DNA of 64,000 bases, taken from NCBI GenBank assembly GCA_016722945.1, contig JAEQMT010000010.1:62001-126000 (forward strand), given 5' to 3'. A model generated the notes under the pieces. It ran no database searches and was not told the DNA's origin. It saw only the letters and a program-made list of their open reading frames with translations. This DNA comes from Desulfofustis sp. PB-SRB1 (GTDB taxonomy: Bacteria; Desulfobacterota; Desulfobulbia; Desulfobulbales; Desulfocapsaceae). The position numbers and the translations under genes were made by a program. Position 1 is the first letter of the stretch. The number at the start of each line of letters is the position of its first letter. Positions 1 through 64,000 of this stretch are shown one piece after another.

Positions 1-359
1 TCGATGTTTCGGACGGCATCGGTGCCGACCTCAGGCGCATCATGGAGAGCTCTAAGGTCGGGGCGCGTATCGATGTGGCGGCACTTCCCATTTCGCCGGA
101 TTTGCATGCCATCGCCGCCCGTCATGACTGGAACGCCATCGAGGTCGCTGTTAGTGGCGGTGAGGATTACTGCCTGCTCTGCTGTATTGGAGCGGAGGAG
201 TTCACGGCCATTGCCACGGCTTTTGCCGAAACGTTCGGCACCGATCTGTATCGTATTGGCGAGATTGTTGGTGGTGGTGAGCTGATCTATCATCGTGACG
301 GCGAACCGGTGGATATCGGCGGGCGCGGCTGGGACCATTTTGCCAGGCAGAGCGGGTGA
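1..359 (+). CDS. thiL: Thiamine-monophosphate kinase, C-terminal part
   Basis: The reading frame is open from the window edge (codons in phase with base 3) and ends at a stop at 357-359. It begins with the DVSDGIGADL stretch typical of ThiL and continues through the AVSGGEDYCLL motif of the PurM/ThiL fold. The enzyme phosphorylates thiamine monophosphate to thiamine pyrophosphate in the cytoplasm. The N-terminal half lies outside the window. The neighbour downstream is thiD, so this is a small thiamine group on the plus strand, with a 127-bp gap in which I found no TPP riboswitch. Confidence 0.9.
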   Translation, partial: DVSDGIGADLRRIMESSKVGARIDVAALPISPDLHAIAARHDWNAIEVAVSGGEDYCLLCCIGAEEFTAIATAFAETFGTDLYRIGEIVGGGELIYHRDGEPVDIGGRGWDHFARQSG

Positions 360-486
360 TATCGGCCCGACTACCGGCAACGCGCCGGACTGAACCATCA
401 ACCGTTGCAGATTAATCATCAGCCAACCCATTCATCAGGTAAAAATAGGGGTTGAAACCCGCACGGATTTCACGAGGCGATCATTT

Positions 487-1308
487 ATGGAGAAAAAGCA
501 ATACTATCGGGCGCTCACCATAGCCGGATCAGACAGTGGCGGCGGCGCCGGTATCCAGGCTGATCTGAAGACCTTCTCGGCGCTGGGTTGTTTTTCGATG
601 TCGGTGATCACCGCCATTACCGCGCAGAACACGCGTACGGTAAGCGATATCGTCGAGGTGCCGGCGCCCTCGGTGGGCGCTCAATTAGAGGCGGTGCTTG
701 CCGATATCGGGGTGGATGCGGTGAAGATCGGCATGCTCTTCACCACCGAGATTATTGCAACCGTGGCACGCGTTCTCGCCGCCCACCAGGTGGAAAACAT
801 CGTGGTGGATCCGGTCATGGTGGCGAAAAGCGGTGATCGGCTGCTTCGTGATGAGGCGATGGTGACCCTGCGAGATACACTCATTCCCATGGCAACGGTG
901 CTCACCCCCAATCTGCCCGAGGCCGAGGTGCTTACTGGTTCGTCCATCAAAACCACCGGCGAAATGGAGGTGGCGGCCCGAAGCCTGCTTGCGCGTGGCC
1001 CCGCCGCCGTGCTGGTCAAGGGTGGTCATCTCAGTGATGCGCCAAGTGATGATTGTCTGGCGGTGCGCAGCGGTGACGCGATTGCCATTCACTGGCTGAG
1101 AAGCGCTCGCATCGATACCGTCAACACCCATGGCACCGGTTGTACCCTCTCCTCGGCTATCGGGGCGTATCTGGCCCGGGGGTTGCCCGTCGGCGAGGCG
1201 ATCCGGGCGGCGAAAACCTACATCGAGGAAGCCATTACGGCGGGTGCTGATTATGCAATCGGCGCCGGCCACGGCCCGGTGCATCACTTTCATCGATGGT
1301 GGCAGTGA
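487..1308 (+). CDS. thiD: Hydroxymethylpyrimidine/phosphomethylpyrimidine kinase
   Basis: A 273-residue ribokinase-fold enzyme that phosphorylates HMP and HMP-P for thiamine synthesis. The N-terminus carries the substrate-binding [16 protein letters not shown] motif (about residues 12-27), and the C-terminal third has the anion-hole/catalytic HGTGCTLS motif (about 213-220). Length is normal for ThiD without a fused ThiE. The ATG start follows an AGGCGATC stretch, a weak ribosome binding site. It lies downstream of thiL on the same strand and probably ends the transcript near a repeat-derived hairpin at about 1319-1358. Confidence 0.95.
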
Positions 1309-1318
1309 TGGGGTGTAT

Positions 1319-1358
1319 CCTTGATCTTGAACGAAAATGCTCATTTTTCAAGGCTCCC
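1319..1358. repeat. Terminal fragment of the 141-bp MITE family
   Basis: This 40-bp stretch matches the last 40 bases of the full MITE copies at 12867-13006 and 37229-37369 with only one or two differences. The outer ends, CCTTGA and TCAAGG, are inverted, so the fragment can fold and may serve as a terminator between the convergent thiD and nikO genes. The other end of the element is absent here. Confidence 0.7.
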
Positions 1359-1376
1359 GTAAGACGTAAAAGAACA

Positions 1377-2126
1377 TTAGTCGTCTTCGTGGCGATGGGG
1401 GTGTTCGCCATGCGGATGGGCATGACGGTGGGCATGCGGCGTGAGTTCATCTGATATCTCCACCCGGCCGCCTTTCAGTCCATAGATGGTGGTGCAGGTT
1501 GCCGCCAGAAAATCCCAGTCGTGAGAGATGATGACGGAGGCAAGGCTCAGGGTATTGATGATTCTGATAAGGTGTGCACGGGTGGCGGAATCCAGATCAT
1601 TGGTGGGTTCATCCAGGAGGAGCACTGATGGCTGCATGGCCAGGATGGTGGCCAGCGCCACCAGTTTTTTCTCGCCGCCGGAGAGGTGGTGGGTGAGGCG
1701 CTGCTCGTAGCCTGTCAGCCCAAGGGTGGCCAGGGTCTGCTCGGCACGCGCTCTGGCATCACTTACGGACAATCCAAGATTCAGTGGGCCGAAGGCGACA
1801 TCGTCGAGCACGGTGGGCGAAAAGAGTTGATCGTCGGCGTCCTGAAACAACAATCCCACCTCTTTACGCAATAGCCTAAAATCCTTTTCCTCAATCAGCG
1901 GTTTACCTTTGAATCGCACCGTTCCCGACTGGGGCTTGAGCAGCCCGACGATGATATGGAAAAAGGTGGTTTTTCCGCTTCCGTTCGGGCCGATAAGTCC
2001 AAGGCGCTCGCCGCTTTGCAGGGTGAGGGAAAGGCTGTCAAGAATAGGGGTACTGCCGCCTGGATAGGCAAAAGACAGATCCTCCAGGCGGAGCAGGGGG
2101 CCGCTGTCTTCGGGCTTTTCACCCAT
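1377..2126 (-). CDS. nikO: Nickel/cobalt ECF transporter ATPase
   Basis: A 249-residue ABC ATPase: Walker A GPNGSGKTT near residue 45, signature LSGGEKK, Walker B LLLDEPTND and an H-loop in ISHDWDF. It energises uptake through the EcfT partner encoded directly upstream; the two genes overlap by 8 bp. The last ~20 residues are very His-rich (HAHRHAHPHGEHPH), which could buffer or sense Ni2+ or Co2+; this tail is not part of the core ATPase. Substrate (Ni versus Co) cannot be fixed from sequence, but the NikK/NikL-type genes upstream argue for nickel. cbiO would be the alternative name. Confidence 0.88.
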   Translation of the reverse strand: MGEKPEDSGPLLRLEDLSFAYPGGSTPILDSLSLTLQSGERLGLIGPNGSGKTTFFHIIVGLLKPQSGTVRFKGKPLIEEKDFRLLRKEVGLLFQDADDQLFSPTVLDDVAFGPLNLGLSVSDARARAEQTLATLGLTGYEQRLTHHLSGGEKKLVALATILAMQPSVLLLDEPTNDLDSATRAHLIRIINTLSLASVIISHDWDFLAATCTTIYGLKGGRVEISDELTPHAHRHAHPHGEHPHRHEDD

Positions 2127-2874
2127 TGTATATTTCCATGACGGTCAGACCGGCGGCGGCCGCGGCCAGGGCGGCCAGCCACACCATATCGACCGGTCGC
2201 GGCGCCGAAGCGTGCAGCGAATGAAAGCGGCCGGTAAAACCGCGCAGCACCATTGCCTCATAGACCCGGGTGGCGCGGTGATGGCTTTTTACCAAGGTCA
2301 TTCCGAACAGATACGCAAAGGTGCGGTAGGTATGCATCGAGGTTCTGGCCGTAAAGCCGCGCAGTTTTGCGGCCCGCAGCAGACGCTGATACTCCTGGTT
2401 GATGACGAAAATATAGCGATACGAAAACAGCAGCAGGATCCTGAGTTTTGCCGGGACGCGTAAAAATTCCAGCCCGCGTCCCAGCTCGGCAATGCTCGAG
2501 GTAGCCGGCAGGGCGATGAGCAGCAGGAGGATAGCATTGGCCTTGATTGTTATCAGCCCGCTGAGCATGACTCCCTCCCTGCTGATACTGAACATGCCAT
2601 ATGAGAGCAGCGGGGTTCCGGGATAGGTGAGGGGTAGAGTAAGCCATAAAAACAAGATAAAGCCGTTGACCACAAGAACCCGACGAACCACTAAACCCAT
2701 CGGCAGGCCGGCAAGCAGCACAAGTAGTATCCCAATAAGAAGCCCGCTCAGGGCGGTGATAAGATGGGTGCTCAAGGCCAGCACCATGGTGAGCGCCAGG
2801 GCGCCGGCGCATTTCACGCCGGGATGAAGCCGATGCAGAAAAGAGTCGCCCTGGCTGAACTGCTCAAATTGCAT
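2119..2874 (-). CDS. nikQ: Nickel/cobalt ECF transporter T component
   Basis: A 251-residue integral membrane protein with several hydrophobic segments in the N-terminal half and the two cytoplasmic coupling-helix motifs typical of EcfT/CbiQ proteins (AAKLRGF and AMVLRGF). It links the substrate component NikM to the ATPase NikO. The start lies 6 bp after the stop of the preceding gene. The family name CbiQ would apply equally; nickel is preferred because of the NikK/L-like neighbours. Confidence 0.87.
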   Translation of the reverse strand: MQFEQFSQGDSFLHRLHPGVKCAGALALTMVLALSTHLITALSGLLIGILLVLLAGLPMGLVVRRVLVVNGFILFLWLTLPLTYPGTPLLSYGMFSISREGVMLSGLITIKANAILLLLIALPATSSIAELGRGLEFLRVPAKLRILLLFSYRYIFVINQEYQRLLRAAKLRGFTARTSMHTYRTFAYLFGMTLVKSHHRATRVYEAMVLRGFTGRFHSLHASAPRPVDMVWLAALAAAAAGLTVMEIYNG

Positions 2875-2880
2875 ACCCTA

Positions 2881-3648
2881 TCAGGGATGAAAATAGACCC
2901 AGATGACTGCCCCCAGCTCCACCCCTTTTTCGTTGCCGTCCGGATCAGCCAAGGTGTAATCCGCTTCGCTCAGGGCGGCAAATCCCCACCAGCCCGGCCA
3001 GGGACAGCTGAACGAGAAAACCCCGTTTTCATCGGCCTTGACCACCTGGGTGATGTGAAAATCGGTTGGCGCGTTCCGGTCGCCGTTCTGGTTGTAATAC
3101 TCCACCTCCACCTCGGCTCCGGCCAGCGCCGAGCCTCCCGCCATCACCTGGCCGGTAAAGCTGTTGCCGGCAAAATTGCCGAATGGGCGCAGCAACGGTA
3201 GGATTTCAGTGGGCAGGCCAAGCGGTTCATCCCAGCCGGTATCGGCGCCGAAGGCGGGAACAACGACCTTGGTGTAGTGGATGATAGAGAGATCCTCAGC
3301 CGGTTCCCAATAGGGCTGTGGCTCCATGACGAACTGGTAGACCCCCGGCCGGCGTACCGCAAAACTGCTCTGCCAGCCCTGGTGGTCAAGTATCTGTGAG
3401 GATTGCAGGGTGTCGAGCAGATCAGTTTGTGAGCCATCCACGTACACTGAAAACCCACGAGGTTTGACAAGCTCCATGCCAACCATTTCAAAAGGGTGGG
3501 CAAAGGCGAGATTGAGCTGTATCTGGGTGTCCGGCTGAGCAAGAACCGGCTCTTCCGGAATTACCATGCCGAAATGAGCAAGGGCCGGATGAGTCGCGGC
3601 CGTCATAAGACAGGCTGTCATCAACAGGGTAGCACAGGTGTGTTTCAT
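2881..3648 (-). CDS. nikK: NikK-type periplasmic component (DUF4198)
   Basis: A 255-residue exported protein. The start at 3648 is chosen over the longer frame (3750) because it follows an AGGAGG ribosome binding site at 3654-3659, overlaps the upstream stop by 4 bp, and begins with a signal peptide ending near THPALA-HFG. The mature part has the beta-sandwich DUF4198 pattern of proteins found with NikM-type metal transporters. The His immediately after the signal cleavage site could take part in metal delivery, as proposed for such families; this is inference. Confidence 0.82.
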   Translation of the reverse strand: MKHTCATLLMTACLMTAATHPALAHFGMVIPEEPVLAQPDTQIQLNLAFAHPFEMVGMELVKPRGFSVYVDGSQTDLLDTLQSSQILDHQGWQSSFAVRRPGVYQFVMEPQPYWEPAEDLSIIHYTKVVVPAFGADTGWDEPLGLPTEILPLLRPFGNFAGNSFTGQVMAGGSALAGAEVEVEYYNQNGDRNAPTDFHITQVVKADENGVFSFSCPWPGWWGFAALSEADYTLADPDGNEKGVELGAVIWVYFHP

Positions 3649-4265
3649 TGGTTTCCTCCTTTTTTTTGTGACTTGAGGTATGCGGCCAGACCGGCCAGTC
3701 CGATGATATAGCCGAGACCGCCAAGAATCTCCGACAGGCTCGGGCCGCACTGGGTGGCGGCGGCGAGATCACGGCGCAGCGGCGCCAGTTTAGCTTCGAC
3801 CACCTTTTCGACAATGGCGCCAATTGCCTGCTCATCAACCATTACTTGCGGCGATGGCGGGGTTGTCGGGTTGGCTGGTGACGATGGTGGCGCCGGGGTG
3901 GATTCGCCTTGTTCCTGCACTGCTGAAGTCTGGAGTGACGTAAGATCCAGCAGCCACTGCCCGCGGTGGCCTTCGCCCGCCTCGGCAACGATGCGAAGCA
4001 TCTGTTTCGAGCCCATTTCCTCGGTAAGCAGGAAGGTGAAGAGTCCGTCCTGGTCGGTGGCGGTGGTGAAAAGGGGATCATTGCCCTCGTCCGGGAAAAC
4101 CTCAATTACCGCTTTCTTTGCCGGCCTGCCGCCGCTGAAGAAAGTTTCACCGTGCACCGTATCACCTTCCAGATAGGCAAATACGTTGAGACGATGGGCG
4201 AATGCGGCACCGGAGCTGGTGCAGAGCAGAAGCGGTACCAGGAAAAAAGCGGCCGGAACTTTCAT
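3645..4265 (-). CDS. nikL: NikL-type metal transport accessory protein
   Basis: A 206-residue protein with an N-terminal signal peptide, an immunoglobulin-like region beginning with HRLNVFAYLEGD, a Pro/Ser-rich linker (about residues 118-140) and one C-terminal membrane segment (about 178-197) ending in Lys-rich residues. Such NikL proteins occur between NikM and NikQ in nickel ECF systems lacking a fused NikN. It overlaps both neighbours by 4 bp (ATGA), so translation is probably coupled throughout the operon. Confidence 0.78.
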   Translation of the reverse strand: MKVPAAFFLVPLLLCTSSGAAFAHRLNVFAYLEGDTVHGETFFSGGRPAKKAVIEVFPDEGNDPLFTTATDQDGLFTFLLTEEMGSKQMLRIVAEAGEGHRGQWLLDLTSLQTSAVQEQGESTPAPPSSPANPTTPPSPQVMVDEQAIGAIVEKVVEAKLAPLRRDLAAATQCGPSLSEILGGLGYIIGLAGLAAYLKSQKKGGNQ

Positions 4266-4864
4266 GTTTTATCAAGTGATAAGATATCGGGGTGGACGCG
4301 GATAAGAAAAGAGAGGGTAAACATGGTGACAATACCCTCGATCACCATCAGCGGGATGTGGGAGAGCAGGGTAATCTGGGCGACCCTGATAAATCCGGCA
4401 TCGCTTAAGGCAAGGGCCGCGGCCATCAGTATGCCGGAGAGCAGGATGGCAACGGCACCCGCCAGAAAGCCGGCGAGATTGCGCCGTTTGGGGTTTGTCA
4501 GCCATGTTTTGAAGAGTATGCCGCACAATACCGCCGGCCCCGCCATGAGCAGGGTGTTTACGCCCAGCACAAGGATGCCGCCGTATTGAAAAAACACAGC
4601 CTGGAGCAGCAACGCTACCCCAATGGCGGGAAAGGCTACCCAGCCAAGGAGGATGCCCAAAAGCCCGTTGAGCACCAGATGGATGTTGCCCGGCCCAATC
4701 GGGACATGGATGAGCGAGGCCACGAAAAATGCCGAGGTCAGCATGGCGGTGGTCATGATCCGCTCGTAGTTGAGCTGTCTGAGACCGATGGCGGTACCGG
4801 CGACGGTGAGTGCGGCACCGCCCAACAGTACCGGGGCGCTCAGAACTCCTTCGGAGATATGCAT
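4262..4864 (-). CDS. nikM: Nickel/cobalt ECF transporter substrate component
   Basis: A 200-residue membrane protein beginning MHISEGVLS, the conserved N-terminus in which the His at position 2 coordinates the metal in NikM/CbiM structures. It has about six hydrophobic segments and the conserved GPGNIHLVLNG region. It is the first gene of a five-gene minus-strand operon nikM-L-K-Q-O with overlaps or gaps under 10 bp. The imported metal would feed nickel enzymes such as the CODH/ACS encoded at 42.8-51 kb (inference). Confidence 0.9.
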   Translation of the reverse strand: MHISEGVLSAPVLLGGAALTVAGTAIGLRQLNYERIMTTAMLTSAFFVASLIHVPIGPGNIHLVLNGLLGILLGWVAFPAIGVALLLQAVFFQYGGILVLGVNTLLMAGPAVLCGILFKTWLTNPKRRNLAGFLAGAVAILLSGILMAAALALSDAGFIRVAQITLLSHIPLMVIEGIVTMFTLSFLIRVHPDILSLDKT

Positions 4865-5179
4865 GACGAGACGGCGTGAGATAAATTAAATGGCACCGCT
4901 TGCGTTAGGCTGATGGCCCGTTCTTTTCCACCTGGTACGAAGCTATAGGCTCAGAGGCGGTAATAAAAAAAATAATTTCCTCACACTGATACAGCAGAAG
5001 AATTAACTGTCAAATAAAATAACTGGAGGGGGTCAAAGAAAAAGTGACAACGAGCCGTGCCTGAAGCAATGGCCAGATACGGCCCGTTGTCTGAGCGATC
5101 GTGCGTTGTGTTGCTTGTGGCGATGGTCTAAACGACCCCTCAAGCACCAGAGCACAGCTTATCCGAAGCCATTATAGTG
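4865..5179. other. Intergenic leader upstream of nikM, no assigned element
   Basis: About 315 bp without a supported gene. It must hold the promoter and leader of the minus-strand nik operon. I looked for a cobalamin riboswitch (B12 box), a molybdenum-cofactor motif and a NikR-type GTATGA/TCATAC operator and did not find a convincing one. The stretch 4895-4965 is GC-rich and could fold, but I cannot classify it. Confidence 0.4.
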
Positions 5180-5314
5180 TGATGATTTCGTAAAAACCTC
5201 AAAATTGCTTGCTACCGTCATTCCCGCGAAAGCGGGAATCCAGTGATTTTAATTAATTATGGATGTCGGGTCAATTCCGGTATGACGGGCATATGGGTTT
5301 TTGCGAAGCCATCA
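5180..5314. mobile_element. Palindromic MITE with IS1182-like ends
   Basis: A 135-bp element bounded by inverted ends: left TGATGATTTCGTAAAAACCT at 5180, right (reverse complement) TGATGGCTTCGCAAAAACCC. Inside is a second palindrome (5215-5289) containing the widespread CATTCCCGCGAAAGCGGGAA hairpin and the inverted CCGTCAT/ATGACGGG pair. The outer ends match both ends of the IS1182-type element at 25978-27910, so it may be a non-autonomous relative. No clear target duplication was seen. Confidence 0.65.
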
Positions 5315-5336
5315 AGTATGGCCTGCGCGGCACCGT

Positions 5337-5759
5337 TTAGGCGGGAAAGCTGATGGTGAGCCGTTGGCCGCCGTTTTTCTCTTCGGTTTTAACATGCAGA
5401 TCCATACTGCTGTTACGTACCCCGAAGGCAAGGGTTGATTCACCTTCGGCATCGTCCACATGGATAATATCGCGCATTGCCTTGATGATGTGCGCGCCGA
5501 TGGCGCCGGCGGGGGGTGGCAGTTCCGATTCACGATACGTTGCCAGCACCGTAACGGTACCGTCAGGGTTTTCCTGCAGGGAAATTGACTGGGCGTTGTT
5601 GTTGATCCCGTGTAACACCGCCAGGCCGATCCACTTGAGGGCGGCTGCCTCGGCATCACTTTCATGCTGCATTTTGGACATTTCCCGCAGCGGATCGCTG
5701 GTGGCAAAGCAATCACACATTTCCTGAACTTGCTGGTGCAGATTTCCTGAGTCTTTCAT
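5337..5759 (-). CDS. Conserved-looking hypothetical protein
   Basis: I do not recognise this 140-residue soluble protein. The start at 5759 is preferred over the longer open frame (to 5975) because it has an AGGAG upstream and avoids overlap with the methyltransferase gene. There is no signal peptide or membrane segment. The centre has a GTVTVLATYRESELPPPAGA stretch and the C-terminus alternates beta-like segments ending RLTISFPA. An NNNAQS motif near residue 53 is notable. It is transcribed downstream of, and in the same direction as, the methyltransferase and VOC genes, but a 145-bp gap separates them. Confidence 0.6.
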   Translation of the reverse strand: MKDSGNLHQQVQEMCDCFATSDPLREMSKMQHESDAEAAALKWIGLAVLHGINNNAQSISLQENPDGTVTVLATYRESELPPPAGAIGAHIIKAMRDIIHVDDAEGESTLAFGVRNSSMDLHVKTEEKNGGQRLTISFPA

Positions 5760-5904
5760 CCTGTTCTCCTCTTCGTTGCGTAATAGAGCAGACGTACGAA
5801 CCTGCCGATAACCGCTCCGTAACCTACCATCATCTGCAAAAATTCCTACTATAAAGATTATTGATCGGCGAGGCCTCTGAAACGATGCGCGCGCCCGGGC
5901 AAAA

Positions 5905-6555
5905 CTATTTCTGGTGAGTTTTACACCATACCGGCAGAGCTGGATCGAGCCGGTGAAAGCGATGGTCGCGGTCAATGGTCGTATCCATCTTCCGATTGGC
6001 GATCAAGACGGCGCCGACTTTCATCTCATCTTCTACCTTCCGTTCAAAACGTTGTTGATGGGCGGCGGTGCAGAACGGCCTGAAATAGTACACCGCATCG
6101 AAATCACCAATCCCACCATAATGCCAGATATCGCACGCTTCAATACAATGGCTGTCCACCAACTGGCGGGCGATGGCAAGCGAGGGCTCATCTTTTTCGA
6201 TGCCGTGGACAGAAAATCCCACCATCTCGGCAAGCAGGAGGATATTGCCGATGCCGCAGCCGATGTCGAGAAAACCGGGCGCTTTTTGCCATCCGTTCTG
6301 AATCTCTAGATAGGACCAGGCCAGCCTGATTTGTCCATATGCCTGCCGGGTGTCCATGGCCACAAACGGGTATTCGCGATCGGCGTCATTGGTTGAACGG
6401 GGTACCGTTTTTCTGGTGAAATAGCCGATAAACCGGTTGATAACGCCAAAGAGAATATCGTGTTCATCCTGCCGCTCATCAATCTGCGCCGAGAGTGGCG
6501 GGGGTGAAGAAGAGTGCTCTTTTCCGCCGGCCACCGGTTCAGTCGGTGTGGGCAT
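5905..6555 (-). CDS. Class I SAM-dependent methyltransferase
   Basis: A 216-residue protein with the SAM-binding motif I LDIGCGIGN at residues 96-104, followed by an acidic motif II position in VHGIEKDEPS. The N-terminal ~25 residues are low-complexity (Pro/Ser) and the true start could be further in. The start overlaps the upstream VOC gene by 17 bp, suggesting co-transcription. Substrate is unknown; the family includes small-molecule and protein methyltransferases. Confidence 0.75.
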   Translation of the reverse strand: MPTPTEPVAGGKEHSSSPPPLSAQIDERQDEHDILFGVINRFIGYFTRKTVPRSTNDADREYPFVAMDTRQAYGQIRLAWSYLEIQNGWQKAPGFLDIGCGIGNILLLAEMVGFSVHGIEKDEPSLAIARQLVDSHCIEACDIWHYGGIGDFDAVYYFRPFCTAAHQQRFERKVEDEMKVGAVLIANRKMDTTIDRDHRFHRLDPALPVWCKTHQK

Positions 6556-6928
6556 AGGTGATAACCGAGAGTACCGCCCCCTGTGGATCCTGAATCACCG
6601 CAAATCTGCCGACACCGGGTATGTCGTCCGGGGCACGGAGTACCCTGCCGCCAAGCTCATCCACCCGGGCGGCGGTTTCATCTACATCGTCCACCGTCAC
6701 ATAAAGACCCCACATGGGCGGCATTCCGGTGCACTCGGGAGGAACCGGCATGATACCACCCACCTGCCTGCCGTCTGCCTTGAGAACGGTGTAGTCTTCG
6801 CCTTCCATTGGCGCCGGTTCAGCATCCCAGTTGAACAGGGCAGTGTAGAAGTCCTGGGCTTTTTGTGGATCGGTGGTCAACAGTTCATGCCAGCTGAAGG
6901 CGCCGTGGCGAAAATTTTTTTCATCCAT
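6539..6928 (-). CDS. VOC/glyoxalase-like protein
   Basis: A 129-residue single-subunit vicinal-oxygen-chelate fold protein. It opens with GAFSWHELLTTDPQKAQDFY, the pattern of CFP-30/glyoxalase-like members, and ends with FAVIQDPQGAVLSV, which carries the usual metal or substrate positions. The ATG at 6928 follows a GGAGGAATAA ribosome binding site; the longer frame to 6985 adds an unlikely N-terminus. It is probably a lyase or binding protein for a small electrophile; no specific substrate can be stated. Confidence 0.82.
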   Translation of the reverse strand: MDEKNFRHGAFSWHELLTTDPQKAQDFYTALFNWDAEPAPMEGEDYTVLKADGRQVGGIMPVPPECTGMPPMWGLYVTVDDVDETAARVDELGGRVLRAPDDIPGVGRFAVIQDPQGAVLSVITYAHTD

Positions 6929-7007
6929 TGTTATTCCTCCGGTTTTTGTTCGATGGTGTATTTTGGTCTGCCAGGCTGACCTCATGGCATAGATAGCATC
7001 AACACGG

Positions 7008-8354
7008 TTATTTCACCATATACTTGATATCAGAAGAGTAAGTTGGATACCCCCACATGCATTCTTTAAGGGCGTCCGCCTTGATTTTGTATCGTATCGC
7101 CAGGGCAAACAGGTTGATCACCTCGGATGCGTTATGACGGATCAGATGGGCACCGAGGATTTCATCTGTGGTGTTGCTGATCAATACCTTGTAGGCGCCA
7201 TGTTGTTCGCCGATGCGCCGGGATGAAGGCCAGCCGGCGGTACGGCCGAAATTGACCCGAAAATCATACCCCTGTTCAGCCGCTTCAGCCTCCCCCAGCC
7301 CCACCCGGGCAATCGATGGAATCGTAAAGACACAGCTGGGCACCACCGAGTAATCAATAGTCCTGGTATTGTTCTCTAAGATGTTGTGGACAACCGTCTT
7401 GCCCTGTTCATCGGCAACCGGGGCAAGCATGGCGCCGGTCGCGGCGCAGTCGCCGATGGCGTAAACCTTAGCGTTGCTGACGCTTTGCAAAAACTCATTG
7501 ACGTGTACGCCGGCGGCGGAGTGTTCAACCCCGCCGAAATCACCCTCGAGCACACTGAGATTGGGCAGCCGGCCCGTTGCCTCGATGACCAGCTCCGCCT
7601 GGTAACAATCACCTTCGGCGCCATACATGACAATTACGCTGCCGTCTCGTTCGGCTCGCTGCACCGATTCATTAAGAACGATATCGATGGACGCACAGCG
7701 ACTGGCCTCAACCGCTTCGGCAACGATATCGGGATCGAATTGTTTAAGCGGCCGGTTGGAGCGGTGCAGGATTGTCACGTCGACGGCGCCGGTGCGAACC
7801 GCAACGTGGGCAAATTCAAAGGAGATGAAGCCGCCGCCGATAAACACTACCCGGGAGGGCATCTCGGCCATGTCGAGAAAATATTCGCTGTCGTGCACCA
7901 GTTCGGCGCCGGGGATATCAGATCGTCGCGGAACCGCGCCGGTTGCCAGGATGATATGGTCAGCGGACAATCGCTGCTCGCCGACACACACCTCATCTTC
8001 GCCGGTGAATAGCGCCCTGCCGAAAAAGGTGGCGACTCCGCGCCTGCGCCAGCTTTTTACCTCCTTATCTGATCTTCCCTCCAAAAAATCGTTTTTCAGC
8101 CGCTGCAGGGCAGCCCAGTCACTGCTCGGGGCGGTTCTTATCCCGTTGCCCAGCAACTGGGTGGCCATGGCCACCGCTTCGGCATTCGCCACCAGATACT
8201 TTTTCGGCTGACAACCGCGCAGCGCGCAGGTGCCGCCGTAGGGCCGTTCATCGACGATGGCGACTTCTCTGCCGGCTTTGACCAGACCGTCGACCGCAAA
8301 CCAGGCGGCGGTGCCGGAGCCGACCACAACGGCATCAAAATGGTGATGATTCAT
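7008..8354 (-). CDS. Pyridine nucleotide-disulfide oxidoreductase
   Basis: A 448-residue FAD enzyme of the glutathione reductase/dihydrolipoamide dehydrogenase/mercuric reductase superfamily. The FAD dinucleotide fold VGSGTAA is at residues 11-17, the redox-active CX4C in GGTCALRGCQPKK gives Cys43 and Cys48, the NAD(P) fold is FIGGGFISFEFA near 170, and YAIGDCAAT near 295 binds FAD. A dimerisation domain follows. The C-terminus lacks the HAHPT motif of glutathione or lipoamide reductases, so its acceptor is uncertain. It appears to be a single-gene transcript. Confidence 0.88.
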   Translation of the reverse strand: MNHHHFDAVVVGSGTAAWFAVDGLVKAGREVAIVDERPYGGTCALRGCQPKKYLVANAEAVAMATQLLGNGIRTAPSSDWAALQRLKNDFLEGRSDKEVKSWRRRGVATFFGRALFTGEDEVCVGEQRLSADHIILATGAVPRRSDIPGAELVHDSEYFLDMAEMPSRVVFIGGGFISFEFAHVAVRTGAVDVTILHRSNRPLKQFDPDIVAEAVEASRCASIDIVLNESVQRAERDGSVIVMYGAEGDCYQAELVIEATGRLPNLSVLEGDFGGVEHSAAGVHVNEFLQSVSNAKVYAIGDCAATGAMLAPVADEQGKTVVHNILENNTRTIDYSVVPSCVFTIPSIARVGLGEAEAAEQGYDFRVNFGRTAGWPSSRRIGEQHGAYKVLISNTTDEILGAHLIRHNASEVINLFALAIRYKIKADALKECMWGYPTYSSDIKYMVK

Positions 8355-8511
8355 CAGGACTCCTTTTCAGGTGTGGGTACAACTATCAGACAATTAATCG
8401 GAATAATGATTTTGCAATCCGCCTCTTTAATTACATGCCTGCAAGAAAGAGGTTTAAATGTGTCAGATAAATGACGTGAGAAGGTGAATTGGGGATTCAG
8501 GAAGTTTATTC

Positions 8512-8897
8512 CTAGCCAAGTACCTCGACCTTCGGGCACTTCTTGATGAGAAAATCTGGCGAGATGACAGTGAGTTGGTTTTCAATGGCCGTGGCGATGA
8601 TGATGCGGTCGGCCGGATCGGAGTGGGGGACGTCTACTTCGGGGGCGAGGGTTGCGATGCGAGCTGAGATGGGGTCTCTTTGATTTGGAAATGGTCTGTG
8701 ACTTTTTGGAACCAGTCCCATGGGTCTGTGGGTAACTCGAGCTTTCTGTTTTTGTGTTTGATTGCGATTTCAAAGGTGGAGATGGCGGAGATGTAGAACT
8801 CGTTTTCAGGCGATAAGACCTGCCTGGCGGCGGAAGAGAGCCGAGACGGATCACCAGCCATCCAGAGCAGGACGCAGGTATCGAGAATCAATTTCAT
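8512..8897 (-). pseudogene. Frameshifted VapC-type PIN-domain toxin
   Basis: The first part, starting ATG at 8897, begins LILDTCVLLW (first PIN acidic residue) and has the ISAISTFEIAIKHK stretch with its conserved Glu. After FQIKETP the frame breaks at a run of four G on the plus strand (8671-8674). The second frame continues ISARIATL to HSDPADRIIIATA, the third/fourth acidic region of PIN nucleases. One missing base in the C run explains everything. Unless this is a sequencing error, the toxin is inactive. It overlaps the upstream antitoxin remnant by 4 bp. Confidence 0.82.
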
Positions 8898-9091
8898 CGG
8901 GATTCCTCGGGCCAGTCATCGTTGTCGAGAGGCACGGTCGGGTCTTCATGGAAGACAATATCTCCGCGTCCTGGAAGCGGGGCAACGAGCCAGCTTTGAT
9001 TTGATTCTACGGCTTCTTCCAGGGAGATTCTGTATTTGCGATGCTCTTTTGGCTGCAAGAGCATGCTCAGAGAGCAGGTTGTGCTGTTCAT
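8894..9091 (-). pseudogene. Truncated VapB-like antitoxin
   Basis: The C-terminal ~40 residues (WLVAPLPGRGDIVFHEDPT and LDNDDWPEESR) look like the toxin-binding tail of a type II antitoxin, and the gene overlaps the PIN toxin by ATGA. Residues encoded by about 9022-9091 instead lie antisense to a Y1 transposase remnant, so the DNA-binding N-terminus was probably lost when that sequence inserted. The open frame is therefore chimeric. Confidence 0.55.
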
Positions 9092-9402
9092 GCCTTAGTG
9101 TTGATGAACAATCACGTTCATCTTATTCTGACCCCCAAATACTCCAATAGTGCTGAAGACACCATGAAATGTCTGGGGCGACGATATGTCCAGTAGAAAG
9201 AGAGGAAGCTTACCGAGAGATATTTCGGAATGACCTGGAACCTAGCGAGATAGAAAAGATCAAAAAAGCCACAAACGGGAATTTCGCACTTGGAAGCGAA
9301 GGATTTTCAGAGGAGATACGCAGCAATCTGGGCCGCGGGGGTTCACCAGGCAAGGCTGGTAGTCTCTGAAAAATGAATGCCGATCAAAACATGGTATGCC
9401 CC
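9022..9402 (+). pseudogene. RAYT (REP-associated Y1 transposase) remnant, copy A
   Basis: Plus-strand translation gives HALVLMNNHVHLILTPKYSN, the HxH catalytic region of IS200-like REP-associated tyrosine transposases, then a stop and an internal deletion, then the conserved C-terminal KKATNGNFALGSEGF region and SPGKAG. The element ends in an AAAACATGGTATGCCCC sequence (to about 9402), related to the AAAACGTGGTCTGTCCC ends of other copies in this window. It is non-functional. Confidence 0.78.
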
Positions 9403-10630
9403 ATATTACTACTGTTCCATTTTTCTAGACGGTGTAAACAATGATCGGTCCGAGAAACGTCAGTAAAACATTGGAAATGGCATAGCTGACGGTATACCCA
9501 AGCACCGGAGCGCTACTCCGTGCAGCGTCAATAACACCATTGAGTGCAGGAGTGGAAGTAAGGTTTCCTGTTATTGCTCCACAAAGAATGACAGGGTTCA
9601 TCTTCAGGACAAAACGGCCATAGAGCAGCATGCCCATACAGGGAAAGAGAACCGCACAGATGCCGAGTGCCGGCATCATCAATCCATATTGCTGAATCTG
9701 GGCCAGAGCCTGTGGGCCTGTCTCAAGGCCGATGGAAACGATGAAAACCGCCAGTCCGAAATCACGCAGATATTGTGCTGTAGAGGCAGGAAGATTGCCA
9801 AAGGTGTGACGTTTGGCGCGGAGGAAGCCAAACATCAAACCAGAAATAAGACACCCGCCACCCGTACCAAGAGAAATAGGTACACCAGCAATATTGACAC
9901 TGGCCATGCCGATTATAACTCCGACGAGCAGGCCGACCCCCAGGTAGACGTAATCCACAGATTTTGACGGTACCAGAGAATAGCCAATCTCATCGGCTGC
10001 CCGCTTGACATCCTCGGCAGCACCAACCAGCCGAACAACATCGCCAACATGAAGCTCGCTCTGTGGATACAAGTTAAATTCCTGATCAAGGCGGGTAACC
10101 CGCGTTGCGTATACTCCATAGCGGTGCTTGAAATCAAGCATCATACGGGCCTGGGCGACCGTTTTTCCATGCAGGTCCGCTCGAGTGATAACGACATCGC
10201 GCTCTTCGTTGACAAAATTCATCAACTCCTGTTGGGTAGACTCATCTCCCAGGGCTCCACCAGCGGCAATGACATGTTCGAGCTTCCCTTGCAGTGCAAC
10301 CAGATAGCCCTGCCGCAGCAAGAGGCCCGGCGTTACCTCCAATAACTTTCCCCTGCGGGCTACTCGATTTACACGCACCTGGAAACGCGCCTCCAACTCA
10401 GCTACAGAGGTGTTAAATATCTCCACCGCGGATACTTCGTACACTCTTGCTCTGAGAATGCCAAATGACTCGAATTGCCCTGGCTGCCTCTTTTCACCAG
10501 TATCCCCGAGAGACTTTTCCAGTTCTTTTGCCTCCTTTTGCAGATCAATCCTGAGCAGCTTTGGTGCAATCCATCCAGCGAAAAAGATTACACTCATCAT
10601 GCCAAACAGATAGGATAGCGCATAGGTTAC

Positions 10631-12160
10631 CCCTACAACGAAACTTATATTGACGTCATAGCCACAATATGTAACACTGCGCAACATAACCCAAACCATG
10701 GAGGTGGGCCTATGTTGCCGTCAATTCGATCCGTTGAGCACACGTACGAAATACCGAAATTCTCGATCACCACAAAAGACATTGATGGTTTTTATTCCGA
10801 ACTTGAAGGGTATCATGAGGTTTTTGCCGACTGTTTCCACCGGAGTGAGTCGCGGGGCCATTTTTTTAAGTACATGGCCGGCCAATTCAGTGAGCTTGAA
10901 AGGAAGTCGATTGAACCGATTGCCGTTAATATCAAAGGCGGAAATGTTAGAGCAATGCAGCGGTTTATCAGTGACGCGGAATGGGATGAGGATAAAATAA
11001 GCCGCAAGTATCGTACTTTGGTTAATGATGATATGGGTGATCCAAACGGCATTCTCATTTTCGATGAATCTGGTTTTGTCAAAAAAGGATCCGACTCGAT
11101 CGGTGTAGCCAGACAATACTGCGGCACCATTGGAAAGGTGGATAATTGTCAGGTCGGTGTATTCGCGGCGTATGCCTCCCCCCAGGGGTACGCCCTGATT
11201 GACAAGCGGCTTTTCATTCCAGAGAAATGGTTCACCAAAGACTATGCCGCAAAACGGGAAAAATGCGCTTTACCCGAAAATATCAAGTTCAAAACCAAAC
11301 CGCAACTGGCGGTTGAGATGTTTACTGCAATTCGAGACGAGGGGATACTTCCATTCAAATACATTGCCACCGACAGCCTGTATGGCTCAAGCCCCGAATT
11401 TATCAATGCGGTTGATCGGCTTCCCGGGGTCACCTATTTTGTATCCATGGCCAGTGACACCCGTTGTTGGCTGAAAAGACCCGTCGTCAGGGAAAAGACA
11501 TACAAATACAAGGGCACGGTCAAAACCAGGAGAATTCTGGAAGATACATCAAAGACCCCCATTGCGTTCATCGATCTTGCCAAAAGCATCAATGATTTCT
11601 TCTGGTACAGGCGAAAGGTCTCCGAAGGCACCAAAGGCCCTATTATGTATGAATTCACTAAGCGCCGGGTTGTATTGTCAAAAGATGGATTGCCGGAAAA
11701 GGAAGTGTGGTTGGTCATCAAGCGAACGCTCGGCCCCAAGCCGGAATATTCGTTTTTTATCAGCAACGCCCCGGTCAGCACTCGCCTTGCAAAGTTTGTC
11801 TGGCTGAGCGGAGTGCGGTGGGCTATTGAGCAATGCTTTGAAGAAACGAAAACAGAGCTGGGGATGGACCACTATGAAGTTCGTAAATATTCCGGCTGGA
11901 ATCATCATATTCTGACATGTATGCTGGGGCATTTTTTCCTCTGGCACCTCAAGATACGGTTGGGGGAAAAAAACGCCGTCTATTACTCTGTCGCAGCTTA
12001 GGATGTTGATTGAAACGGTTCTGCCAATCGCCCACTATGACGCCATGACAATGTTGGCGCTGATTGAGAGCGTGCAGGTTAAGAATCACAGAGCGTATCT
12101 TTCGCATCGAAGACGACGCCTGCGATCATTAAATGATTTTAAATAACTTTCGTTGTAGGG
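10631..12160 (+). mobile_element. IS701-family insertion sequence
   Basis: A 1530-bp element with terminal inverted repeats CCCTACAACGAAACTTAT (left) and CCCTACAACGAAAGTTAT (right, reverse complement). It is flanked by the 4-bp direct duplication TTAC at 10627-10630 and 12161-12164. A 4-bp duplication is normal for IS701-type elements. It carries a single transposase gene and looks complete and recent, since joining the flanks recovers the target gene exactly. Confidence 0.92.
10712..12001 (+). CDS. IS701-family DDE transposase
   Basis: A 429-residue DDE transposase. The conserved IFDESGFVKKGSDSIGVARQ block gives the first catalytic Asp, IATDSLYG the second, and WAIEQCFEETKTELG the Glu region with the family's C-terminal pattern. 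A GGAGGTGGG ribosome binding site precedes the ATG. It reads opposite to the interrupted transporter gene. The frame is full length and may be active. Confidence 0.92.
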   Translation: MLPSIRSVEHTYEIPKFSITTKDIDGFYSELEGYHEVFADCFHRSESRGHFFKYMAGQFSELERKSIEPIAVNIKGGNVRAMQRFISDAEWDEDKISRKYRTLVNDDMGDPNGILIFDESGFVKKGSDSIGVARQYCGTIGKVDNCQVGVFAAYASPQGYALIDKRLFIPEKWFTKDYAAKREKCALPENIKFKTKPQLAVEMFTAIRDEGILPFKYIATDSLYGSSPEFINAVDRLPGVTYFVSMASDTRCWLKRPVVREKTYKYKGTVKTRRILEDTSKTPIAFIDLAKSINDFFWYRRKVSEGTKGPIMYEFTKRRVVLSKDGLPEKEVWLVIKRTLGPKPEYSFFISNAPVSTRLAKFVWLSGVRWAIEQCFEETKTELGMDHYEVRKYSGWNHHILTCMLGHFFLWHLKIRLGEKNAVYYSVAA

Positions 12161-12866
12161 TTACGCCGATATTTGCTTCGAGGGATTTCAATACATCAGG
12201 GGCAAGTCCCAATCGTTGCAAAGCTTCACTGGCGGTTCCTATACACGCTGATTCAGTAAGCGCACCAGCAAGCAACCCGACTGCCGTTCCCTTATCAAGA
12301 TGGAAAATTTTTGCCGTTACATAAACAAAAAGAAACACCAAGGCACATGAGACAAGTGCCAAATGCAACTGGCTGAGCATTTTTCGATTCAGACTTGCGA
12401 AGAACTGCGGTCCACTGACATAGCCAGTCGCATAGATGAAAAGGGCAAACATCATTGATTTTACTACCGGATCAACGGGAACACCAACCTGCCCGATAAT
12501 GACTGCAGCCACCAGGCAGCCTGACATACCGCCAAGTTCAAATCTGCCGATTTTGATTTTGCCGATCCAGAAGCCGATGGCGAGTGACAAGAAAAGAGGT
12601 ATCAAAGGATTAGTGTTTAAAACTTCTTTGAGAAAATTCATGGCGTATCAACCACATAGAAATTTTATTCGTAACTGTTCACCAACTTTTTTTTAGACCT
12701 TTTCGCCGACTAACCTGGACACTGAAATGCGACAAACCGAATATGGGATCGGTCGCCAATAGCGGACACCAAACCTTTATGCTATACTTCAATTTTTTTA
12801 GTCTGCTGTTCATAGACCGCGGATGACACGTGGCCCATTCGTTTCTGAACACCTTTGCCGGTTGCA

Positions 12867-13006
12867 GGGAACCTTGCAAACTGGTCTTTTCGCCCAATCT
12901 CATCGTTGCTTAAAAAAATTTTATCCTCGGAATATAAATCCGGCCTGCGGGAAAATTTTCCTCACGCCTTGATCTTGAACGAAAATTCTCATTTTTCAAG
13001 GCTCCC
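12867..13006. mobile_element. 141-bp MITE family, copy 2
   Basis: A 140-bp non-coding element with imperfect inverted ends: GGGAACCTTGCAAACTGG on the left and CATTTTTCAAGGCTCCC on the right. It matches three other copies (37229, 40427, 51579). No matching target duplication remains here (TGCA left, ATAT right), so this copy may have arisen by recombination. Its right end forms the last codons and stop of the sulP gene. Confidence 0.8.
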
Positions 13007-14644
13007 ATATGCCTTCAGGACATCGTTCAGGGTTTCAAAACTGGCGTCTTCACCTATCATTTTCAGCAAATCATAATGACTATCGTTTCTCACTGAGACC
13101 ATCGGTTGCGCAACAACCAGGCGTACATCTTTTTCCTTGAGCGTCTGACACAAGGCGCGAAGAGTTTCGGCGGCTGAATAGTCAATATCGTCAACCGATG
13201 AAGCATCAATGCAGAACCACCGCAGAGGGGGTTCTGCCTGATTGACCAGGGTTGTCACTTCCTGTGAAAGCTGCTGTGAATTGGCAAAGTACATGCTGTG
13301 GGTAAAACGATAGATGACGAGTCCCGGTTCCGCCTGCACCTGGCTCTCCAGGGTGTTTGGCTGGAAAATGCCACCTGCGCCAGGAGCCAGCAGCAGATTC
13401 GTCGGATGATATCCCCTTCGGGTGTGGTCTATGAGTGACAGGACGATTGCAACCACAATGCCCTGCTCCACGCCCACGAAGACCACCATCAACAGCGTTA
13501 TCACTGCCACCCAGAACTCTGAGCGGCGTTGATGGTATATCTTCTTCAGGCCCTTGAGGTCGATCAGGTCGATGCCAATAAGAAAAACCACGGCCGACAG
13601 CACAGCCTCAGGCATATACGCTAGAGGAGCGGTAAAAAAAAGCAGCACCAGCAAAACGATGGCAGCAGTAAAAAGCAGGGAGAGCTGGGAGCGTCCGCCC
13701 GCACTGTCCACCATCTGGGTCTTGGTGGGGCTGCCATTAACCACAAAGGTCCCGGTCATGGCAGCGCCGATATTTGCCAGACCAAGGCCAACCAGGTCGT
13801 TGTTCTCGCTGAATTCTTCATTATAGCGCGCCGCATAGGCTCTTGAGGTCGCAGCGCTCTGGGCCAGTACCACCACAAACATGGCAAAGGCGGTTGGCAG
13901 AAGTTGAACTATCGTATCCCAGTGTACATCAACCCACGGCAGGCTGATCTGGGGGAGGCCGCTCGGTACATTGCCGAGCAGATGCATGTGGGTTCCCAGA
14001 TCGAGGCCCCAGCTGGCCAGAATTGCGCCAAAAACAGCAATCAATGCTCCGGGTATTTTCTTCGATAGTTTCCTGGCGCCTATCATGACCATCAACACTG
14101 CAACAGAGGTCGCCAGGGCATACCCATTGACTTCATTCAGCTGTTGCAGGTCACTGACTATCTTTTGAAAGGTACCGTGTCCGCCACCTTTGAGGCCAAG
14201 CATGCCCGAGATCTGGCCGGCAGCGACCTGAATGCCGACCCCGGTGAGAAACCCTACCAGCACGGTTCGCGAGAGAAAATCCGCCATAAAGCCCAGACCG
14301 ACCAGGCGGGCCAGAATGAGAAAAGCCGCAACCATGAACGCCAATACTCCTGCCAGGGCCAGGTAGTGTTCCGAGCCTGTTGCGGCAAGACCGACCAGAC
14401 CAGAGGCAAGAATAGCCGCGGTCGCGGAATCTGCGCCTACCACCAGATGACGCGAAGAGCCGAAAAGTCCAAACATGACCATCGGGACAAGCATGGTGTA
14501 TAGGCCGGTTATAACAGGAGTGCCTGAAATTTTGGTGTAACCCATTACTTCCGGAATTGCCAGGGAAGCCAGCGTGAGTCCCGCGATCAACTCAGCGGGA
14601 ATCCGTTTGACATCAATTGGTAAAATTCCTTGCAAGGCTTGCAT
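12989..14644 (-). CDS. SulP-family anion transporter with STAS domain
   Basis: A sulfate/bicarbonate-type permease of about 551 residues. Around 10-12 hydrophobic segments begin right after PIDVKRIPAELIAGLTLASL, the usual SulP entry motif, and a C-terminal STAS domain occupies roughly the last 110 residues. The frame is open to a GTG at 14725; the ATG at 14644 is preferred because the extra 27 residues are not family-like. The C-terminal GSLEK and the stop codon are supplied by the MITE end. Sulfate, bicarbonate or another anion could be the substrate. Confidence 0.85.
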   Translation of the reverse strand: MQALQGILPIDVKRIPAELIAGLTLASLAIPEVMGYTKISGTPVITGLYTMLVPMVMFGLFGSSRHLVVGADSATAAILASGLVGLAATGSEHYLALAGVLAFMVAAFLILARLVGLGFMADFLSRTVLVGFLTGVGIQVAAGQISGMLGLKGGGHGTFQKIVSDLQQLNEVNGYALATSVAVLMVMIGARKLSKKIPGALIAVFGAILASWGLDLGTHMHLLGNVPSGLPQISLPWVDVHWDTIVQLLPTAFAMFVVVLAQSAATSRAYAARYNEEFSENNDLVGLGLANIGAAMTGTFVVNGSPTKTQMVDSAGGRSQLSLLFTAAIVLLVLLFFTAPLAYMPEAVLSAVVFLIGIDLIDLKGLKKIYHQRRSEFWVAVITLLMVVFVGVEQGIVVAIVLSLIDHTRRGYHPTNLLLAPGAGGIFQPNTLESQVQAEPGLVIYRFTHSMYFANSQQLSQEVTTLVNQAEPPLRWFCIDASSVDDIDYSAAETLRALCQTLKEKDVRLVVAQPMVSVRNDSHYDLLKMIGEDASFETLNDVLKAYGSLEK

Positions 14645-14877
14645 CTGTTCGCCTGGGATTGCTGTTTTCTGGGATGGTCTCGGGTTTTTGGGTTGTCTGG
14701 CTTTCACGTGGGGGGGAACTACCACTGGGGCGGAGTGTCATGACAACCGGGAAAAGCTCAAGAGCTGCCTCCTCCCTCCAATTCATACCTGGCATAAAAG
14801 TCTCAAAATAACGTTGTAAAGACTTTGCATTTTCTTACCTTCCTTCCTGGGCTATGCTCGATCAAAGAGTTCTCCGA

Positions 14878-15289
14878 TGCGTAACCTGAAACCGGATTTG
14901 TTTCCTGCCGAAAATGACCGGCAAGAACTCGACAGAATCAGTCGAAGCCCAACGGAGCCGGCAAGTCGTGTACAGCGAACCACTATTGTTCTGATCTATG
15001 CCAGCGGAAGCGGCATTATGTCAATTACAATTAGTTAAGGGTTACCCGGCCGCTGGTATACCGAGCAATTGATAAAGCAGTGGCCTTTGGTCATCTGGCC
15101 TCGCTTAACGATATTCAGCCCTCCTACAGGGGCTCTACCATTGACGATGCCGCCAAGAGCTGGATTATGTCGTTGGCCTGTCAGCGGCCGAGCGAACGTG
15201 GCTGTGCAGTCGAAACCTGGACCTTCAGCACTTTTGTCACGCATATCAGGACTGAGGTGGACCCCATGTCCAGGACAAATTTTGCCTGA
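14878..15289 (+). pseudogene. IS630-family transposase N-terminal remnant
   Basis: The first frame (ATG 14878) encodes a helix-turn-helix start with RISRSPTEPASRVQRTTIVL. After a frameshift near 15030 the second frame continues RPLVYRAIDKAVAFGHLASL and WIMSLACQRPSERGCAVETW, characteristic of the N-terminal DNA-binding part of IS630-type transposases. The DDE domain is absent. The remaining DNA between 14645 and 15597 holds no other supported gene. Confidence 0.72.
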
Positions 15290-15317
15290 ATTTAAGTTGT
15301 TTTCCTTGCTTTTATTC

Positions 15318-15429
15318 GCAGCTGATTATCGCTGCCCTATTTTCTCTGACCGGCAGCGTTTCGGTGAAGGCGAAGCGGAACCGAAACGCTGCCTGTAACT
15401 CTCTCGCTGAAATGGGCAGCTATAGCAGC
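15318..15429. repeat. Nested long palindrome
   Basis: A perfect 14-bp inverted repeat (GGCAGCGTTTCGGT at 15352-15365 and its complement at 15380-15393) is nested inside a looser outer pair (CTGATTATCGCTGCCCTATTTT against GAAATGGGCAGCTATAGCAG). The whole 112-bp stretch can form one long hairpin. It lies just downstream of the IS630 remnant and the convergent end of the nuclease gene. It may be a repeat unit or terminator; no coding capacity. Confidence 0.65.
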
Positions 15430-15597
15430 ACCCCTGTGTGTCCCCTTTTGGTAAACTAACTTCAATGAAGGGTTGCCGAGGGTGCCGAAACAGTGATCGT
15501 TGCTGCAGACGAACTGCCGCCGTTACTACCTGAGCGCTGCGCGCCGGCCTGCCATACCTGGAGGACCTGCCCTTAACATAGGATGCGAGCCGAAGCG

Positions 15598-17175
15598 CTA
15601 CACCTCAACACTCTGGCCGTGATACGGTACTGTCACGTTGAATCCCCTGCCGCTAAGATACCTGGCAAAGCTCTGGCTCTGTTCCTCTTCGCCATGGACC
15701 AGGGCAATTTTTTTGATTTTCAGGTTTGACTCCTCAACCACCCTGGTCATTTCATTTCGATCACCGTGGGCGCTGAAACCGCCAAGAGTTTTTACCCGCG
15801 CCAACAGGGGGTACTCCTTGTTGTAGAAGCGCACCATGGGGGGAAGACCCTTTCTGCCCGCGGCGGCATATTGGGCACCTTTTTCCTGTAACAAGCGGCC
15901 AAAGGTGTGCTGCCCCATGTACCCGACAATCAGCACCGTATTGCGCGGGTTGTGGATTTTATGACGTAAGTGGTGCAGAACCCTGCCGCCCTCGCACATG
16001 CCCGAACCGGCCAGTACGATGTGGGACCGCTGATCGCGATTCAGCGCCATTGACTCTTCGACGCTCTGGACAAACTTCAGCTGGTTGAAGTCAAAAGGAT
16101 TCAACCCCCTGCTGAGAAAGGCCTGATGAGTCTCCTGATCGTATGTCTCGGGGTGCTCGCCGAAGACATGGGTGATCTTGGTGGCCAGCGGGCTGTCCAC
16201 GTAGACCGGCATTGGCGGGAGTTCACCGTTGAGGAAGAGTTCATGGAGAAAATAGATGAGCTCCTGGGTCCTGCCGTAGGCAAACGCGGGGATGATCGCC
16301 GAGCCGCCGCGCGCAAACGTCTCCAGAAGAGCTTCTTTCAACAGAGGTTTCATGTCAATTACCGGCTCGTGCAGCCGGTCCCCGTAGGTGCTCTCCATGA
16401 TCATCAGGTCAATTTCGCGGTGCTCTTCAGCAAATACAAGGGTGGGATCCTTGATAATCGGTTTGCCAAAGCGTCCCAGATCCCCGGAATAGAGCACCGT
16501 TTTTGTCTTGCCTTCTCCGCGGTACTGGATGATCGACATGGCCGAACCGAGAATGTGTCCGGCGGGGTAGAGGGTGCAGCTCAGATCCCGGCCAATGGTA
16601 ACCGTCTCATTGAGGGGTATCCCCTGAAAAAAGGAGAGGGACTCGGCGGCTTCGGCGGAGGTGTAGAGCGGGCTTATGATCTGCAGGTTCTGTTCGATCA
16701 GCAGGGCGTCAATAACCTCATTGCGCAGGTCATGATCACCTGATTTCAGCAGGGCCTTAATTTCACTGACCTGCGATTTGCTGAGGGAGCTTGTGGTGCC
16801 ACCGGTTTTGAGCCTGGCCAGAAAGGTCTTGGCGGTTTTGTAGTTGAGATACGAGGCATCACCTTCCTGTATTTTGGCGGAATCGAGCAACAAATACTCG
16901 CAGGCATGGGCGGTAGCCCGGGTGGCGAAGATCGTGCCGCTGAACCCGTTTTTTACCAGCATGGGGATGCGGCCGGAATGGTCGATATGGGCATGGGAGA
17001 GAACCATGTTGGTCAAAACTCTCGGATCGACGGCAAAAGCCCTGTTCTTTACCTCGGCTTCTTTTCGTTTTCCCTGAAACATCCCGCAGTCCAGCAGGAT
17101 AATGTCATCATCGGTTGAAATGGTGTGAAATGACCCGGTAACCTCGCGGGTAGCACCATGAAATGTTACATGCAT
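15598..17175 (-). CDS. MBL-fold beta-CASP RNA-processing nuclease
   Basis: A 525-residue metallo-beta-lactamase protein of the CPSF73/RNase J-like beta-CASP group. The zinc motif SHAHIDHSG and the DCGMFQG entry motif are in the first 80 residues; later come SGMCEGGRVLHHLRHK and GFSAHGDRNEM, the beta-CASP motifs. The start is set at 17175, 5 nt after a GGGAG site (17178 is an alternative ATG); the longer open frame to 17412 has non-family sequence. It has an insert around residues 90-160 between zinc motifs. RNA substrate is unknown. Confidence 0.87.
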   Translation of the reverse strand: MHVTFHGATREVTGSFHTISTDDDIILLDCGMFQGKRKEAEVKNRAFAVDPRVLTNMVLSHAHIDHSGRIPMLVKNGFSGTIFATRATAHACEYLLLDSAKIQEGDASYLNYKTAKTFLARLKTGGTTSSLSKSQVSEIKALLKSGDHDLRNEVIDALLIEQNLQIISPLYTSAEAAESLSFFQGIPLNETVTIGRDLSCTLYPAGHILGSAMSIIQYRGEGKTKTVLYSGDLGRFGKPIIKDPTLVFAEEHREIDLMIMESTYGDRLHEPVIDMKPLLKEALLETFARGGSAIIPAFAYGRTQELIYFLHELFLNGELPPMPVYVDSPLATKITHVFGEHPETYDQETHQAFLSRGLNPFDFNQLKFVQSVEESMALNRDQRSHIVLAGSGMCEGGRVLHHLRHKIHNPRNTVLIVGYMGQHTFGRLLQEKGAQYAAAGRKGLPPMVRFYNKEYPLLARVKTLGGFSAHGDRNEMTRVVEESNLKIKKIALVHGEEEQSQSFARYLSGRGFNVTVPYHGQSVEV

Positions 17176-17348
17176 CATCGCTCCCTGGTAAAAGTTTCCA
17201 CCCTCTGTCTGCTGGAGTGCTCTGCCGCCGGAGCTGGTATGATAACGGACAACGGCCTGTTTCTCAAGGTTCCATAACTGCCGGTTTGTCGACGAGCGGG
17301 GGGGCGACAGCGGCCGCCGGGCCGTCCCGGCGGCGCCACGACGGAAGG

Positions 17349-17665
17349 CATCTGCGTTAGTACGCAGCAAATACCGCCACCTCCCGGGTGCCCGCTGTTT
17401 TTGGCGGCCCATCGCAGCATGTTTTTTCGAGTTTATCAGGTTGTACCGATAGGCGGCTTGCGGCGGTGATTGTTTGAGCTATCGATGGCGATCGACAGGG
17501 CCGAGAAAAAATCCGCTTGCTGGTCAGCTCTGCTTGACAGGACGCCGATAAAGTTGATAGAGGTAGAACCGTCGGATTTACGGTGATACCTGTCGGCGAA
17601 CGGCGGTGCTTCCTTGACGCGGTCGTTGGTCAACTTTTCGGCCTGGGCAGTCAGTGGCGGGGCAG
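17349..17665. repeat. 317-bp direct repeat, left copy
   Basis: This segment recurs at 23529-23847 in the same orientation with about 90 percent identity by eye. It starts with a TGCGTTAGTACGCA mini-palindrome. The minus strand contains a short open segment (FADRYHRKSDGSTSINFIG, SSRADQQADFFSAL) shared by both copies, whose family I do not recognise. The two copies bracket the phnDCEE operon and the genes to 23.3 kb. Confidence 0.8.
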
Positions 17666-17720
17666 CAGTTGTTGGCAGGGGGAGGCAGTATGAGACATAA
17701 CCATTAGCGAGAGGAGAAGA

Positions 17721-18731
17721 ATGAAAAATCGTATCGTGTACCTGGTACTGCTGGCGGTGTCGGCCATCTTGGCAACGGGGACGGCATGGGGAGCTGACGA
17801 ATGCAAGAATCGGGGTACCCTCGATGAGATGTACTGCGACGAGAACATGGATCTGGTTGCCGATCCGCCCACGGATCCCAATGATTGGAAGGATCCCGGG
17901 ACCCTGGTATTTACCTACACTCCGGTCGAGGATCCGGCGGTCTACAAGGACGCGTTTGCCGATTTTCAGAGGTATCTTTCCGAGAAAACCGGCAAAGAAG
18001 TGATCTATTACACCGTTCAGTCCAACGCCGCCGAGGTTGAGGCCATGCGTTCCGGTCGGCTGCATATCGCCGGATTCTCCACCGGACCGACCGGTTTTGC
18101 GGTCAATCTTGCCGGCTATGTGCCGATTGCGGTGAAGGGCACGGAAGAGGGCTTTCAGGGCTACAATCTCATTGTCGTGGTCAAGAAAGACAGCGATATC
18201 AATGAGCTGACCGATATCAAGGGCAAGCGAGTGGCCCACACCTCGGCCTCATCCAACTCCGGCAATCTTGCCCCGCGAGCCATTTTCCCGCAGCATGGGG
18301 TGGTTCCCGGCGAGGACTACGAGGTGCTCTATTCCGGCAAACACGATCAGTCGATCCTTGGCGTGGATCATGGCGACTACGACGCCGCGCCGGTCGCCTC
18401 GGATGTGTTCTATCGCATGGCGGAAGCAGGTCGAATCAACGGTGACGACTTCAAGATCGTCTTTACCAGTCCCCGTTTTCCGACCTCTTCCTTTGGCTAT
18501 GCCCACAATCTTTCCCCGGAACTGGCCAAAACCATTGTCGATGCCTTTTATTCCTACCGCTTTACGCCCGAGATGCAGGAGACCTTCGGCGGTGCCGACC
18601 GCTTTTTCCCGGTTACCTACGAAAAGGACTGGAAGGTCATCCGTGATATCGCCGCCTCCACCGGAACCTCATACAACCAGGCCGGTCTGAAGAAGATGGC
18701 GGAAAAAGAAGCGGCCAGTAAAAAGCAGTAG
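17721..18731 (+). CDS. phnD: Phosphate/phosphonate ABC transporter binding protein
   Basis: A 336-residue exported solute-binding protein: signal peptide ending near TAWG-ADEC, then a type II periplasmic fold with ADFQRYLSEKTGKEV and the GKRVAHTSASSNSGNLAPRA ligand-binding loop (Ser/Thr/Asn cluster) typical of PhnD/PtxB. Its mature N-terminus has an unusual Cys-containing 35-residue extension before the domain. An AGGAG site precedes the ATG. It is first in a phnD-phnC-phnE-phnE operon. Phosphonate, phosphite or phosphate are all possible; no C-P lyase or phosphite dehydrogenase gene is in the window. Confidence 0.88.
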   Translation: MKNRIVYLVLLAVSAILATGTAWGADECKNRGTLDEMYCDENMDLVADPPTDPNDWKDPGTLVFTYTPVEDPAVYKDAFADFQRYLSEKTGKEVIYYTVQSNAAEVEAMRSGRLHIAGFSTGPTGFAVNLAGYVPIAVKGTEEGFQGYNLIVVVKKDSDINELTDIKGKRVAHTSASSNSGNLAPRAIFPQHGVVPGEDYEVLYSGKHDQSILGVDHGDYDAAPVASDVFYRMAEAGRINGDDFKIVFTSPRFPTSSFGYAHNLSPELAKTIVDAFYSYRFTPEMQETFGGADRFFPVTYEKDWKVIRDIAASTGTSYNQAGLKKMAEKEAASKKQ

Positions 18732-18812
18732 CACTCTCACTCTGAGCAGTCGGGGAGCGGCTTTTGTCAGTACGCCGCTCCTCCGATCGCCCAACCCACA
18801 GCAGTTGCGGCG

Positions 18813-19625
18813 GTGACGCCTATCTCTATGAACACGGCATCCACTTCACCCGGACAACCGGAAGGTCAACAACGGTCGCTTCGGATCGAGCATCTGAGCA
18901 AAGCCTATGTTCCCGGTAAGCCGGTGCTGAACGATATCAGCTTTTCCGTTGAAGGACAGAACAGTGTGGCAATTATCGGTCCTTCGGGGACCGGCAAGAG
19001 CACCTTGATCCGCTGCGTCAACAAGCTTATAGCGCCGACATCCGGACAAATATACGTCAGCGGTGAGAATATCACCCGGCTGCGCGGCAGGGAACTTCGG
19101 CACGCCCGCCGTAAAATCGGCATGGTGTTTCAGGAATTCAATCTGGTGGAGCGGCTCAGTGTCATGGAAAACGTGCTCAGTGGCAGGCTGGGTTACGTCT
19201 CAGCCCTGCGTGCCTGGCGGCGCGCCTACCCGCAATCCGACATCGATCGGGCCTTTGACCTTCTCGAATCCATCGGGCTCATTGATTTTTATCGCCAGAG
19301 GGCCGACAGCCTCTCGGGTGGCCAGCGCCAGCGGGTCGGTATCGCCCGGGCGATCATGCAGGCTCCCCATATCCTTCTGGCCGACGAGCCGACCTCATCC
19401 CTTGATCCGAAAACAAGCGTGGAGATTATGGAGGTGCTGGTGAAATTGTCCGAGCAGCACAATATCCCCCTGCTCATCAATATTCACGATGTTGAGCTGG
19501 CCAAACGATTCACCACCCGTATCATCGGCATCTCCCGGGGGCTGATTGTTTATGACGGACGACCCGATCAGTTGAGCAACGAACACCTGAAGACCATATA
19601 TGGCGGCGAGGAATGGCTTTCATGA
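18813..19625 (+). CDS. phnC: Phosphonate-type ABC transporter ATPase
   Basis: A 270-residue ABC ATPase with Walker [11 protein letters not shown]-loop VFQEFNLV, signature [14 protein letters not shown] and Walker [13 protein letters not shown]. The long loop after the Q-loop ([18 protein letters not shown]) is diagnostic of PhnC. The start may be GTG 18813 or ATG 18828; neither has a strong ribosome binding site. The stop overlaps the next gene (ATGA). Confidence 0.92.
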
Positions 19626-20410
19626 GTGAGAAGGCCATTGATCGGAGACGCCCCTTTGCGGTCAACTGGTGGATTCGTCTGGGGTGGTTGCTGGCTCTGA
19701 TCTACGCACTGTATGCCTCGTACCAACTGGATGTTTCCTGGTCGCGCTTTGTGGTGGGTCTTGGCAATGGTGCCGATTTTCTGGGCGAAATGGTTCCGAT
19801 GGATTTTTCGAGATGGCGCCTGCTGGTTGAAAACCTCATCGAAACTGTCCAGATCGCCATTATCGCCTCCGCCTTCGGAGTCGCACTGTCGCTGCCTGTC
19901 GGTCTGCTGGCGGCCCGCAATCTGATGCCCGCCTGGGTCACCTGGCCGGCCAGAACCTGTATCGCCCTGTGCCGCTCGTTTCACCCGGTGATTTTTGCCA
20001 TTCTTTTCGTCAAGGCGGTGGGATTTGGCCCCTTGGCCGGGATACTGACTTTGATCTTTGCCTCCATCGGGTTTATCGGCAAACTTTTCGCCGAGGCAAT
20101 CGAAGAGATTTCACTCAAACCGCTCGAGGCCCTGCGAGCGGCCGGCGCTCCGTTCATGAGCGTCATTGTCTACGCCGTACTGCCCCAGGTACTTAACCGT
20201 TTTATCGGCTTTTCATCCTATCAGCTCGATGCCAACCTGCGCAATTCCACCATGGTCGGAATTGTCGGGGCAGGCGGTATCGGCGGCACCCTCTTTGCCG
20301 CCTTTCAACGCTTTGACTATGATTTCCTCGCGGCGATACTGGTGTCGATTATTGCCCTGGTGATGCTCAGCGAATATATCTCCCAGCGCGTCAAGCGGGT
20401 GTTTCAATGA
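19622..20410 (+). CDS. phnE: Phosphonate-type ABC permease 1
   Basis: A 262-residue inner-membrane permease with about six membrane segments and the EAA-type coupling loop ([20 protein letters not shown]). The ATG at 19622 overlaps the phnC stop and lies 9 nt after GAGGA, so it is preferred to 19613. It ends ATGA-overlapped with the second permease. Together with the paralogue it likely forms a heterodimeric channel. Confidence 0.92.
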
Positions 20411-21210
20411 GTGCTTCTTCAGCCCGGCGAACGTGGCAGCGTTTTTCTTCGGGTGAGCGTCTCGCCAGATTTACGGTATTTCTGCTGATGGCCGCCGCTC
20501 TGGCGTTTTCCATGCGAACGGTGCAGGTGATCCCCGAATTCCTGCTCGATTCGCCAACCCAGGTCATGGATCTGCTGCGTCGGATGTGGCCCCCGGATTA
20601 CCGCTACTATCCCCAGGGGATTCATACCGCTTTGATGGAGACCCTGCATATCGCCAGCCTCGGCACCTTGCTGGCGATCGTCATGGCCCTGCCGGTTGGT
20701 GTGATGGGCGCCAACAACATCGTCCGTATTCCAGCGCTGAACTGGCTATCGAAGCTGATTCTGGTCTCTTCCCGTTCGGTTAACACGTTGGTCTGGGCGC
20801 TGCTCTTTGTCGCCATTTTCGGACCCGGTCCTCTTGCCGGCACGATCTGTATCGGATTTCGCTCGGTGGGTTTTGTCGGTAAACTCTTTGCCGAAGCTCT
20901 CGAAGAGACCGACCCCGGTTCCATTGAGGCCCTCACGGCCGCCGGGGCACCCTGGCCGAGTATTTTCATCAAAGGATTCTGGCCCCAGGTGGCGCCGGCC
21001 TTTTGGGGGATCTCGCTGTTCCGCTGGGATATCAACGTGCGGGAATCCGCGGTCATCGGCCTGGTGGGCGCCGGCGGCATCGGCATGGTGCTGGACACCG
21101 CCCTCAACCTTTTTTACTGGGATCGGGTTTCGATCATTCTGGTCAGCATTTTCACCGTCGTCATCCTGGCTGAACTGTTAGTTACCGCCATCCGCAAACG
21201 TATCCTCTGA
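20407..21210 (+). CDS. phnE: Phosphonate-type ABC permease 2
   Basis: A 267-residue permease paralogous to the gene before it; shared motifs include FVGKLFAEALEE, ALTAAGAPWPSIF and VGAGGIGMVLDTALN. It starts within the preceding stop codon region (4-bp overlap). A short inverted repeat, ACGACA/TGTCGT at about 21213-21232, follows the stop and may help end the transcript, though it lacks a T-run. Confidence 0.92.
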   Translation: MSASSARRTWQRFSSGERLARFTVFLLMAAALAFSMRTVQVIPEFLLDSPTQVMDLLRRMWPPDYRYYPQGIHTALMETLHIASLGTLLAIVMALPVGVMGANNIVRIPALNWLSKLILVSSRSVNTLVWALLFVAIFGPGPLAGTICIGFRSVGFVGKLFAEALEETDPGSIEALTAAGAPWPSIFIKGFWPQVAPAFWGISLFRWDINVRESAVIGLVGAGGIGMVLDTALNLFYWDRVSIILVSIFTVVILAELLVTAIRKRIL

Positions 21211-21237
21211 AAACGACACCGGGTCTTGTCGTCAATA

Positions 21238-22002
21238 GGGGGCAGACCATGTTTAATATGTTGACAATCTAACTATCTTACAGTTTTTCTATATCAAGAC
21301 ACCCCCGCTTGATATTGCCAGGGGCACCTATGCACATCATTCAACGTGGAAATAATCGCCAGGCATGTTTCTTTGCTGATGTTGATTAAATGTTTTACCT
21401 TAGTTGGTCGAAATAGCATGCTTAGAGAGCAGATTATGCTGTTCATGCCTATGTATTGATGATCAATCACGTCCATCTTCTTCTGATAACTAAATACTCC
21501 AATAGTGCTGGAGACCTCATGAAACGTCCGGTGCAACGATATGCCCAGTATGTGAACCGCACATATACGCGTAACGGCACGCTCAAGGAGGGCAGATTTT
21601 GTTCAAGTATTGTCCAGCAGGATTAGTATCTCTTTACTTGTCAGTGCTCTATTGAACTGAATCCTGTCAGGGCAGAGATGGTGCACAATCCTGGCTAATA
21701 CTCCTGGTCGAGCTCCCGCGCTCATGGCCAGGGAGAGGATTCCGGGCTGATAACGTCACACATGCTCCACTAGAGTCTTGGTAAGAGTAGAACACAAAGA
21801 GAGGAAGTATACCGGGAGCTATTTCGGTATGAGTTGGAACCTGGCGAGATAGACAAGATCAGAAAAGCCACAAACGGGAATTTCGCACTGGGAAGCGAAA
21901 TATTTTCAGAGGAGATACGCAGCAATCTGGGCAGCGGGGTTTCGCCGGGCAAGGCTGGCCGTCCCCCAAAAACGAATGCCGATTAAAGCATGTTATGTCC
22001 CG
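21238..22002 (+). mobile_element. RAYT element, copy B (full-length but decayed)
   Basis: The element is bounded by GGGGGCAGACCATGTTTA at 21238-21255 and its inverted counterpart TAAAGCATGTTATGTCCCG at 21984-22002. Related ends occur at copy C (GGGACAGACCGCGTTTA; TAAATCGTTGTCTGTCCCA) and copies A, D and E. It carries one degenerate Y1 transposase gene. This copy defines the family in the window because both ends and the whole reading frame are recognisable. Confidence 0.78.
21291..21986 (+). pseudogene. REP-associated tyrosine (Y1) transposase, inactivated
   Basis: Reading from an ATA at 21291 (in place of ATG) gives SRHPRLILPGAPMHIIQRGN, then NRQACFFADVD with stops, then AVHAYVLMINHVHLLLITK containing the catalytic HxH, then YAQYVNRTYTRNGTLKEGRF, ELNPVRAEMVHNPG, and the C-terminal REEVYRELFRYELEPGEIDK and KAGRPPKTNAD. 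These are all RAYT blocks in order over about 230 codons, but several in-frame stops and the lost start make it a pseudogene. Confidence 0.85.
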
Positions 22003-22122
22003 TTTTTCTTTGCGGTTTTATTTATGGCGGTGACAGCGGGCTTTTTGATTAATAAGGTTCATGGTTAAGCGATGAGATCATCGCGTTGACGCTCCATACA
22101 ACACTGCGGAAAAAGGAGAAAA

Positions 22123-22593
22123 ATGGAAACCAGACTTGGCCCCCTCACTATAGTCGGTAAAGAACTGCGAACAACCAATGACAATGCTCAGGCATTTACC
22201 GATATTCCAACCTTTTGGGAAAAATTCTATCAAGATGGAACCATCGAGAAAATACCACATAAGGTCACGGAAGACATATATGCGATCTACACAAACTTTG
22301 CCCATGAGGGCATTGATAATATGGGTGTTTATTCATTTATTATTGGCTGCCAGGTACATGCCGGGGAGCATCCGCCGGAGGGGTTGGTATCTGTAGAATT
22401 ACCGAGGGCCACCTATGCGGTATTTTCATCGGAACCGGGTAGGCCGGAGAAGATTGTCGAAACCTGGCAAAAAATATGGCAATTATCTGAACAAGATAGG
22501 GGATTTGACAGCAGACGGAGTTACCGTGCCGACTTTGAGCATTACCGGCCATCGGGGGAGATTGCTGTATATATTGGAATGAAAGATGCGTAA
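22123..22593 (+). CDS. GyrI-like effector-binding domain protein
   Basis: A 156-residue stand-alone GyrI-like/AraC effector-binding domain (SRPBCC-like duplicated beta-alpha-beta-beta fold). It starts LGPLTIVGKELRTTND and ends with a DFEHYRPSGEIAVYIGMK strand typical of this family. There is no DNA-binding domain. A GGAG site precedes the ATG. It overlaps the hydrolase gene by 8 bp, so the pair is translated together. Members bind small hydrophobic molecules; the ligand here is unknown. Confidence 0.8.
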   Translation: METRLGPLTIVGKELRTTNDNAQAFTDIPTFWEKFYQDGTIEKIPHKVTEDIYAIYTNFAHEGIDNMGVYSFIIGCQVHAGEHPPEGLVSVELPRATYAVFSSEPGRPEKIVETWQKIWQLSEQDRGFDSRRSYRADFEHYRPSGEIAVYIGMKDA

Positions 22594-23281
22594 CCCCCTA
22601 TTTGAAAAGATCGAATTTGCCGCCACTGACGGGTTGTTGATTACCGCCGATTTATATCTGGCGGAAAACCCCAAAGGGTTCATGGTGCTGTGTCACCGAT
22701 CTCATTGTAACCGGGCGGAGTACCGCGAAACCGCCCCACAATTCAATGGGTTGGGATACTCATGTCTGGCCATCGACCAGCGTTCCGGTATGAAGGTGTT
22801 TGGCGAAGTGAATGAAACCAAACAGCGGGCCAAGGCCAAAGGACTGGCCACCGGCTATCGTGATGCATGGCCCGACGTTGAGGCCGCTGTTTTGCATGGC
22901 CACCGGCTCAACAATGGAGAACCCATTATCCTGGTTGGCAGTTCATATTCCGCGGCGCTGGCCCTGTTGCTGGCGGCACAAATGGAGGAGGTTGGCGCGG
23001 TTGTCTGTTTCAGCCCAGGCGAATATCTCAAAGGGATATCGGTCGCTCAGCAGATTGCGGGACTGGCGAAGCCGGTATTTGTCAGCTCAGCAAAAAAAGA
23101 GATAGAGCAGACCGCCGAGTTGGTGGCGGAAGTTGAGCCTCGTTTCATCCATCATTTCAAGCCAGAGGTGGATGGATTTCATGGTTCAAAAACTTTGTGG
23201 AAATCGGTTCCGGGACACGAAACCTATTGGCGGGCGGTAAAGGATTTTTTACGGCGGGTGATCTTGCCAATGAGTAGATAA
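22586..23281 (+). CDS. Alpha/beta hydrolase family protein
   Basis: A 231-residue serine hydrolase-like protein. The nucleophile elbow is GSSYSA near residue 116 and the likely catalytic His is in DGFHGSKTLW near residue 194. The N-terminus MVLCHRSHCNRAEYRETA corresponds to the oxyanion-hole loop. It overlaps the GyrI-like gene by 8 bp. Substrate is unknown. Confidence 0.78.
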   Translation: MRNPLFEKIEFAATDGLLITADLYLAENPKGFMVLCHRSHCNRAEYRETAPQFNGLGYSCLAIDQRSGMKVFGEVNETKQRAKAKGLATGYRDAWPDVEAAVLHGHRLNNGEPIILVGSSYSAALALLLAAQMEEVGAVVCFSPGEYLKGISVAQQIAGLAKPVFVSSAKKEIEQTAELVAEVEPRFIHHFKPEVDGFHGSKTLWKSVPGHETYWRAVKDFLRRVILPMSR

Positions 23282-23405
23282 AGGACATCTATGATAAGTA
23301 AAGTCAAGCGGAAAATGGAGATTTCCTGTGTGTCTTCACCGCTGAGCTGATTTTTTGCACGGAGCTCGGTCAGGATATGGCTCAGTAGTGGAGAATCTTA
23401 ACTAT

Positions 23406-23445
23406 TCGTAGCCTTTGGGCCATAACATGGCCGGGCGGGCTACGA
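23406..23445 (+). terminator. Hairpin downstream of the hydrolase gene
   Basis: TCGTAGCC at 23406-23413 pairs with GGCTACGA at 23438-23445, with an inner GGCCAT/ATGGCC pair. There is no immediate T-run, so it may be a processing or partial terminator structure. The remaining DNA from 23282 to 23528 holds no supported gene. Confidence 0.45.
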
Positions 23446-23528
23446 GGCACTACAAATGTTATATTAACGAATGCTGCCTTGTTTTTTAATTCTTTCTTTG
23501 GATCAACAAATGGCTTGTGACAAGAAAT

Positions 23529-23847
23529 CATCTGCGTTGGTACGCAGCAAATACCAGCACATGCCGGGTGCCCGCTGTTTCTACCGGCCCATCGTCCCAG
23601 GTTTTTTCGAGTTTATCAGGTCGTGCCGATAGGCGGCTTGCGGCGGTGATTGTTTGAGCTATCGGTGGCGACCGAAAGGGCAGAGAAAAAATCCGCTTGC
23701 TGGTCAGCTCTGCTTGACAGGACGCCGATAAAGTTGATAGAGGTAAAACCGTCGGATTTACGGCGATACCTGTCGGCGAACGGAGGTGCTTCCATGACGC
23801 GGTCGTTGGTCAACTTTTTGGCCTGGGCAGTCAGTGGTAGGGCCGCA
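23529..23847. repeat. 317-bp direct repeat, right copy
   Basis: This is the partner of the 17349-17665 repeat, in the same orientation. Its minus strand has an isolated 65-codon open frame (23616-23813) matching the codons of the left copy; the family is not recognised and the frame has no partner domain, so I do not call it a gene. Its right edge runs directly into the 3' end of a RAYT remnant. Confidence 0.8.
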
Positions 23848-23914
23848 GGGTTTCGCCGGGCAAGGCTGGTCGTCCCCGAAAAACGAATGCCGATTAAAAC
23901 GTGGTCCGCCCCCC
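23843..23914 (+). mobile_element. RAYT 3'-end fragment, copy D
   Basis: About 70 bp encoding only the end of the transposase (VSPGKAG-like, then KTNAD-like codons and stop) and the terminal sequence TTAAAACGTGGTCCGCCCC. It is fused to the right 317-bp repeat, so the repeat pair was probably shaped by insertion or recombination at this element. Confidence 0.7.
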
Positions 23915-23916
23915 GT

Positions 23917-24117
23917 TCACTTCACCGTTTCGATCAACTTGATATCCTGCCTGAGCATTTCATTGACGAGTTGGGTGACTTCCATGCCCTTTGATCTGGC
24001 TCGTTCCTGAAGGTAGCTCTGCACCTCATCATCCAGATAGACGGGAAGATTCAGCTTGGCGTTGTCACGGAAAAACTTTCCACGTTCGCCTTTTGAAAAG
24101 TCATATTCCTCTTTCAT
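23917..24117 (-). CDS. brnA: BrnA-like antitoxin
   Basis: A 66-residue ribbon-helix-helix type protein: KLNLPVYLDDEVQSYLQERA forms the beta strand and helix, and VTQLVNEMLRQDIKLIE the second helix. It lies downstream of and overlaps brnT by 4 bp (ATGA), the usual toxin-first order of BrnTA modules. It would neutralise BrnT and repress the operon. Confidence 0.8.
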   Translation of the reverse strand: MKEEYDFSKGERGKFFRDNAKLNLPVYLDDEVQSYLQERARSKGMEVTQLVNEMLRQDIKLIETVK

Positions 24118-24422
24118 ATGTCTGCCTCATAGTGGCGCTGTTCATGTGTGGTGGCTGGCCTTGCGGAGATGATCCGCACAGTGGCCGCGTTGGCGCTGAT
24201 TTCCAGATAGGTATGGACGACCAGCAATAGCTTGCTGTTCTCCGCCTGACCCATGGTGATCCAGCGTTCCTCCGTCTCACTATGTTCCTCATCCGGGATC
24301 GAGATCATCAAGGGATCATGGAACACAGTGGCCGCCAGATCAAAGCTGATACCATGCTTGCGCCGGTTACCGGCGGCCTTGGCGGCATCCCATTCAAAAT
24401 GAAACTCAAAGCGTCCCGTCAT
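24114..24422 (-). CDS. brnT: BrnT-type ribonuclease toxin
   Basis: A 102-residue protein with the BrnT pattern: FEWDAAKAAGNRRKHGISFD at the start, VFHDPL, then ERWITMGQ and the C-terminal RIISARPATTHEQRHYEAD. The conserved Lys, His, Arg and Glu positions of the RNase fold are present. It is preceded by 5 bp from an XRE-type regulator gene, which may be co-transcribed. Confidence 0.88.
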   Translation of the reverse strand: MTGRFEFHFEWDAAKAAGNRRKHGISFDLAATVFHDPLMISIPDEEHSETEERWITMGQAENSKLLLVVHTYLEISANAATVRIISARPATTHEQRHYEADI

Positions 24423-24427
24423 GGGGG

Positions 24428-24766
24428 CTATCCGGTGGCCGAGAAGCGGTTTGCGTCATGTGCGAGAATCAGGTTTTCCAGCACCGCCTTGGCGATCTTC
24501 TTCTCTTCCGGTGTAAAGCGGGCGATGGCCTCGAACTGAAGCCGTAGCTCTTCGTTGGGCCTGCTTCCCGCGTCCTCAAACACCAGTTCATCCAGGCTGA
24601 CATGTAAATCCTTGGCGAGTCGGATCAGGGTGTCGAGGGGAGGTTGTGCCGCAACTGACTCATACCGCTTAATCTGGTTGACATTCAGTTCGGTGGTATT
24701 GGCCGGACCTTGCTTGGTAAAATCATGTCGCTTGCGCAGCTGAATCAGCCGTGCTGGGAAGTTCAT
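24428..24766 (-). CDS. XRE-family helix-turn-helix protein
   Basis: A 112-residue protein with an N-terminal HTH_3 domain (RLIQLRKRHDFTKQG to LDTLIRLAKDLHVSLDELVF) and a C-terminal helical segment found in small phage-like regulators. The first helix deviates from consensus (TKQGPANTT where TQQELA is usual), so DNA binding may be altered. The start ATG 24766 is preferred to 24787. It sits just upstream of the BrnTA pair. Confidence 0.72.
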   Translation of the reverse strand: MNFPARLIQLRKRHDFTKQGPANTTELNVNQIKRYESVAAQPPLDTLIRLAKDLHVSLDELVFEDAGSRPNEELRLQFEAIARFTPEEKKIAKAVLENLILAHDANRFSATG

Positions 24767-24885
24767 TAGGGTATTCCACATGGTCAAGGCCCCCAGAATG
24801 TGGCTCTGGTTTCAGTGTACTGATCAACAATAGTACCTTATGCTGTTCTAAAGTAAAACTGCAAACTGTTCTGGTGAATTATTTA

Positions 24886-25302
24886 GGGACAGACCGCGTT
24901 TAATACAAGCAATGTCTAGCATGATGAGTTTCTCTTTGCTCGTCAGCGCTCTATGGAGTTGAATCCTGTCCGGGTAGAGATAATACACCATCTTTGTAAT
25001 ACCCTTGGTCGAGTTACCGCACTAATTGCCAGGGAGAGGAATCCGGGCTGATAACGCCGCACGTGCTTTACCAGAGTCTTGGCAAGAGTAGAACAGATAG
25101 AGAGGAAGTGTACCGGGAGTTATTTCGTTATGAGCTGGAACCTGGCGAGATAGACAAGATCAGAAAAGCCACAAACGGGAATTGCGCACTTGGAAGCGAA
25201 AGATTTTCAGAGGCGATAGGCCGGAACATGGGCCGCGGGGTTTCGCCGGGCAAGGCTGGCCGTCCCCGAAAAACGAATGCCGATTAAATCGTTGTCTGTC
25301 CC
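24886..25302 (+). mobile_element. RAYT remnant, copy C (internally deleted)
   Basis: Both ends remain: GGGACAGACCGCGTTTA at 24886-24902 and TTAAATCGTTGTCTGTCCC at 25284-25302. Only the C-terminal third of the transposase is encoded, including an intact stretch from 25063 with REEVYRELFRYELEPGEIDK and GRGVSPGKAGRPRKTNAD. The catalytic HxH is missing. About 417 bp, the size of a non-autonomous derivative. Confidence 0.75.
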
Positions 25303-25314
25303 ACTTTTCTCCGA

Positions 25315-25956
25315 CTAGGAAACGTCGATGATGGTCGGCTCCGCCAGCTCGCGCAGGATGTCGAGCTGGACGAACAGGTCGACGACCCGCAGTGATTCGA
25401 GGTCAAACTTGCCACCGAGGGCACGTGCGGTCGTGAACGCGTATATCTGATCATGGGCGGGCGGTCCGAGCTGCCCCAGCGCGCGGCGGAACAGCACCTG
25501 GTCGGCCTCGTCGGTGCAATCGAGCTCCTCCGGGCGGGAGCCGGCCACAAACGCCTCGAAGACGAGATCGGCGTCGCCGGCGGCGATGTCCTCGGCTTCG
25601 CTGCCGGTGAAGAAGATCGAATGCAGTTGTGGGTCGATGCTGATGTCGAGCCCGCTCTGCTCGCCCCATACGAACAACTACCCGAAGGCGGTTCTGGCGA
25701 TGACGTGGCGTGGGTTGTTGTCTGGATCCCAGTGGTTGCTCCCGGTGAGCCAGGACGTGAGGGCGTCGTCGTAGTCGCGGGGATCGACGCTCCAGAACAG
25801 GCCATCGCCGTAGCCGCACCAGCCGGCGGTCTGCCAGAGGCCGATCAGCAGGTCGGGCAGTCTTCCATGATAGCGTACCTGAACGGTCGTCGGCACCGGG
25901 CGACAGGCCGTCGGCTCGCCCACTTGTCTACGAAAAAAGGAATCGAAGGCGTCCAC
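25315..25956 (-). pseudogene. GAD-like/DUF1851 domain protein with internal amber codon
   Basis: Two blocks in the same frame (25956 to 25681 and 25677 to 25315) are split by one TAG at 25678-25680. The first has RYHGRLPDLLIGLWQTAGWC and the second LFVWGEQSGLDISIDPQLH, together a full 213-residue GAD-like domain plus DUF1851, proteins often seen as immunity partners of secreted toxins. The DNA is more GC-rich than its surroundings. A single AAG to TAG change would explain the stop; the gene is probably dead. Confidence 0.72.
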
Positions 25957-25977
25957 CGCGGTTTACCTCTGCAATCT

Positions 25978-27910
25978 TGATGAAGTCGTAAAAAGTCTAT
26001 TATACCACAACCGTTTAATATTATTGTAAAAACCTGCAAAAAATTGTTTGCCCAAGACTACTTCCATGGTACAATATCCTTGTAATTTCAATACGATGCA
26101 AGGTGAACCCATGTTTAACGTAAAAACCCACAAACAAGCCTACCTGTTCGATCCCTGGTCTCATCTTGGCCCCAAAAGACGCACCGCTCTGAACACCTCA
26201 TGGGCCGGCTTGTTTCAGAAACACATACTCCCCTCGCTGCCGGTTGACGCATTACGGAGCCACTACCATGGATACAACGGACGTCCGAGCAAAGAATTGT
26301 ATTCCATGATGGGCCTGATGATTCTCCAGCAGATGTTTGATCTCACCGACGACGAGGCGGTTGAACAATTCTGTTTCAATATCCAATGGCATTATGCCTT
26401 GAACATTACCAGTTCCGACGATCAGCACGCCTACGTCAGCGCCAAGACGCTGTGGTCGATGCGCGACACACTCTCTACCGAATCATTGTACCATGAAATC
26501 TTCACCGCTGCCCTGAAGACGCCGGAAAAGCTCTTCCAGGCAGACCTTGGCAAACAGCGCATGGATTCAGTCCATATTCGCTCCAACATGCGCCACCTGG
26601 GACGGATTGGCTTATTCGTCCGAACCATCAAGAAATTCCTGCTGAACCTCAAACGCCACCACCGGCTGGTCTTTGACCGGCTCGACCAGGAGTTGGTCAC
26701 CCGCTATATGAGCACCACCAGCGAATCTCTGTTTGCCATGGTCAAGCCCTCTGAGTCCAAGCACACCCTTGATCAGCTCGCCCGGGATGTGTATACCCTG
26801 ACTCAGCATGGGGGCGCCGTTTCGGCGGTGCGCGATATGGCATCATTCAAGCTGCTGCTCAGGCTGTTCACCGAACAATGCGTGGTGGATCAAGAAACGG
26901 GCGGTGAACCGCGTGCGGTTGCCCGGCCCAACAAAGAAGTCCCTTCCGACTCGTTGCAAAACCCCTCAGACCCCGATGCGGGCTACAGCGGCCATAAAGG
27001 GCAAGGGTATCAGATACAGGTGGTGGAAAGCCATACCACCAATCCTGCGCACCAGAACACCGGCAAAGGCACGGATGAGGATGAGCATGAGGATGATGGT
27101 AAACGGCTGTCACTGATCACTCATGTCGCCGTTGAATCGGCCGACAAGCATGATTCTGCCGCTCTGATCCCGGCCCTTGATGATTTGCAGCACAACGATG
27201 CGCTGCCTGAAGAACTGCTTGCCGACTCTCTGTACGGCAGTGATGATAACTGCGAAACAGCGCACCAAGACTATGAGGTGAGGGTCATCGCCCCGGTTAT
27301 GACCAGCAGCTCCGACAAGCTGTCTCTTGCTGATTGTTCCCTTGACGAACAAGGCCGGGTCCTCGCCTGCCCTGAAGGACGGGCACCGAAGACATGCAAG
27401 AAAACCAGACGCGGCTTCAGTGCTGCCTTCTCTCATGACTGCCTGCAGTGTGAGGTATATGACCGATGCCCGGTAAGCAGAGGAAAGAAGGCCTGCTACT
27501 TCCGCTATACAACCAAAGATATCCGCCTGGCACGCAGGAGGCAGGGTGAATCCACAGCCGGCTTTACAGAGAAATATCGCTATCGGGCCGGTGTCGAGGC
27601 AACGATGTCGGAGTTTGATCGGCGCACCGGGGTGAAGCATCTCAGGGTGCGGGGCATGAAGGCGGTTGGATTTGCCGCGGTGATGAAGGCCGTGGGGGTG
27701 AATATTTTCCGGGCGGCACGACAGTGGAAGCGGCGCTGCACGCCCATATCACCACAATGTGGGACAATGCCGGCCTGTTTTGCCTGGTGGAGTCGTTTCA
27801 CGCATCAGTATGCGCCACTCATGGCCACATTACGTGTCAGGCTTGCGGCGCTTCTGCCGACTCCAACGAATCGGCTTGGATTTCGATTTTAGGTTTTTAC
27901 GAGCTCATCA
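25978..27910 (+). mobile_element. IS1182-type insertion sequence
   Basis: A ~1.93-kb element delimited by imperfect inverted ends TGATGAAGTCGTAAAAAGTC (25978) and, reverse complemented at the right, TGATGAGCTCGTAAAAACCT (ending 27910). It contains one transposase gene. The ends also match those of the small palindromic element at 5180-5314. No target duplication is obvious at the chosen boundaries, so the exact ends may be off by a few bases. Confidence 0.75.
26111..27892 (+). CDS. IS1182-family transposase
   Basis: A 593-residue DDE transposase with an N-terminal DUF772 region (PSKELYSMMGLMILQQMFDL, ALNITSSDDQHAYVS), a catalytic core with GYSGHKGQGYQIQVVES and ADSLYGSDDNCE, a zinc-like Cys set (HDCLQCEVYDRCPVSRGKKAC) and a C-terminal RAGVEATMSEFDRR helix. 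ATG 26111 follows AAGGTGA; the frame is also open from 26048. The final ~50 residues look divergent and may reflect the element's end. Confidence 0.88.
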   Translation: MFNVKTHKQAYLFDPWSHLGPKRRTALNTSWAGLFQKHILPSLPVDALRSHYHGYNGRPSKELYSMMGLMILQQMFDLTDDEAVEQFCFNIQWHYALNITSSDDQHAYVSAKTLWSMRDTLSTESLYHEIFTAALKTPEKLFQADLGKQRMDSVHIRSNMRHLGRIGLFVRTIKKFLLNLKRHHRLVFDRLDQELVTRYMSTTSESLFAMVKPSESKHTLDQLARDVYTLTQHGGAVSAVRDMASFKLLLRLFTEQCVVDQETGGEPRAVARPNKEVPSDSLQNPSDPDAGYSGHKGQGYQIQVVESHTTNPAHQNTGKGTDEDEHEDDGKRLSLITHVAVESADKHDSAALIPALDDLQHNDALPEELLADSLYGSDDNCETAHQDYEVRVIAPVMTSSSDKLSLADCSLDEQGRVLACPEGRAPKTCKKTRRGFSAAFSHDCLQCEVYDRCPVSRGKKACYFRYTTKDIRLARRRQGESTAGFTEKYRYRAGVEATMSEFDRRTGVKHLRVRGMKAVGFAAVMKAVGVNIFRAARQWKRRCTPISPQCGTMPACFAWWSRFTHQYAPLMATLRVRLAALLPTPTNRLGFRF

Positions 27911-28027
27911 TCCAATAGATCGTTGAAATATTTTTTCCCATGGAGCCTGGACTTGGTGTGCTCAGCGCCAACCTCCATGAGTGGTCCATAGGTTTATTTT
28001 TTCATCCTGATCGCTTCACAAGCCGGA

Positions 28028-28047
28028 TTAAAACGTGGTAAGTCCCG
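28028..28047 (+). repeat. Solo RAYT-type terminal sequence, copy E
   Basis: TTAAAACGTGGTAAGTCCCG matches the right end of the RAYT elements (TTAAAACGTGGTCYGTCCC-like) without any transposase sequence. It overlaps the 3' end of the cytX gene and provides its last five codons and stop on the minus strand. Confidence 0.6.
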
Positions 28048-29230
28048 TTTTTATCCGTCTGAGTGCGGCGTGCACCAGTCCGGTTAGCGCGATGGTGCAC
28101 AGGGTCTGGCCCATGGGGGGATCGATGCGGGCGAAGATATGGTAGCTGATAAAGCCAATAAGAAGCGAAAGGGCTGCCACCTTGTCGAACTCTCTAGTTC
28201 GGCTGTCCACCCTGAAGATAAAATAGTCGCTGAGGAAAATGGCGATCAGCGGGGCGAACACCGAGCCGATAAGCAGTAGAAAATCGATATATCGCTCCAT
28301 GGGTACAATAATGGCGAGCAGGGTGCCGAGCAGGGCAAATCCCACCGCGGCCAGACGATGATCCAGCCGGGAAAAGACATTGCGTGACGACTCCGCCGCC
28401 GAAAAGACATCGAGAAAGGTGGTGGTTACCGTAGACAGGCCGATCACCGCCAACGCTATCAGCCCCATGCGGGCGGCCAGCATCATGGTGGCCGGATTGG
28501 CGCTGCCGCTGTGCAGGGCGCCGGCCAGGCCGATGGCGTACATCCAGCAGCTGCCGATAAAATAGCCGCAAAACGGGGCCAGCCATGCCGCTTTGGTGGA
28601 TTTTGCCCGGCTGGTGTAGTCGGCAATGAGCGGAAACCAGGAAAGCGGCATGATGATGGAGAGTTCCAGCCCGAGGCTGAACGGTGCCGCCTGGCCGGCC
28701 GTGGCAGTTTCCCCGAGATCACCAAATATCTTTGTGCTGAGCACAATGGTAAGGCCGAAGAGCAGCAGCACGGCAACGCTGTTGAAGGTTTTCAGGCCAC
28801 GTACCCCCATAAATACCCACAAGGTCACCAACAGGCCGATAATCAGGCAGGAGAGCGGCTGGTTGCCAAATCCCCAGAGCGACTGGCTCATCTGGGTCAG
28901 GGCGCGGCCGCCCTCCAGCACCATTACCGCCGTCCAACCAATCAGTTGGAGTACATTGAGGCCGGAGAGCATGTATGAGCCCCGGCGGCCAAAGGAGATG
29001 CGCATGGAGTGGATGGCCGGCAGCCGCTCATAAAAGCCGATGACGCCCGCCATGGCGAGCAGGGCGGTACCGATCAGGTGGCCGATGATAATGGCAACGA
29101 TGCCACGCTCCCAGCCCATTCCGGCCAGCAGCCCCCCGGTAAGGATTTCAGCCACCGAGACGGCGGCGCCGAACCAGAGAAAAAAGAGATGGTAGGCGGA
29201 AAGTTCGCGGACACGTTCCATGATGATCAC
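28028..29230 (-). CDS. cytX: CytX-like pyrimidine (HMP) permease
   Basis: A 400-residue purine/cytosine permease family (NCS1) protein with about 10-12 hydrophobic segments. Hallmarks are the N-terminal LFFLWFGAAVSVAEILTGGL and the central WFPLIADYTSRAKS region, as in CytX proteins linked to thiamine-pyrimidine uptake. The window also holds thiL and thiD, which fits, but no TPP riboswitch was found upstream. The C-terminal GLTTF and stop come from a mobile-element end, implying the original 3' end was replaced. Cytosine or another pyrimidine is an alternative substrate. Confidence 0.78.
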   Translation of the reverse strand: MIIMERVRELSAYHLFFLWFGAAVSVAEILTGGLLAGMGWERGIVAIIIGHLIGTALLAMAGVIGFYERLPAIHSMRISFGRRGSYMLSGLNVLQLIGWTAVMVLEGGRALTQMSQSLWGFGNQPLSCLIIGLLVTLWVFMGVRGLKTFNSVAVLLLFGLTIVLSTKIFGDLGETATAGQAAPFSLGLELSIIMPLSWFPLIADYTSRAKSTKAAWLAPFCGYFIGSCWMYAIGLAGALHSGSANPATMMLAARMGLIALAVIGLSTVTTTFLDVFSAAESSRNVFSRLDHRLAAVGFALLGTLLAIIVPMERYIDFLLLIGSVFAPLIAIFLSDYFIFRVDSRTREFDKVAALSLLIGFISYHIFARIDPPMGQTLCTIALTGLVHAALRRIKTGLTTF

Positions 29231-29340
29231 ATTTGAGCAGTTGAATTTGTGAGGGGAAATACGAAACCGTGCTATCTAGCGCAAATAAATGGCTGCGCCA
29301 AGGTATAATTTCCCTGGAACCGGCGCAAACGCCGCTTCAC

Positions 29341-29748
29341 TCAATAAGTCTGGTCTTCGTTGAGAAAATCGGTGATGCGCACCCGGTAGGCGACGATATC
29401 CTGGCGCAAAGACGAGAGTTCGGCTATCTTGTCGTCCACCATACGGATGTGACGATCAAGGATCTCAATTACTTTAGGGGTAATGGTTGAAAAATCCTGG
29501 TTGTGGAAGTCGAATATTTTCGCAAGTTCCTGCATTTCCTTGAGAGAAACGCCAAGGTTTTTGAGCTTTAATATGAATTTCAGCCGTAAGATGTCATCCT
29601 TGTCATACATCCTTGTACCGCCGTTTTGGCGACTGGTTTTCCCCATGAGGCCGATTTCCTCATAGTAACGGATGGTTCTCGTGGTAATCCCCAGTTCTTT
29701 GGCCAGCGCGCCGATCTGCACGGGCGCCGATGGGTGGGTAACTGCCAT
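29341..29748 (-). CDS. MerR-family regulator, LiuR-like
   Basis: A 135-residue regulator with an N-terminal winged HTH (IGALAKELGITTRTIRYYEE and GGTRMYDKDDILRL), then a long dimerisation helix ending in a short tail without Cys metal ligands. The start at ATG 29748 is preferred over 29802. It is divergent from the fadF-etfBA operon, and palindromic TTACG/CGTAA sites lie in the gap. MerR proteins of the LiuR type control acyl-CoA degradation genes in proteobacteria and use similar sites, so control of the operon is a reasonable inference. Confidence 0.8.
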   Translation of the reverse strand: MAVTHPSAPVQIGALAKELGITTRTIRYYEEIGLMGKTSRQNGGTRMYDKDDILRLKFILKLKNLGVSLKEMQELAKIFDFHNQDFSTITPKVIEILDRHIRMVDDKIAELSSLRQDIVAYRVRITDFLNEDQTY

Positions 29749-29831
29749 AGTGGGTGTTCCGGTGGGTAGAGGTTTATGGCAAAAACAAAGGGTTATGGCC
29801 AAAAATGATAGCTTCTAAGACCGGCTTGATC

Positions 29832-29845
29832 TTACGTTTACGTAA
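29832..29845. promoter_or_regulatory. Candidate MerR/LiuR-like operator 1
   Basis: TTACGTTTACGTAA, an interrupted palindrome, 84 bp upstream of the regulator start. It shares its TTTACGTAA core with the second site at 29955-29966. Confidence 0.5.
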
Positions 29846-29949
29846 CTAGTTTTCAGTGGATGCGTTTGCTTTGCTGCTTTCTGACTCTATCAACTAAATA
29901 ACTATCACAAAAGGTTGCAAGACATATTCGCGATCGCGACCAATTAATA

Positions 29950-29978
29950 TTGACCTTTACGTAAAGATACTATATAGC
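29950..29978 (+). promoter_or_regulatory. Promoter with overlapping operator for the etf operon
   Basis: TTGACC (29950-29955) and TATAGC (29973-29978) are spaced by 17 bp, and the palindrome CTTTACGTAAAG (29955-29966) lies between them, an arrangement suited to control by the divergent MerR regulator. The operon's first ATG is at 30008. Confidence 0.5.
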
Positions 29979-30007
29979 AAAAGCGGTACGATCTCAGTGA
30001 GGACACC

Positions 30008-32002
30008 ATGGAGTTTACCCGGGAATTGTATTGGAACGTCGGTCATGGGATTGCCACTCTGGTTCCCATGTATCTTTTGGCCTTTGCGGCGGTTGCCCTG
30101 CTGGTTCGCGGTTTTATCAAGCGCCGGGCCACCTACCTGCGGGCAGCACCTATTGACCGCGTCGATCAGCCGCTGGTGCGGCTGACCGGTGCTCTTGGCG
30201 ATATGCTCAGCCAGCGCCAGGTCAGCCGGGTCTTGTGGCCGGGTCTGGCGCACGCCGCCTTATTCTGGGGTTTTTTTCTGCTGCTGGTGGGCACCACCCT
30301 GGTCTTTATTCAGGCCGACTTCACCGATCCGCTTTTTGGCTGGGTATTTCTTACCGGCAACTTCTACAAGTTGTTTTCGGTTACCCTCGATCTGGCCGGT
30401 GCGGCGGCTATCGTTGCCCTGGCGCTCTTTATGATCAGACGCTATCTCATGCCTCCAGAGGGGTTGCCGGTATCGCGTGATTATCTCATCATGCACCTGC
30501 TGCTGTTGGTTATCCTCATCACCGGCTTTGTCATCGAGGGGGCGCGGATGGCGGTCACCGAACTGGGTCGGCCGGTTGCCGCCTGGTCGCCGGTGGGATT
30601 GTTGTTTGCCAATGTACTGGTGGATATGGGTGAACCCGCCCTGCGAAATCTGCACCGGGGGCTCTGGTGGTTTCACTTTTTCTGTGTGTTGGGTTTTTTC
30701 ATCATTATCCCGTACACCAAGTTTCGTCATATCTTCACCACCAGCGCCAACTATTTCTTCAGTGATCGAGGCCCCACCGGCAAACTGGCCAGCCTTGATC
30801 TGGAAGACGAGGAGCGCGAGCAGTTCGGCGCCACCCAAGTCGCCGATCTCAGCTGGAAAGATATTTTCGACGGCGATGCCTGCACACTGTGTAAACGGTG
30901 CCAGGATCGCTGTCCCGCCTTTGCCACCGGTAAACCCCTTTCCCCCATGAAAGTGGTCAACCAGATCCAGGAGACTGCTTTTGCGGCGCCCGATGACAAC
31001 CTTATCGAGGTGGTCAGTCGCGATGTGCTGTGGGCCTGCACCACCTGTCGGGCCTGCCAGGAGATTTGTCCCGCCGCCATCGAGCATGTGGGCAAGATCG
31101 TCGAGATGCGCCGCGCCCTGGTGTTGATGGAGGGCGAATTTCCCGACGAAGCGACCATGGCCGCCATGGAACAGACTGAGGTCAACGGCAATCCACTGGG
31201 CAGTGGGTTTGCCGCCCGGGGTGACTGGGCAGAGGGTCTGCCGGTAAAAGATGCGTCGGCCGGTGAAGCGGTGGATATCATCTACTTTGTCGGCTGCTAC
31301 GGCTCTTTTGACAAGCGTAATATCAAGGTGGCCCGGAGTTTCGTTACATTGTGCGAAGCCGCCGGGGTGTCAGTGGGGATAATGGGCAAGCAGGAAAAAT
31401 GTTGCGGCGAGCCCATGCGCAAGATGGGCAACGAGTATCTCTTTCAGACCCTTGCCATGGAGATGGTCGAACTTCTCAACGGCTCCGGCTGCGACACCAT
31501 CGTCACCACCTGCCCGCACTGCTTTACCACACTGAACAAGGATTACCGTGATTTCGGCCTGACCCCGAAGGTGGTCTCGGCGCCCGTTTTTCTGCAGGAG
31601 TTGCTTAACCAGGGCAGTTTACCCGTGCAGCCGCACCCCTTTACCTGTACCTATCACGATTCCTGCTATCTGGGACGTCACAACGACATCTACACGCCAC
31701 CGCGGGCACTCATCGAGGCGGCCGGCGGCACCATTGTGGAGATGGATAAGAGCGGATCGGAATCGTTCTGCTGCGGTGGTGGTGGCGGCCGTATCATGGC
31801 TGAGGAGAACATCGGCAGCCGGATCAACAACACCCGGGTTGCCATGGCGGTTGCCACCGGAGCACCGGTTCTGGCGGCCAGCTGTCCCTTTTGTCTTACC
31901 ATGTTTGAGGACGGCACCAAGACGGTGGAAACAGCCAGCCCGCCGGTGCCACAAGATATTATCGAACTATTGGCCGAGCGGTTGAAAACCGCCGAAGCCT
32001 GA
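30008..32002 (+). CDS. fadF: FadF-like membrane Fe-S oxidoreductase
   Basis: A 664-residue fusion: an N-terminal nitrate-reductase-gamma-like membrane domain (about five hydrophobic segments to residue ~245), a ferredoxin domain with CTLCKRCQDRCP and CTTCRACQEICP (two 4Fe-4S clusters, residues ~295-360), and two C-terminal cysteine-rich CCG domains (CCGEPMRKMG; FCCGGGGGRI). Such proteins pass electrons from ETF to menaquinone. It starts 42 bp after the candidate promoter's end and is followed by etfB with an 10-bp gap, supporting one ETF:quinone module for acyl-CoA dehydrogenases. Confidence 0.88.
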   Translation: MEFTRELYWNVGHGIATLVPMYLLAFAAVALLVRGFIKRRATYLRAAPIDRVDQPLVRLTGALGDMLSQRQVSRVLWPGLAHAALFWGFFLLLVGTTLVFIQADFTDPLFGWVFLTGNFYKLFSVTLDLAGAAAIVALALFMIRRYLMPPEGLPVSRDYLIMHLLLLVILITGFVIEGARMAVTELGRPVAAWSPVGLLFANVLVDMGEPALRNLHRGLWWFHFFCVLGFFIIIPYTKFRHIFTTSANYFFSDRGPTGKLASLDLEDEEREQFGATQVADLSWKDIFDGDACTLCKRCQDRCPAFATGKPLSPMKVVNQIQETAFAAPDDNLIEVVSRDVLWACTTCRACQEICPAAIEHVGKIVEMRRALVLMEGEFPDEATMAAMEQTEVNGNPLGSGFAARGDWAEGLPVKDASAGEAVDIIYFVGCYGSFDKRNIKVARSFVTLCEAAGVSVGIMGKQEKCCGEPMRKMGNEYLFQTLAMEMVELLNGSGCDTIVTTCPHCFTTLNKDYRDFGLTPKVVSAPVFLQELLNQGSLPVQPHPFTCTYHDSCYLGRHNDIYTPPRALIEAAGGTIVEMDKSGSESFCCGGGGGRIMAEENIGSRINNTRVAMAVATGAPVLAASCPFCLTMFEDGTKTVETASPPVPQDIIELLAERLKTAEA

Positions 32003-32012
32003 GGAGGAACAC

Positions 32013-32786
32013 ATGAACATTCTGGTCTGCATCAAGCAGGTGCCTGATATGGAGGCCAAATTCGCCGTGGCCGCCAATGGGGTGTGGTATGATCCCACCG
32101 ATCTTGCCTGGCGGATGAATGAGTATGATGAATATGGCGTGGAGCAGGCAGTACAGCTCAAAGAGCAGGTTGCCGGCAGCGATGTAACGGTGCTCTGTAT
32201 CGGCACCGACAAGGCCAAGGAGATCATGAAAAAAGCGCTGGCTATGGGGTGTGATCGGGGCGTGCATGTGGCCGATGACGAGGTCTTCTCACGTGAACCC
32301 TACGAGATTGCCGCCATCATCGCCGAATTTGCCCGGGACAAGGGGTTTGATCTGGTAATCACCGGCATGCAGTCCCAGGATCGGGGCAGTGCCCAGGTTG
32401 GTCTGCTGGTGGCTGAAATGCTTGACCTGCCCGGGATATCCACCGTGGTCGGCTGTAGTCTCGATGGTGATGGTCTGGCACTTTCGCGTGAGCTTGAGGG
32501 CGGCGTGCGGGCCAAGGTACGGGTCAATCTGCCTGCCCTGTTTACCTGCCAGCTCGGTCTCAACAAACCGCGATATCCCACCCTGCCAAACATCATGAAG
32601 GCTAAGAAAAAAGAACTTATCACCATCGCCGTGGCCGATTTGTTGAAGGTTGCGGGGCGGCAGGCCACCACGGCGCTGTTCGTGCCCCAGAAAAAGGGCG
32701 GCGGCCTGGTGCTGGAAGGCGATCCGGCTGAATTGGCTGATAAGCTCATTGGTATTCTCAAGGAAAAAACCACGGTATTGTCATAG
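32013..32786 (+). CDS. etfB: Electron transfer flavoprotein beta subunit
   Basis: A 257-residue EtfB with the N-terminal NILVCIKQVPDME start, the adenine-nucleotide-binding GMQSQDRGSAQVGLLVAEML loop and the C-terminal RYPTLPNIMKAKKKE motif. A GAGGAGG site precedes the ATG. It pairs with EtfA (next gene, 9-bp gap). Confidence 0.95.
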   Translation: MNILVCIKQVPDMEAKFAVAANGVWYDPTDLAWRMNEYDEYGVEQAVQLKEQVAGSDVTVLCIGTDKAKEIMKKALAMGCDRGVHVADDEVFSREPYEIAAIIAEFARDKGFDLVITGMQSQDRGSAQVGLLVAEMLDLPGISTVVGCSLDGDGLALSRELEGGVRAKVRVNLPALFTCQLGLNKPRYPTLPNIMKAKKKELITIAVADLLKVAGRQATTALFVPQKKGGGLVLEGDPAELADKLIGILKEKTTVLS

Positions 32787-32795
32787 GAGGCTTCC

Positions 32796-33707
32796 ATGAA
32801 ATGTCTATTGATCGGTGAATACCGGCAGGGTGAGATGCTCAGCTCGGTGTACGAACTATTCGGCTTCGCCGCTGGTATCGGCGCCGAAGCCGCTCTTTTT
32901 CTGGTGGGTTCGGAGGCCGCCGTACCGGCCGCCGATATTGGTGTCTATCTGGCGGACGCGGAGCGCTACGGTGAATACCAGCCGCAGGTTCATCAGCGGT
33001 TAATTGCCGCCGCGGTGGAGCGGTACCAGCCAGATCTGATTGTTTTCAGCCATTCCAGCTACGGCTGGGATATGGCTCCACGGGTGGCGTATCGACTGGG
33101 TGCCGCCCAGGTGTCAGAGGTGGTTGATTTTGTCGATGGGGAGCCGGTGGCGCCGGTGTGCAACGGTAAGCTGCGCCGCCGAATTGCATTGAAAACGGCA
33201 CGGACGGTACTGACTTTACAGGCCGGCGCCTTCAGCGCGGCAACCCTGCCGGCAGGCAGCCCGAATATTGAAGCGGTGGAGGCGGATGAGCAGCCGCGCA
33301 TCATATTTGAGGGCTATGAGCAGGCGCCGGCGGCCGATGTCGATCTTAGCAAGGCCGAGGTGATTGTCAGTGCCGGGCGCGGCATCGGCAAACCCGATAA
33401 TGTGGCAATGATTGCCGAGCTGGCCAAAAAGCTGGGCGGAGAATATGGCGCCAGTCGCCCGGTGGTTGATGCCGAATGGGTGGCGCATGAGCGTCAGGTG
33501 GGAACCACCGGTCAGACGGTAAGCCCCAAACTCTACGTTGCCTGTGGCATATCAGGAGCGATTCAGCACCTCGCCGGGATGAAGAAATCTGAATTCGTGG
33601 TGGCGGTCAATACCGACAAGGACGCCCCTATCGGTGAGGTTGCCGATGTGCTGGTGGTGGCTGATGTTACGCAGTTTATCCCGGTGCTTTCAGAAAAGCT
33701 GGGTTAG
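32796..33707 (+). CDS. etfA: Electron transfer flavoprotein alpha subunit
   Basis: A 303-residue EtfA with the FAD-binding C-terminal domain: VSAGRGIGKPDN, YGASRPVVDAEW, SGAIQHLAGMKKSE and VAVNTDKDAPIGEVAD. The N-terminal domain resembles the EtfB fold. It forms a heterodimer with EtfB carrying FAD. AGGAGG precedes the ATG. Confidence 0.95.
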   Translation: MKCLLIGEYRQGEMLSSVYELFGFAAGIGAEAALFLVGSEAAVPAADIGVYLADAERYGEYQPQVHQRLIAAAVERYQPDLIVFSHSSYGWDMAPRVAYRLGAAQVSEVVDFVDGEPVAPVCNGKLRRRIALKTARTVLTLQAGAFSAATLPAGSPNIEAVEADEQPRIIFEGYEQAPAADVDLSKAEVIVSAGRGIGKPDNVAMIAELAKKLGGEYGASRPVVDAEWVAHERQVGTTGQTVSPKLYVACGISGAIQHLAGMKKSEFVVAVNTDKDAPIGEVADVLVVADVTQFIPVLSEKLG

Positions 33708-33717
33708 CGGAGATACG

Positions 33718-34032
33718 ATGATGCTCGAGGAAATCTTCGCTGAGCTGCCATCCATCTATCAATTAAATAGCGTAAACAAGGAAACATCGTTCTATTTTAC
33801 TCTGGGCGACTGCAAAAAGACGGTTCGTCTCTCTGCTGATACCTGTCGGGTCGAGGACGGCAAGACCACCGATAACGCCGACTGTGTGTGCAAGACTACG
33901 CCGGAGTTTTTCACCGCCATCTGGATGGATGGCTACCGGCCGTCGATGGGGGATTTTCTGAGCGGAAAAATCAAGACCAACAACCCCGACGGATTGCGCA
34001 CCTTTCTGGCGGCGTTTGGCAAAAGCCCTTAG
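33718..34032 (+). CDS. SCP2 sterol-binding domain protein
   Basis: A 104-residue stand-alone SCP2-like domain (FYFTLGDCKKTVRLSADTC, ADCVCKTTPEFFTAIWMDG, RPSMGDFLSGKIKT). The fold binds acyl-CoA or other lipids in a hydrophobic cavity. The start is ATG 33718 (or 33721), 10 bp after etfA and behind GGAG. The setting between ETF and a thioesterase supports an acyl-CoA binding role; two adjacent Cys-containing loops are notable but unexplained. Confidence 0.82.
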   Translation: MMLEEIFAELPSIYQLNSVNKETSFYFTLGDCKKTVRLSADTCRVEDGKTTDNADCVCKTTPEFFTAIWMDGYRPSMGDFLSGKIKTNNPDGLRTFLAAFGKSP

Positions 34033-34048
34033 GGCAAGGATGCGATCG

Positions 34049-34462
34049 ATGAAGCCTCTCACCGAAATTACCATCCGCGGCTATCATGTGGACGGCTTCG
34101 GCCATGTCAACAATGCCAGGTATCTGGAGTTTTTTGAAGAGGATCGCTGGGCCACCCTGGACGCCCGTATCGGGCTTTCCCGCTGGCTCAAGATGGGACT
34201 GATCTTCATGGTGGTCAATATCAATATAAACTATCGCCGACCCCTTGCCCCCGGCGATATCGTGACAGTGGCTACCCGGCTGGAGAGAATCGGCACCACC
34301 AGTACGACCTTAAAGCAGGAGATGTACCTCAAGTCTGATCACTTGCTGGTGGCCGATGCCATGGTGACCTATGTGATAATCGACGCCGACGGCAACCCGG
34401 TAAAGGTGGAAGGTGAGCTGGCTATGGAGCTGGCAAAGCTCAACGATGATCAGGTGACATAG
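34049..34462 (+). CDS. 4HBT-type acyl-CoA thioesterase
   Basis: A 137-residue hotdog-fold protein of the YbgC/4-hydroxybenzoyl-CoA thioesterase group, with the catalytic YHVDGFGHVNNARYLEFFEE motif at the N-terminus. The start at 34049 lies 9 nt after AAGGA; the frame is open from 34016, overlapping the SCP2 gene. It probably releases free acids from acyl-CoA in the same operon. Confidence 0.87.
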   Translation: MKPLTEITIRGYHVDGFGHVNNARYLEFFEEDRWATLDARIGLSRWLKMGLIFMVVNININYRRPLAPGDIVTVATRLERIGTTSTTLKQEMYLKSDHLLVADAMVTYVIIDADGNPVKVEGELAMELAKLNDDQVT

Positions 34463-34638
34463 AGAAGACCGTCGTCAGGTACCCGCCGGTCTTGTCGCGT
34501 GGATATCGCCCGGCAAGAGGGATTCGGCGAGAAATAATATTTGAATTTCTGTTTGCCACCATGTATCAGTAATCGTTAACAAGGCTATCAGGTAATCTGT
34601 GGAGACTGACGGGGCCTGCATCAATTCTAACGCAGGCT

Positions 34639-34662
34639 TCTTCCGCTTAGGAAGATTTTTTT
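34639..34662 (+). terminator. Rho-independent terminator after the etf operon
   Basis: TCTTCC-GCTTA-GGAAGA followed by eight T. A second short inverted repeat GCCTGC/GCAGGC lies just before it (34614-34637). The rest of 34463-34723 shows no gene. Confidence 0.75.
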
Positions 34663-34723
34663 CAACCATCTCATCTGAAATCTCTGATGAGTAAAGAGAA
34701 ATACCAAACAAGGGGGGGAAGGC

Positions 34724-35956
34724 ATGAGAAAAACAATTGCACTGACTGCGCTGATCTGTGTGGGAGCAAGCGGAGTGGCCATGGCCTCGGCCTACCGCAT
34801 TCCGGAGCAGAACATAGACTCAACCGCCAAGGCGGGGGCAAATATCGCCTCGGCGGACCGGGCGGCGACCGCCTATGACAACCCGGCCAATATGTCGTGG
34901 GTCGACAACGGCTGGCTTACCGAGATTGGTTTGACCTATATCCATCTGACCCCGATTGATTACAACGATGCCCGCACCTCGGCCTTTGACGGCAGTTCCA
35001 AAAAAGAGGAATTTCTGTTGCCGACCGTGTTTGTCGTTTCACCCAGCTATAACAACTTTCGTTTTGGGTTCTCCATTACCGGCCCCTATGGCCTGGCGAA
35101 ACGGTGGAGTGATCCCTATCCGGTCACCTATGCCAAGAAATTTGAGCTCAAGGTTTTTGATTTCAACCCCACCGTCTCCTACAAGATTAATGACATGATC
35201 TCTCTGGCCGCCGGCGCGCGGTTGCTGTTGGCCAAGGGTACTGTCCGTAACGAAGGGATGACGCCGGCGGGGGTGAGCTTCAGCCGCGATCTAACAGGAA
35301 ATTATGAAACTGACTGGGGCTATAACCTGGCCTTGTCGGTAAAACCGATTGAGCCGTTGAATCTTTCAGTTACCTACCGCTCAAATGTTGATATGGGGCT
35401 TACCAGTGACGCTACGCTCACCACCAATTTTCCGTCGCCCACCGTGTTTACCTCGGGCGGAAATGTCGACCTGCCGGCTCCGGCCGTGCTCGCCGTGTCC
35501 GCCGCTTATAGCTGGGAAAAATTGACGATGGAATTTACCTGGGACCGAACCTTCTGGTCGAAGTATGAGAATCTTGATATTCGGTATAACCAGCCGCTGA
35601 CCAACCCAGTGCTCTTTTCCCTTTTTGGTTCGCCGGTACCCCGTAACTGGGATGATACCAATGCGTTTCGGATCAGCGCCAGCTATGAATTCAACAATAC
35701 ATTCACCGGCATGGCGGGTTTTGCCATTGATAATAACCCGATCCCCGATGAAACCGTCGACTTCTCGTTGCCGGACTCTGATGCCCTGCTGTTCTCTTTA
35801 GGCGGCCGCTATAAGGTGAACGACACGACCGAGGTCGGTCTCGGAGTGCTCTACGACCACAAGGATTCACGCTCGGTCAGCAATGATATTGCTGTCGGTG
35901 AGTTCAAAAACGCCCAGGCATGGCTGGTTACCCTTGGTTTTAGCTATAAGTTCTAG
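34724..35956 (+). CDS. FadL/OmpP1-family outer membrane lipid transporter
   Basis: A 410-residue outer membrane beta-barrel: signal peptide ending at ...VAMA-SAYRIPEQN, an N-terminal plug region (STAKAGANIASADRAATAYD, NPANMSWVD), then alternating beta strands ending in the aromatic C-terminus LGFSYKF required for barrel assembly. A GGGGGAAGG site precedes the ATG. FadL proteins admit long-chain fatty acids or other hydrophobic compounds, which fits the acyl-CoA oxidation operon just upstream. Confidence 0.9.
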   Translation: MRKTIALTALICVGASGVAMASAYRIPEQNIDSTAKAGANIASADRAATAYDNPANMSWVDNGWLTEIGLTYIHLTPIDYNDARTSAFDGSSKKEEFLLPTVFVVSPSYNNFRFGFSITGPYGLAKRWSDPYPVTYAKKFELKVFDFNPTVSYKINDMISLAAGARLLLAKGTVRNEGMTPAGVSFSRDLTGNYETDWGYNLALSVKPIEPLNLSVTYRSNVDMGLTSDATLTTNFPSPTVFTSGGNVDLPAPAVLAVSAAYSWEKLTMEFTWDRTFWSKYENLDIRYNQPLTNPVLFSLFGSPVPRNWDDTNAFRISASYEFNNTFTGMAGFAIDNNPIPDETVDFSLPDSDALLFSLGGRYKVNDTTEVGLGVLYDHKDSRSVSNDIAVGEFKNAQAWLVTLGFSYKF

Positions 35957-35980
35957 TTTAAGCTGAACCGTTTGCATCGC

Positions 35981-36012
35981 AAGAGGGGCTGACCGGCTGG
36001 TCAGCCCCTCTT
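35981..36012. terminator. Bidirectional terminator hairpin
   Basis: A perfect 14-bp stem, AAGAGGGGCTGACC and its complement, with a 4-nt GGCT loop, between the convergent fadL-type and radical SAM genes. Confidence 0.85.
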
Positions 36013-36030
36013 GTATGGGTACATCATCTT

Positions 36031-36906
36031 TTACAGTGCTCGTAAATACTCAGGCTTGATAGCCGCATCGCCGGCCAGAACCGCGTCGATCTGAGCGAGT
36101 GCCTCGGATTTGCCTTTTGGCAGGCGAGCCTTGATGGGCAGGTAGTTGGAGGCGTGGTTGGCGTAAAAAAGACCGCCGGAAAGCTTGGTTTCAGCGAGCA
36201 TTTCCCGTAGTTCCCGCAACATTTCATAGGGGCCGGCAAGCCTGAATGACCCGTTCTGGTATGCCTGATACAGCGGGGTGTTCGGGGTGAGCATAAGGCT
36301 GAGTACGCCGACGAACTCAGGGTCGATCTCACTCAGTACCCGGCCGGTTTGCCGGGCATGGATCAATGAACGATCCGGGCCGGCAATCCCCAGCAGCACG
36401 GTAATGGAGCGTTTTATGCCGGCTTCTTTCAGTCGGTTGCCCGCCTCGATCATATCGGCGCTGGTGGCGCCCTTGTTGATGGTTGTAAGGGTAGTGTCGT
36501 CACCTGACTCAAGGCCCAGGTAGGCAATGGTCAGCCCCAATTGGCGCAGCTCTTCTAGCTGTTCGACGGATTTCAGTAGGATCGACTTAGCGTTGGCATA
36601 GGTGCCCACCCGGTTCACCCAGGGCAGTTTTTCCTTGATGCATCCGAGAATTCCTTGCAGCCGCTGGTGGGGAATAATCAGGGCATCGCCGTCGCATAAG
36701 AAGAGCCGCGACAATCCCCGGCAATTGCGAGCGGCGAAATCGATATCAGCCGCGATAGTGGCATCATCCTTGATTGAGAATTGACTGCCCTTGTACATCC
36801 CACAGAAGGTGCACTTGTTATGCGAGCACCCGGTGGTAACTTGGAGCAGGATTGAATTTGCCTCACTGGGTGGGCGAAAGATGTTTCCTTCGTAGTGCAT
36901 ATACAA
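36031..36906 (-). CDS. Radical SAM protein
   Basis: A 291-residue radical SAM enzyme. The cluster motif is GCSHNKCTFCGMYKG near residue 31, with spacing CX4CX2C as in a YgiQ/Elp3-like COG1032 subgroup. It retains the SAM-binding LGLESGDDTTL and LLGIAGPD blocks. There is no B12-binding or SPASM domain. Substrate is unknown; the gene is monocistronic and convergent with the porin gene. Confidence 0.85.
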   Translation of the reverse strand: MYMHYEGNIFRPPSEANSILLQVTTGCSHNKCTFCGMYKGSQFSIKDDATIAADIDFAARNCRGLSRLFLCDGDALIIPHQRLQGILGCIKEKLPWVNRVGTYANAKSILLKSVEQLEELRQLGLTIAYLGLESGDDTTLTTINKGATSADMIEAGNRLKEAGIKRSITVLLGIAGPDRSLIHARQTGRVLSEIDPEFVGVLSLMLTPNTPLYQAYQNGSFRLAGPYEMLRELREMLAETKLSGGLFYANHASNYLPIKARLPKGKSEALAQIDAVLAGDAAIKPEYLRAL

Positions 36907-37228
36907 TTGGGAGCTGGAAAGGTGACGTTTTTTTGAACTGGTGGCGAATCCAAAGGTGGTAAATTTGTGGGCTGGATTGAATCAATTGCCAGATAAGATA
37001 TAGTTTTTTCGAAAAATTCCAACCCCTGATGGGGCAATGCGATGTGTCATGCCGGCAACTCATTGACGCTGCAGTCAAATGGTTTGGCCTGGGTAGTGAC
37101 GACTAACGGCTACTCAGGCGTTGTTGCATTGACCACTATCGAGCAGGCATGGTTTTGCCCCGTACTGTTTATTTGCATTGATAACAAAAGGTCGCGTATC
37201 TCCCCGTCTAGTGGTATGTAATATTGCC

Positions 37229-37369
37229 GGGAACCCTGAAAAATGGCCTTTTGGCCCAATCTCATCGTTGTATAAAAAATTTTATCCTCGGGGTATTAGG
37301 CATATGCCTGCGGTAAAATTTTTTTCACGCCTTGATCTTGAAGGAAAATTCTCATTTTTCAAGGCTCCC
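37229..37369. mobile_element. 141-bp MITE family, copy 3
   Basis: Ends GGGAACCCTGAAAAATGG and CATTTTTCAAGGCTCCC are inverted to each other. The 4-bp direct duplication TGCC flanks it (37225-37228 and 37370-37373). It is the clearest intact copy and sits 113 bp upstream of the Crp-type gene. The flanking stretch from 36907 to 37481 has no supported gene. Confidence 0.85.
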
Positions 37370-37481
37370 TGCCATATAGGCGGCACCTAGCTGTGTAAGA
37401 CGTGCCGTGTTGCGCTCTGCCCTTGGGTGCATCCTTTTATCTGGGCGGCACGCCCTGGTCTACGTTAAAAACTGTTGCACC

Positions 37482-38174
37482 ATGAATGACGGACTAAAGA
37501 TACTTGGCGCTATTGAACCGTTCAGCGAACTGAGCACCGATCAGTTGCGGCAGGTGCACGCAATTACCTCGGTGGTTGACTGCAAGCGCGGTGCATCGAT
37601 CTTTTTAGAAGGCGATGACGGGGCCGGTTTCTATGTGGTGATGAGCAGTCGGGTTAAGGTCTTCAAGCTTTCTATTGAAGGCAGGGAGCAGATTCTTCAT
37701 ATCCTCGGGCCGGGTGAGCCTTTTGGCGAGGTTGCCGTTTTTGCCGGAACTTCTTTTCCCGCCAATGCGGCGTGTATAGAAACGTCCCGGCTGCTCTTTC
37801 TGCCTCGCGCGGCCTTTGTGGACATGATCTCAAACAATCCATCGCTGGCCATGAAGATGCTGGCGGTTCTTTCAATGCGACCGCGGCAGTTTGCCGGCCA
37901 GGTGGAAAACCTCTCCTTAAAAGAAGTTCCCAGCCGGCTGGCCTCCTATCTTCTGGTCTTGATGAAGGAGCAACCACAAGAGGCCGATATGGTTACCTTG
38001 CCGATTTCCAAGGGCCAGCTCGCCGGTTTGCTGGGAACAATACCGGAAACGCTTTCCCGGATATTATCGCGGATGTCGCGGGCAGGCCTCATCAAGGTAA
38101 GCGGCGCCACTATTCACATTACCGATATCAAGGGTCTGGAAACAGTGGCCGGCCCCGGCGCCAGTATCGAGTGA
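37482..38174 (+). CDS. Crp/Fnr-family transcriptional regulator
   Basis: A 230-residue protein: cyclic-nucleotide-binding-like sensor domain (RGASIFLEGDDGAGFYVVMS; GPGEPFGEVAVFAG), a long dimer helix, and a C-terminal HTH_Crp domain (LPISKGQLAGLLGTIPETLS). It lacks an N-terminal four-cysteine set, so it is not an oxygen-sensing FNR. The ATG at 37482 is preferred over the open frame from 37407. The next gene begins 11 bp after its stop, suggesting it regulates the flavoprotein. Confidence 0.88.
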   Translation: MNDGLKILGAIEPFSELSTDQLRQVHAITSVVDCKRGASIFLEGDDGAGFYVVMSSRVKVFKLSIEGREQILHILGPGEPFGEVAVFAGTSFPANAACIETSRLLFLPRAAFVDMISNNPSLAMKMLAVLSMRPRQFAGQVENLSLKEVPSRLASYLLVLMKEQPQEADMVTLPISKGQLAGLLGTIPETLSRILSRMSRAGLIKVSGATIHITDIKGLETVAGPGASIE

Positions 38175-38185
38175 GGGGATTGCTC

Positions 38186-40186
38186 ATGAAACTGTTTGAA
38201 CCGCTACATCTTCCCTTTGTCACCTTGAAAAACCGTATCGTCATGGGTTCCATGCATACCGGCCTGGAGGAAGAACGTGACGGGTTTGCGCGGATGGCGG
38301 CCTTTTACCAGGCAAGGGCCAAAGGCGGGGTGGGGTTGATCGTCACCGGCGGGGTGGCGCCGAACCGGGCCGGGTGGGTGGCGCCGTTCGCCCTGCGTCT
38401 GGCCAAGGAGTCACAGGTGAAATCGCATCGACTGATTACCGATGCGGTGCATGAGCATGGCGGCCAGATCTGTCTGCAGATCCTGCATGCCGGGCGCTAT
38501 GGCTACCATCCGCTGTGCGTGGCGCCGTCGGCCATCAAAGCACCGATTAACCGCTTCAAGCCGCGGGCTCTGTCGAAGCGCTCCATTAGATCCACCATCA
38601 GCGACTTCATTGTCTGTGCCGAGCTGGCCAGACGGGCGGGCTATGACGGGGTCGAGGTGATGGGCTCGGAGGGGTATCTGATCAACCAGTTCATCGCCGC
38701 AAAAACAAACCGCCGTACCGATGAATGGGGAGGAAGCTTTGCTAACCGGATCAGATTTGCCATTGAGATTGTCCGCGGTATCCGCGAGCGGGTGGGGGAA
38801 CGCTTTATCATCATCTACCGCCTCTCCATGCTCGATCTGGTCAAGGACGGCAGCAGCTTTGACGAGATTGTCGAGCTTGGCGTCCGCATCCAGGAGGCCG
38901 GCGCCACCATCATCAATACCGGTATCGGCTGGCACGAGGCGCGGGTGCCCACCATTGCCGCGGTGGTGCCGCGGGCGGGGTTTTCCTGGGTGACGGGGCG
39001 GTTCAAGGATAAGATTTCACTGCCGCTGATAGCCACCAATCGAATCAACATGCCGCGGGTGGCCGAGCAGGTGCTGACCGAGGGAGGCGCCGATCTTATC
39101 TCCATGGCCAGACCGTTTCTGGCCGATGACGAGTGGGTGATAAAGGCCCAGCAAGGCAGAGATGATGAGATCAACACCTGTATCGCCTGCAATCAGGCCT
39201 GTCTGGATAATATTTTTTCGCGTCAGACGGCCACCTGCCTGGTCAATCCTCGTGCCTGCCGGGAGACGGTGATGCCGTTTACCCCAGCCACCGTGCAAAA
39301 ACGGGTAGCGGTGGTGGGCGCCGGGCCGGGCGGTCTTGCTTGCGCCGTCACCGCGGCGGCACGTGGCCATCAGGTGAGCTTGTTTGAAAAACAGCTCGCC
39401 ATCGGCGGCCAGTTTCTTTTTGCCAGGCAGGTGCCGGGAAAAGAGGAGTTTGATGAAACCCTGCGCTACTTCAGACGGCAGATTGAGATCCACGACGTTG
39501 ATCTGCGCCTGGGAACCACCCCCACCCCGGCTGAACTCAAGGGTTTCGCGGAGGTTGTTATCGCCACCGGGGTAAAGCCGCGCCCGCTCACTATTTCTGG
39601 TGCCGATCATGCGCGGGTAGTTTCCTATATCGATGTTTTGACCGGCGCCGTCGAGGTGGGTGAGCGGGCAGCTATTATCGGTGCCGGCGGTATCGGCTTT
39701 GATGTGGCCACGTTTCTGCTGGCCGGCCACTCTCAGGCAGAGGATATCGAGGCATTTCTTACCACGTGGGGGATCGACCCAGCCATCGCGGCGCCGGGCG
39801 GGCTGGTGTCGCCGGCTCATCACCCGCCTGCCCGGCAGCTTTTCATGTTGCAGCGAAAAACGACCAAACCCGGCGCCGGGCTTGGCAAAACCACCGGCTG
39901 GATTCATCGTGCCGTATTAAAGAAGGCCGGGGTGAGTTTTTTCACCGGGGTGGAGTATGTGGACATCACCGATGATGGCCTTGGCTTCAGAAAAGATGGC
40001 AGGTTACAGCGCCTTGAGGTCGATCACATCGTGGTTTGCGCCGGCCAGGAACCGGAAAAATCTCTGGCTGACGATCTCGCCCGTGACGGGCTGAATGTGC
40101 ATATCATCGGCGGCGCCCGCAAAGCGGCCGAACTCGATGCCCAGCGGGCAATCTCCGAAGGAGTGGCCTGTGCTGATTCATTGTAG
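38186..40186 (+). CDS. 2,4-dienoyl-CoA reductase-like NADH:flavin oxidoreductase
   Basis: A 666-residue multi-domain enzyme: FMN TIM barrel (NRIVMGSMHTGLEEE; YDGVEVMGSEGYLINQF), a 4Fe-4S motif CIACNQACLDN followed by a fourth Cys after 11 residues, then FAD (VVGAGPGGLACAVTAAARGH) and NAD domains (AAIIGAGGIGFDVATFLL). This is the FadH/trimethylamine dehydrogenase/BaiCD layout. ATG 38186 is preferred over the long open frame from 37772. Substrate is probably an enoyl-CoA or other enone; the Crp-type gene upstream likely controls it. Confidence 0.88.
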   Translation: MKLFEPLHLPFVTLKNRIVMGSMHTGLEEERDGFARMAAFYQARAKGGVGLIVTGGVAPNRAGWVAPFALRLAKESQVKSHRLITDAVHEHGGQICLQILHAGRYGYHPLCVAPSAIKAPINRFKPRALSKRSIRSTISDFIVCAELARRAGYDGVEVMGSEGYLINQFIAAKTNRRTDEWGGSFANRIRFAIEIVRGIRERVGERFIIIYRLSMLDLVKDGSSFDEIVELGVRIQEAGATIINTGIGWHEARVPTIAAVVPRAGFSWVTGRFKDKISLPLIATNRINMPRVAEQVLTEGGADLISMARPFLADDEWVIKAQQGRDDEINTCIACNQACLDNIFSRQTATCLVNPRACRETVMPFTPATVQKRVAVVGAGPGGLACAVTAAARGHQVSLFEKQLAIGGQFLFARQVPGKEEFDETLRYFRRQIEIHDVDLRLGTTPTPAELKGFAEVVIATGVKPRPLTISGADHARVVSYIDVLTGAVEVGERAAIIGAGGIGFDVATFLLAGHSQAEDIEAFLTTWGIDPAIAAPGGLVSPAHHPPARQLFMLQRKTTKPGAGLGKTTGWIHRAVLKKAGVSFFTGVEYVDITDDGLGFRKDGRLQRLEVDHIVVCAGQEPEKSLADDLARDGLNVHIIGGARKAAELDAQRAISEGVACADSL

Positions 40187-40426
40187 GGGCGCCGTGCTCG
40201 CGCCTTATTTCATATCGATATTTCTGAATATAAAGCCAAGTATTACTGTATTTTTCGTTTTGGTTTCCAATTTTTCTCTTATCTATTTGATTTTCGGTCT
40301 CTTATTGCTGTTTAATCTGGGGTCTTTGCAAGCGGCCTTGGAGGGCGCCAACAATTTGCTTTCTCAGTGGACCGAATTTCGAGTAAAGATAACTGGTGCG
40401 GAGGATTTTAAACGTTTCAAACTCAT
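40187..40426. other. Intergenic region with no supported gene
   Basis: About 240 bp of AT-rich sequence between the flavoprotein gene and the MITE. One plus-frame reading is hydrophobic (SNFSLIYLIFGLLLLFNLG) but has no good start or ribosome binding site and overlaps the previous gene, so I leave it unannotated. Confidence 0.4.
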
Positions 40427-40565
40427 GGGAATCATGAAAGATGAGAATGTTTGTTCAAGATCGATGCGCGAGGAAAATTTTACCGCAGTCCGACCCAATC
40501 TTTCGAGGATACAATTTTTTGCGCAACGATGAGGTTGTGCGAAAAGGCTATTTTGCAAGGCTTCC
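40427..40565. mobile_element. 141-bp MITE family, copy 4 (inverted)
   Basis: Relative to copies 2 and 3 it is in the opposite orientation: it begins GGGAATCATGAAAGATGAG and ends TTTTGCAAGGCTTCC. The 4-bp direct duplication TCAT (40423-40426 and 40566-40569) flanks it. It lies directly before the RACo start codon (40589), so it may form that gene's leader or have displaced its promoter. Confidence 0.8.
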
Positions 40566-40588
40566 TCATAACATCAACCGATTTACTG

Positions 40589-42550
40589 ATGGGAACACAC
40601 CGGATCACATTTCTGCCTCATCAGCGCACCATCGACGTTGAAGATGGTGAGCGCTTGCTGCGTGCCGCCATGCTTGGCGGGGTTCACATCAACGCCTCCT
40701 GCGGTGGTGAGGGTTTCTGCGGTAAATGCCGGGTACTGGTTGAAGAGGGTGCGGTAGAAGCAGGGGTTTCAGAGCAGCTTTGCGCCGAAGACATCGAGCA
40801 GGGGTACCGGCTCGCCTGTTTAGCCACGGTGCGTGAAGACGCCACTATTCGTGTTCCCCTGGAGTCATCTATTGACCGCAGCGTTGTCGCCGCCCAGGTG
40901 CAGCCGCGTCGTACCGCGTCGATCAGGCAGATGGACTTTGAGGCGCTCAAGGAGCAGGGGCTGTTCAGTCCGCCGGTGGAAAAGGCCTACCTTGAACTGC
41001 CACCCCCCGATGCGCAGAACAACATGCCCGATGTGACCAGGCTGATCGAGTGCCTCAAACTGCAGGCGGATGAGCACAAGCTTGAGCTGACCATGGGAGT
41101 GATTCGGAAACTACCGAAGATCCTGCGTGATTCCGACTTCAAGGTTACCATTAATATGGTACGGCCGGTACGCCAAGACGGCAAGACGATCATTACCGAT
41201 GTCCAGCCGGGCGATACCCGTGCCGAAAACTATGCCATCGCTCTTGATATCGGGACAACCACCATTTACGCTCAGCTTATCGATCTGATCAGCGGCGCCA
41301 CCATTGCCGAGGCAGGTGATTTCAACGGCCAGATCAGCTACGGTGAGGACGTCATCAGCCGGATCATCTTCGCGGAAAAACCGGGCGGTCTCGATACCCT
41401 GCAAAAGGCGGTGGTGGGTACCATCAACAAGGTACTGGGCGCCCTGTTTACCAATTCGGACATCGATAAACAGTACGTTTCCACCATCACCATGGCCGGC
41501 AACACCACCATGACCCAACTGCTGCTGGCCATTGATCCGCGTTACCTGCGGCGTGCTCCGTATGTGCCGGCATCTACCCTCTATCCCCCACTTGATGCCA
41601 CAGCTCTGGGTCTTGATCTGGGTGAGCATGTCATTGCGCTGCTGTTCCCGGTGGTCTCCAGCTATGTCGGCGGCGATATCGTAGCCGGCATCATGGGCAC
41701 CGGGCTCTATCGGGAGGAGCCACTGACCCTGTTTCTCGATATCGGTACCAATGCCGAGATCGTGATCGGCAATAAGGACTGGCTGGCCTGCACCGCCTGT
41801 TCCGCCGGTCCCGCATTTGAAGGCGGCGGCATCGAGTTCGGGATGCGGGCGGCACGCGGGGCGATCGAGGATATCTCCTTTGATCCGGCGAGCTACGAGC
41901 CCATGCTGCTCACCATCGGTGACGTACGTCCCAAAGGAATTTGCGGCTCCGGGTTGATCGCTACGGTAGCGGTCATGTTCGAAATGGGGATGATCAACAA
42001 CCGTGGTAAATTCAACCGTGACCTGCCGACAGCGCGGATCAGGGAAACCGGCGGGGTCTGGGAATTTGTTCTGGTCTGGGCCGAACAGAGCGCGATCAAT
42101 CGCGACATAACCTTGTCGGAGATCGATGTCGATAATCTCATTCGCGCCAAAGGGGCGGTCTACAGCGGCTGTCTGACCCTGCTCGAAGAGGTCGGCCTGG
42201 GCATGGAGATGGTGGAGCGCATCATTTTGGCGGGCGGGTTCGGCAGCTATATCGATCTGGAAAAAGCGATGACTATCGGTCTGCTGCCGGAGATTGATCC
42301 GGAACGGGTGATTTTTGTCGGCAACGGTTCACTTATGGGCGCCCGGATGAGTGCGCTTACCAATCGGATGCGACGCGATGTGGTGCAGGTAAACAAGATG
42401 ATGACCAACTTCGAGCTCTCGGAGACTCCGTCCTATATGGATCATTACGTTGCCGCCATGTTCATTCCGCACACCGAGATCGAAAAATTTCCCGGCGTCA
42501 AGGCACGCCTTCAGGCGCGGGAGACAGAGAGGCAGAGCACGGGGAATTGA
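40589..42550 (+). CDS. Reductive activator of corrinoid Fe-S protein (RACo)
   Basis: A 653-residue protein of the corrinoid-activator family: N-terminal 2Fe-2S ferredoxin domain (CGGEGFCGKCRVLVEEG plus a fourth Cys in RLACLATV), a linker and middle domain, and a C-terminal ASKHA ATPase (ALDIGTTTIYAQLID; LFLDIGTNAEIVIGN; LAGGFGSYIDLEKAM). It uses ATP to drive reduction of the inactive Co(II) corrinoid of AcsCD. The start is ATG 40589 (the frame is open from 40451 through the MITE). It is first in the CODH/ACS region. Confidence 0.9.
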   Translation: MGTHRITFLPHQRTIDVEDGERLLRAAMLGGVHINASCGGEGFCGKCRVLVEEGAVEAGVSEQLCAEDIEQGYRLACLATVREDATIRVPLESSIDRSVVAAQVQPRRTASIRQMDFEALKEQGLFSPPVEKAYLELPPPDAQNNMPDVTRLIECLKLQADEHKLELTMGVIRKLPKILRDSDFKVTINMVRPVRQDGKTIITDVQPGDTRAENYAIALDIGTTTIYAQLIDLISGATIAEAGDFNGQISYGEDVISRIIFAEKPGGLDTLQKAVVGTINKVLGALFTNSDIDKQYVSTITMAGNTTMTQLLLAIDPRYLRRAPYVPASTLYPPLDATALGLDLGEHVIALLFPVVSSYVGGDIVAGIMGTGLYREEPLTLFLDIGTNAEIVIGNKDWLACTACSAGPAFEGGGIEFGMRAARGAIEDISFDPASYEPMLLTIGDVRPKGICGSGLIATVAVMFEMGMINNRGKFNRDLPTARIRETGGVWEFVLVWAEQSAINRDITLSEIDVDNLIRAKGAVYSGCLTLLEEVGLGMEMVERIILAGGFGSYIDLEKAMTIGLLPEIDPERVIFVGNGSLMGARMSALTNRMRRDVVQVNKMMTNFELSETPSYMDHYVAAMFIPHTEIEKFPGVKARLQARETERQSTGN

Positions 42551-42590
42551 TGATAATTAGGTGTCACAGTGAAGTACTTCTTGCAACTGC

Positions 42591-42634
42591 ATCGAAAATA
42601 ATGAATTATTGTATCGATTATAATGAATTTTTGT
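42591..42634. repeat. 22-bp tandem repeat upstream of acsD
   Basis: Two head-to-tail units (42591-42612, 42613-42634) share ATCGANNATAATGAATTNTTGT, differing at three positions. They lie 141 bp before the acsD start, with TTGTGC and TATAGG spaced by about 17 bp following, so they may be part of a regulated promoter. Confidence 0.5.
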
Positions 42635-42774
42635 GCGACAAATTCTTTGGTAGTATAGGAGAAGCGATTTTTATGGTGAAACGGTGAAATGAGCCGGTGA
42701 TGATCACAGTTCTCGGTCCAGCCCGGTCATTACAGCCATCGGTGCGATTAACATTTACCTGAAAGGAGGCTGAC

Positions 42775-44346
42775 GTGGCATTTGCAATCAACAAGGAATC
42801 CTACACCGGAACCATTCGAGAGATCACGATTGGTAAAGGTGACCGTGCGTTTTCCGTCGGCGGTGATGCAGCGTATCCGTTTTATACCTTTGAAGGAGAG
42901 ATGCCCAACCGGCCGGTGATTGCCATGGAGATCTGGGACATGGAGCCCACCGATTGGCCGGAAGCGGCCCGCGCCCCCTTTGCTGACGTACTTGGCGACC
43001 CGGCCGCGTGGGCGAAAAAGTGCGTAGAGGAATATGGCGCCCAGGCCATCGTCCTGCAACTCAAGAGCATCGATCCCAATGACCAGGACGCCACCCCCGA
43101 AGCCGCCGCTGAGACGGTGAAAAAGGTGTTGGCGGCTATTGATGTACCGCTGATTGTCTGGGGGTGCGCCACCCCTGCCAAGGATGAAGAGGTGATGAAG
43201 GCCGTTTCTGAGGCCTGCCAGAACGAGAATCTCCTGCTTGGCCCGGTCGAGGAAAAAAATTACAAGGGTATCGCTGCCGCCGCCATGGGGTACGGGCACT
43301 CGCTGATTTCTTCCTCGCCCATTGATGTAAACCTGGCCAAGCAGATCAATATATTGCTGGAAAATTTCGGCATGCCGATGGATCGCATCGTCGTCGATCC
43401 CACCACCGGTGGTTTGGGGTACGGCATGGAGTACAGCTACTCGGTAATGGAGCGTTTGACCATGGCGGCGCTCAGCCAGGGTGATGACAAATTGCAATAC
43501 CCGATGATCAACAACCTTGGCAATGAGGTATGGAAGTGTAAGGAAGCCAAGCAGACGGTGGAAGAAGCGCCGACCCTTGGCGATCCCGAGCGCCGTGCCA
43601 TTCTGATGGAGGCGGTGGGAGCGGCCACCTATCTGCTGGCCGGCTCCAACATCCTGATCATGCGTCACCCCGAATCGATCCGGTTGGTCAAATCGTACAT
43701 CAAAGCCTTGTATGAGGGTGGTGCGTTGGCAGATGTCGCTCCCATCAGCAAGCGGCTGGCTGAGGTTTCAGTGGATTTTGCCGCCCTGGCGCCGGCGCTT
43801 GATCTGAGCATTGAGGAAGAAGCCAAGGCCGCCCCCGCCGCCAAAGCGGAACCGGCTGCCCCGGTCGCCCCGGCCGCACCGCAAGCTGAGGAAAAACCAG
43901 CTGCCGCGGCGGCCGTTCCAGAACAACCGGCACCGGCGCCGCAACCCGCCGCCCCAGCCGCGCCCGAGGTAGATGCCCAGGCTGAGGCGGAAGCGGCTGT
44001 CAAGGCAAAAGCAGAAGCCGAAGCCAAGGTTAAAGCAGAGGCCGAAGCCAAGGCTAAAGCGGAAGCAGAGGCCAAAGCCAAGGCGGAAGCAGCGGCTAAG
44101 GCCAAGGCTGAAGCAGAGGCTAAGGCAAAAGAAGAGGCGGAAAAACAGGCCGCCGCAGAGGCACGGGCTGCCCGTGACACGGCGGAAAAAGAGCTGCGGG
44201 CCAAACGCGCCAGGGAGAAAGCGGCCCTTGCCGCGAAGCGAACGGCGACGCCGCGGGAAGAAAAAACCATGACCCCTGCCGCCATTCAGAAAAGCGAGCA
44301 GGAAAAAATGCTGGAGCGACTCAACAGGTTCCATAAACGCGGGTAA
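42775..44346 (+). CDS. acsD: Corrinoid Fe-S protein small subunit with long C-terminal extension
   Basis: Residues 1 to about 340 are a normal CoFeSP beta (AcsD/CdhD) subunit: FEGEMPNRPVIAMEIWDM, QLKSIDPNDQDATPEAAAET, DPTTGGLGYGMEYSYSVMER. From about residue 343 to 523 comes an extra Ala/Pro-rich linker and a Lys/Ala/Glu-rich segment with AKAEAEAKAKAEAEA-type repeats, predicted to be a long charged helix or coiled coil, ending in a basic tail. Usual AcsD length is about 310-330. GTG start behind AAAGGAGG. It binds the methyl-carrying corrinoid with AcsC. Confidence 0.93.
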   Translation: MAFAINKESYTGTIREITIGKGDRAFSVGGDAAYPFYTFEGEMPNRPVIAMEIWDMEPTDWPEAARAPFADVLGDPAAWAKKCVEEYGAQAIVLQLKSIDPNDQDATPEAAAETVKKVLAAIDVPLIVWGCATPAKDEEVMKAVSEACQNENLLLGPVEEKNYKGIAAAAMGYGHSLISSSPIDVNLAKQINILLENFGMPMDRIVVDPTTGGLGYGMEYSYSVMERLTMAALSQGDDKLQYPMINNLGNEVWKCKEAKQTVEEAPTLGDPERRAILMEAVGAATYLLAGSNILIMRHPESIRLVKSYIKALYEGGALADVAPISKRLAEVSVDFAALAPALDLSIEEEAKAAPAAKAEPAAPVAPAAPQAEEKPAAAAAVPEQPAPAPQPAAPAAPEVDAQAEAEAAVKAKAEAEAKVKAEAEAKAKAEAEAKAKAEAAAKAKAEAEAKAKEEAEKQAAAEARAARDTAEKELRAKRAREKAALAAKRTATPREEKTMTPAAIQKSEQEKMLERLNRFHKRG

Positions 44347-44358
44347 CCTGATTTGCTT

Positions 44359-44380
44359 GCCGATCAAAGATCGGCTTATT
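44359..44380 (+). promoter_or_regulatory. Intercistronic hairpin acsD-acsA
   Basis: GCCGATC-AAA-GATCGGC, a 7-bp stem with 3-nt loop, followed by TTATT, inside the 60-bp acsD-acsA gap. It may mark RNA processing or partial termination. Confidence 0.6.
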
Positions 44381-44406
44381 TATTATTTAAGTTGGGAGGT
44401 ACACAA

Positions 44407-46437
44407 ATGGCAGATGTGAAAGAAAAAACCATAGCAAAGGATCCCAAGCTGGCGAACGCACGTGAGGCATCCATTGATCCGGCAACCCAGGAAATGCTGC
44501 TGCGGGCGCAGGAACTGAAAATCGACACTGTGTTTGACCGCGCCGTGACCATGAAGCCGTGCGCTATCGGATTGCAGGGTATTTGTTGTAAAAACTGTGC
44601 CATGGGGCCGTGCCGTCTGCCCTTGCCCAAGGGCGGGATTGACGGTGAGGATACCCGTAAGGGACTCTGCGGCGCCACCGCCAATACCATCTGCGCGCGC
44701 AATTTCATCCGAATGATCGCCGCCGGCGCCGCCGCCCATTCCGACCATGGCCGGTCGGTGGCCGAGGTGTTTCTCTCGGTGGCACGCAAAGAGACCCAAG
44801 ACTACAAGATCAAAGATCCCATTAAACTGCTTGATATCGCCCCTCATTTCGGTGTTGCCACCACCGTGGAGGTGGACGGTAAGACCGTTGATCGTGATCT
44901 TGATGAAATTGCCCTTGAGGTGGCCGAGGCCGCCTATAACGAGTGGGGCAAGCCGGAAGGTACGCTGAATTATATTAAGCGCGCACCGCAGGCCTTGCAG
45001 GAAAAATGGAAGCGTGAGGGGGTTGAACCGCGCAATGTGGATAGAGAGATTGTCGAGATCATGCATCGCACCCACATGGGCGTCGATCAGGATTACAAGA
45101 ACCTGATGAAGCAGGGCACCCGCGCCGCGCTGGCGGACGGCTGGGGCGGCTCCATGCTGGCCACCGATCTGCAGGACGTGATGTTCGGCACCCCCTCACC
45201 CCTGCAGTCCGAGGTCAATCTCGGGGTCATGAAAGAAGATCACGTCAATATCATCGTGCACGGCCATGAGCCGGTGCTCTCCGAGATGATCGTGGCCGCC
45301 GCTCAGAGCCAGGAGATGGTTGCCTATGCCCAGGAAAAAGGGGCCAAGGGCATTCAACTCTCCGGTATCTGTTGTACCGCCAACGAGGTGCTGCAACGTC
45401 ATGGCGTACCGCCGGCGGGGACCTTCCTGCAACAGGAACTGGCGATTATCACCGGCGCCTGTGACGCCATGGTGGTAGACGTCCAGTGCGTCTTCCAGAA
45501 TCTGGCAAATGTCGCCAAGTGTTTTCATACCAAACTGATCACCACTCATCCCATCGCCAAAATGGAACAGGAAAACGTGGTACACATCGAGTTTGACGAG
45601 CACCACGCCATGGAAGATGCCATCAAGATCGTCAAGATGGCCATCGACAACTTCCAGAACCGCGGCGCCGAGGTGATGATTCCGCGTCATAAGGCCGCCC
45701 AGATCGCCGGCTTCGGCGTTGAATCCATCAGGTACCATCTGGGTGGTTCGTTCCGCGGTGATTATTACACCCTTAACGACAACATCATCAACGGCCGCAT
45801 CCGTGGTCTGGCCGGCATCGTCGGTTGCAACAACGCCCGCACCAAGCATAACGAAGAGCATATCGAGATCATGAAGGAATTGATCAAGAACGACGTGCTT
45901 GTTCTCACCACCGGATGTAGTGCAATCGCGGCCGGTATGCATGGCCTGCTTACCCCGGGCGCCGCCTCCGTGCACTGCGGCCCGGGTCTGGCCGAGGTCT
46001 GCGAGACGGTAGGGATCCCGCCGGTGCTGCATCTTGGCTCCTGCGTCGATAACAGCCGCATCCTGCTGGCCGCCACCGAGGTGGTGAAGGCGGGTGGTCT
46101 GGGCAACGACATCTCCGATCTTCCGGCGGCCGGCAGCGCGCCTGAATGGATGAGTGAGAAGGCCATCTCCATCGGCCAGTACTTCGTCGCCTCCGGCGTC
46201 TATGTCGTCTTCGGCTACCATATGCCGCTTGAAGGAGCCCCGGAGTTCAAGGATTATCTCTATCAGGAGATGGAAAAAATCTACGGCGGCAAGTGGGACT
46301 GCGAGCCCGATCCCATCAAGCATGCCCATAAGATCATCGCCCACATCGACGCCAAGCGCAAGGCGCTGGGCATCGACAAGGCGCGCGAGCGGGTCTTGAT
46401 GGATATGGCCGATCGTCAGGCTCTGGCTATGGAGTAA
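44407..46437 (+). CDS. acsA: Carbon monoxide dehydrogenase catalytic subunit
   Basis: A 676-residue Ni-Fe-S CODH of the bifunctional acetogenic type. The N-terminal cluster motif is GICCKNCAMGPCRLPLPKGG; later are GICCTANEVLQRHGVP, VVDVQCVFQN, GIVGCNNART, LTTGCSAIAAG and LHLGSCVDNSRI, which supply the C-cluster Cys and His ligands. The start ATG 44407 follows GGGAGGT. It interconverts CO2 and CO for the acetyl-CoA synthase encoded next. Confidence 0.95.
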   Translation: MADVKEKTIAKDPKLANAREASIDPATQEMLLRAQELKIDTVFDRAVTMKPCAIGLQGICCKNCAMGPCRLPLPKGGIDGEDTRKGLCGATANTICARNFIRMIAAGAAAHSDHGRSVAEVFLSVARKETQDYKIKDPIKLLDIAPHFGVATTVEVDGKTVDRDLDEIALEVAEAAYNEWGKPEGTLNYIKRAPQALQEKWKREGVEPRNVDREIVEIMHRTHMGVDQDYKNLMKQGTRAALADGWGGSMLATDLQDVMFGTPSPLQSEVNLGVMKEDHVNIIVHGHEPVLSEMIVAAAQSQEMVAYAQEKGAKGIQLSGICCTANEVLQRHGVPPAGTFLQQELAIITGACDAMVVDVQCVFQNLANVAKCFHTKLITTHPIAKMEQENVVHIEFDEHHAMEDAIKIVKMAIDNFQNRGAEVMIPRHKAAQIAGFGVESIRYHLGGSFRGDYYTLNDNIINGRIRGLAGIVGCNNARTKHNEEHIEIMKELIKNDVLVLTTGCSAIAAGMHGLLTPGAASVHCGPGLAEVCETVGIPPVLHLGSCVDNSRILLAATEVVKAGGLGNDISDLPAAGSAPEWMSEKAISIGQYFVASGVYVVFGYHMPLEGAPEFKDYLYQEMEKIYGGKWDCEPDPIKHAHKIIAHIDAKRKALGIDKARERVLMDMADRQALAME

Positions 46438-46462
46438 ACCGGTACGCCAACCGATTGTTACG

Positions 46463-46496
46463 GCAACCCTGGAACATGAATGTGTTCCGGGGTTGC
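46463..46496 (+). promoter_or_regulatory. Strong intercistronic hairpin acsA-acsB
   Basis: GCAACCCTGGAACA pairs with TGTTCCGGGGTTGC (14 bp, one wobble) around a 6-nt loop, within the 84-bp gap. It is not followed by a T-run, so stabilisation or processing is likelier than full termination. Confidence 0.7.
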
Positions 46497-46521
46497 TTCA
46501 TGTTCATATGAGGAGGAACGA

Positions 46522-48735
46522 ATGTCCAGACTAGTCGCATTTGCCGCCATTCAAGGCGGCTATCAAGTCGTGGCCCAAGCTGACGGCGAACTGGAGAGAG
46601 CGCTGCAGAGTTATGATGCGTCCACCAAGATCGGCTTTGGCAACACCGCCTATTATCTGCCGGTTATCTATTCGCTGACCGGCATCAAATGTGAGACCCT
46701 CGAGGATCTGAAAAAACCCCTCGAATTTGCCCGCGGTCTGTTGCCGCCGCATCTCAAGGGGCACAACCACCTGCCGTATCTCGGACCGCTGCTGGATGCG
46801 GGGATGGCGGGTATTTTCGCTTACGAGGTGAAAGAGGCCCTGCGCATCCTGGCGGAGCCTGATTTTTATACCTTTACCGAAGACCCTGATCCAGGCGCCG
46901 GCAAGCTCTGGGTGGGGCCTGCTGATGACACCATTTTACGAAAACGCGGGGTCGAGTTCGTAGACGGTTCCGCCCCCGGCTTTGCCGCCGTGGTTGGCGC
47001 CGCTCCAGATGCTGAAACGGCCAAGATGATTATCGAAGATTACCAGAAGAAGAGCCTCTATATATTCTGCGCCGCCAACCATAACGGCAAGACCGCCATC
47101 GAGCAGTGTCTCGAGGCGGGCATGCAGGTTGGCTGGAATACCCGAATCGTGCCCTTTGGCCCCGATATTTCCTCCGCCGTTTTTGCCCTTGGGTTCGCTA
47201 ATCGTGCCGCCATGGCATTCGGTGGGGTTGAGCCGGGTGATCACCGGCGCATGCTGATCTACAACAAGAACCGGATTTTTGCCTTCGTCAACGCCCTGGG
47301 CGATGTCGGCACCGAGTGGGCGGTGGCGGCCGCCGGCGCGGTTAACTGGGGCTTTCCGACCCTGGCCGATACCGATATTCCGGAAATTCTGCCCACCGGC
47401 ATCTGTACCTACGAGCATGTGGTGGCAAATGTGCCCCATGACGAGATCTGCCAGAAATCGGTGGAGGTTCGCGGCCTGAAGATCAACGTCACCGAGATCG
47501 ATATCCCCCTCGCCTTCGGTCCGGCCTTTGAGGGTGAGCGTGTTCGCGGCGCCGATCTCTATGCCCAGACCGGCGGCGGCAAGACCCAGTGCACCGAGCT
47601 GGTCAAGATGGCCGACATGAAGGAGATCGACGACGGCAAGGTAGAGGTGGTGGGCCCCGATCTGGGCGATGTCCAGGAAGGCGGAACCCTGCCGCTGGGT
47701 ATCTACGTGCAGATTGCCGGGCGTGAGTTTCAGGAGGACTTCGAGCCCATCATGGAGCGGCAGATTCACCATCTCATCAACTACATCCAGGGCGTCATGC
47801 ACATCGGTCAGCGCGACATCTCCTGGGTGCGCATCTCCAAGGCGGCCGTTGAAAAAGGGTTTACCCTGAAAGATATCGGGGTAGTGCTGCACGCCAAGTT
47901 CCACCAGGATTTTCAGAAGATTGTCGACAAGGTGCAGGTCACCCTCTTTACCAAAGCCGAAGATGTGGAAAAACTCACCGAACGGGCCCGCGCCGAGTAT
48001 AAGAAGCGCGACGAACGGGTGGATACCATGACCGACGAGGACGTGGAGACCTTCTACTCCTGCACCCTGTGTCAGTCCTTTGCCCCCAGCCATGTCTGCA
48101 CCGTGAGCCCGGAGCGAACCGGCCTCTGCGGCGCGTATAACTGGATGGATTGCAAGGCATCCTTTGAGATCAACCCCACCGGCCCCAACCAGCCGGTAAA
48201 CAAGGGCAAGGTGCTCGATCCGGTACTGGGACGTTTTGAAGGGGTGGATGAATTCATCAAAGGCGCCTCCAAAGGGGCGATTGAGACCTATAACTTCTAT
48301 TCCATGGTCAATGCTCCCATGACCACCTGCGGCTGTTGCGAATGTATCGCTGCCATGCTGCCGTCCTGCAACGGCATTATGACGGTCAATCGCGATTACG
48401 CCGGTGAGACCCCATGCGGTATGAAGTTCACCACCCTGGCCGGTGTAATGGGTGGTGGCGCCTCTTCTCCGGGATTCGTCGGCCATTCCAAGTTCAACAT
48501 CACCCAGAAGAAGTTTATTACCGGTGATGGCGGATTGCTCCGCATGGTATGGATGCCCAAGGTGCTCAAGGATGAGATTGGCGAACGGCTTAATGCCCGT
48601 GGTAAAGAAATGGGCATCGACAACTTCGTCGATATGATTGCCGATGAGACGGTGGGACTCACCGAGGACGAGATTCTGCCGTTCCTGCAGGAAAAAGGCC
48701 ATCCCGCCCTCAACATGGATTCTTTAATCGGCTAA
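46522..48735 (+). CDS. acsB: CO-methylating acetyl-CoA synthase
   Basis: A 737-residue AcsB subunit. The A-cluster Fe-S ligands are CTLCQSFAPSHVC (CX2CX8C) plus a fourth Cys ten positions on, and the nickel-bridging CGC is in TTCGCCECIAAM. The N-terminal CODH-binding domain is present, so this is the full acetogenic form and not the short archaeal one. ATG 46522 follows GAGGAGG. It joins methyl, CO and CoA to make acetyl-CoA, or runs in reverse for acetate oxidation. Confidence 0.95.
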   Translation: MSRLVAFAAIQGGYQVVAQADGELERALQSYDASTKIGFGNTAYYLPVIYSLTGIKCETLEDLKKPLEFARGLLPPHLKGHNHLPYLGPLLDAGMAGIFAYEVKEALRILAEPDFYTFTEDPDPGAGKLWVGPADDTILRKRGVEFVDGSAPGFAAVVGAAPDAETAKMIIEDYQKKSLYIFCAANHNGKTAIEQCLEAGMQVGWNTRIVPFGPDISSAVFALGFANRAAMAFGGVEPGDHRRMLIYNKNRIFAFVNALGDVGTEWAVAAAGAVNWGFPTLADTDIPEILPTGICTYEHVVANVPHDEICQKSVEVRGLKINVTEIDIPLAFGPAFEGERVRGADLYAQTGGGKTQCTELVKMADMKEIDDGKVEVVGPDLGDVQEGGTLPLGIYVQIAGREFQEDFEPIMERQIHHLINYIQGVMHIGQRDISWVRISKAAVEKGFTLKDIGVVLHAKFHQDFQKIVDKVQVTLFTKAEDVEKLTERARAEYKKRDERVDTMTDEDVETFYSCTLCQSFAPSHVCTVSPERTGLCGAYNWMDCKASFEINPTGPNQPVNKGKVLDPVLGRFEGVDEFIKGASKGAIETYNFYSMVNAPMTTCGCCECIAAMLPSCNGIMTVNRDYAGETPCGMKFTTLAGVMGGGASSPGFVGHSKFNITQKKFITGDGGLLRMVWMPKVLKDEIGERLNARGKEMGIDNFVDMIADETVGLTEDEILPFLQEKGHPALNMDSLIG

Positions 48736-48744
48736 ACGGGCAGT

Positions 48745-48772
48745 GTCCCGGCCGCCTGGGCGCGGCCGGGAC
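48745..48772 (+). promoter_or_regulatory. Strong intercistronic hairpin acsB-acsC
   Basis: An 11-bp perfect GC-rich stem, GTCCCGGCCGC and its complement, with a 6-nt loop, followed by CTCATTTT; it lies in the 73-bp gap before acsC. Attenuation of downstream genes is possible. Confidence 0.7.
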
Positions 48773-48808
48773 CTCATTTTAATGAACTTCAGATAAGGAG
48801 AAGGACCA

Positions 48809-50152
48809 ATGGCACTAACCGGTATGCAAATTTTCAAGCTCCTGCCGAAGACAAACTGCAAGGAGTGTGGTGTGCCGACCTGCCTTGCCTTTGCCATGAA
48901 TTTAGCCTCGGGAAAGGCGGAACTCGATTCCTGTCCGTACGTATCCGATGAGGCGCGGGCGCAGTTGGAGGAGGCCTCGGCCCCGCCCATCCGTCAGGTT
49001 ATGGTGGGAAAAGGGGTGCGCAAAGCAAATACCGGCGGGGAAACCGTGTTGTACCGGCACGAGAAGACCTTTTACAACCAGACCCTGTTCGCCGCCGTGA
49101 TCACTGCCGATACCCCGGCCGCTGAGATCGATGCGAAACTCAAAGCGTGGAACGCGCTGCAATTCGAACGGGTGGGCTTTAATCTTCGCCCCGAGCTGGT
49201 GGCCGTCAAGGATACCGGCGGCGACGGCGCCGCCTTTGCGGCGGTTGCCAAGCAGGTAGCCGAGACCTCCGAGTTCAACCTGATTTTGATGAGCGAAGAT
49301 GCAGGGGTCATGCAGGCCGGCGTTGATGCGTGCGGATTCAAGCGGCCCCTGTTGTACGCGGCCACTGAAGCCAATGTCGATGGCTTTGGCGCCATTGCCA
49401 AGGACAGCGGACTGCCGCTGGCGGTGAAGGCGAACGGGATCGACGGAGTTGCCGCACTCACCGAGAAACTTACCGCCATGGGCCTGAAGGATCTGGTAAT
49501 CGATCCCGGCTCACGGGAGGTGAAAAAGGGGCTGGAGGACATGGTGGCACTGCGCCGGGCGGCGCTGAAGGACGGTAATCGGGCAGTGGGCTTTCCCACC
49601 ATCTGTTTCCCCTGCGAGATGGCCTCCAACCCGGACATGGAAGCGCTGATCGGTGCCATGTATGTGGCCAAATACGGCAGTATCGTGGTGCTCTCGGATT
49701 TTACCGCCGAGGCTGTATTCCCGCTGATGCTGGAGCGGCTTAACGTATACACTGATCCGCAGCGGCCGATGACGGTTACCGAGGGTATCTATGAAATCGG
49801 CAGTCCGGATGAAAATTCCCCGATTCTGGTGACCACTAACTTCGCCCTTACCTACTTCATCGTCTCCGGCGAAGTTGAGGCGAGCAAGGTGCCCACCTGG
49901 CTGCTGATCAAAGATTCCGAAGGGTTGTCGGTGTTAACCGCGTGGGCGGCCGGCAAATTCAGCGGCGATGATGTGGGACTTTTCGTCAAAAAATGCGGAA
50001 TTGCCGACAAGGTAAAGCACAAGGAGGTGATTATCCCCGGCTACGCCGCGGCCATCACCGCCGATGTCGAAGAAGAACTGCCGGAATGGACGGTTACCGT
50101 TGGTCCGCGTGAAGCGGCCCATCTGCCGGCGTTTTTGAAGGCTCGGGCGTAA
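48809..50152 (+). CDS. acsC: Corrinoid Fe-S protein large subunit
   Basis: A 447-residue CoFeSP gamma subunit. The N-terminal 4Fe-4S domain has CKECGVPTC and a Cys 16 residues later (DSCPYV), followed by the TIM barrel and the C-terminal corrinoid-binding domain (GSPDENSPILVTTNFALTYF; AWAAGKFSGDDV). It carries the methyl corrinoid from AcsE to AcsB and is the partner of AcsD. GGAG precedes the ATG. Confidence 0.95.
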   Translation: MALTGMQIFKLLPKTNCKECGVPTCLAFAMNLASGKAELDSCPYVSDEARAQLEEASAPPIRQVMVGKGVRKANTGGETVLYRHEKTFYNQTLFAAVITADTPAAEIDAKLKAWNALQFERVGFNLRPELVAVKDTGGDGAAFAAVAKQVAETSEFNLILMSEDAGVMQAGVDACGFKRPLLYAATEANVDGFGAIAKDSGLPLAVKANGIDGVAALTEKLTAMGLKDLVIDPGSREVKKGLEDMVALRRAALKDGNRAVGFPTICFPCEMASNPDMEALIGAMYVAKYGSIVVLSDFTAEAVFPLMLERLNVYTDPQRPMTVTEGIYEIGSPDENSPILVTTNFALTYFIVSGEVEASKVPTWLLIKDSEGLSVLTAWAAGKFSGDDVGLFVKKCGIADKVKHKEVIIPGYAAAITADVEEELPEWTVTVGPREAAHLPAFLKARA

Positions 50153-50212
50153 GCAAAGCGCAGACAACCATAAACTAAAACAGGCCGCGTAAGGCAGTGA
50201 AGGAGAGAGGAT

Positions 50213-51103
50213 ATGATTTTATTTGGTGAAAGTCTCAACGTAATTTCAAAGAAAATCGGCGCCGCCTTCAAGGAGCGCGATCCCAAGCCGATTCAGGAGG
50301 AGGCCCTGGAGCAGAAGGAAAAGGGGATGGACTATATCGACATCAACCTCGGCCCGGCCAAAAAAGATGGCCATGAGTTGATGCCGTGGGTCTGCCAGAC
50401 GGTACAGGAAGTGGTGCCCGATATGCCCCTGTTGCTCGACACCTCAAACATCGCCGCCATTGAGGAAGGGCTGAAGGTGCTCAAACCGGCAGCAAAACCG
50501 CACATCATCAATTCCATTATGGCGCGACCTGAGCGCTATGAGGCGATGCTGCCCATCGCCGCCAAATACCAGGCCGATATGGTGGCATTGCTGTGGGGGC
50601 CCGATGGGCTGCCGCGCGACGAGAACGAGCGTGCCGCACTCTGCGTGGAGTTGCTCTATGCCGCCAACGAGGCGGGCATACCCAACGAAAAAATCTGGGT
50701 AGACGGCATTGTCACCCCGGTTAACATCCAGCAGCCGCAACTGGTAAGTCTGCTCAATTTCCAGATGATGCTCGAAGATATCGCGCCCGGCGCCATGAGT
50801 ACCTGCGGTTTGTCAAACATCTCCAACGGCCCGCCGGTGGAGATGCGCCCGATTCTTAACACAACCTATATGGTGATGCTCGAGCGCTATGGGATGAAGT
50901 CGTGCATCGCCGATCCCCTGGACGAAAATCTCACCCTGATAGCCAAGGGCAAGCGTCCCGAGGTTGTCGAGATCGTCCATCAGACCATGGATGGGGCCGG
51001 TCCCGATCCGGCCTCGGTGGACAAGGAGCTGGCCGAGTATGTCAAGACCGTCAAGGTGATCATGGGTGAGAGCCTCTACTCCGATTCGTATCTGGAATTG
51101 TAG
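50213..51103 (+). CDS. acsE: Methyltetrahydrofolate:corrinoid Fe-S protein methyltransferase
   Basis: A 296-residue TIM-barrel methyltransferase (pterin-binding, MeTr/AcsE), a little longer than the typical ~262. Motifs include MILFGESLNVISKKIG, MDYIDINLGPAKKDG and STCGLSNISNGPP, the last being a conserved pterin/cobalamin contact loop. It transfers the methyl from methyl-H4folate to AcsC. GGAGAG precedes the ATG. It is the last gene before the terminator. Confidence 0.93.
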   Translation: MILFGESLNVISKKIGAAFKERDPKPIQEEALEQKEKGMDYIDINLGPAKKDGHELMPWVCQTVQEVVPDMPLLLDTSNIAAIEEGLKVLKPAAKPHIINSIMARPERYEAMLPIAAKYQADMVALLWGPDGLPRDENERAALCVELLYAANEAGIPNEKIWVDGIVTPVNIQQPQLVSLLNFQMMLEDIAPGAMSTCGLSNISNGPPVEMRPILNTTYMVMLERYGMKSCIADPLDENLTLIAKGKRPEVVEIVHQTMDGAGPDPASVDKELAEYVKTVKVIMGESLYSDSYLEL

Positions 51104-51123
51104 CACTATCGTTTCCCCTGTTG

Positions 51124-51156
51124 AAAAGCCCCGCTCTGCCCGGAGTGGGGCTTTTT
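51124..51156 (+). terminator. Rho-independent terminator after acsE
   Basis: AAAAGCCCCGCTC pairs with GAGTGGGGCTTTTT around a short loop, ending in a T-run. It closes the acs transcription unit. Confidence 0.88.
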
Positions 51157-51276
51157 ATTTGGGCTGCGGAACACTCTGCCGATGACGGTTTTCGTGGCTG
51201 TGCAACTTCCGCCGTGACCATTTCACGGAAGTGATTAGACTTTCAGGCCTGATATTATCAACATGATGGGGGATAT

Positions 51277-51561
51277 ATGAGCGAAACAATCGGCCAGGAA
51301 GGATGGGTGTATGTGATCGTGAGTGAAAAGGACGGGGAGGGAACGTATCTCGGTCTGTTTGATGAAGAGCAGGAGATTGATTTCATTCCCGCCTTTACCT
51401 CCCGAGAGGCGGCCCAGGACTCGTTTCTCAACCTTCCCCGGGAGCCGGGCAAGAAGTATGAGATACAGGCGATTCACATCGAAGAATTGACCACCGATGC
51501 CCGTCAGAGCGGCTTTAAGGTCAGCCTTATCGACAGCGATGGAAAAGTGGTTGACCCGTAA
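51277..51561 (+). CDS. Small hypothetical protein
   Basis: A 94-residue acidic, soluble protein that I do not recognise (WVYVIVSEKDGEGTYLGLFD; DFIPAFTSREAAQDSFLNLP). It looks like a small mixed alpha/beta domain. ATG follows GGGGGATAT, a plausible ribosome binding site. It sits between the acsE terminator and the MITE before cooC, so it may be a separate transcript. Confidence 0.68.
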   Translation: MSETIGQEGWVYVIVSEKDGEGTYLGLFDEEQEIDFIPAFTSREAAQDSFLNLPREPGKKYEIQAIHIEELTTDARQSGFKVSLIDSDGKVVDP

Positions 51562-51578
51562 TAAGAACAAGGGCTGTA

Positions 51579-51719
51579 GGGAGCTTTGAAAAATGAGAAT
51601 GTTCGTTCAAGATCAATGCGCGAGCAAAATTTTGCCGCAGGCATATGAGTGATATTGCCAGGATAAAATTTGTTGAGCAACGATGAGATTGGACGAAAAG
51701 GCCATTTTGCAAGGTTCCC
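51579..51719. mobile_element. 141-bp MITE family, copy 5 (inverted)
   Basis: Begins GGGAGCTTTGAAAAATGAG and ends CATTTTGCAAGGTTCCC, flanked by the 4-bp direct duplication TGTA (51575-51578 and 51720-51723). The start of cooC is 25 bp downstream. Confidence 0.85.
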
Positions 51720-51743
51720 TGTAATTACTGTAAGGAGTACACA

Positions 51744-52517
51744 ATGGGACTTAAACTTGCCATCGGCGGCAAAGGCGGGGTTGGCAAAACCACCGTGGCC
51801 GCCCTGCTGGCCCGCTATTTTGCCCGGGCGGGTAATCAGGTAATTGCCATCGATGCCGATCCGGTGAGCAACCTGGCCGCGGCCCTGGGTATCGATGAAC
51901 GTGAACCGATCACCCCCATTGCCGAGCTGGCCGATCTCATCGAGGAACGAACCGGTGCCAAGCCGGGCACCATGGGCGGTTTTTTCACCCTGAATCCGAG
52001 GGTGGATGACATTCCCGAACGTTTTTCCCGCCAGTGTGACGGCGTTCGTTTGCTGGTTATGGGCACCGTACAGAACGGCGGCGGTGGCTGTATCTGCCCG
52101 GAAAGCACGGTGCTCAAGACCCTGATGACCCATCTGGTGCTGCAGCGCGAAGATATTCTCATCATGGACATGGAGGCGGGGGTGGAGCATCTCGGCAGGG
52201 GAACCTCCGGCTCGGTGGATGCCCTGGTGATCGTGGTCAATCCGGGGCTGCGATCCATGCACGCGGCGGATAAAATCAGAAAACTGGGGACCGAGCTGGG
52301 TATCAGGCGGACCGTGGTGCTCGGCAACCGGGTGGATGATGCGGCCGATGAGGAACTGATCAGAACGACCTTGAGTGATTTTGAGATCATCGGATGTCTG
52401 CCTGAGGTAGCTGAGATCAACAGGGCCGATCGCACCGGCGCCAGACCATTTGCGGACATAAGCGCGGCACCGCCTCAGTTGGCCGAGATTGGCGGCGCAC
52501 TGGCGCACCTCGCCTAA
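51744..52517 (+). CDS. cooC: CODH nickel-insertion ATPase CooC/AcsF
   Basis: A 257-residue P-loop NTPase of the MinD/Mrp class: N-terminal GGKGGVGKTT (deviant Walker A with signature Lys), VIAIDADPVSN, the metal-binding CXC in GGGGCICPEST, and LIMDMEAGVEHLGRG. CooC dimers hold nickel at the CXC and mature the CODH C-cluster (and AcsF the A-cluster). It is separated from the main acs operon by the MITE but clearly belongs to it functionally. Confidence 0.93.
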   Translation: MGLKLAIGGKGGVGKTTVAALLARYFARAGNQVIAIDADPVSNLAAALGIDEREPITPIAELADLIEERTGAKPGTMGGFFTLNPRVDDIPERFSRQCDGVRLLVMGTVQNGGGGCICPESTVLKTLMTHLVLQREDILIMDMEAGVEHLGRGTSGSVDALVIVVNPGLRSMHAADKIRKLGTELGIRRTVVLGNRVDDAADEELIRTTLSDFEIIGCLPEVAEINRADRTGARPFADISAAPPQLAEIGGALAHLA

Positions 52518-52584
52518 CTTGCATGGATTAGCCTTGGAGTGCTGCTCAAGCTGATGACGATCTGTATCAGATATATCTTCCGCA

Positions 52585-53652
52585 ATGGATAATTTTCTTG
52601 CCAGGGCGCTGCCCACCGGTGTCGGTTCCATGCCCATGCGCGATCACCAGGCCGCCGTTGAGGTCATTGCCAGGTACCTGCCCCAGCTACCGTTCTGGCC
52701 GCAATTGTCTCAATATCGCCAAGAGGGGATGATTAATCAGTTTGCCGCCGCCATGCCCGGGTTGCGTCAGCGCGACAAAACCCCCTATATTGACGTAACA
52801 GTGCCTGAATTTGACCATGAACTGGTTGCTTTTTATGAGGAGTACCTGGCGGCGCACGAAGCGGAGAAGGTTGCCGATGAGAGCCGTTTTTCCATGGGAA
52901 CCAGGGAGAGCGCCGGCTTCTTCGCCCTGCTTGAAACCCTGCACGCGGATGCCGACAACCTGATAAAACTCAAGGGCCAGGTGACCGGACCGGTTACCTT
53001 CTGTATGGCGGTAAAAGACCACGACGGCCGCGCCATCTTCTACAACGAACAACTGCGTGATGCCGCCGTCAAGATGATTGCCCTCAAGGCACGCTGGCAG
53101 GCTGAGAGACTGGCCCGCCTGACACCTGCCCCGATCATCTTTCTCGATGAGCCGGGGCTGGCCGGTTTTGGCTCATCCGCCTTTATAACGGTGAGCGCCG
53201 AAGAGATTGTCGCGGCACTGAGTGAGGTCGTTGCGGCCCTGCATCAGGGAACCGGGCTGGCCGGAGTGCATGTCTGCGCCAACACCGAATGGCCGCTGAT
53301 TTTTGACGCGGGTGCTGATATCGTGAATTTCGACGCCTTTGGTTACTTTGACAAGTTTATCCTCTACCCGGAACAACTGCGCGGCTTTATAGCTCGTGGC
53401 GGGATCATCGCCGGCGGCATTGTCCCCACCAGCCCCGATGACATCGGCAGCCGCACCGCTGAGCAGCTTGTGGATCTCTGGTTCAGCCAGGCGGGCCGGA
53501 TCGGCGAGTTGGGGGTTGAGCTGGAACAAATTTTTAACCAGAGTCTTATTACCCCCAGCTGTGGATTGGGCACGGTTCGCGAGGAACAGGCCATACATAC
53601 GCTTGGCCTGACCCGGGCGGTGTCGGATCTGATCCGGCAACGTTTTGGGTGA
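52585..53652 (+). CDS. Core-MetE type methionine synthase
   Basis: A 355-residue protein corresponding only to the catalytic C-terminal domain of cobalamin-independent methionine synthase (UROD/MetE-like barrel). Zinc ligands are visible as His and Cys in VHVCANTEW and Cys in ITPSCGLGT; EPGLAGFGSS and GQVTGPVTFC are further family blocks. Short core-MetE proteins (MesA-MesD families) use methyl-corrinoid donors instead of folate, and the MesB type occurs with CODH/ACS. Its location next to cooC supports methyl transfer from AcsCD to homocysteine (inference). Its stop overlaps the next frame by GTGA. Confidence 0.82.
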   Translation: MDNFLARALPTGVGSMPMRDHQAAVEVIARYLPQLPFWPQLSQYRQEGMINQFAAAMPGLRQRDKTPYIDVTVPEFDHELVAFYEEYLAAHEAEKVADESRFSMGTRESAGFFALLETLHADADNLIKLKGQVTGPVTFCMAVKDHDGRAIFYNEQLRDAAVKMIALKARWQAERLARLTPAPIIFLDEPGLAGFGSSAFITVSAEEIVAALSEVVAALHQGTGLAGVHVCANTEWPLIFDAGADIVNFDAFGYFDKFILYPEQLRGFIARGGIIAGGIVPTSPDDIGSRTAEQLVDLWFSQAGRIGELGVELEQIFNQSLITPSCGLGTVREEQAIHTLGLTRAVSDLIRQRFG

Positions 53653-53657
53653 AGTCA

Positions 53658-54041
53658 ATGGATAGGATCAGTATTGGATTTGATGAGACCCTGGTTGTTG
53701 ACTGTCAGTGTGTGCTCATCGTTCCTGAAGAGGCCCTGGTGGAAGGGGGCTATATCAAAAAATTCAGTACCAGGGCCGGTGCTCATGATAAACATGAGTT
53801 TCATGCCCTGGCCCAGATGGCTTACTATCAGGCAGAGGACGCGGAACTGGTGCCACGGATTATGGTGGGGTCGTGCAAGATTACAATGGGTGATGAGCAC
53901 GAAGAGCTGACCAGCGGTCTTGTTATCTGGCGTGAAAAATATGGCGCCATCGATGCGGCGGTGCACCAGTGGCTTGCCGCCGGCAAGCTGTTAGCGGCGG
54001 CGCATCGCTTCTGCACAAGATGGATACGGCTTGATATTTGA
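53658..54041 (+). CDS. Unknown protein in the CODH/ACS region
   Basis: A 127-residue soluble protein, not recognised. It starts ISIGFDETLVVDCQCVLIVP (with a CXC) and has PRIMVGSCKITMGDEHEELT, a likely beta-rich core, then an Ala-rich helix (HQWLAAGKLLAAAHRFC). Three or four conserved-looking Cys are spread over it. The start is ATG 53658 (or GTG 53649, overlapping the upstream stop). It is followed within a few bases by the DUF166 gene, so the two are probably co-translated. Confidence 0.6.
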   Translation: MDRISIGFDETLVVDCQCVLIVPEEALVEGGYIKKFSTRAGAHDKHEFHALAQMAYYQAEDAELVPRIMVGSCKITMGDEHEELTSGLVIWREKYGAIDAAVHQWLAAGKLLAAAHRFCTRWIRLDI

Positions 54042-54045
54042 TGGT

Positions 54046-54684
54046 ATGGGTGTGAAAAAACAGCATATTACCGTCTTTCAGCAACACGGCAGCGGCGAGC
54101 GAAAAATCGAAGGGGTGCGCCGCTACGGCGGTGATGATATCGTTCTTGAGGTGGTATCAATCAATGACGAACTGCCGCCGGTCATTGATGACACCAAACC
54201 CTATCTCCCCACTGAGATAAAAGCTGATCTGGTGCTTGATTTTCTCACCCATCCCGATCTCTCCGCTGACTTGGCCGGCCGCTGCGCGCAGAGGCACATT
54301 CCCGTTATCGCCTCGGGCAAAAAGCATCGCGGCGCCACCCTGATCAGCCCGCCCACCTGATGTGGTCTGGCCCGGCAGGAGTGTCTGGGTACCTATGGCG
54401 AGTTGTTCGGAGCCCCTGAATTTGAGGTGGAGGTGGACGGCGGGTTCGTTACCAGTGTTCGCGTCATCCGTGGCGCACCCTGTGGGGCAACCTGGGAGGC
54501 GGCGGCTCCCATAGTCGGTCTGCCGGTGGCGACGGCGGCCCGGGAGATCGGCTTGCAAACCCAGTTTTTCTGCAGCGCCGACCCGGCCGGCTGGGATCCC
54601 CTGCACGGCAAAAGTCCGGTTCACTTTGCCGGTAAAGTTCATCATCAGGCCCTTGCCAGGGCCCTTAAAAAATTAGATTCATAA
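54046..54684 (+). CDS. DUF166 (COG1810) protein with in-frame UGA, putative selenoprotein
   Basis: A continuous 212-residue DUF166 protein if the TGA at 54358-54360 is read through. Before it: ISINDELPPVIDD-like strand, FLTHPDLSADLAGRC, TLISPPT. After it: CGLARQECLGTYG, APEFEVEVDGGFVTSVRVI, RGAPCGATWEAA, and FFCSADPAGWDPLHGKSPVH, all in order and with no further stop. DUF166 proteins have a Cys-Cys at this site (as in PPTCC), so UGA replaces the first Cys as U-C. A hairpin with loop GGAG begins 10 nt later. The start could be ATG 54046 or GTG 54052. A plain nonsense mutation is the alternative. Confidence 0.72.
54358..54389 (+). promoter_or_regulatory. Candidate bacterial SECIS hairpin
   Basis: After UGA (54358-54360) and a 10-nt spacer, CCCGGCA (54371-54377) pairs with UG-CUGGG (54382-54383, 54385-54389) leaving a bulged U at 54384 and an apical GGAG loop (54378-54381). 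The loop starts 18 nt after UGA, close to the fdhF SECIS of E. coli, with G at the first two loop positions and a bulged U. Confidence 0.65.
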
Positions 54685-54856
54685 CCGGCGGCAACCGGGA
54701 GTCGTTCTCTACGCTTCGCGGCATGGCGGTAAGTGAGGAGTAACGTTCTCGGCCTTTTGCCGTTGCCTGATTTGTGCATTGCGGATCGGCCAGAAGTAAT
54801 TAATTCTTTTGTCACCTAATATTTGAACACTGTAAATACCAGCACAAGGAGCAGCC

Positions 54857-56146
54857 ATGACCGAGAAAGCGACCCTGACCATCGATGACCGTTCATACGA
54901 GTTTGATATGTTTACCGGCGCCGAAAACGAGCGGTGTATCGATATCACCCACCTGCGCAAGGAGACGGGCTGCATCACCATGGATCCCGGCTACGGCAAT
55001 ACCGGTTCATGCTATTCATCGATCACCTATGTGGACGGCGCCAAAGGGATTTTGCGCTATCGCGGGTACCCCATTGAGGAACTGGCGCAAAAAGCGGGCT
55101 TTGTCGAGGTATGTTATCTGATTTTACACGGTGAGCTGCCCACCGCCCGGCAACTGGCCGATTTTCGAGCTGAAATCGCCGGGCATGCCGCCCTGCATGA
55201 AAATCTCAAAATTCACTTCTCCGGGTTACCCCATTCAGCACCGCCCATGGCGCTTTTATCGGCCATGCTCAATCTGGTCTCCTGTTTTCATCCGGAGGTA
55301 CTCGAGGTGGTGGCCGAGGGGGAAGAATTTGAACGAACCGCCGCCCTGCTGCTCTCCAAGGTGCGGACCATTGCCGCCTTTTCCTATCGTATGGCGTACG
55401 GCAAACCCTTTATCCACCCAAATCCGAATCTGAGCTATTGCGCCAACTTCCTCCACATGATGTTTTCCGAGCCATACCAGGAATATGTGGCCAGCCCGGT
55501 GATCGAAAAGGCGCTCAACCTCTTTCTGGTACTCCATGCCGATCATGAGCAGAACTGCTCGACCTCCACCGTACGGGTGGTGGGGAGCTCCCGGGCGAAT
55601 CTTTTCAGTTCCGTTTCCGCCGGGGTCAGCGCCCTCTGGGGCCCGCTGCACGGCGGCGCCAATGCAGCCGTCATCAAGATGCTCGAGGAAATCAAATCCT
55701 CCGGTCAGCCCATCGATCACTACCTGGATATGGCCAAGGATAAGAACAATAATGTTCGCCTGATGGGGTTTGGCCACCGGGTCTACAAGAACTTCGACCC
55801 ACGCTCCGTCATCCTCAAAAAACGGGTCTACGAAGTGCTGGATGAACTGCAGCAGGAGGATCCGCTGCTCGATATTGCCCTGGAACTGGAAGAAAAGACC
55901 CTTAAAGACGACTATTTCGTCTCCCGCAACCTCTATCCCAACGTCGATTTTTATTCCGGTATCCTGTTGCGGGCCATCGGCATTCCCATCAACATGTATA
56001 CGGTGATGTTCGCCATCGGCCGGATGCCCGGCTGGATCGCCAACTGGCGCGAGCTGTTGGAACACAAGCAGCGCATCTCCCGCCCCCGGCAGATTTACAC
56101 CGGCAGCACCACCCGTGAGTTTGTGGAGCTACGCGACCGGGGGTAA
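54857..56146 (+). CDS. gltA: Citrate synthase
   Basis: A 429-residue type II citrate synthase. N-terminal DITHLRKETGCITMDPG, the active-site HADHEQNCST block with catalytic His, HRVYKNFDPR with the second catalytic His/Arg, and the C-terminal RPRQIYTG motif are all present. AAGGAG precedes the ATG. It condenses acetyl-CoA and oxaloacetate, and stands just downstream of the acetyl-CoA synthase locus. Confidence 0.95.
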   Translation: MTEKATLTIDDRSYEFDMFTGAENERCIDITHLRKETGCITMDPGYGNTGSCYSSITYVDGAKGILRYRGYPIEELAQKAGFVEVCYLILHGELPTARQLADFRAEIAGHAALHENLKIHFSGLPHSAPPMALLSAMLNLVSCFHPEVLEVVAEGEEFERTAALLLSKVRTIAAFSYRMAYGKPFIHPNPNLSYCANFLHMMFSEPYQEYVASPVIEKALNLFLVLHADHEQNCSTSTVRVVGSSRANLFSSVSAGVSALWGPLHGGANAAVIKMLEEIKSSGQPIDHYLDMAKDKNNNVRLMGFGHRVYKNFDPRSVILKKRVYEVLDELQQEDPLLDIALELEEKTLKDDYFVSRNLYPNVDFYSGILLRAIGIPINMYTVMFAIGRMPGWIANWRELLEHKQRISRPRQIYTGSTTREFVELRDRG

Positions 56147-56197
56147 TGGCGTCTCATGAGCGCCGAAAACTCAACTAGTTGATCCCTGCCGCATATC

Positions 56198-57001
56198 GTG
56201 GCCCGGCCGGAACATGTCATGCAGGTATACCGGTTGCTCGATTTGAGCAATTGCGGTAGGTGTGGTGAAAAAACCTGTCTGGCCTTTGCCGCCTCGGTGT
56301 ATCAGGGCAAACGTGAGCTTTGGCAATGTCCTTTTGTGGGCCGGTCTGCCTCAGAAGAATTTTCGGGCAATGGCGGCGGCGCCGTTGGCGGTGATGCGGC
56401 AGCCGCGGAATTGGAGAAGTTGCGCATCCAGGCGAGTGCCCTTGACTTTGCCGAAACCGCCCGTCGTACCGGGGCGGTGGTAAAAGATCACAAATTATGC
56501 GTTGCCGTACTGGGCAAGCAAGTTTGCATTGATGCAACCGGCGCTCTGCATTCCATGATCCATCTCAATCCCTGGGTGGTGGGGCCGGTGCTTACCTATC
56601 TGTGCCGCTGCCGGGGCCGGGAGGTCGGTGATGGCTGGGTGAGCTTTCGTGATATTGACGGACCGCGCTACCCGCTGTTTGCAAAGCGTTGTGAAGAGTC
56701 GCTCAAGCGTGTTGCCGATTCCTATACCGAACTGTTTGACGATATGGTGCATCTGTTTCAGGGGCGGGAGGTTCCACAACAGATGCGCTCGGACATCTCG
56801 GTGCTGCTTCCCCTGCTGCCCAAAGTGCCGCTGCTGATCCGCTACTGGCGACCAGATGAGGGGATCGATTCACAGCTCAGCGTCTACTTTGATGCCAGTG
56901 TGGAAGACAACCTCGGCGCCGACATGGCATTTACCCTGGCCACCGGTCTAACCCAGATGTTTGAGCGCCTGGTGCAGCGCCACGGCGAGCTGCGGGTGTA
57001 G
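56198..57001 (+). CDS. Fe-S/DUF3786 fusion protein
   Basis: A 267-residue protein: an N-terminal domain with CGRCGEKTC and a Cys 16 residues later (QCPF), the same spacing as the AcsC 4Fe-4S motif, then a DUF3786 domain (LNPWVVGPVLTYLCRCRGRE; SFRDIDGPRYPLFAKRCEES; VPLLIRYWRPDEG). DUF3786 proteins are often encoded near CODH/ACS in anaerobes; function is unknown, possibly corrinoid electron supply. The frame opens at GTG 56198; ATG 56219 is an equally good start. Confidence 0.78.
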   Translation: MARPEHVMQVYRLLDLSNCGRCGEKTCLAFAASVYQGKRELWQCPFVGRSASEEFSGNGGGAVGGDAAAAELEKLRIQASALDFAETARRTGAVVKDHKLCVAVLGKQVCIDATGALHSMIHLNPWVVGPVLTYLCRCRGREVGDGWVSFRDIDGPRYPLFAKRCEESLKRVADSYTELFDDMVHLFQGREVPQQMRSDISVLLPLLPKVPLLIRYWRPDEGIDSQLSVYFDASVEDNLGADMAFTLATGLTQMFERLVQRHGELRV

Positions 57002-57007
57002 AAACGG

Positions 57008-57583
57008 CTACCAGTTTTTACCCAGCAGTTCGAAATACTCTTTTCTTCTCACACAGGCCGGGCATTTGTCCGGCGGCTCAGTGCCCTCGTGCAGATAGCC
57101 GCATCCCCGACACTTCCAGATCCGCGGTTCCGGCCGTGCAAAGACCCGACCGGTGGCGATATTTTCCGCCAGTTCGCGAAAGAGCTGTTCATGGTGGCGC
57201 TCCGACACCCGAATCGCATCGAAGGTATCCGCCGCCCGCTTGAACCCCTCGTGCTCGGCCATCCGCGCAAAAGATGCATACATCTCCTCATGCACATACC
57301 GCTCAAGCTCGGCTGAGGAGAGCAGGTTGGCATGGGTATCCTCGATCACCCCGGTTGGAAACGACCAGGTGGTTTCCAGCTCACCGCCGTTGAAGAACTT
57401 GAAAAAACGCAGGGCGTGTTCGTACTCCTGGGCGGCAGTCTCGTCAAACAGGGCGGCTATCTGCATATAGCCGTCATCCTCGGCCCGCCGGGCAAAAAAG
57501 TTGTAGCGGGTGCGGGCCTGGGTTTCCGCGGAAAATGAGATCTGCAAATTTTTAGCGGTGGCGCTTTGCCTGAATTGGCCCAT
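57008..57583 (-). CDS. Rubrerythrin
   Basis: A 191-residue protein: ferritin-like diiron domain with FSAETQARTRYNFFARRAED and AAQEYEHALRFF, then VHEEMYASFARMAEHEG and VSERHHEQLF, and a C-terminal rubredoxin-like CRGCG...CPAC domain. It reduces hydrogen peroxide in anaerobes. The ferredoxin gene lies 8 bp upstream, so the two are one operon. The plus-strand DUF3786 gene ends 6 bp away (convergent). Confidence 0.92.
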   Translation of the reverse strand: MGQFRQSATAKNLQISFSAETQARTRYNFFARRAEDDGYMQIAALFDETAAQEYEHALRFFKFFNGGELETTWSFPTGVIEDTHANLLSSAELERYVHEEMYASFARMAEHEGFKRAADTFDAIRVSERHHEQLFRELAENIATGRVFARPEPRIWKCRGCGYLHEGTEPPDKCPACVRRKEYFELLGKNW

Positions 57584-57591
57584 GTTACCCT

Positions 57592-57783
57592 CTATTCTTC
57601 AACTTCGATGGCTTGGGCGCCGCACTCGTCGGCGGCCCGCCGGACGATCTCATGCAGGTGGGCGGGGATTTCGTCATACTTGACCATGGACATCAGGGTG
57701 TCTTCGTCATACTCAAAGACCTCGGGGCAGAGCAGATTGCAGTTGCGGTCGCCCATGCACTGATCGGTAATGGTAACTTTCAT
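57592..57783 (-). CDS. Single-cluster ferredoxin, Asp-ligand type
   Basis: A 63-residue ferredoxin with CMGDRNCNLLCPEVF and a distal Cys (DECGAQAI). The second ligand of the usual CX2CX2CX3CP is Asp (CX2DX2CX3CP), as in Pyrococcus-type and related ferredoxins. An AGGAG site precedes the ATG. It may give electrons to the rubrerythrin encoded 8 bp downstream (inference). Confidence 0.87.
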   Translation of the reverse strand: MKVTITDQCMGDRNCNLLCPEVFEYDEDTLMSMVKYDEIPAHLHEIVRRAADECGAQAIEVEE

Positions 57784-57891
57784 TGCGTTCTCCTTGGATT
57801 AAGTGGTGTAAAATGTGTCTCTGTAGTATCAGTGTCCAATTTACTCAGGTGGTTGTTCATCAGTCAATGGCTATTTTCAGGAATCTATCCC

Positions 57892-58962
57892 ATGAAACTC
57901 GGCATCATCGGCCTGCCACAGGCAGGCAAGAAAACCTTATTCGCGGCCCTCACCGGCCAGATCGTCACCGAACAGGCAACGGCGCACAAGCCGGTTCCCG
58001 GCACCGCGCTTATCGTCGATCACCGTTTTGATGAACTGGTCGACCGCTATCATCCCAAAAAAGAGACCCGCGCCCGCATCGATCTGGTGCTGCTCCCCAC
58101 CCTGGAGCAGGAAAGCATCGCCCGCGGCGAAGTGTTTAAAGATATCAGCGATGTTGATGCCATCTGCCACGTGGTGCGCGGTTTTTCAGATGATGCCGTC
58201 TATCATGCGTCGGGGTCGGTGGATCCGGTGCGCGATATCGAGTCCATCAATGGCGAGCTGATCATGCACGATCAGCTGTTCGTGGAAAAACGGATCGAAC
58301 GCATCGACATTGCTCTAAAGAAATTAAAGGATGAGAAGCAGGCCACGGAACGTGAGCTGATGCTGCGCATGGCCGAGATGCTTGAGGCGGAGCAGCCGCT
58401 TCGCCTGATGGCGCTGAGCGCCGAAGAAGATCTTTTGGTGCGCAGCTACCCGCTCATCACCCGCAAGCAGATGATTGTGGCGCTTAACGTGGGTGAGGAT
58501 CAACTGGCCGATACAGAGATGATGGCGCTGGTACGGGCCTCGTGTGAAACAGCCCACATCGAATCGATGATGGTCTCGGCCCAGGTGGAGGCGGAGATCG
58601 CCATGCTTGAGAGCGAGGCGGAAAAACGAGAGTTTCTCGATGATCTGGGTATTACCGAACCGGCCCTGGAGATGCTCACTTCATTGTGCCTTAAGGCGTT
58701 GGGCCGCATCTCATTTTTTACGGTAGGCCCTGATGAGGTGCATCACTGGCTGGTGCGCGCCGGCGCCACCGCTCCGGAGGCGGCCGGGGCCATTCACTCG
58801 GATCTGCAGCGCGGTTTTATCCGTGCCGAGGTGATGAAATATGACGAATTGATCAACTACCCCGGCGAGGCCGAGCTGAAAAAAGCAGGCAAATTCTACG
58901 TCCAGGGCAAGGACTATGTGGTAGCGGACGGCGATATCATCAACATCAGATTCAGCGTGTAA
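57892..58962 (+). CDS. YchF-like P-loop GTPase/ATPase
   Basis: A 356-residue Obg-superfamily protein. The P-loop reads GLPQAGKKT where YchF has GLPNVGKST. The coiled-coil insert (IDIALKKLKDEKQATERELM) and the NxxE-type nucleotide motif LNVGED are present, and a C-terminal TGS-like domain ends DYVVADGDIINIRF. The start ATG 57892 is preferred to the open frame from 57613. It may be a redox-regulated YchF paralogue; unlike YchF it lacks strong P-loop agreement, so nucleotide use is uncertain. Confidence 0.82.
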   Translation: MKLGIIGLPQAGKKTLFAALTGQIVTEQATAHKPVPGTALIVDHRFDELVDRYHPKKETRARIDLVLLPTLEQESIARGEVFKDISDVDAICHVVRGFSDDAVYHASGSVDPVRDIESINGELIMHDQLFVEKRIERIDIALKKLKDEKQATERELMLRMAEMLEAEQPLRLMALSAEEDLLVRSYPLITRKQMIVALNVGEDQLADTEMMALVRASCETAHIESMMVSAQVEAEIAMLESEAEKREFLDDLGITEPALEMLTSLCLKALGRISFFTVGPDEVHHWLVRAGATAPEAAGAIHSDLQRGFIRAEVMKYDELINYPGEAELKKAGKFYVQGKDYVVADGDIINIRFSV

Positions 58963-58996
58963 AGCTTGACCCACACGCCCCATACTCCTGAGTCTC

Positions 58997-59254
58997 TTAG
59001 CTCCCTTCAACCGTCGCTGATTCCAGCTCACGGGTGGCGATGATATCTTCCAGCTTTTCCTTTTCGATCACCAGCTCTTCAAGAGACATCGATTCGGGGG
59101 TGAGGGCGGCGGTGCGGGGAACGGGGATGCCTTGTTCGCGCAGCCAGCCGTCGACGCGGGACTGGTTTTTCTTGTAAAGATAAAAACCAGTGGCCGAAGC
59201 GGCGATACCGGCCGCAAAGCCAATGATATGTTCAACCCTGATGTTCATAAACAA
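58997..59254 (-). CDS. Small membrane-anchored protein of the HMA2 cluster
   Basis: An 85-residue protein with one N-terminal hydrophobic segment (IIGFAAGIAASATGFYLY) followed by a Lys/Arg patch and a charged C-terminal helix (SLEELVIEKEKLEDIIATRE). No family recognised. It overlaps the upstream HMA2 gene by 23 bp, as the last gene of the metal operon. It may be a partner subunit of the ATPase complex. Confidence 0.68.
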   Translation of the reverse strand: MFMNIRVEHIIGFAAGIAASATGFYLYKKNQSRVDGWLREQGIPVPRTAALTPESMSLEELVIEKEKLEDIIATRELESATVEGS

Positions 59255-60089
59255 TCTCCTTTCTGAAGGTTAGCGGTATGCCGTGGGACTGCAGGTCCAA
59301 CCCCTCCATGACCCGGTCATGGGCTTGGGCCATGTGGTGGATCTCTTTGTAGAGTGAATCAACCGTCGAGCCGAACCCGCTTAGCCCAAAAATTCCCAGG
59401 GTAGAGTGGGCCCAGCGCAGCAGCGGGAAGCGTTGATGCTGCGGCACCAGTGAAATCTGATAGGTGCGGGGCTCGTTTTTTTCATAATATTTGTTGATCG
59501 GTCGCACATCGATGCATTTTTCCGGGCCATGCAGCAGATGGCGGCCAAAGCTGGCCACCCAGGTAACGGTGGCGCCGCGCAGCGGGTTACCGCGAAACCA
59601 TGAGGCTGCCAGATAGCCCACCGACAGGAGTTCCGGATGGACATAGCCATGCTGGCGGGCCTCCCGCCAGCCATGCTCGCCCACCGCCAGCGCCACCGCC
59701 GCGCCGGCGGCCCGGGTAAGCCAGGCACCGGTAGCCGCCCGACTGAAGAGCTGGACCCCGCCCGCCGCCGCCAGCAGAAAACCGGCGATGATGGCGCCAT
59801 CGGTCATCACTTCGGCGTTGCCGCCGAGATGAACCTGTACCGGCTTGTAATCATACTCCATGGAAAGGGCGATAGCGACGCGCAGCACGATCTCCTCGGT
59901 GGTGAGGTGGCCGCTTGCATAGGTGACCAGTAGACTTTTACTGAGCTCGTTAAATTGAAGGGTGTCCAGCCCGTCATGAGACATGATTGCCTGGTTGAAC
60001 CGTTGGCACTCTGCCGGCGGCGCCGAGAGTCTCATCCGCATCCGGCCGGGCAACTCATGCAGGAGGGTGACGTGTAGGTCAAGGTTCAT
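59232..60089 (-). CDS. HMA2-domain membrane protein (FezC-like)
   Basis: A 285-residue protein: an N-terminal HMA-like domain in which the metal motif MXCXXC is replaced by LHELPGRMRMR, followed by hydrophobic segments (AIIAGFLLAAAGGVQLFS; RAAGAAVALAV; LLSVGYLAASWF) and a soluble C-terminal region. It overlaps the ATPase gene by 4 bp. Layout matches the HMA-plus-membrane protein of ferrosome (fez) gene clusters; the assignment is inferred from cluster composition. Confidence 0.72.
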   Translation of the reverse strand: MNLDLHVTLLHELPGRMRMRLSAPPAECQRFNQAIMSHDGLDTLQFNELSKSLLVTYASGHLTTEEIVLRVAIALSMEYDYKPVQVHLGGNAEVMTDGAIIAGFLLAAAGGVQLFSRAATGAWLTRAAGAAVALAVGEHGWREARQHGYVHPELLSVGYLAASWFRGNPLRGATVTWVASFGRHLLHGPEKCIDVRPINKYYEKNEPRTYQISLVPQHQRFPLLRWAHSTLGIFGLSGFGSTVDSLYKEIHHMAQAHDRVMEGLDLQSHGIPLTFRKEIVYEHQG

Positions 60090-62284
60090 CGGCCGGTTTC
60101 CATGTCATGGATCAATAAACGCGATGAGTTCATGACCACCGCCACCGTGCAGCTGTTGTGCAGTACCGCCCCCCAGAACACCGGCAGCACCCCCACCGAG
60201 GCAAGCATGATCCCCAGGGTGTTGACGCCCACCGCGGTGATAAAATTCTGCCGTACGATGTTCATGGTCTTCTGGGACAGATGCAGAACAGAGGGAATCA
60301 TCAGCGGGTCGTCTCCGGTTATGGTGATGTCGGCTGCCTCCATGGCAATATCGGTTCGTGTGTTGCCCATGGCAATGCCCACATCGGCGTAGGCCAGCGC
60401 CGGGGCATCGTTGATGCCGTCGCCGATCATGACCACGGAAGTACCCTTGGATTGCAGGCGCAGGACGTTTTCGGCTTTTTCATCCGGCATGACCTCGGCA
60501 TGATAGCGGTCCATGGCCATGCGCGAGGCAACGATTTCGGCATGCTGTTCCACATCGCCGGTGAGCAGGATAATGTCGTCCATGCCCAGGTTACGCAGCC
60601 GGTTCAGCGATTTTTTCATATCTTCGCGGAGCACGTCCTGAACACCGATGATGCCGACAAGTTTGGGTCCGCGGGCGACAAAAATGACGTTCTCGCCTTT
60701 ACGGGCGATGCGCTGGGCGTTTTCCTCGATATCTGCAAGGTTTACCCTGGTCTCCTGCATAAACCGCCTGCTGCCCACCCTAATGATTGAGCGGCCGATT
60801 CTGGTGGTGACGCCGCGGGCGGTGATGGTTTCGTTGTTGGTGTGTTTGGGCAGGGGCCAGCCGGCCCGGCGGACCCGTTCGACAATAGCTACCGCCATTG
60901 GATGGGTGCTGGTTTCTTCAGCGGCCGCGGCCATGCAGAGCAGCTCTTTTTCGGTGATTGTTTCATCGGAGCAGATCACTGAGCTGACCACCGGGCGCCC
61001 CTCGGTCAGGGTTCCGGTTTTGTCGAATATCACCGTATCGGTCTGGGAAAGGGCTTCGAGGTAGTTGCTGCCTTTTACCAGTACCCCGTTGCGGGCAGCA
61101 GTGCAGATGGCCGCCGACAGGGCGGTGGCGGTGGAGAGTCGCACCCCGCAGGAGTAATCGATAATGAGCATGTTCAACGCCCTGGTTATTTTGCCGGTGA
61201 TAGTATAGACAATAACGGCCAGGGCAAAGTTGATGGGAATGAGCTGGGCGGAGAACTGATCGGCGTTTGATTGAATGGTCGCCTTTTTGTGGGCGGCCTC
61301 TTCCACCGCGGTGATGATTCGGGCAATCGCGGTGCGATCTCCCACCCGTTGCGCTTTCACCACGATCCGGCCCGATCTCACCACGGTGCCGGCAAAGACC
61401 TCATCGGTTTCGGCCTTGCGAACCGGCAGATACTCACCGGTTATCGATGCCTGATCCACGGCCGCCTCACCATCCAGGACAATACCGTCGACGCTGATCT
61501 TTTCTCCGGTTCGGGCAATGACGTGGTCGCCCTGGCGCAACAGGGAAAGGGCGACTTTTTTCTCCTGGCCATGTTCGTCGATCCGCCAGACAAACTCCTC
61601 GCCCACCGAGAGCATGTCGCGGATGGCGCTTCTGGTTCTGTCCATCGTGTAGGCGGTGAGCAGTTCGGCAATGTCGGCCAGCAAAATGATGGTCAGCGCC
61701 GACATGCCCTGACCGGCGGCGACACTTGCAATGATGGCGCTGGAACTGAGCGTATCGGCGTTGGGACGCTTTTGTACGATCAGGGAGCGAACCCCGGTGC
61801 GCAATATGGGCCAGGCCAGGCTCAACGCGGTGAGGGCCGGCATGGAGGTAAAGCGGCCGGCAAAGCTCTGAGGGGCGGGACGTGCCCGCAGCCAGGCAAA
61901 TAAAAGCGTCGCCGAGGTGATCCCTATTCTCTGGACAATCGAGCCGATGGATTCCTCCTCTAGCCGCCGTTCCTGCAGCAGCAGGGCATGTTTGTCGGCA
62001 CGTTCCTGCTTAAATGCGCTCAGTGACCAGGAGGCGAGCACCGAGCTGACCCGTTCCAGGATTTCCTCGGAGCTGGCTTCGGCGGCGTCGTAGTGGATGA
62101 GAATGGTCTTACTGATGGTGGAGAGTGAAACATCATAGACCGCAACGCCATCTTCGATTTCTTGGGTTATGGTGTCGGCAAATTCGGCCAGAAACCCCAG
62201 GCCACGGCAGTAAATCCTGATTCGGCCGGGCAGTGAATGGCGAATTACGCAATTCATCAAGGGAGTCTTTTTAGCGGAAATCAT
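60086..62284 (-). CDS. P1B-type heavy-metal ATPase (FezB-like)
   Basis: A 732-residue P-type ATPase with an N-terminal HMA2 domain (RHSLPGRIRIYC), eight membrane segments expected, the phosphorylation motif DKTGTLTEG, HP motif STHPMAVAIVERV, and MIGDGINDAPALAYADVGIA. The transmembrane metal motif is DYSCGVRLSTATA: S-C-G where CopA/ZntA have C-P-C or similar. That departure, with the HMA2 partners, resembles the P1B-6 group linked to ferrosomes; iron is a guess. It overlaps both neighbours by 4-14 bp. Confidence 0.85.
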   Translation of the reverse strand: MISAKKTPLMNCVIRHSLPGRIRIYCRGLGFLAEFADTITQEIEDGVAVYDVSLSTISKTILIHYDAAEASSEEILERVSSVLASWSLSAFKQERADKHALLLQERRLEEESIGSIVQRIGITSATLLFAWLRARPAPQSFAGRFTSMPALTALSLAWPILRTGVRSLIVQKRPNADTLSSSAIIASVAAGQGMSALTIILLADIAELLTAYTMDRTRSAIRDMLSVGEEFVWRIDEHGQEKKVALSLLRQGDHVIARTGEKISVDGIVLDGEAAVDQASITGEYLPVRKAETDEVFAGTVVRSGRIVVKAQRVGDRTAIARIITAVEEAAHKKATIQSNADQFSAQLIPINFALAVIVYTITGKITRALNMLIIDYSCGVRLSTATALSAAICTAARNGVLVKGSNYLEALSQTDTVIFDKTGTLTEGRPVVSSVICSDETITEKELLCMAAAAEETSTHPMAVAIVERVRRAGWPLPKHTNNETITARGVTTRIGRSIIRVGSRRFMQETRVNLADIEENAQRIARKGENVIFVARGPKLVGIIGVQDVLREDMKKSLNRLRNLGMDDIILLTGDVEQHAEIVASRMAMDRYHAEVMPDEKAENVLRLQSKGTSVVMIGDGINDAPALAYADVGIAMGNTRTDIAMEAADITITGDDPLMIPSVLHLSQKTMNIVRQNFITAVGVNTLGIMLASVGVLPVFWGAVLHNSCTVAVVMNSSRLLIHDMETGR

Positions 62285-62693
62285 CCGTTACTATCCTCTG
62301 GTTGGTGTCCAGGCGCAACCGCCTTGTCAATGAGCGATGCAGCCACTCACCAAGGCATCGTACGATTACCTCGTTATCCTGTTCCAGCAGGCGGGCCAGA
62401 TCCTCTTTCTGGGAGATCAATACCCGGCTCAGCGAAGCAAAAAAGGTGAGGATATCATCATCTGAGATCCTCTCGGGTTCATAATGCACCAGAATGGTGG
62501 CGGAAAGATGGTTTGCCGACACCTCCCTGATCCCTTCTATCCGGTTCAGCATGAGATTGAGAAGCCCGATGGCACCTCTATGTTGTTCGCCCAGACGTTT
62601 CAGCAGTGGCACTTTGAGCCGCAGCCTTCCGGGGAGGCTGTGGACAATCCGCGGTTTTGCCAGAAGCAGGGCGGTTTGATCAAGTAATTTCAG
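62271..62693 (-). CDS. HMA2-domain protein with probable CTG start
   Basis: A 140-residue protein. Conserved HMA2 sequence (AKPRIVHSLPGRLRLKV) lies upstream of the first GTG (62612), so the gene must begin earlier; the only position before the upstream stop is CTG at 62693-62691, overlapping the TGA of the preceding gene as CTGA with GGGGGAG 8 nt before. This mimics the ATGA coupling seen elsewhere in the operon. Function: metal-handling partner of the ATPase; the HMA metal Cys are absent. Confidence 0.7.
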   Translation of the reverse strand: MKLLDQTALLLAKPRIVHSLPGRLRLKVPLLKRLGEQHRGAIGLLNLMLNRIEGIREVSANHLSATILVHYEPERISDDDILTFFASLSRVLISQKEDLARLLEQDNEVIVRCLGEWLHRSLTRRLRLDTNQRIVTDDFR

Positions 62694-63259
62694 CTGCTTT
62701 CTCCCCCACCTCTGTTGATCAGATTAAATGCCCACCAGAGCAGGGTCAGACCGGTGGGCATTGAACCCCATTTTTCGCTGAGCAGCTTTTTTCCGCCGGC
62801 CACGATCAAAACGGCGATAGCCGCGGTTTTCAGATCAAGCAGACCATGGGTTTCGTCAAAGACCATTTTGTTCAGATCGTTGCCAAGGGCTCTGAATTGT
62901 TTGATTACGGCCGGCGTTATTGGTTTTTCAAGTTCTTGTTCCAGCCCCAGCAGTCGGGCAATGACGGCAAAGAGCAGCGGCGGCGGCACCAACTCCTGGT
63001 TGAAATGAACGGTAAGGCTGCCGCTGATACTGCTGTATTGCACCGAATCTATGCCCTCAGCAGCGCCGAGCCGGGCGATGCCTTGCTGTATGGCCGGGTG
63101 GTTTGTGCGCAGGGCCGGAATGACAAAGCGGATCCTGCCGGGCAGAGCATGGGCGACCTGGATCGGCCCCGTTTTTAGCATGGGCAACCCCTGGAGAACC
63201 TTGTTCTGTTTCACTTTTCCCGCCAGTGCGGCAATGATGACCCCGGTCACAAGATGCAT
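62690..63259 (-). CDS. HMA2-domain protein with membrane anchor
   Basis: A 189-residue protein: short N-terminal hydrophobic start (LVTGVIIAALAG), an HMA2 domain with VAHALPGRIRFVIP, a linker, and a C-terminal hydrophobic pair (DLKTAAIAVLIVAGGKKLL; LTLLWWAFNLI). It is second in the operon after the DtxR-type gene, and its stop overlaps the CTG start of the next gene. It shares the HXLPGRXR motif with three downstream proteins. Confidence 0.75.
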   Translation of the reverse strand: MHLVTGVIIAALAGKVKQNKVLQGLPMLKTGPIQVAHALPGRIRFVIPALRTNHPAIQQGIARLGAAEGIDSVQYSSISGSLTVHFNQELVPPPLLFAVIARLLGLEQELEKPITPAVIKQFRALGNDLNKMVFDETHGLLDLKTAAIAVLIVAGGKKLLSEKWGSMPTGLTLLWWAFNLINRGGGESS

Positions 63260-63324
63260 AGATACTCCAATTCAGTTTTTTCCAGTTTCAAGGGTGTATA
63301 GGTTCGAGCACTATATCTTAAGTA

Positions 63325-63885
63325 CTACTCCGATTGTTGTCGCTCGCCCTGGTGCATCAGGCTGCTTCCCACCGCCATATGTTCCGCAGTGTGAGGCGGG
63401 TCCGCTGCCATCCGAAGGTGCAGCCGCTTGAGCCATCCGCTGGAGCTTGAACCAAATTCCACCAGCGTCTCAAGTCGATGAAGCACCTCATCACTAAGCA
63501 CATGTTCAAGTCGGTGTATTTCCCCATCGGCGTCCGCCGGGGCCATATTGCAGATATCCACCAGAAGGCGGGTGAGGCACCGTTTGCGCCGGGCGATTGA
63601 GTGCGCGAGCGCTACGCCTCTGGTGGTAAGTGTTATTTCTTTTCTCGGGAGATGGGTTACCAATCCGCTGGCAACCAGACCGGTAATAAATTTTGATACG
63701 CTTGCCCGTTTAACCCCCAGCGTTTCGGCAAGGGCACTGGAGCGCACCGGGCCCTTGAGCGATAGGGTGTATATCGCCTCCACGTAATTTTCCTGTGCCG
63801 GTGTTGTTATGATAGTGGTCACTGGCTTAGATACATGGGTGATGCCGCTGAGTCCTATACCAGGCAGAGTTTTATCGTATAACAC
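63325..63885 (-). CDS. DtxR-family metal-dependent regulator
   Basis: A 186-residue regulator: N-terminal winged HTH (ENYVEAIYTLSLKGPVRSSA; KRASVSKFITGLVASGL) and metal/dimer domain with the family EIHRLEHVLSDEVLHRLE segment. There is no C-terminal SH3/FeoA domain, so it is the short MntR/TroR-like form. Residues 1-21 may be dispensable; a GTG at 63822 is an alternative start. Likely an Fe2+ or Mn2+ sensor controlling the downstream HMA2/ATPase genes. Confidence 0.85.
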   Translation of the reverse strand: MLYDKTLPGIGLSGITHVSKPVTTIITTPAQENYVEAIYTLSLKGPVRSSALAETLGVKRASVSKFITGLVASGLVTHLPRKEITLTTRGVALAHSIARRKRCLTRLLVDICNMAPADADGEIHRLEHVLSDEVLHRLETLVEFGSSSSGWLKRLHLRMAADPPHTAEHMAVGSSLMHQGERQQSE

Positions 63886-63914
63886 CTTTTTGCAATTGAA
63901 TAAGAAAGCTTAAA

Positions 63915-63928
63915 TTAACCAAGGCTAA
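63915..63928. promoter_or_regulatory. Candidate DtxR/IdeR-type operator
   Basis: TTAACCAAGGCTAA, a partial palindrome with TTA ends resembling the IdeR/DtxR box, about 30 bp before the regulator start. Weak match, no supporting copy in the window. The remaining bases to 64000 show no gene. Confidence 0.3.
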
Positions 63929-64000
63929 TAATAAGTCAACGGATATTGTCACAGACCGGTAAGAAAATGCCCGCCCAATACAACTCCGGCTTTTGGGGTA

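Follow-up and report, generated by a model that had tools for sequence, protein, structure and literature searches.

The gene at 54046-54684 of the window (the whole 64,000-nucleotide stretch of DNA that was analysed) is most probably dfsP, which encodes a bacterial selenoprotein belonging to the DUF166 family (probability approximately 0.9). From the comparison of homologous genes it appears close to certain that its product is a selenoprotein, in which the TGA at codon 105 encodes selenocysteine (Sec). The selenoprotein status of DfsP is already known, the family having first been listed in 2007, and the window gene is an ordinary member of it. What looks to be new is the recurrent company that the wider DUF166 family keeps with genes of the CO dehydrogenase/acetyl-CoA synthase (CODH/ACS) system. 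DUF166 is annotated as being of unknown function and this association provides a testable idea of its role; with operons in two other families, it would give a selenoprotein so far without a function a place in the Wood-Ljungdahl machinery that can be tested.

The dfsP gene and its in-frame TGA

The features of the gene, all on the forward strand, were as follows.

54046-54684, forward strand: dfsP, putative gene for a DUF166 selenoprotein, 212 codons including a single in-frame TGA (PF02593 E 5.3e-45; NF041372 325 bits)
54358-54360, forward strand: predicted selenocysteine codon TGA, codon 105, motif PPT-U-CGL (TGA in 53/81 and TGC/TGT in 28/81 DfsP genes)
54361-54363, forward strand: Cys106 codon, invariant across the DUF166 proteins examined
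54370-54389, forward strand: predicted SECIS hairpin just 3′ of the UGA (GG loop in 53/53 and pairing 54372/54387 in 53/53 TGA genes)
54481-54483, forward strand: Cys146 codon, motif GAPCGATW, invariant
54571-54573, forward strand: Cys176 codon, motif FFCSAD, invariant
54622-54624, forward strand: His193 codon, invariant in DfsP and kept in 11/12 other DUF166 proteins

The TGA at 54358-54360 was the sole interruption of the 54046-54684 frame. Pfam DUF166 (PF02593) matched residues 10-208 in a single stretch spanning the TGA (E 5.3e-45), which confirms the preliminary description of one TGA within an otherwise open 212-codon frame with DUF166 sequence on both sides. The window protein also matched NCBIfam NF041372, a curated equivalog model named 'DUF166 family (seleno)protein DfsP', with 325.2 bits against a cut-off of 200, over profile positions 1-203 of 203. 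A Sec or Cys immediately N-terminal to the invariant Cys of the P-x-x-[UC]-C-x-L motif, as seen in DfsP, was present. The window gene therefore shares with the NF041372 family, a selenoprotein family of the Desulfobacterota, both a match over the whole length and a UGA at PPT-U-CGL; no feature separating the two was found.

The gene had been put forward as a likely undescribed selenoprotein, which is refuted by the name of the NF041372 model and by two reviews. A 2022 review includes a DUF166 domain-containing protein among the prokaryotic selenoprotein families (PMC9312934), and a 2026 review counts DUF166 among such families, with reference to Zhang and Gladyshev 2007 on the Olavius algarvensis symbiont (PMC13188914). 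Both cite earlier work for the listing and their tables give no function for DUF166. These reviews were the only results of a whole-word literature search for DUF166.

The codon at the Sec site was compared across 81 DfsP genes, consisting of the window gene and 80 loci from GTDB genomes. It was TGA in 53, TGC in 24 and TGT in 4, such that the in-frame UGA was replaced by Cys in 28 homologues, among them the archaeal loci L089 and L090. The cultivated Desulforhopalus singaporensis DSM 12130 and Desulfacinum infernum DSM 9756 have TGA at the site, and Desulfatibacillum alkenivorans has TGC. Each TGA gene carried the motif PPT-U-CGL or a close variant, and many further orthologues within the family to which the window belongs had a single TGA within the frame. 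In a 119-protein tree, in which the Sec-site column was kept but read as Cys in both groups, at least 6 switches between Sec and Cys were found (11 by parsimony); such repeated switching is typical of families with Sec and Cys members. One genome (G190:C1) encoded both a Cys copy and a Sec copy of DfsP (L135 and L161), which form a natural comparison pair.

The hairpin 3′ of the UGA and the selenocysteine machinery

The best fold of the window hairpin began 10 nt past the UGA and had arms at 54371-54377 and 54382-54389 around a GGAG loop (54378-54381), with a 7-bp stem, a bulged U at 54384 and an MFE of -10.4 kcal/mol. Across the family, the hairpin was retained in the 53 TGA genes and not in the 28 Cys genes. 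The loop GG, at offsets 20 and 21 from the UGA, was G in 53/53 TGA genes at both positions, compared to 6/28 and 9/28 Cys genes respectively, and the G at offset 20 was invariant in the TGA genes although it is a third codon position. Offsets 14 and 29 (54372/54387), both also third codon positions, were paired in 53/53 TGA genes (C-G in 29, A-U in 22 and G-C in 2) and in 12/28 Cys genes. In cells paired and covariation score, the structure exceeded 500/500 shuffles and every slid register. The alignment thus points to selection, acting on the nucleotides themselves, for a hairpin that goes with the UGA.

It had been proposed that this hairpin, with a bulged U, fits the bacterial SECIS layout. 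A hairpin was indeed found at this place and the bulged U was present in the best fold of the window, but the family stem was mostly unbulged. The register 54370-54377/54382-54389, where the U of the bulge is paired (G-U or G-C), had 88% of cells paired and a score of 0.29, compared to 79% and 0.09 for the bulged-U register, so the mostly unbulged stem is the better supported candidate for the family SECIS. Like the Escherichia coli fdhF-type bacterial SECIS, the window sequence has a hairpin just 3′ of the UGA and a GG in a 4-nt loop, approximately 17-18 nt after the UGA. It differs from that element in the DfsP consensus, a mostly unbulged 8-pair stem, and in the bulged U lying on the 3′ arm of the window's best fold. 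An Rfam scan at the site gave no SECIS-type match, a result of low informative value given the shortness of the element.

A search of the genome containing the window for selA, selB, selC (tRNA-Sec, searched with Rfam RF01852) and selD found the complete set. SelB, tRNA-Sec and the hairpin 3′ of UGA-105 would then insert Sec beside the invariant cysteine. The selD gene of this genome (L101, G000:C1:254885-255808) itself had one in-frame TGA, so that SelD, too, is probably a selenoprotein in this genome. No other convincing selenoprotein emerged when the remaining window was scanned for read-through frames.

If the TGA were instead a true stop, the locus would be a recent pseudogene, would encode a 104-residue protein only or would contain a sequencing error. 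A standard-code annotation would split the dfsP frame at this codon, and the stability of the window hairpin is by itself unremarkable, with z values of -1.97 (bare 23-nt hairpin) and 0.13 (42 nt) and a synonymous-shuffle p of about 0.2 for its energy, each of which is weak evidence alone. However, 53 orthologues (window included) share a TGA at exactly this codon and all others have Cys, the frame past the TGA is conserved and open, the covarying hairpin occurs only in TGA genes and the genome has the full Sec machinery, all of which make a true stop extremely improbable. Together, the Sec/Cys exchange, the covariation in the SECIS hairpin and the full set of Sec genes give strong support to the selenoprotein reading.

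DUF166 and CODH/ACS genes

The genes upstream of dfsP in the window, all on the forward strand, were as follows.

40451-51103, forward strand: CODH/ACS operon (acsV-like activator, cdhD, CODH, acsB, cdhE and methyl-THF:corrinoid methyltransferase)
51744-52517, forward strand: CooC-like P-loop ATPase, the CooC name being given from its position and P-loop family
52585-53652, forward strand: core methionine synthase-like (MesB-like) gene, weak PRK00957 match below the cut-off
53649-54041, forward strand: orf130, small conserved protein; neither Pfam (E<=10) nor NCBIfam gave a match

The gene order was AcsV-like, CdhD, CODH, AcsB, CdhE, methyltransferase, a small protein, CooC-like, MesB-like, orf130 and dfsP. 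The stop codon of orf130 (130 aa) is at 54039-54041 and the ATG of dfsP is at 54046, leaving a 4-nt gap. Such close spacing, and a gene order that is conserved in Desulfobulbales, make translational coupling of orf130 and dfsP likely. The C-terminal end of Orf130 carries a motif like LLEAAYRYCTRWVRLDI. The MesB-like protein (52585-53652) scored under every curated cut-off, yet its H-C...D...C pattern was kept by eye.

Within the DfsP clade, only Desulfobulbales relatives of the window had the gene adjacent to CODH/ACS; most DfsP-clade genes were located elsewhere, in varied neighbourhoods. An orf130 ahead of dfsP was found in Desulfobulbales only. In some of these (L013, L018, L019, L024 and L030), orf130-dfsP was downstream not of CODH/ACS but of a formate dehydrogenase-like gene with an in-frame TGA (motif CARY-U-HSATVAGL).

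The wider family was examined in 247 genomes of the phylum with at least 90% completeness. DUF166 was present in 54/247 (one below the Pfam cut-off), of which 51 encoded CdhC; the other three had CdhE (two genomes) or a CdhE fragment at a contig edge (one genome). CdhC was also present in 118/193 genomes without DUF166. The co-occurrence of DUF166 and CdhC had a Fisher p of 7e-7, with no correction for phylogeny and confounded by shared ancestry. As CODH/ACS is frequent in genomes without DUF166, DUF166 is not essential to it.

DUF166 was encoded inside the CODH/ACS operon in two families (f19 and f38) outside that of the window. In L129, L130 and L145, it was located between the CODH region and CdhC. 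In L132, L133, L134 and L164, it was the last gene of an acsB-cdhD-cdhE-acsV-mesB-cooC-DUF166 operon; in L134, DUF166 (E 1.1e-44) starts with a GTG that overlaps the cooC stop by 4 nt. In the archaeal loci of one small phylum, bacterial queries found no CODH/ACS gene within about 8 kb of DUF166. We take COG1810 to be DUF166, and the Methanococcus maripaludis genes MMP0976 and MMP0984 presumably lie near each other, judging by their locus numbers. MMP0976 belongs to COG1810 and MMP0984 is a CO dehydrogenase, and both are specific to methanogens and Archaeoglobus (PMC1852104). From the co-occurrence and the operon position we infer that DUF166 probably serves the CODH/ACS system. A tie to corrinoid methyl transfer had been guessed from the one neighbourhood in the window; the association gains support from the 51/54 genomes and the operons in two families, support that does not extend to methyl transfer itself.

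Candidate roles of DUF166 and DfsP

The preliminary description also stated that DUF166 proteins usually have a Cys-Cys pair at the site of the TGA. This holds for the DfsP clade, where a Cys/Sec-Cys pair was present in 107/107 alignment rows, but not for the other DUF166 clade, in which column 105 was Phe (8/12) or Leu (4/12). This second clade, which includes the CODH/ACS-operon proteins (L129, L130, L132-L134, L145 and L164) and L002, has the same PF02593/COG1810 domain and shares with DfsP the universal Cys106, Cys146 and Cys176 and the nearly universal His193. It differs in the Phe/Leu in place of Cys/Sec at column 105 and forms a separate clade (support 100/100). L002, which had about 24-27% identity to the window protein, is encoded by the second DUF166 gene of the genome (G000:C39:16925-17614; L002, L155), which has Phe at the site and is located away from CODH/ACS.

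Across the DUF166 proteins examined, Cys106, Cys146 and Cys176 were invariant and His193 nearly so, and the CODH/ACS-operon proteins additionally had a run such as HHHHPC or HHNHPC. The three invariant cysteines, the near-invariant histidine and this run suggest a metal or Fe-S site. DfsP has a further Cys or Sec directly preceding Cys106. In a confident AlphaFold model of DfsP (pLDDT 95.8, pTM 0.90), the N-terminal half was alpha/beta and the C-terminal half held most of the conserved cysteines. Comparison by fold with the PDB gave no full-length match among the matches listed, only the N-terminal alpha/beta half resembling common Rossmann-like folds (Z about 7-9), and comparison by sequence gave nothing credible.

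CooC is a nickel-insertion ATPase. Given the suggested metal site and the position beside CooC or CdhC, our best guess is that DUF166 may be an accessory for the metal sites of CODH/ACS, handling a metal or Fe-S/Ni site by delivery, reduction or repair. A metal-site role at CODH/ACS is proposed tentatively, at less than even odds, and the fuller reading, in which DfsP would be the selenol version of such an accessory, its Sec making the thiol pair more reactive, is somewhat doubtful. If it is true, selenium would be used to mature or protect an enzyme of the Wood-Ljungdahl pathway.

The earlier view of DfsP as a Sec-Cys redox protein is plausible. In its general form, DfsP would be a thiol-redox selenoprotein that forms a Sec-Cys selenenylsulfide and has no special tie to CODH/ACS, its neighbours being accidental; we consider this possible, if rather unlikely. 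The adjacent U-C motif, the varied neighbourhoods of most DfsP genes and the several Desulfobulbales in which orf130-dfsP follows a formate dehydrogenase selenoprotein agree with it. It is at odds with the presence of CODH/ACS in nearly all DUF166 genomes of the phylum sample, with DUF166 being within the CODH/ACS operon in two other families, and with the invariants of DUF166 being C106, C146, C176 and nearly H193, as the Sec/Cys-Cys pair is not among them.

A role of DUF166/DfsP in the chemistry of methyl groups or corrinoids, working for instance with AcsV or with the MesB-like methionine synthase, is improbable. MesB-like and AcsV-like genes share the DUF166 operon in the window, L132-L134 and L164, and the predicted uptake of methyl groups by MesB from the corrinoid Fe-S protein (PMC7857596) would fit such a role. 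However, in L129 and L130, where DUF166 is flanked by the CODH region and CdhC, no MesB-like gene was found in the vicinity, and a Pfam search detected no corrinoid- or folate-binding family in DfsP. Elsewhere in the window, the 56198-57001 gene, directly downstream of a citrate synthase-like gene, encoded a fusion of DUF3786 with an Fe-S domain resembling the one in the CODH/ACS gamma subunit.
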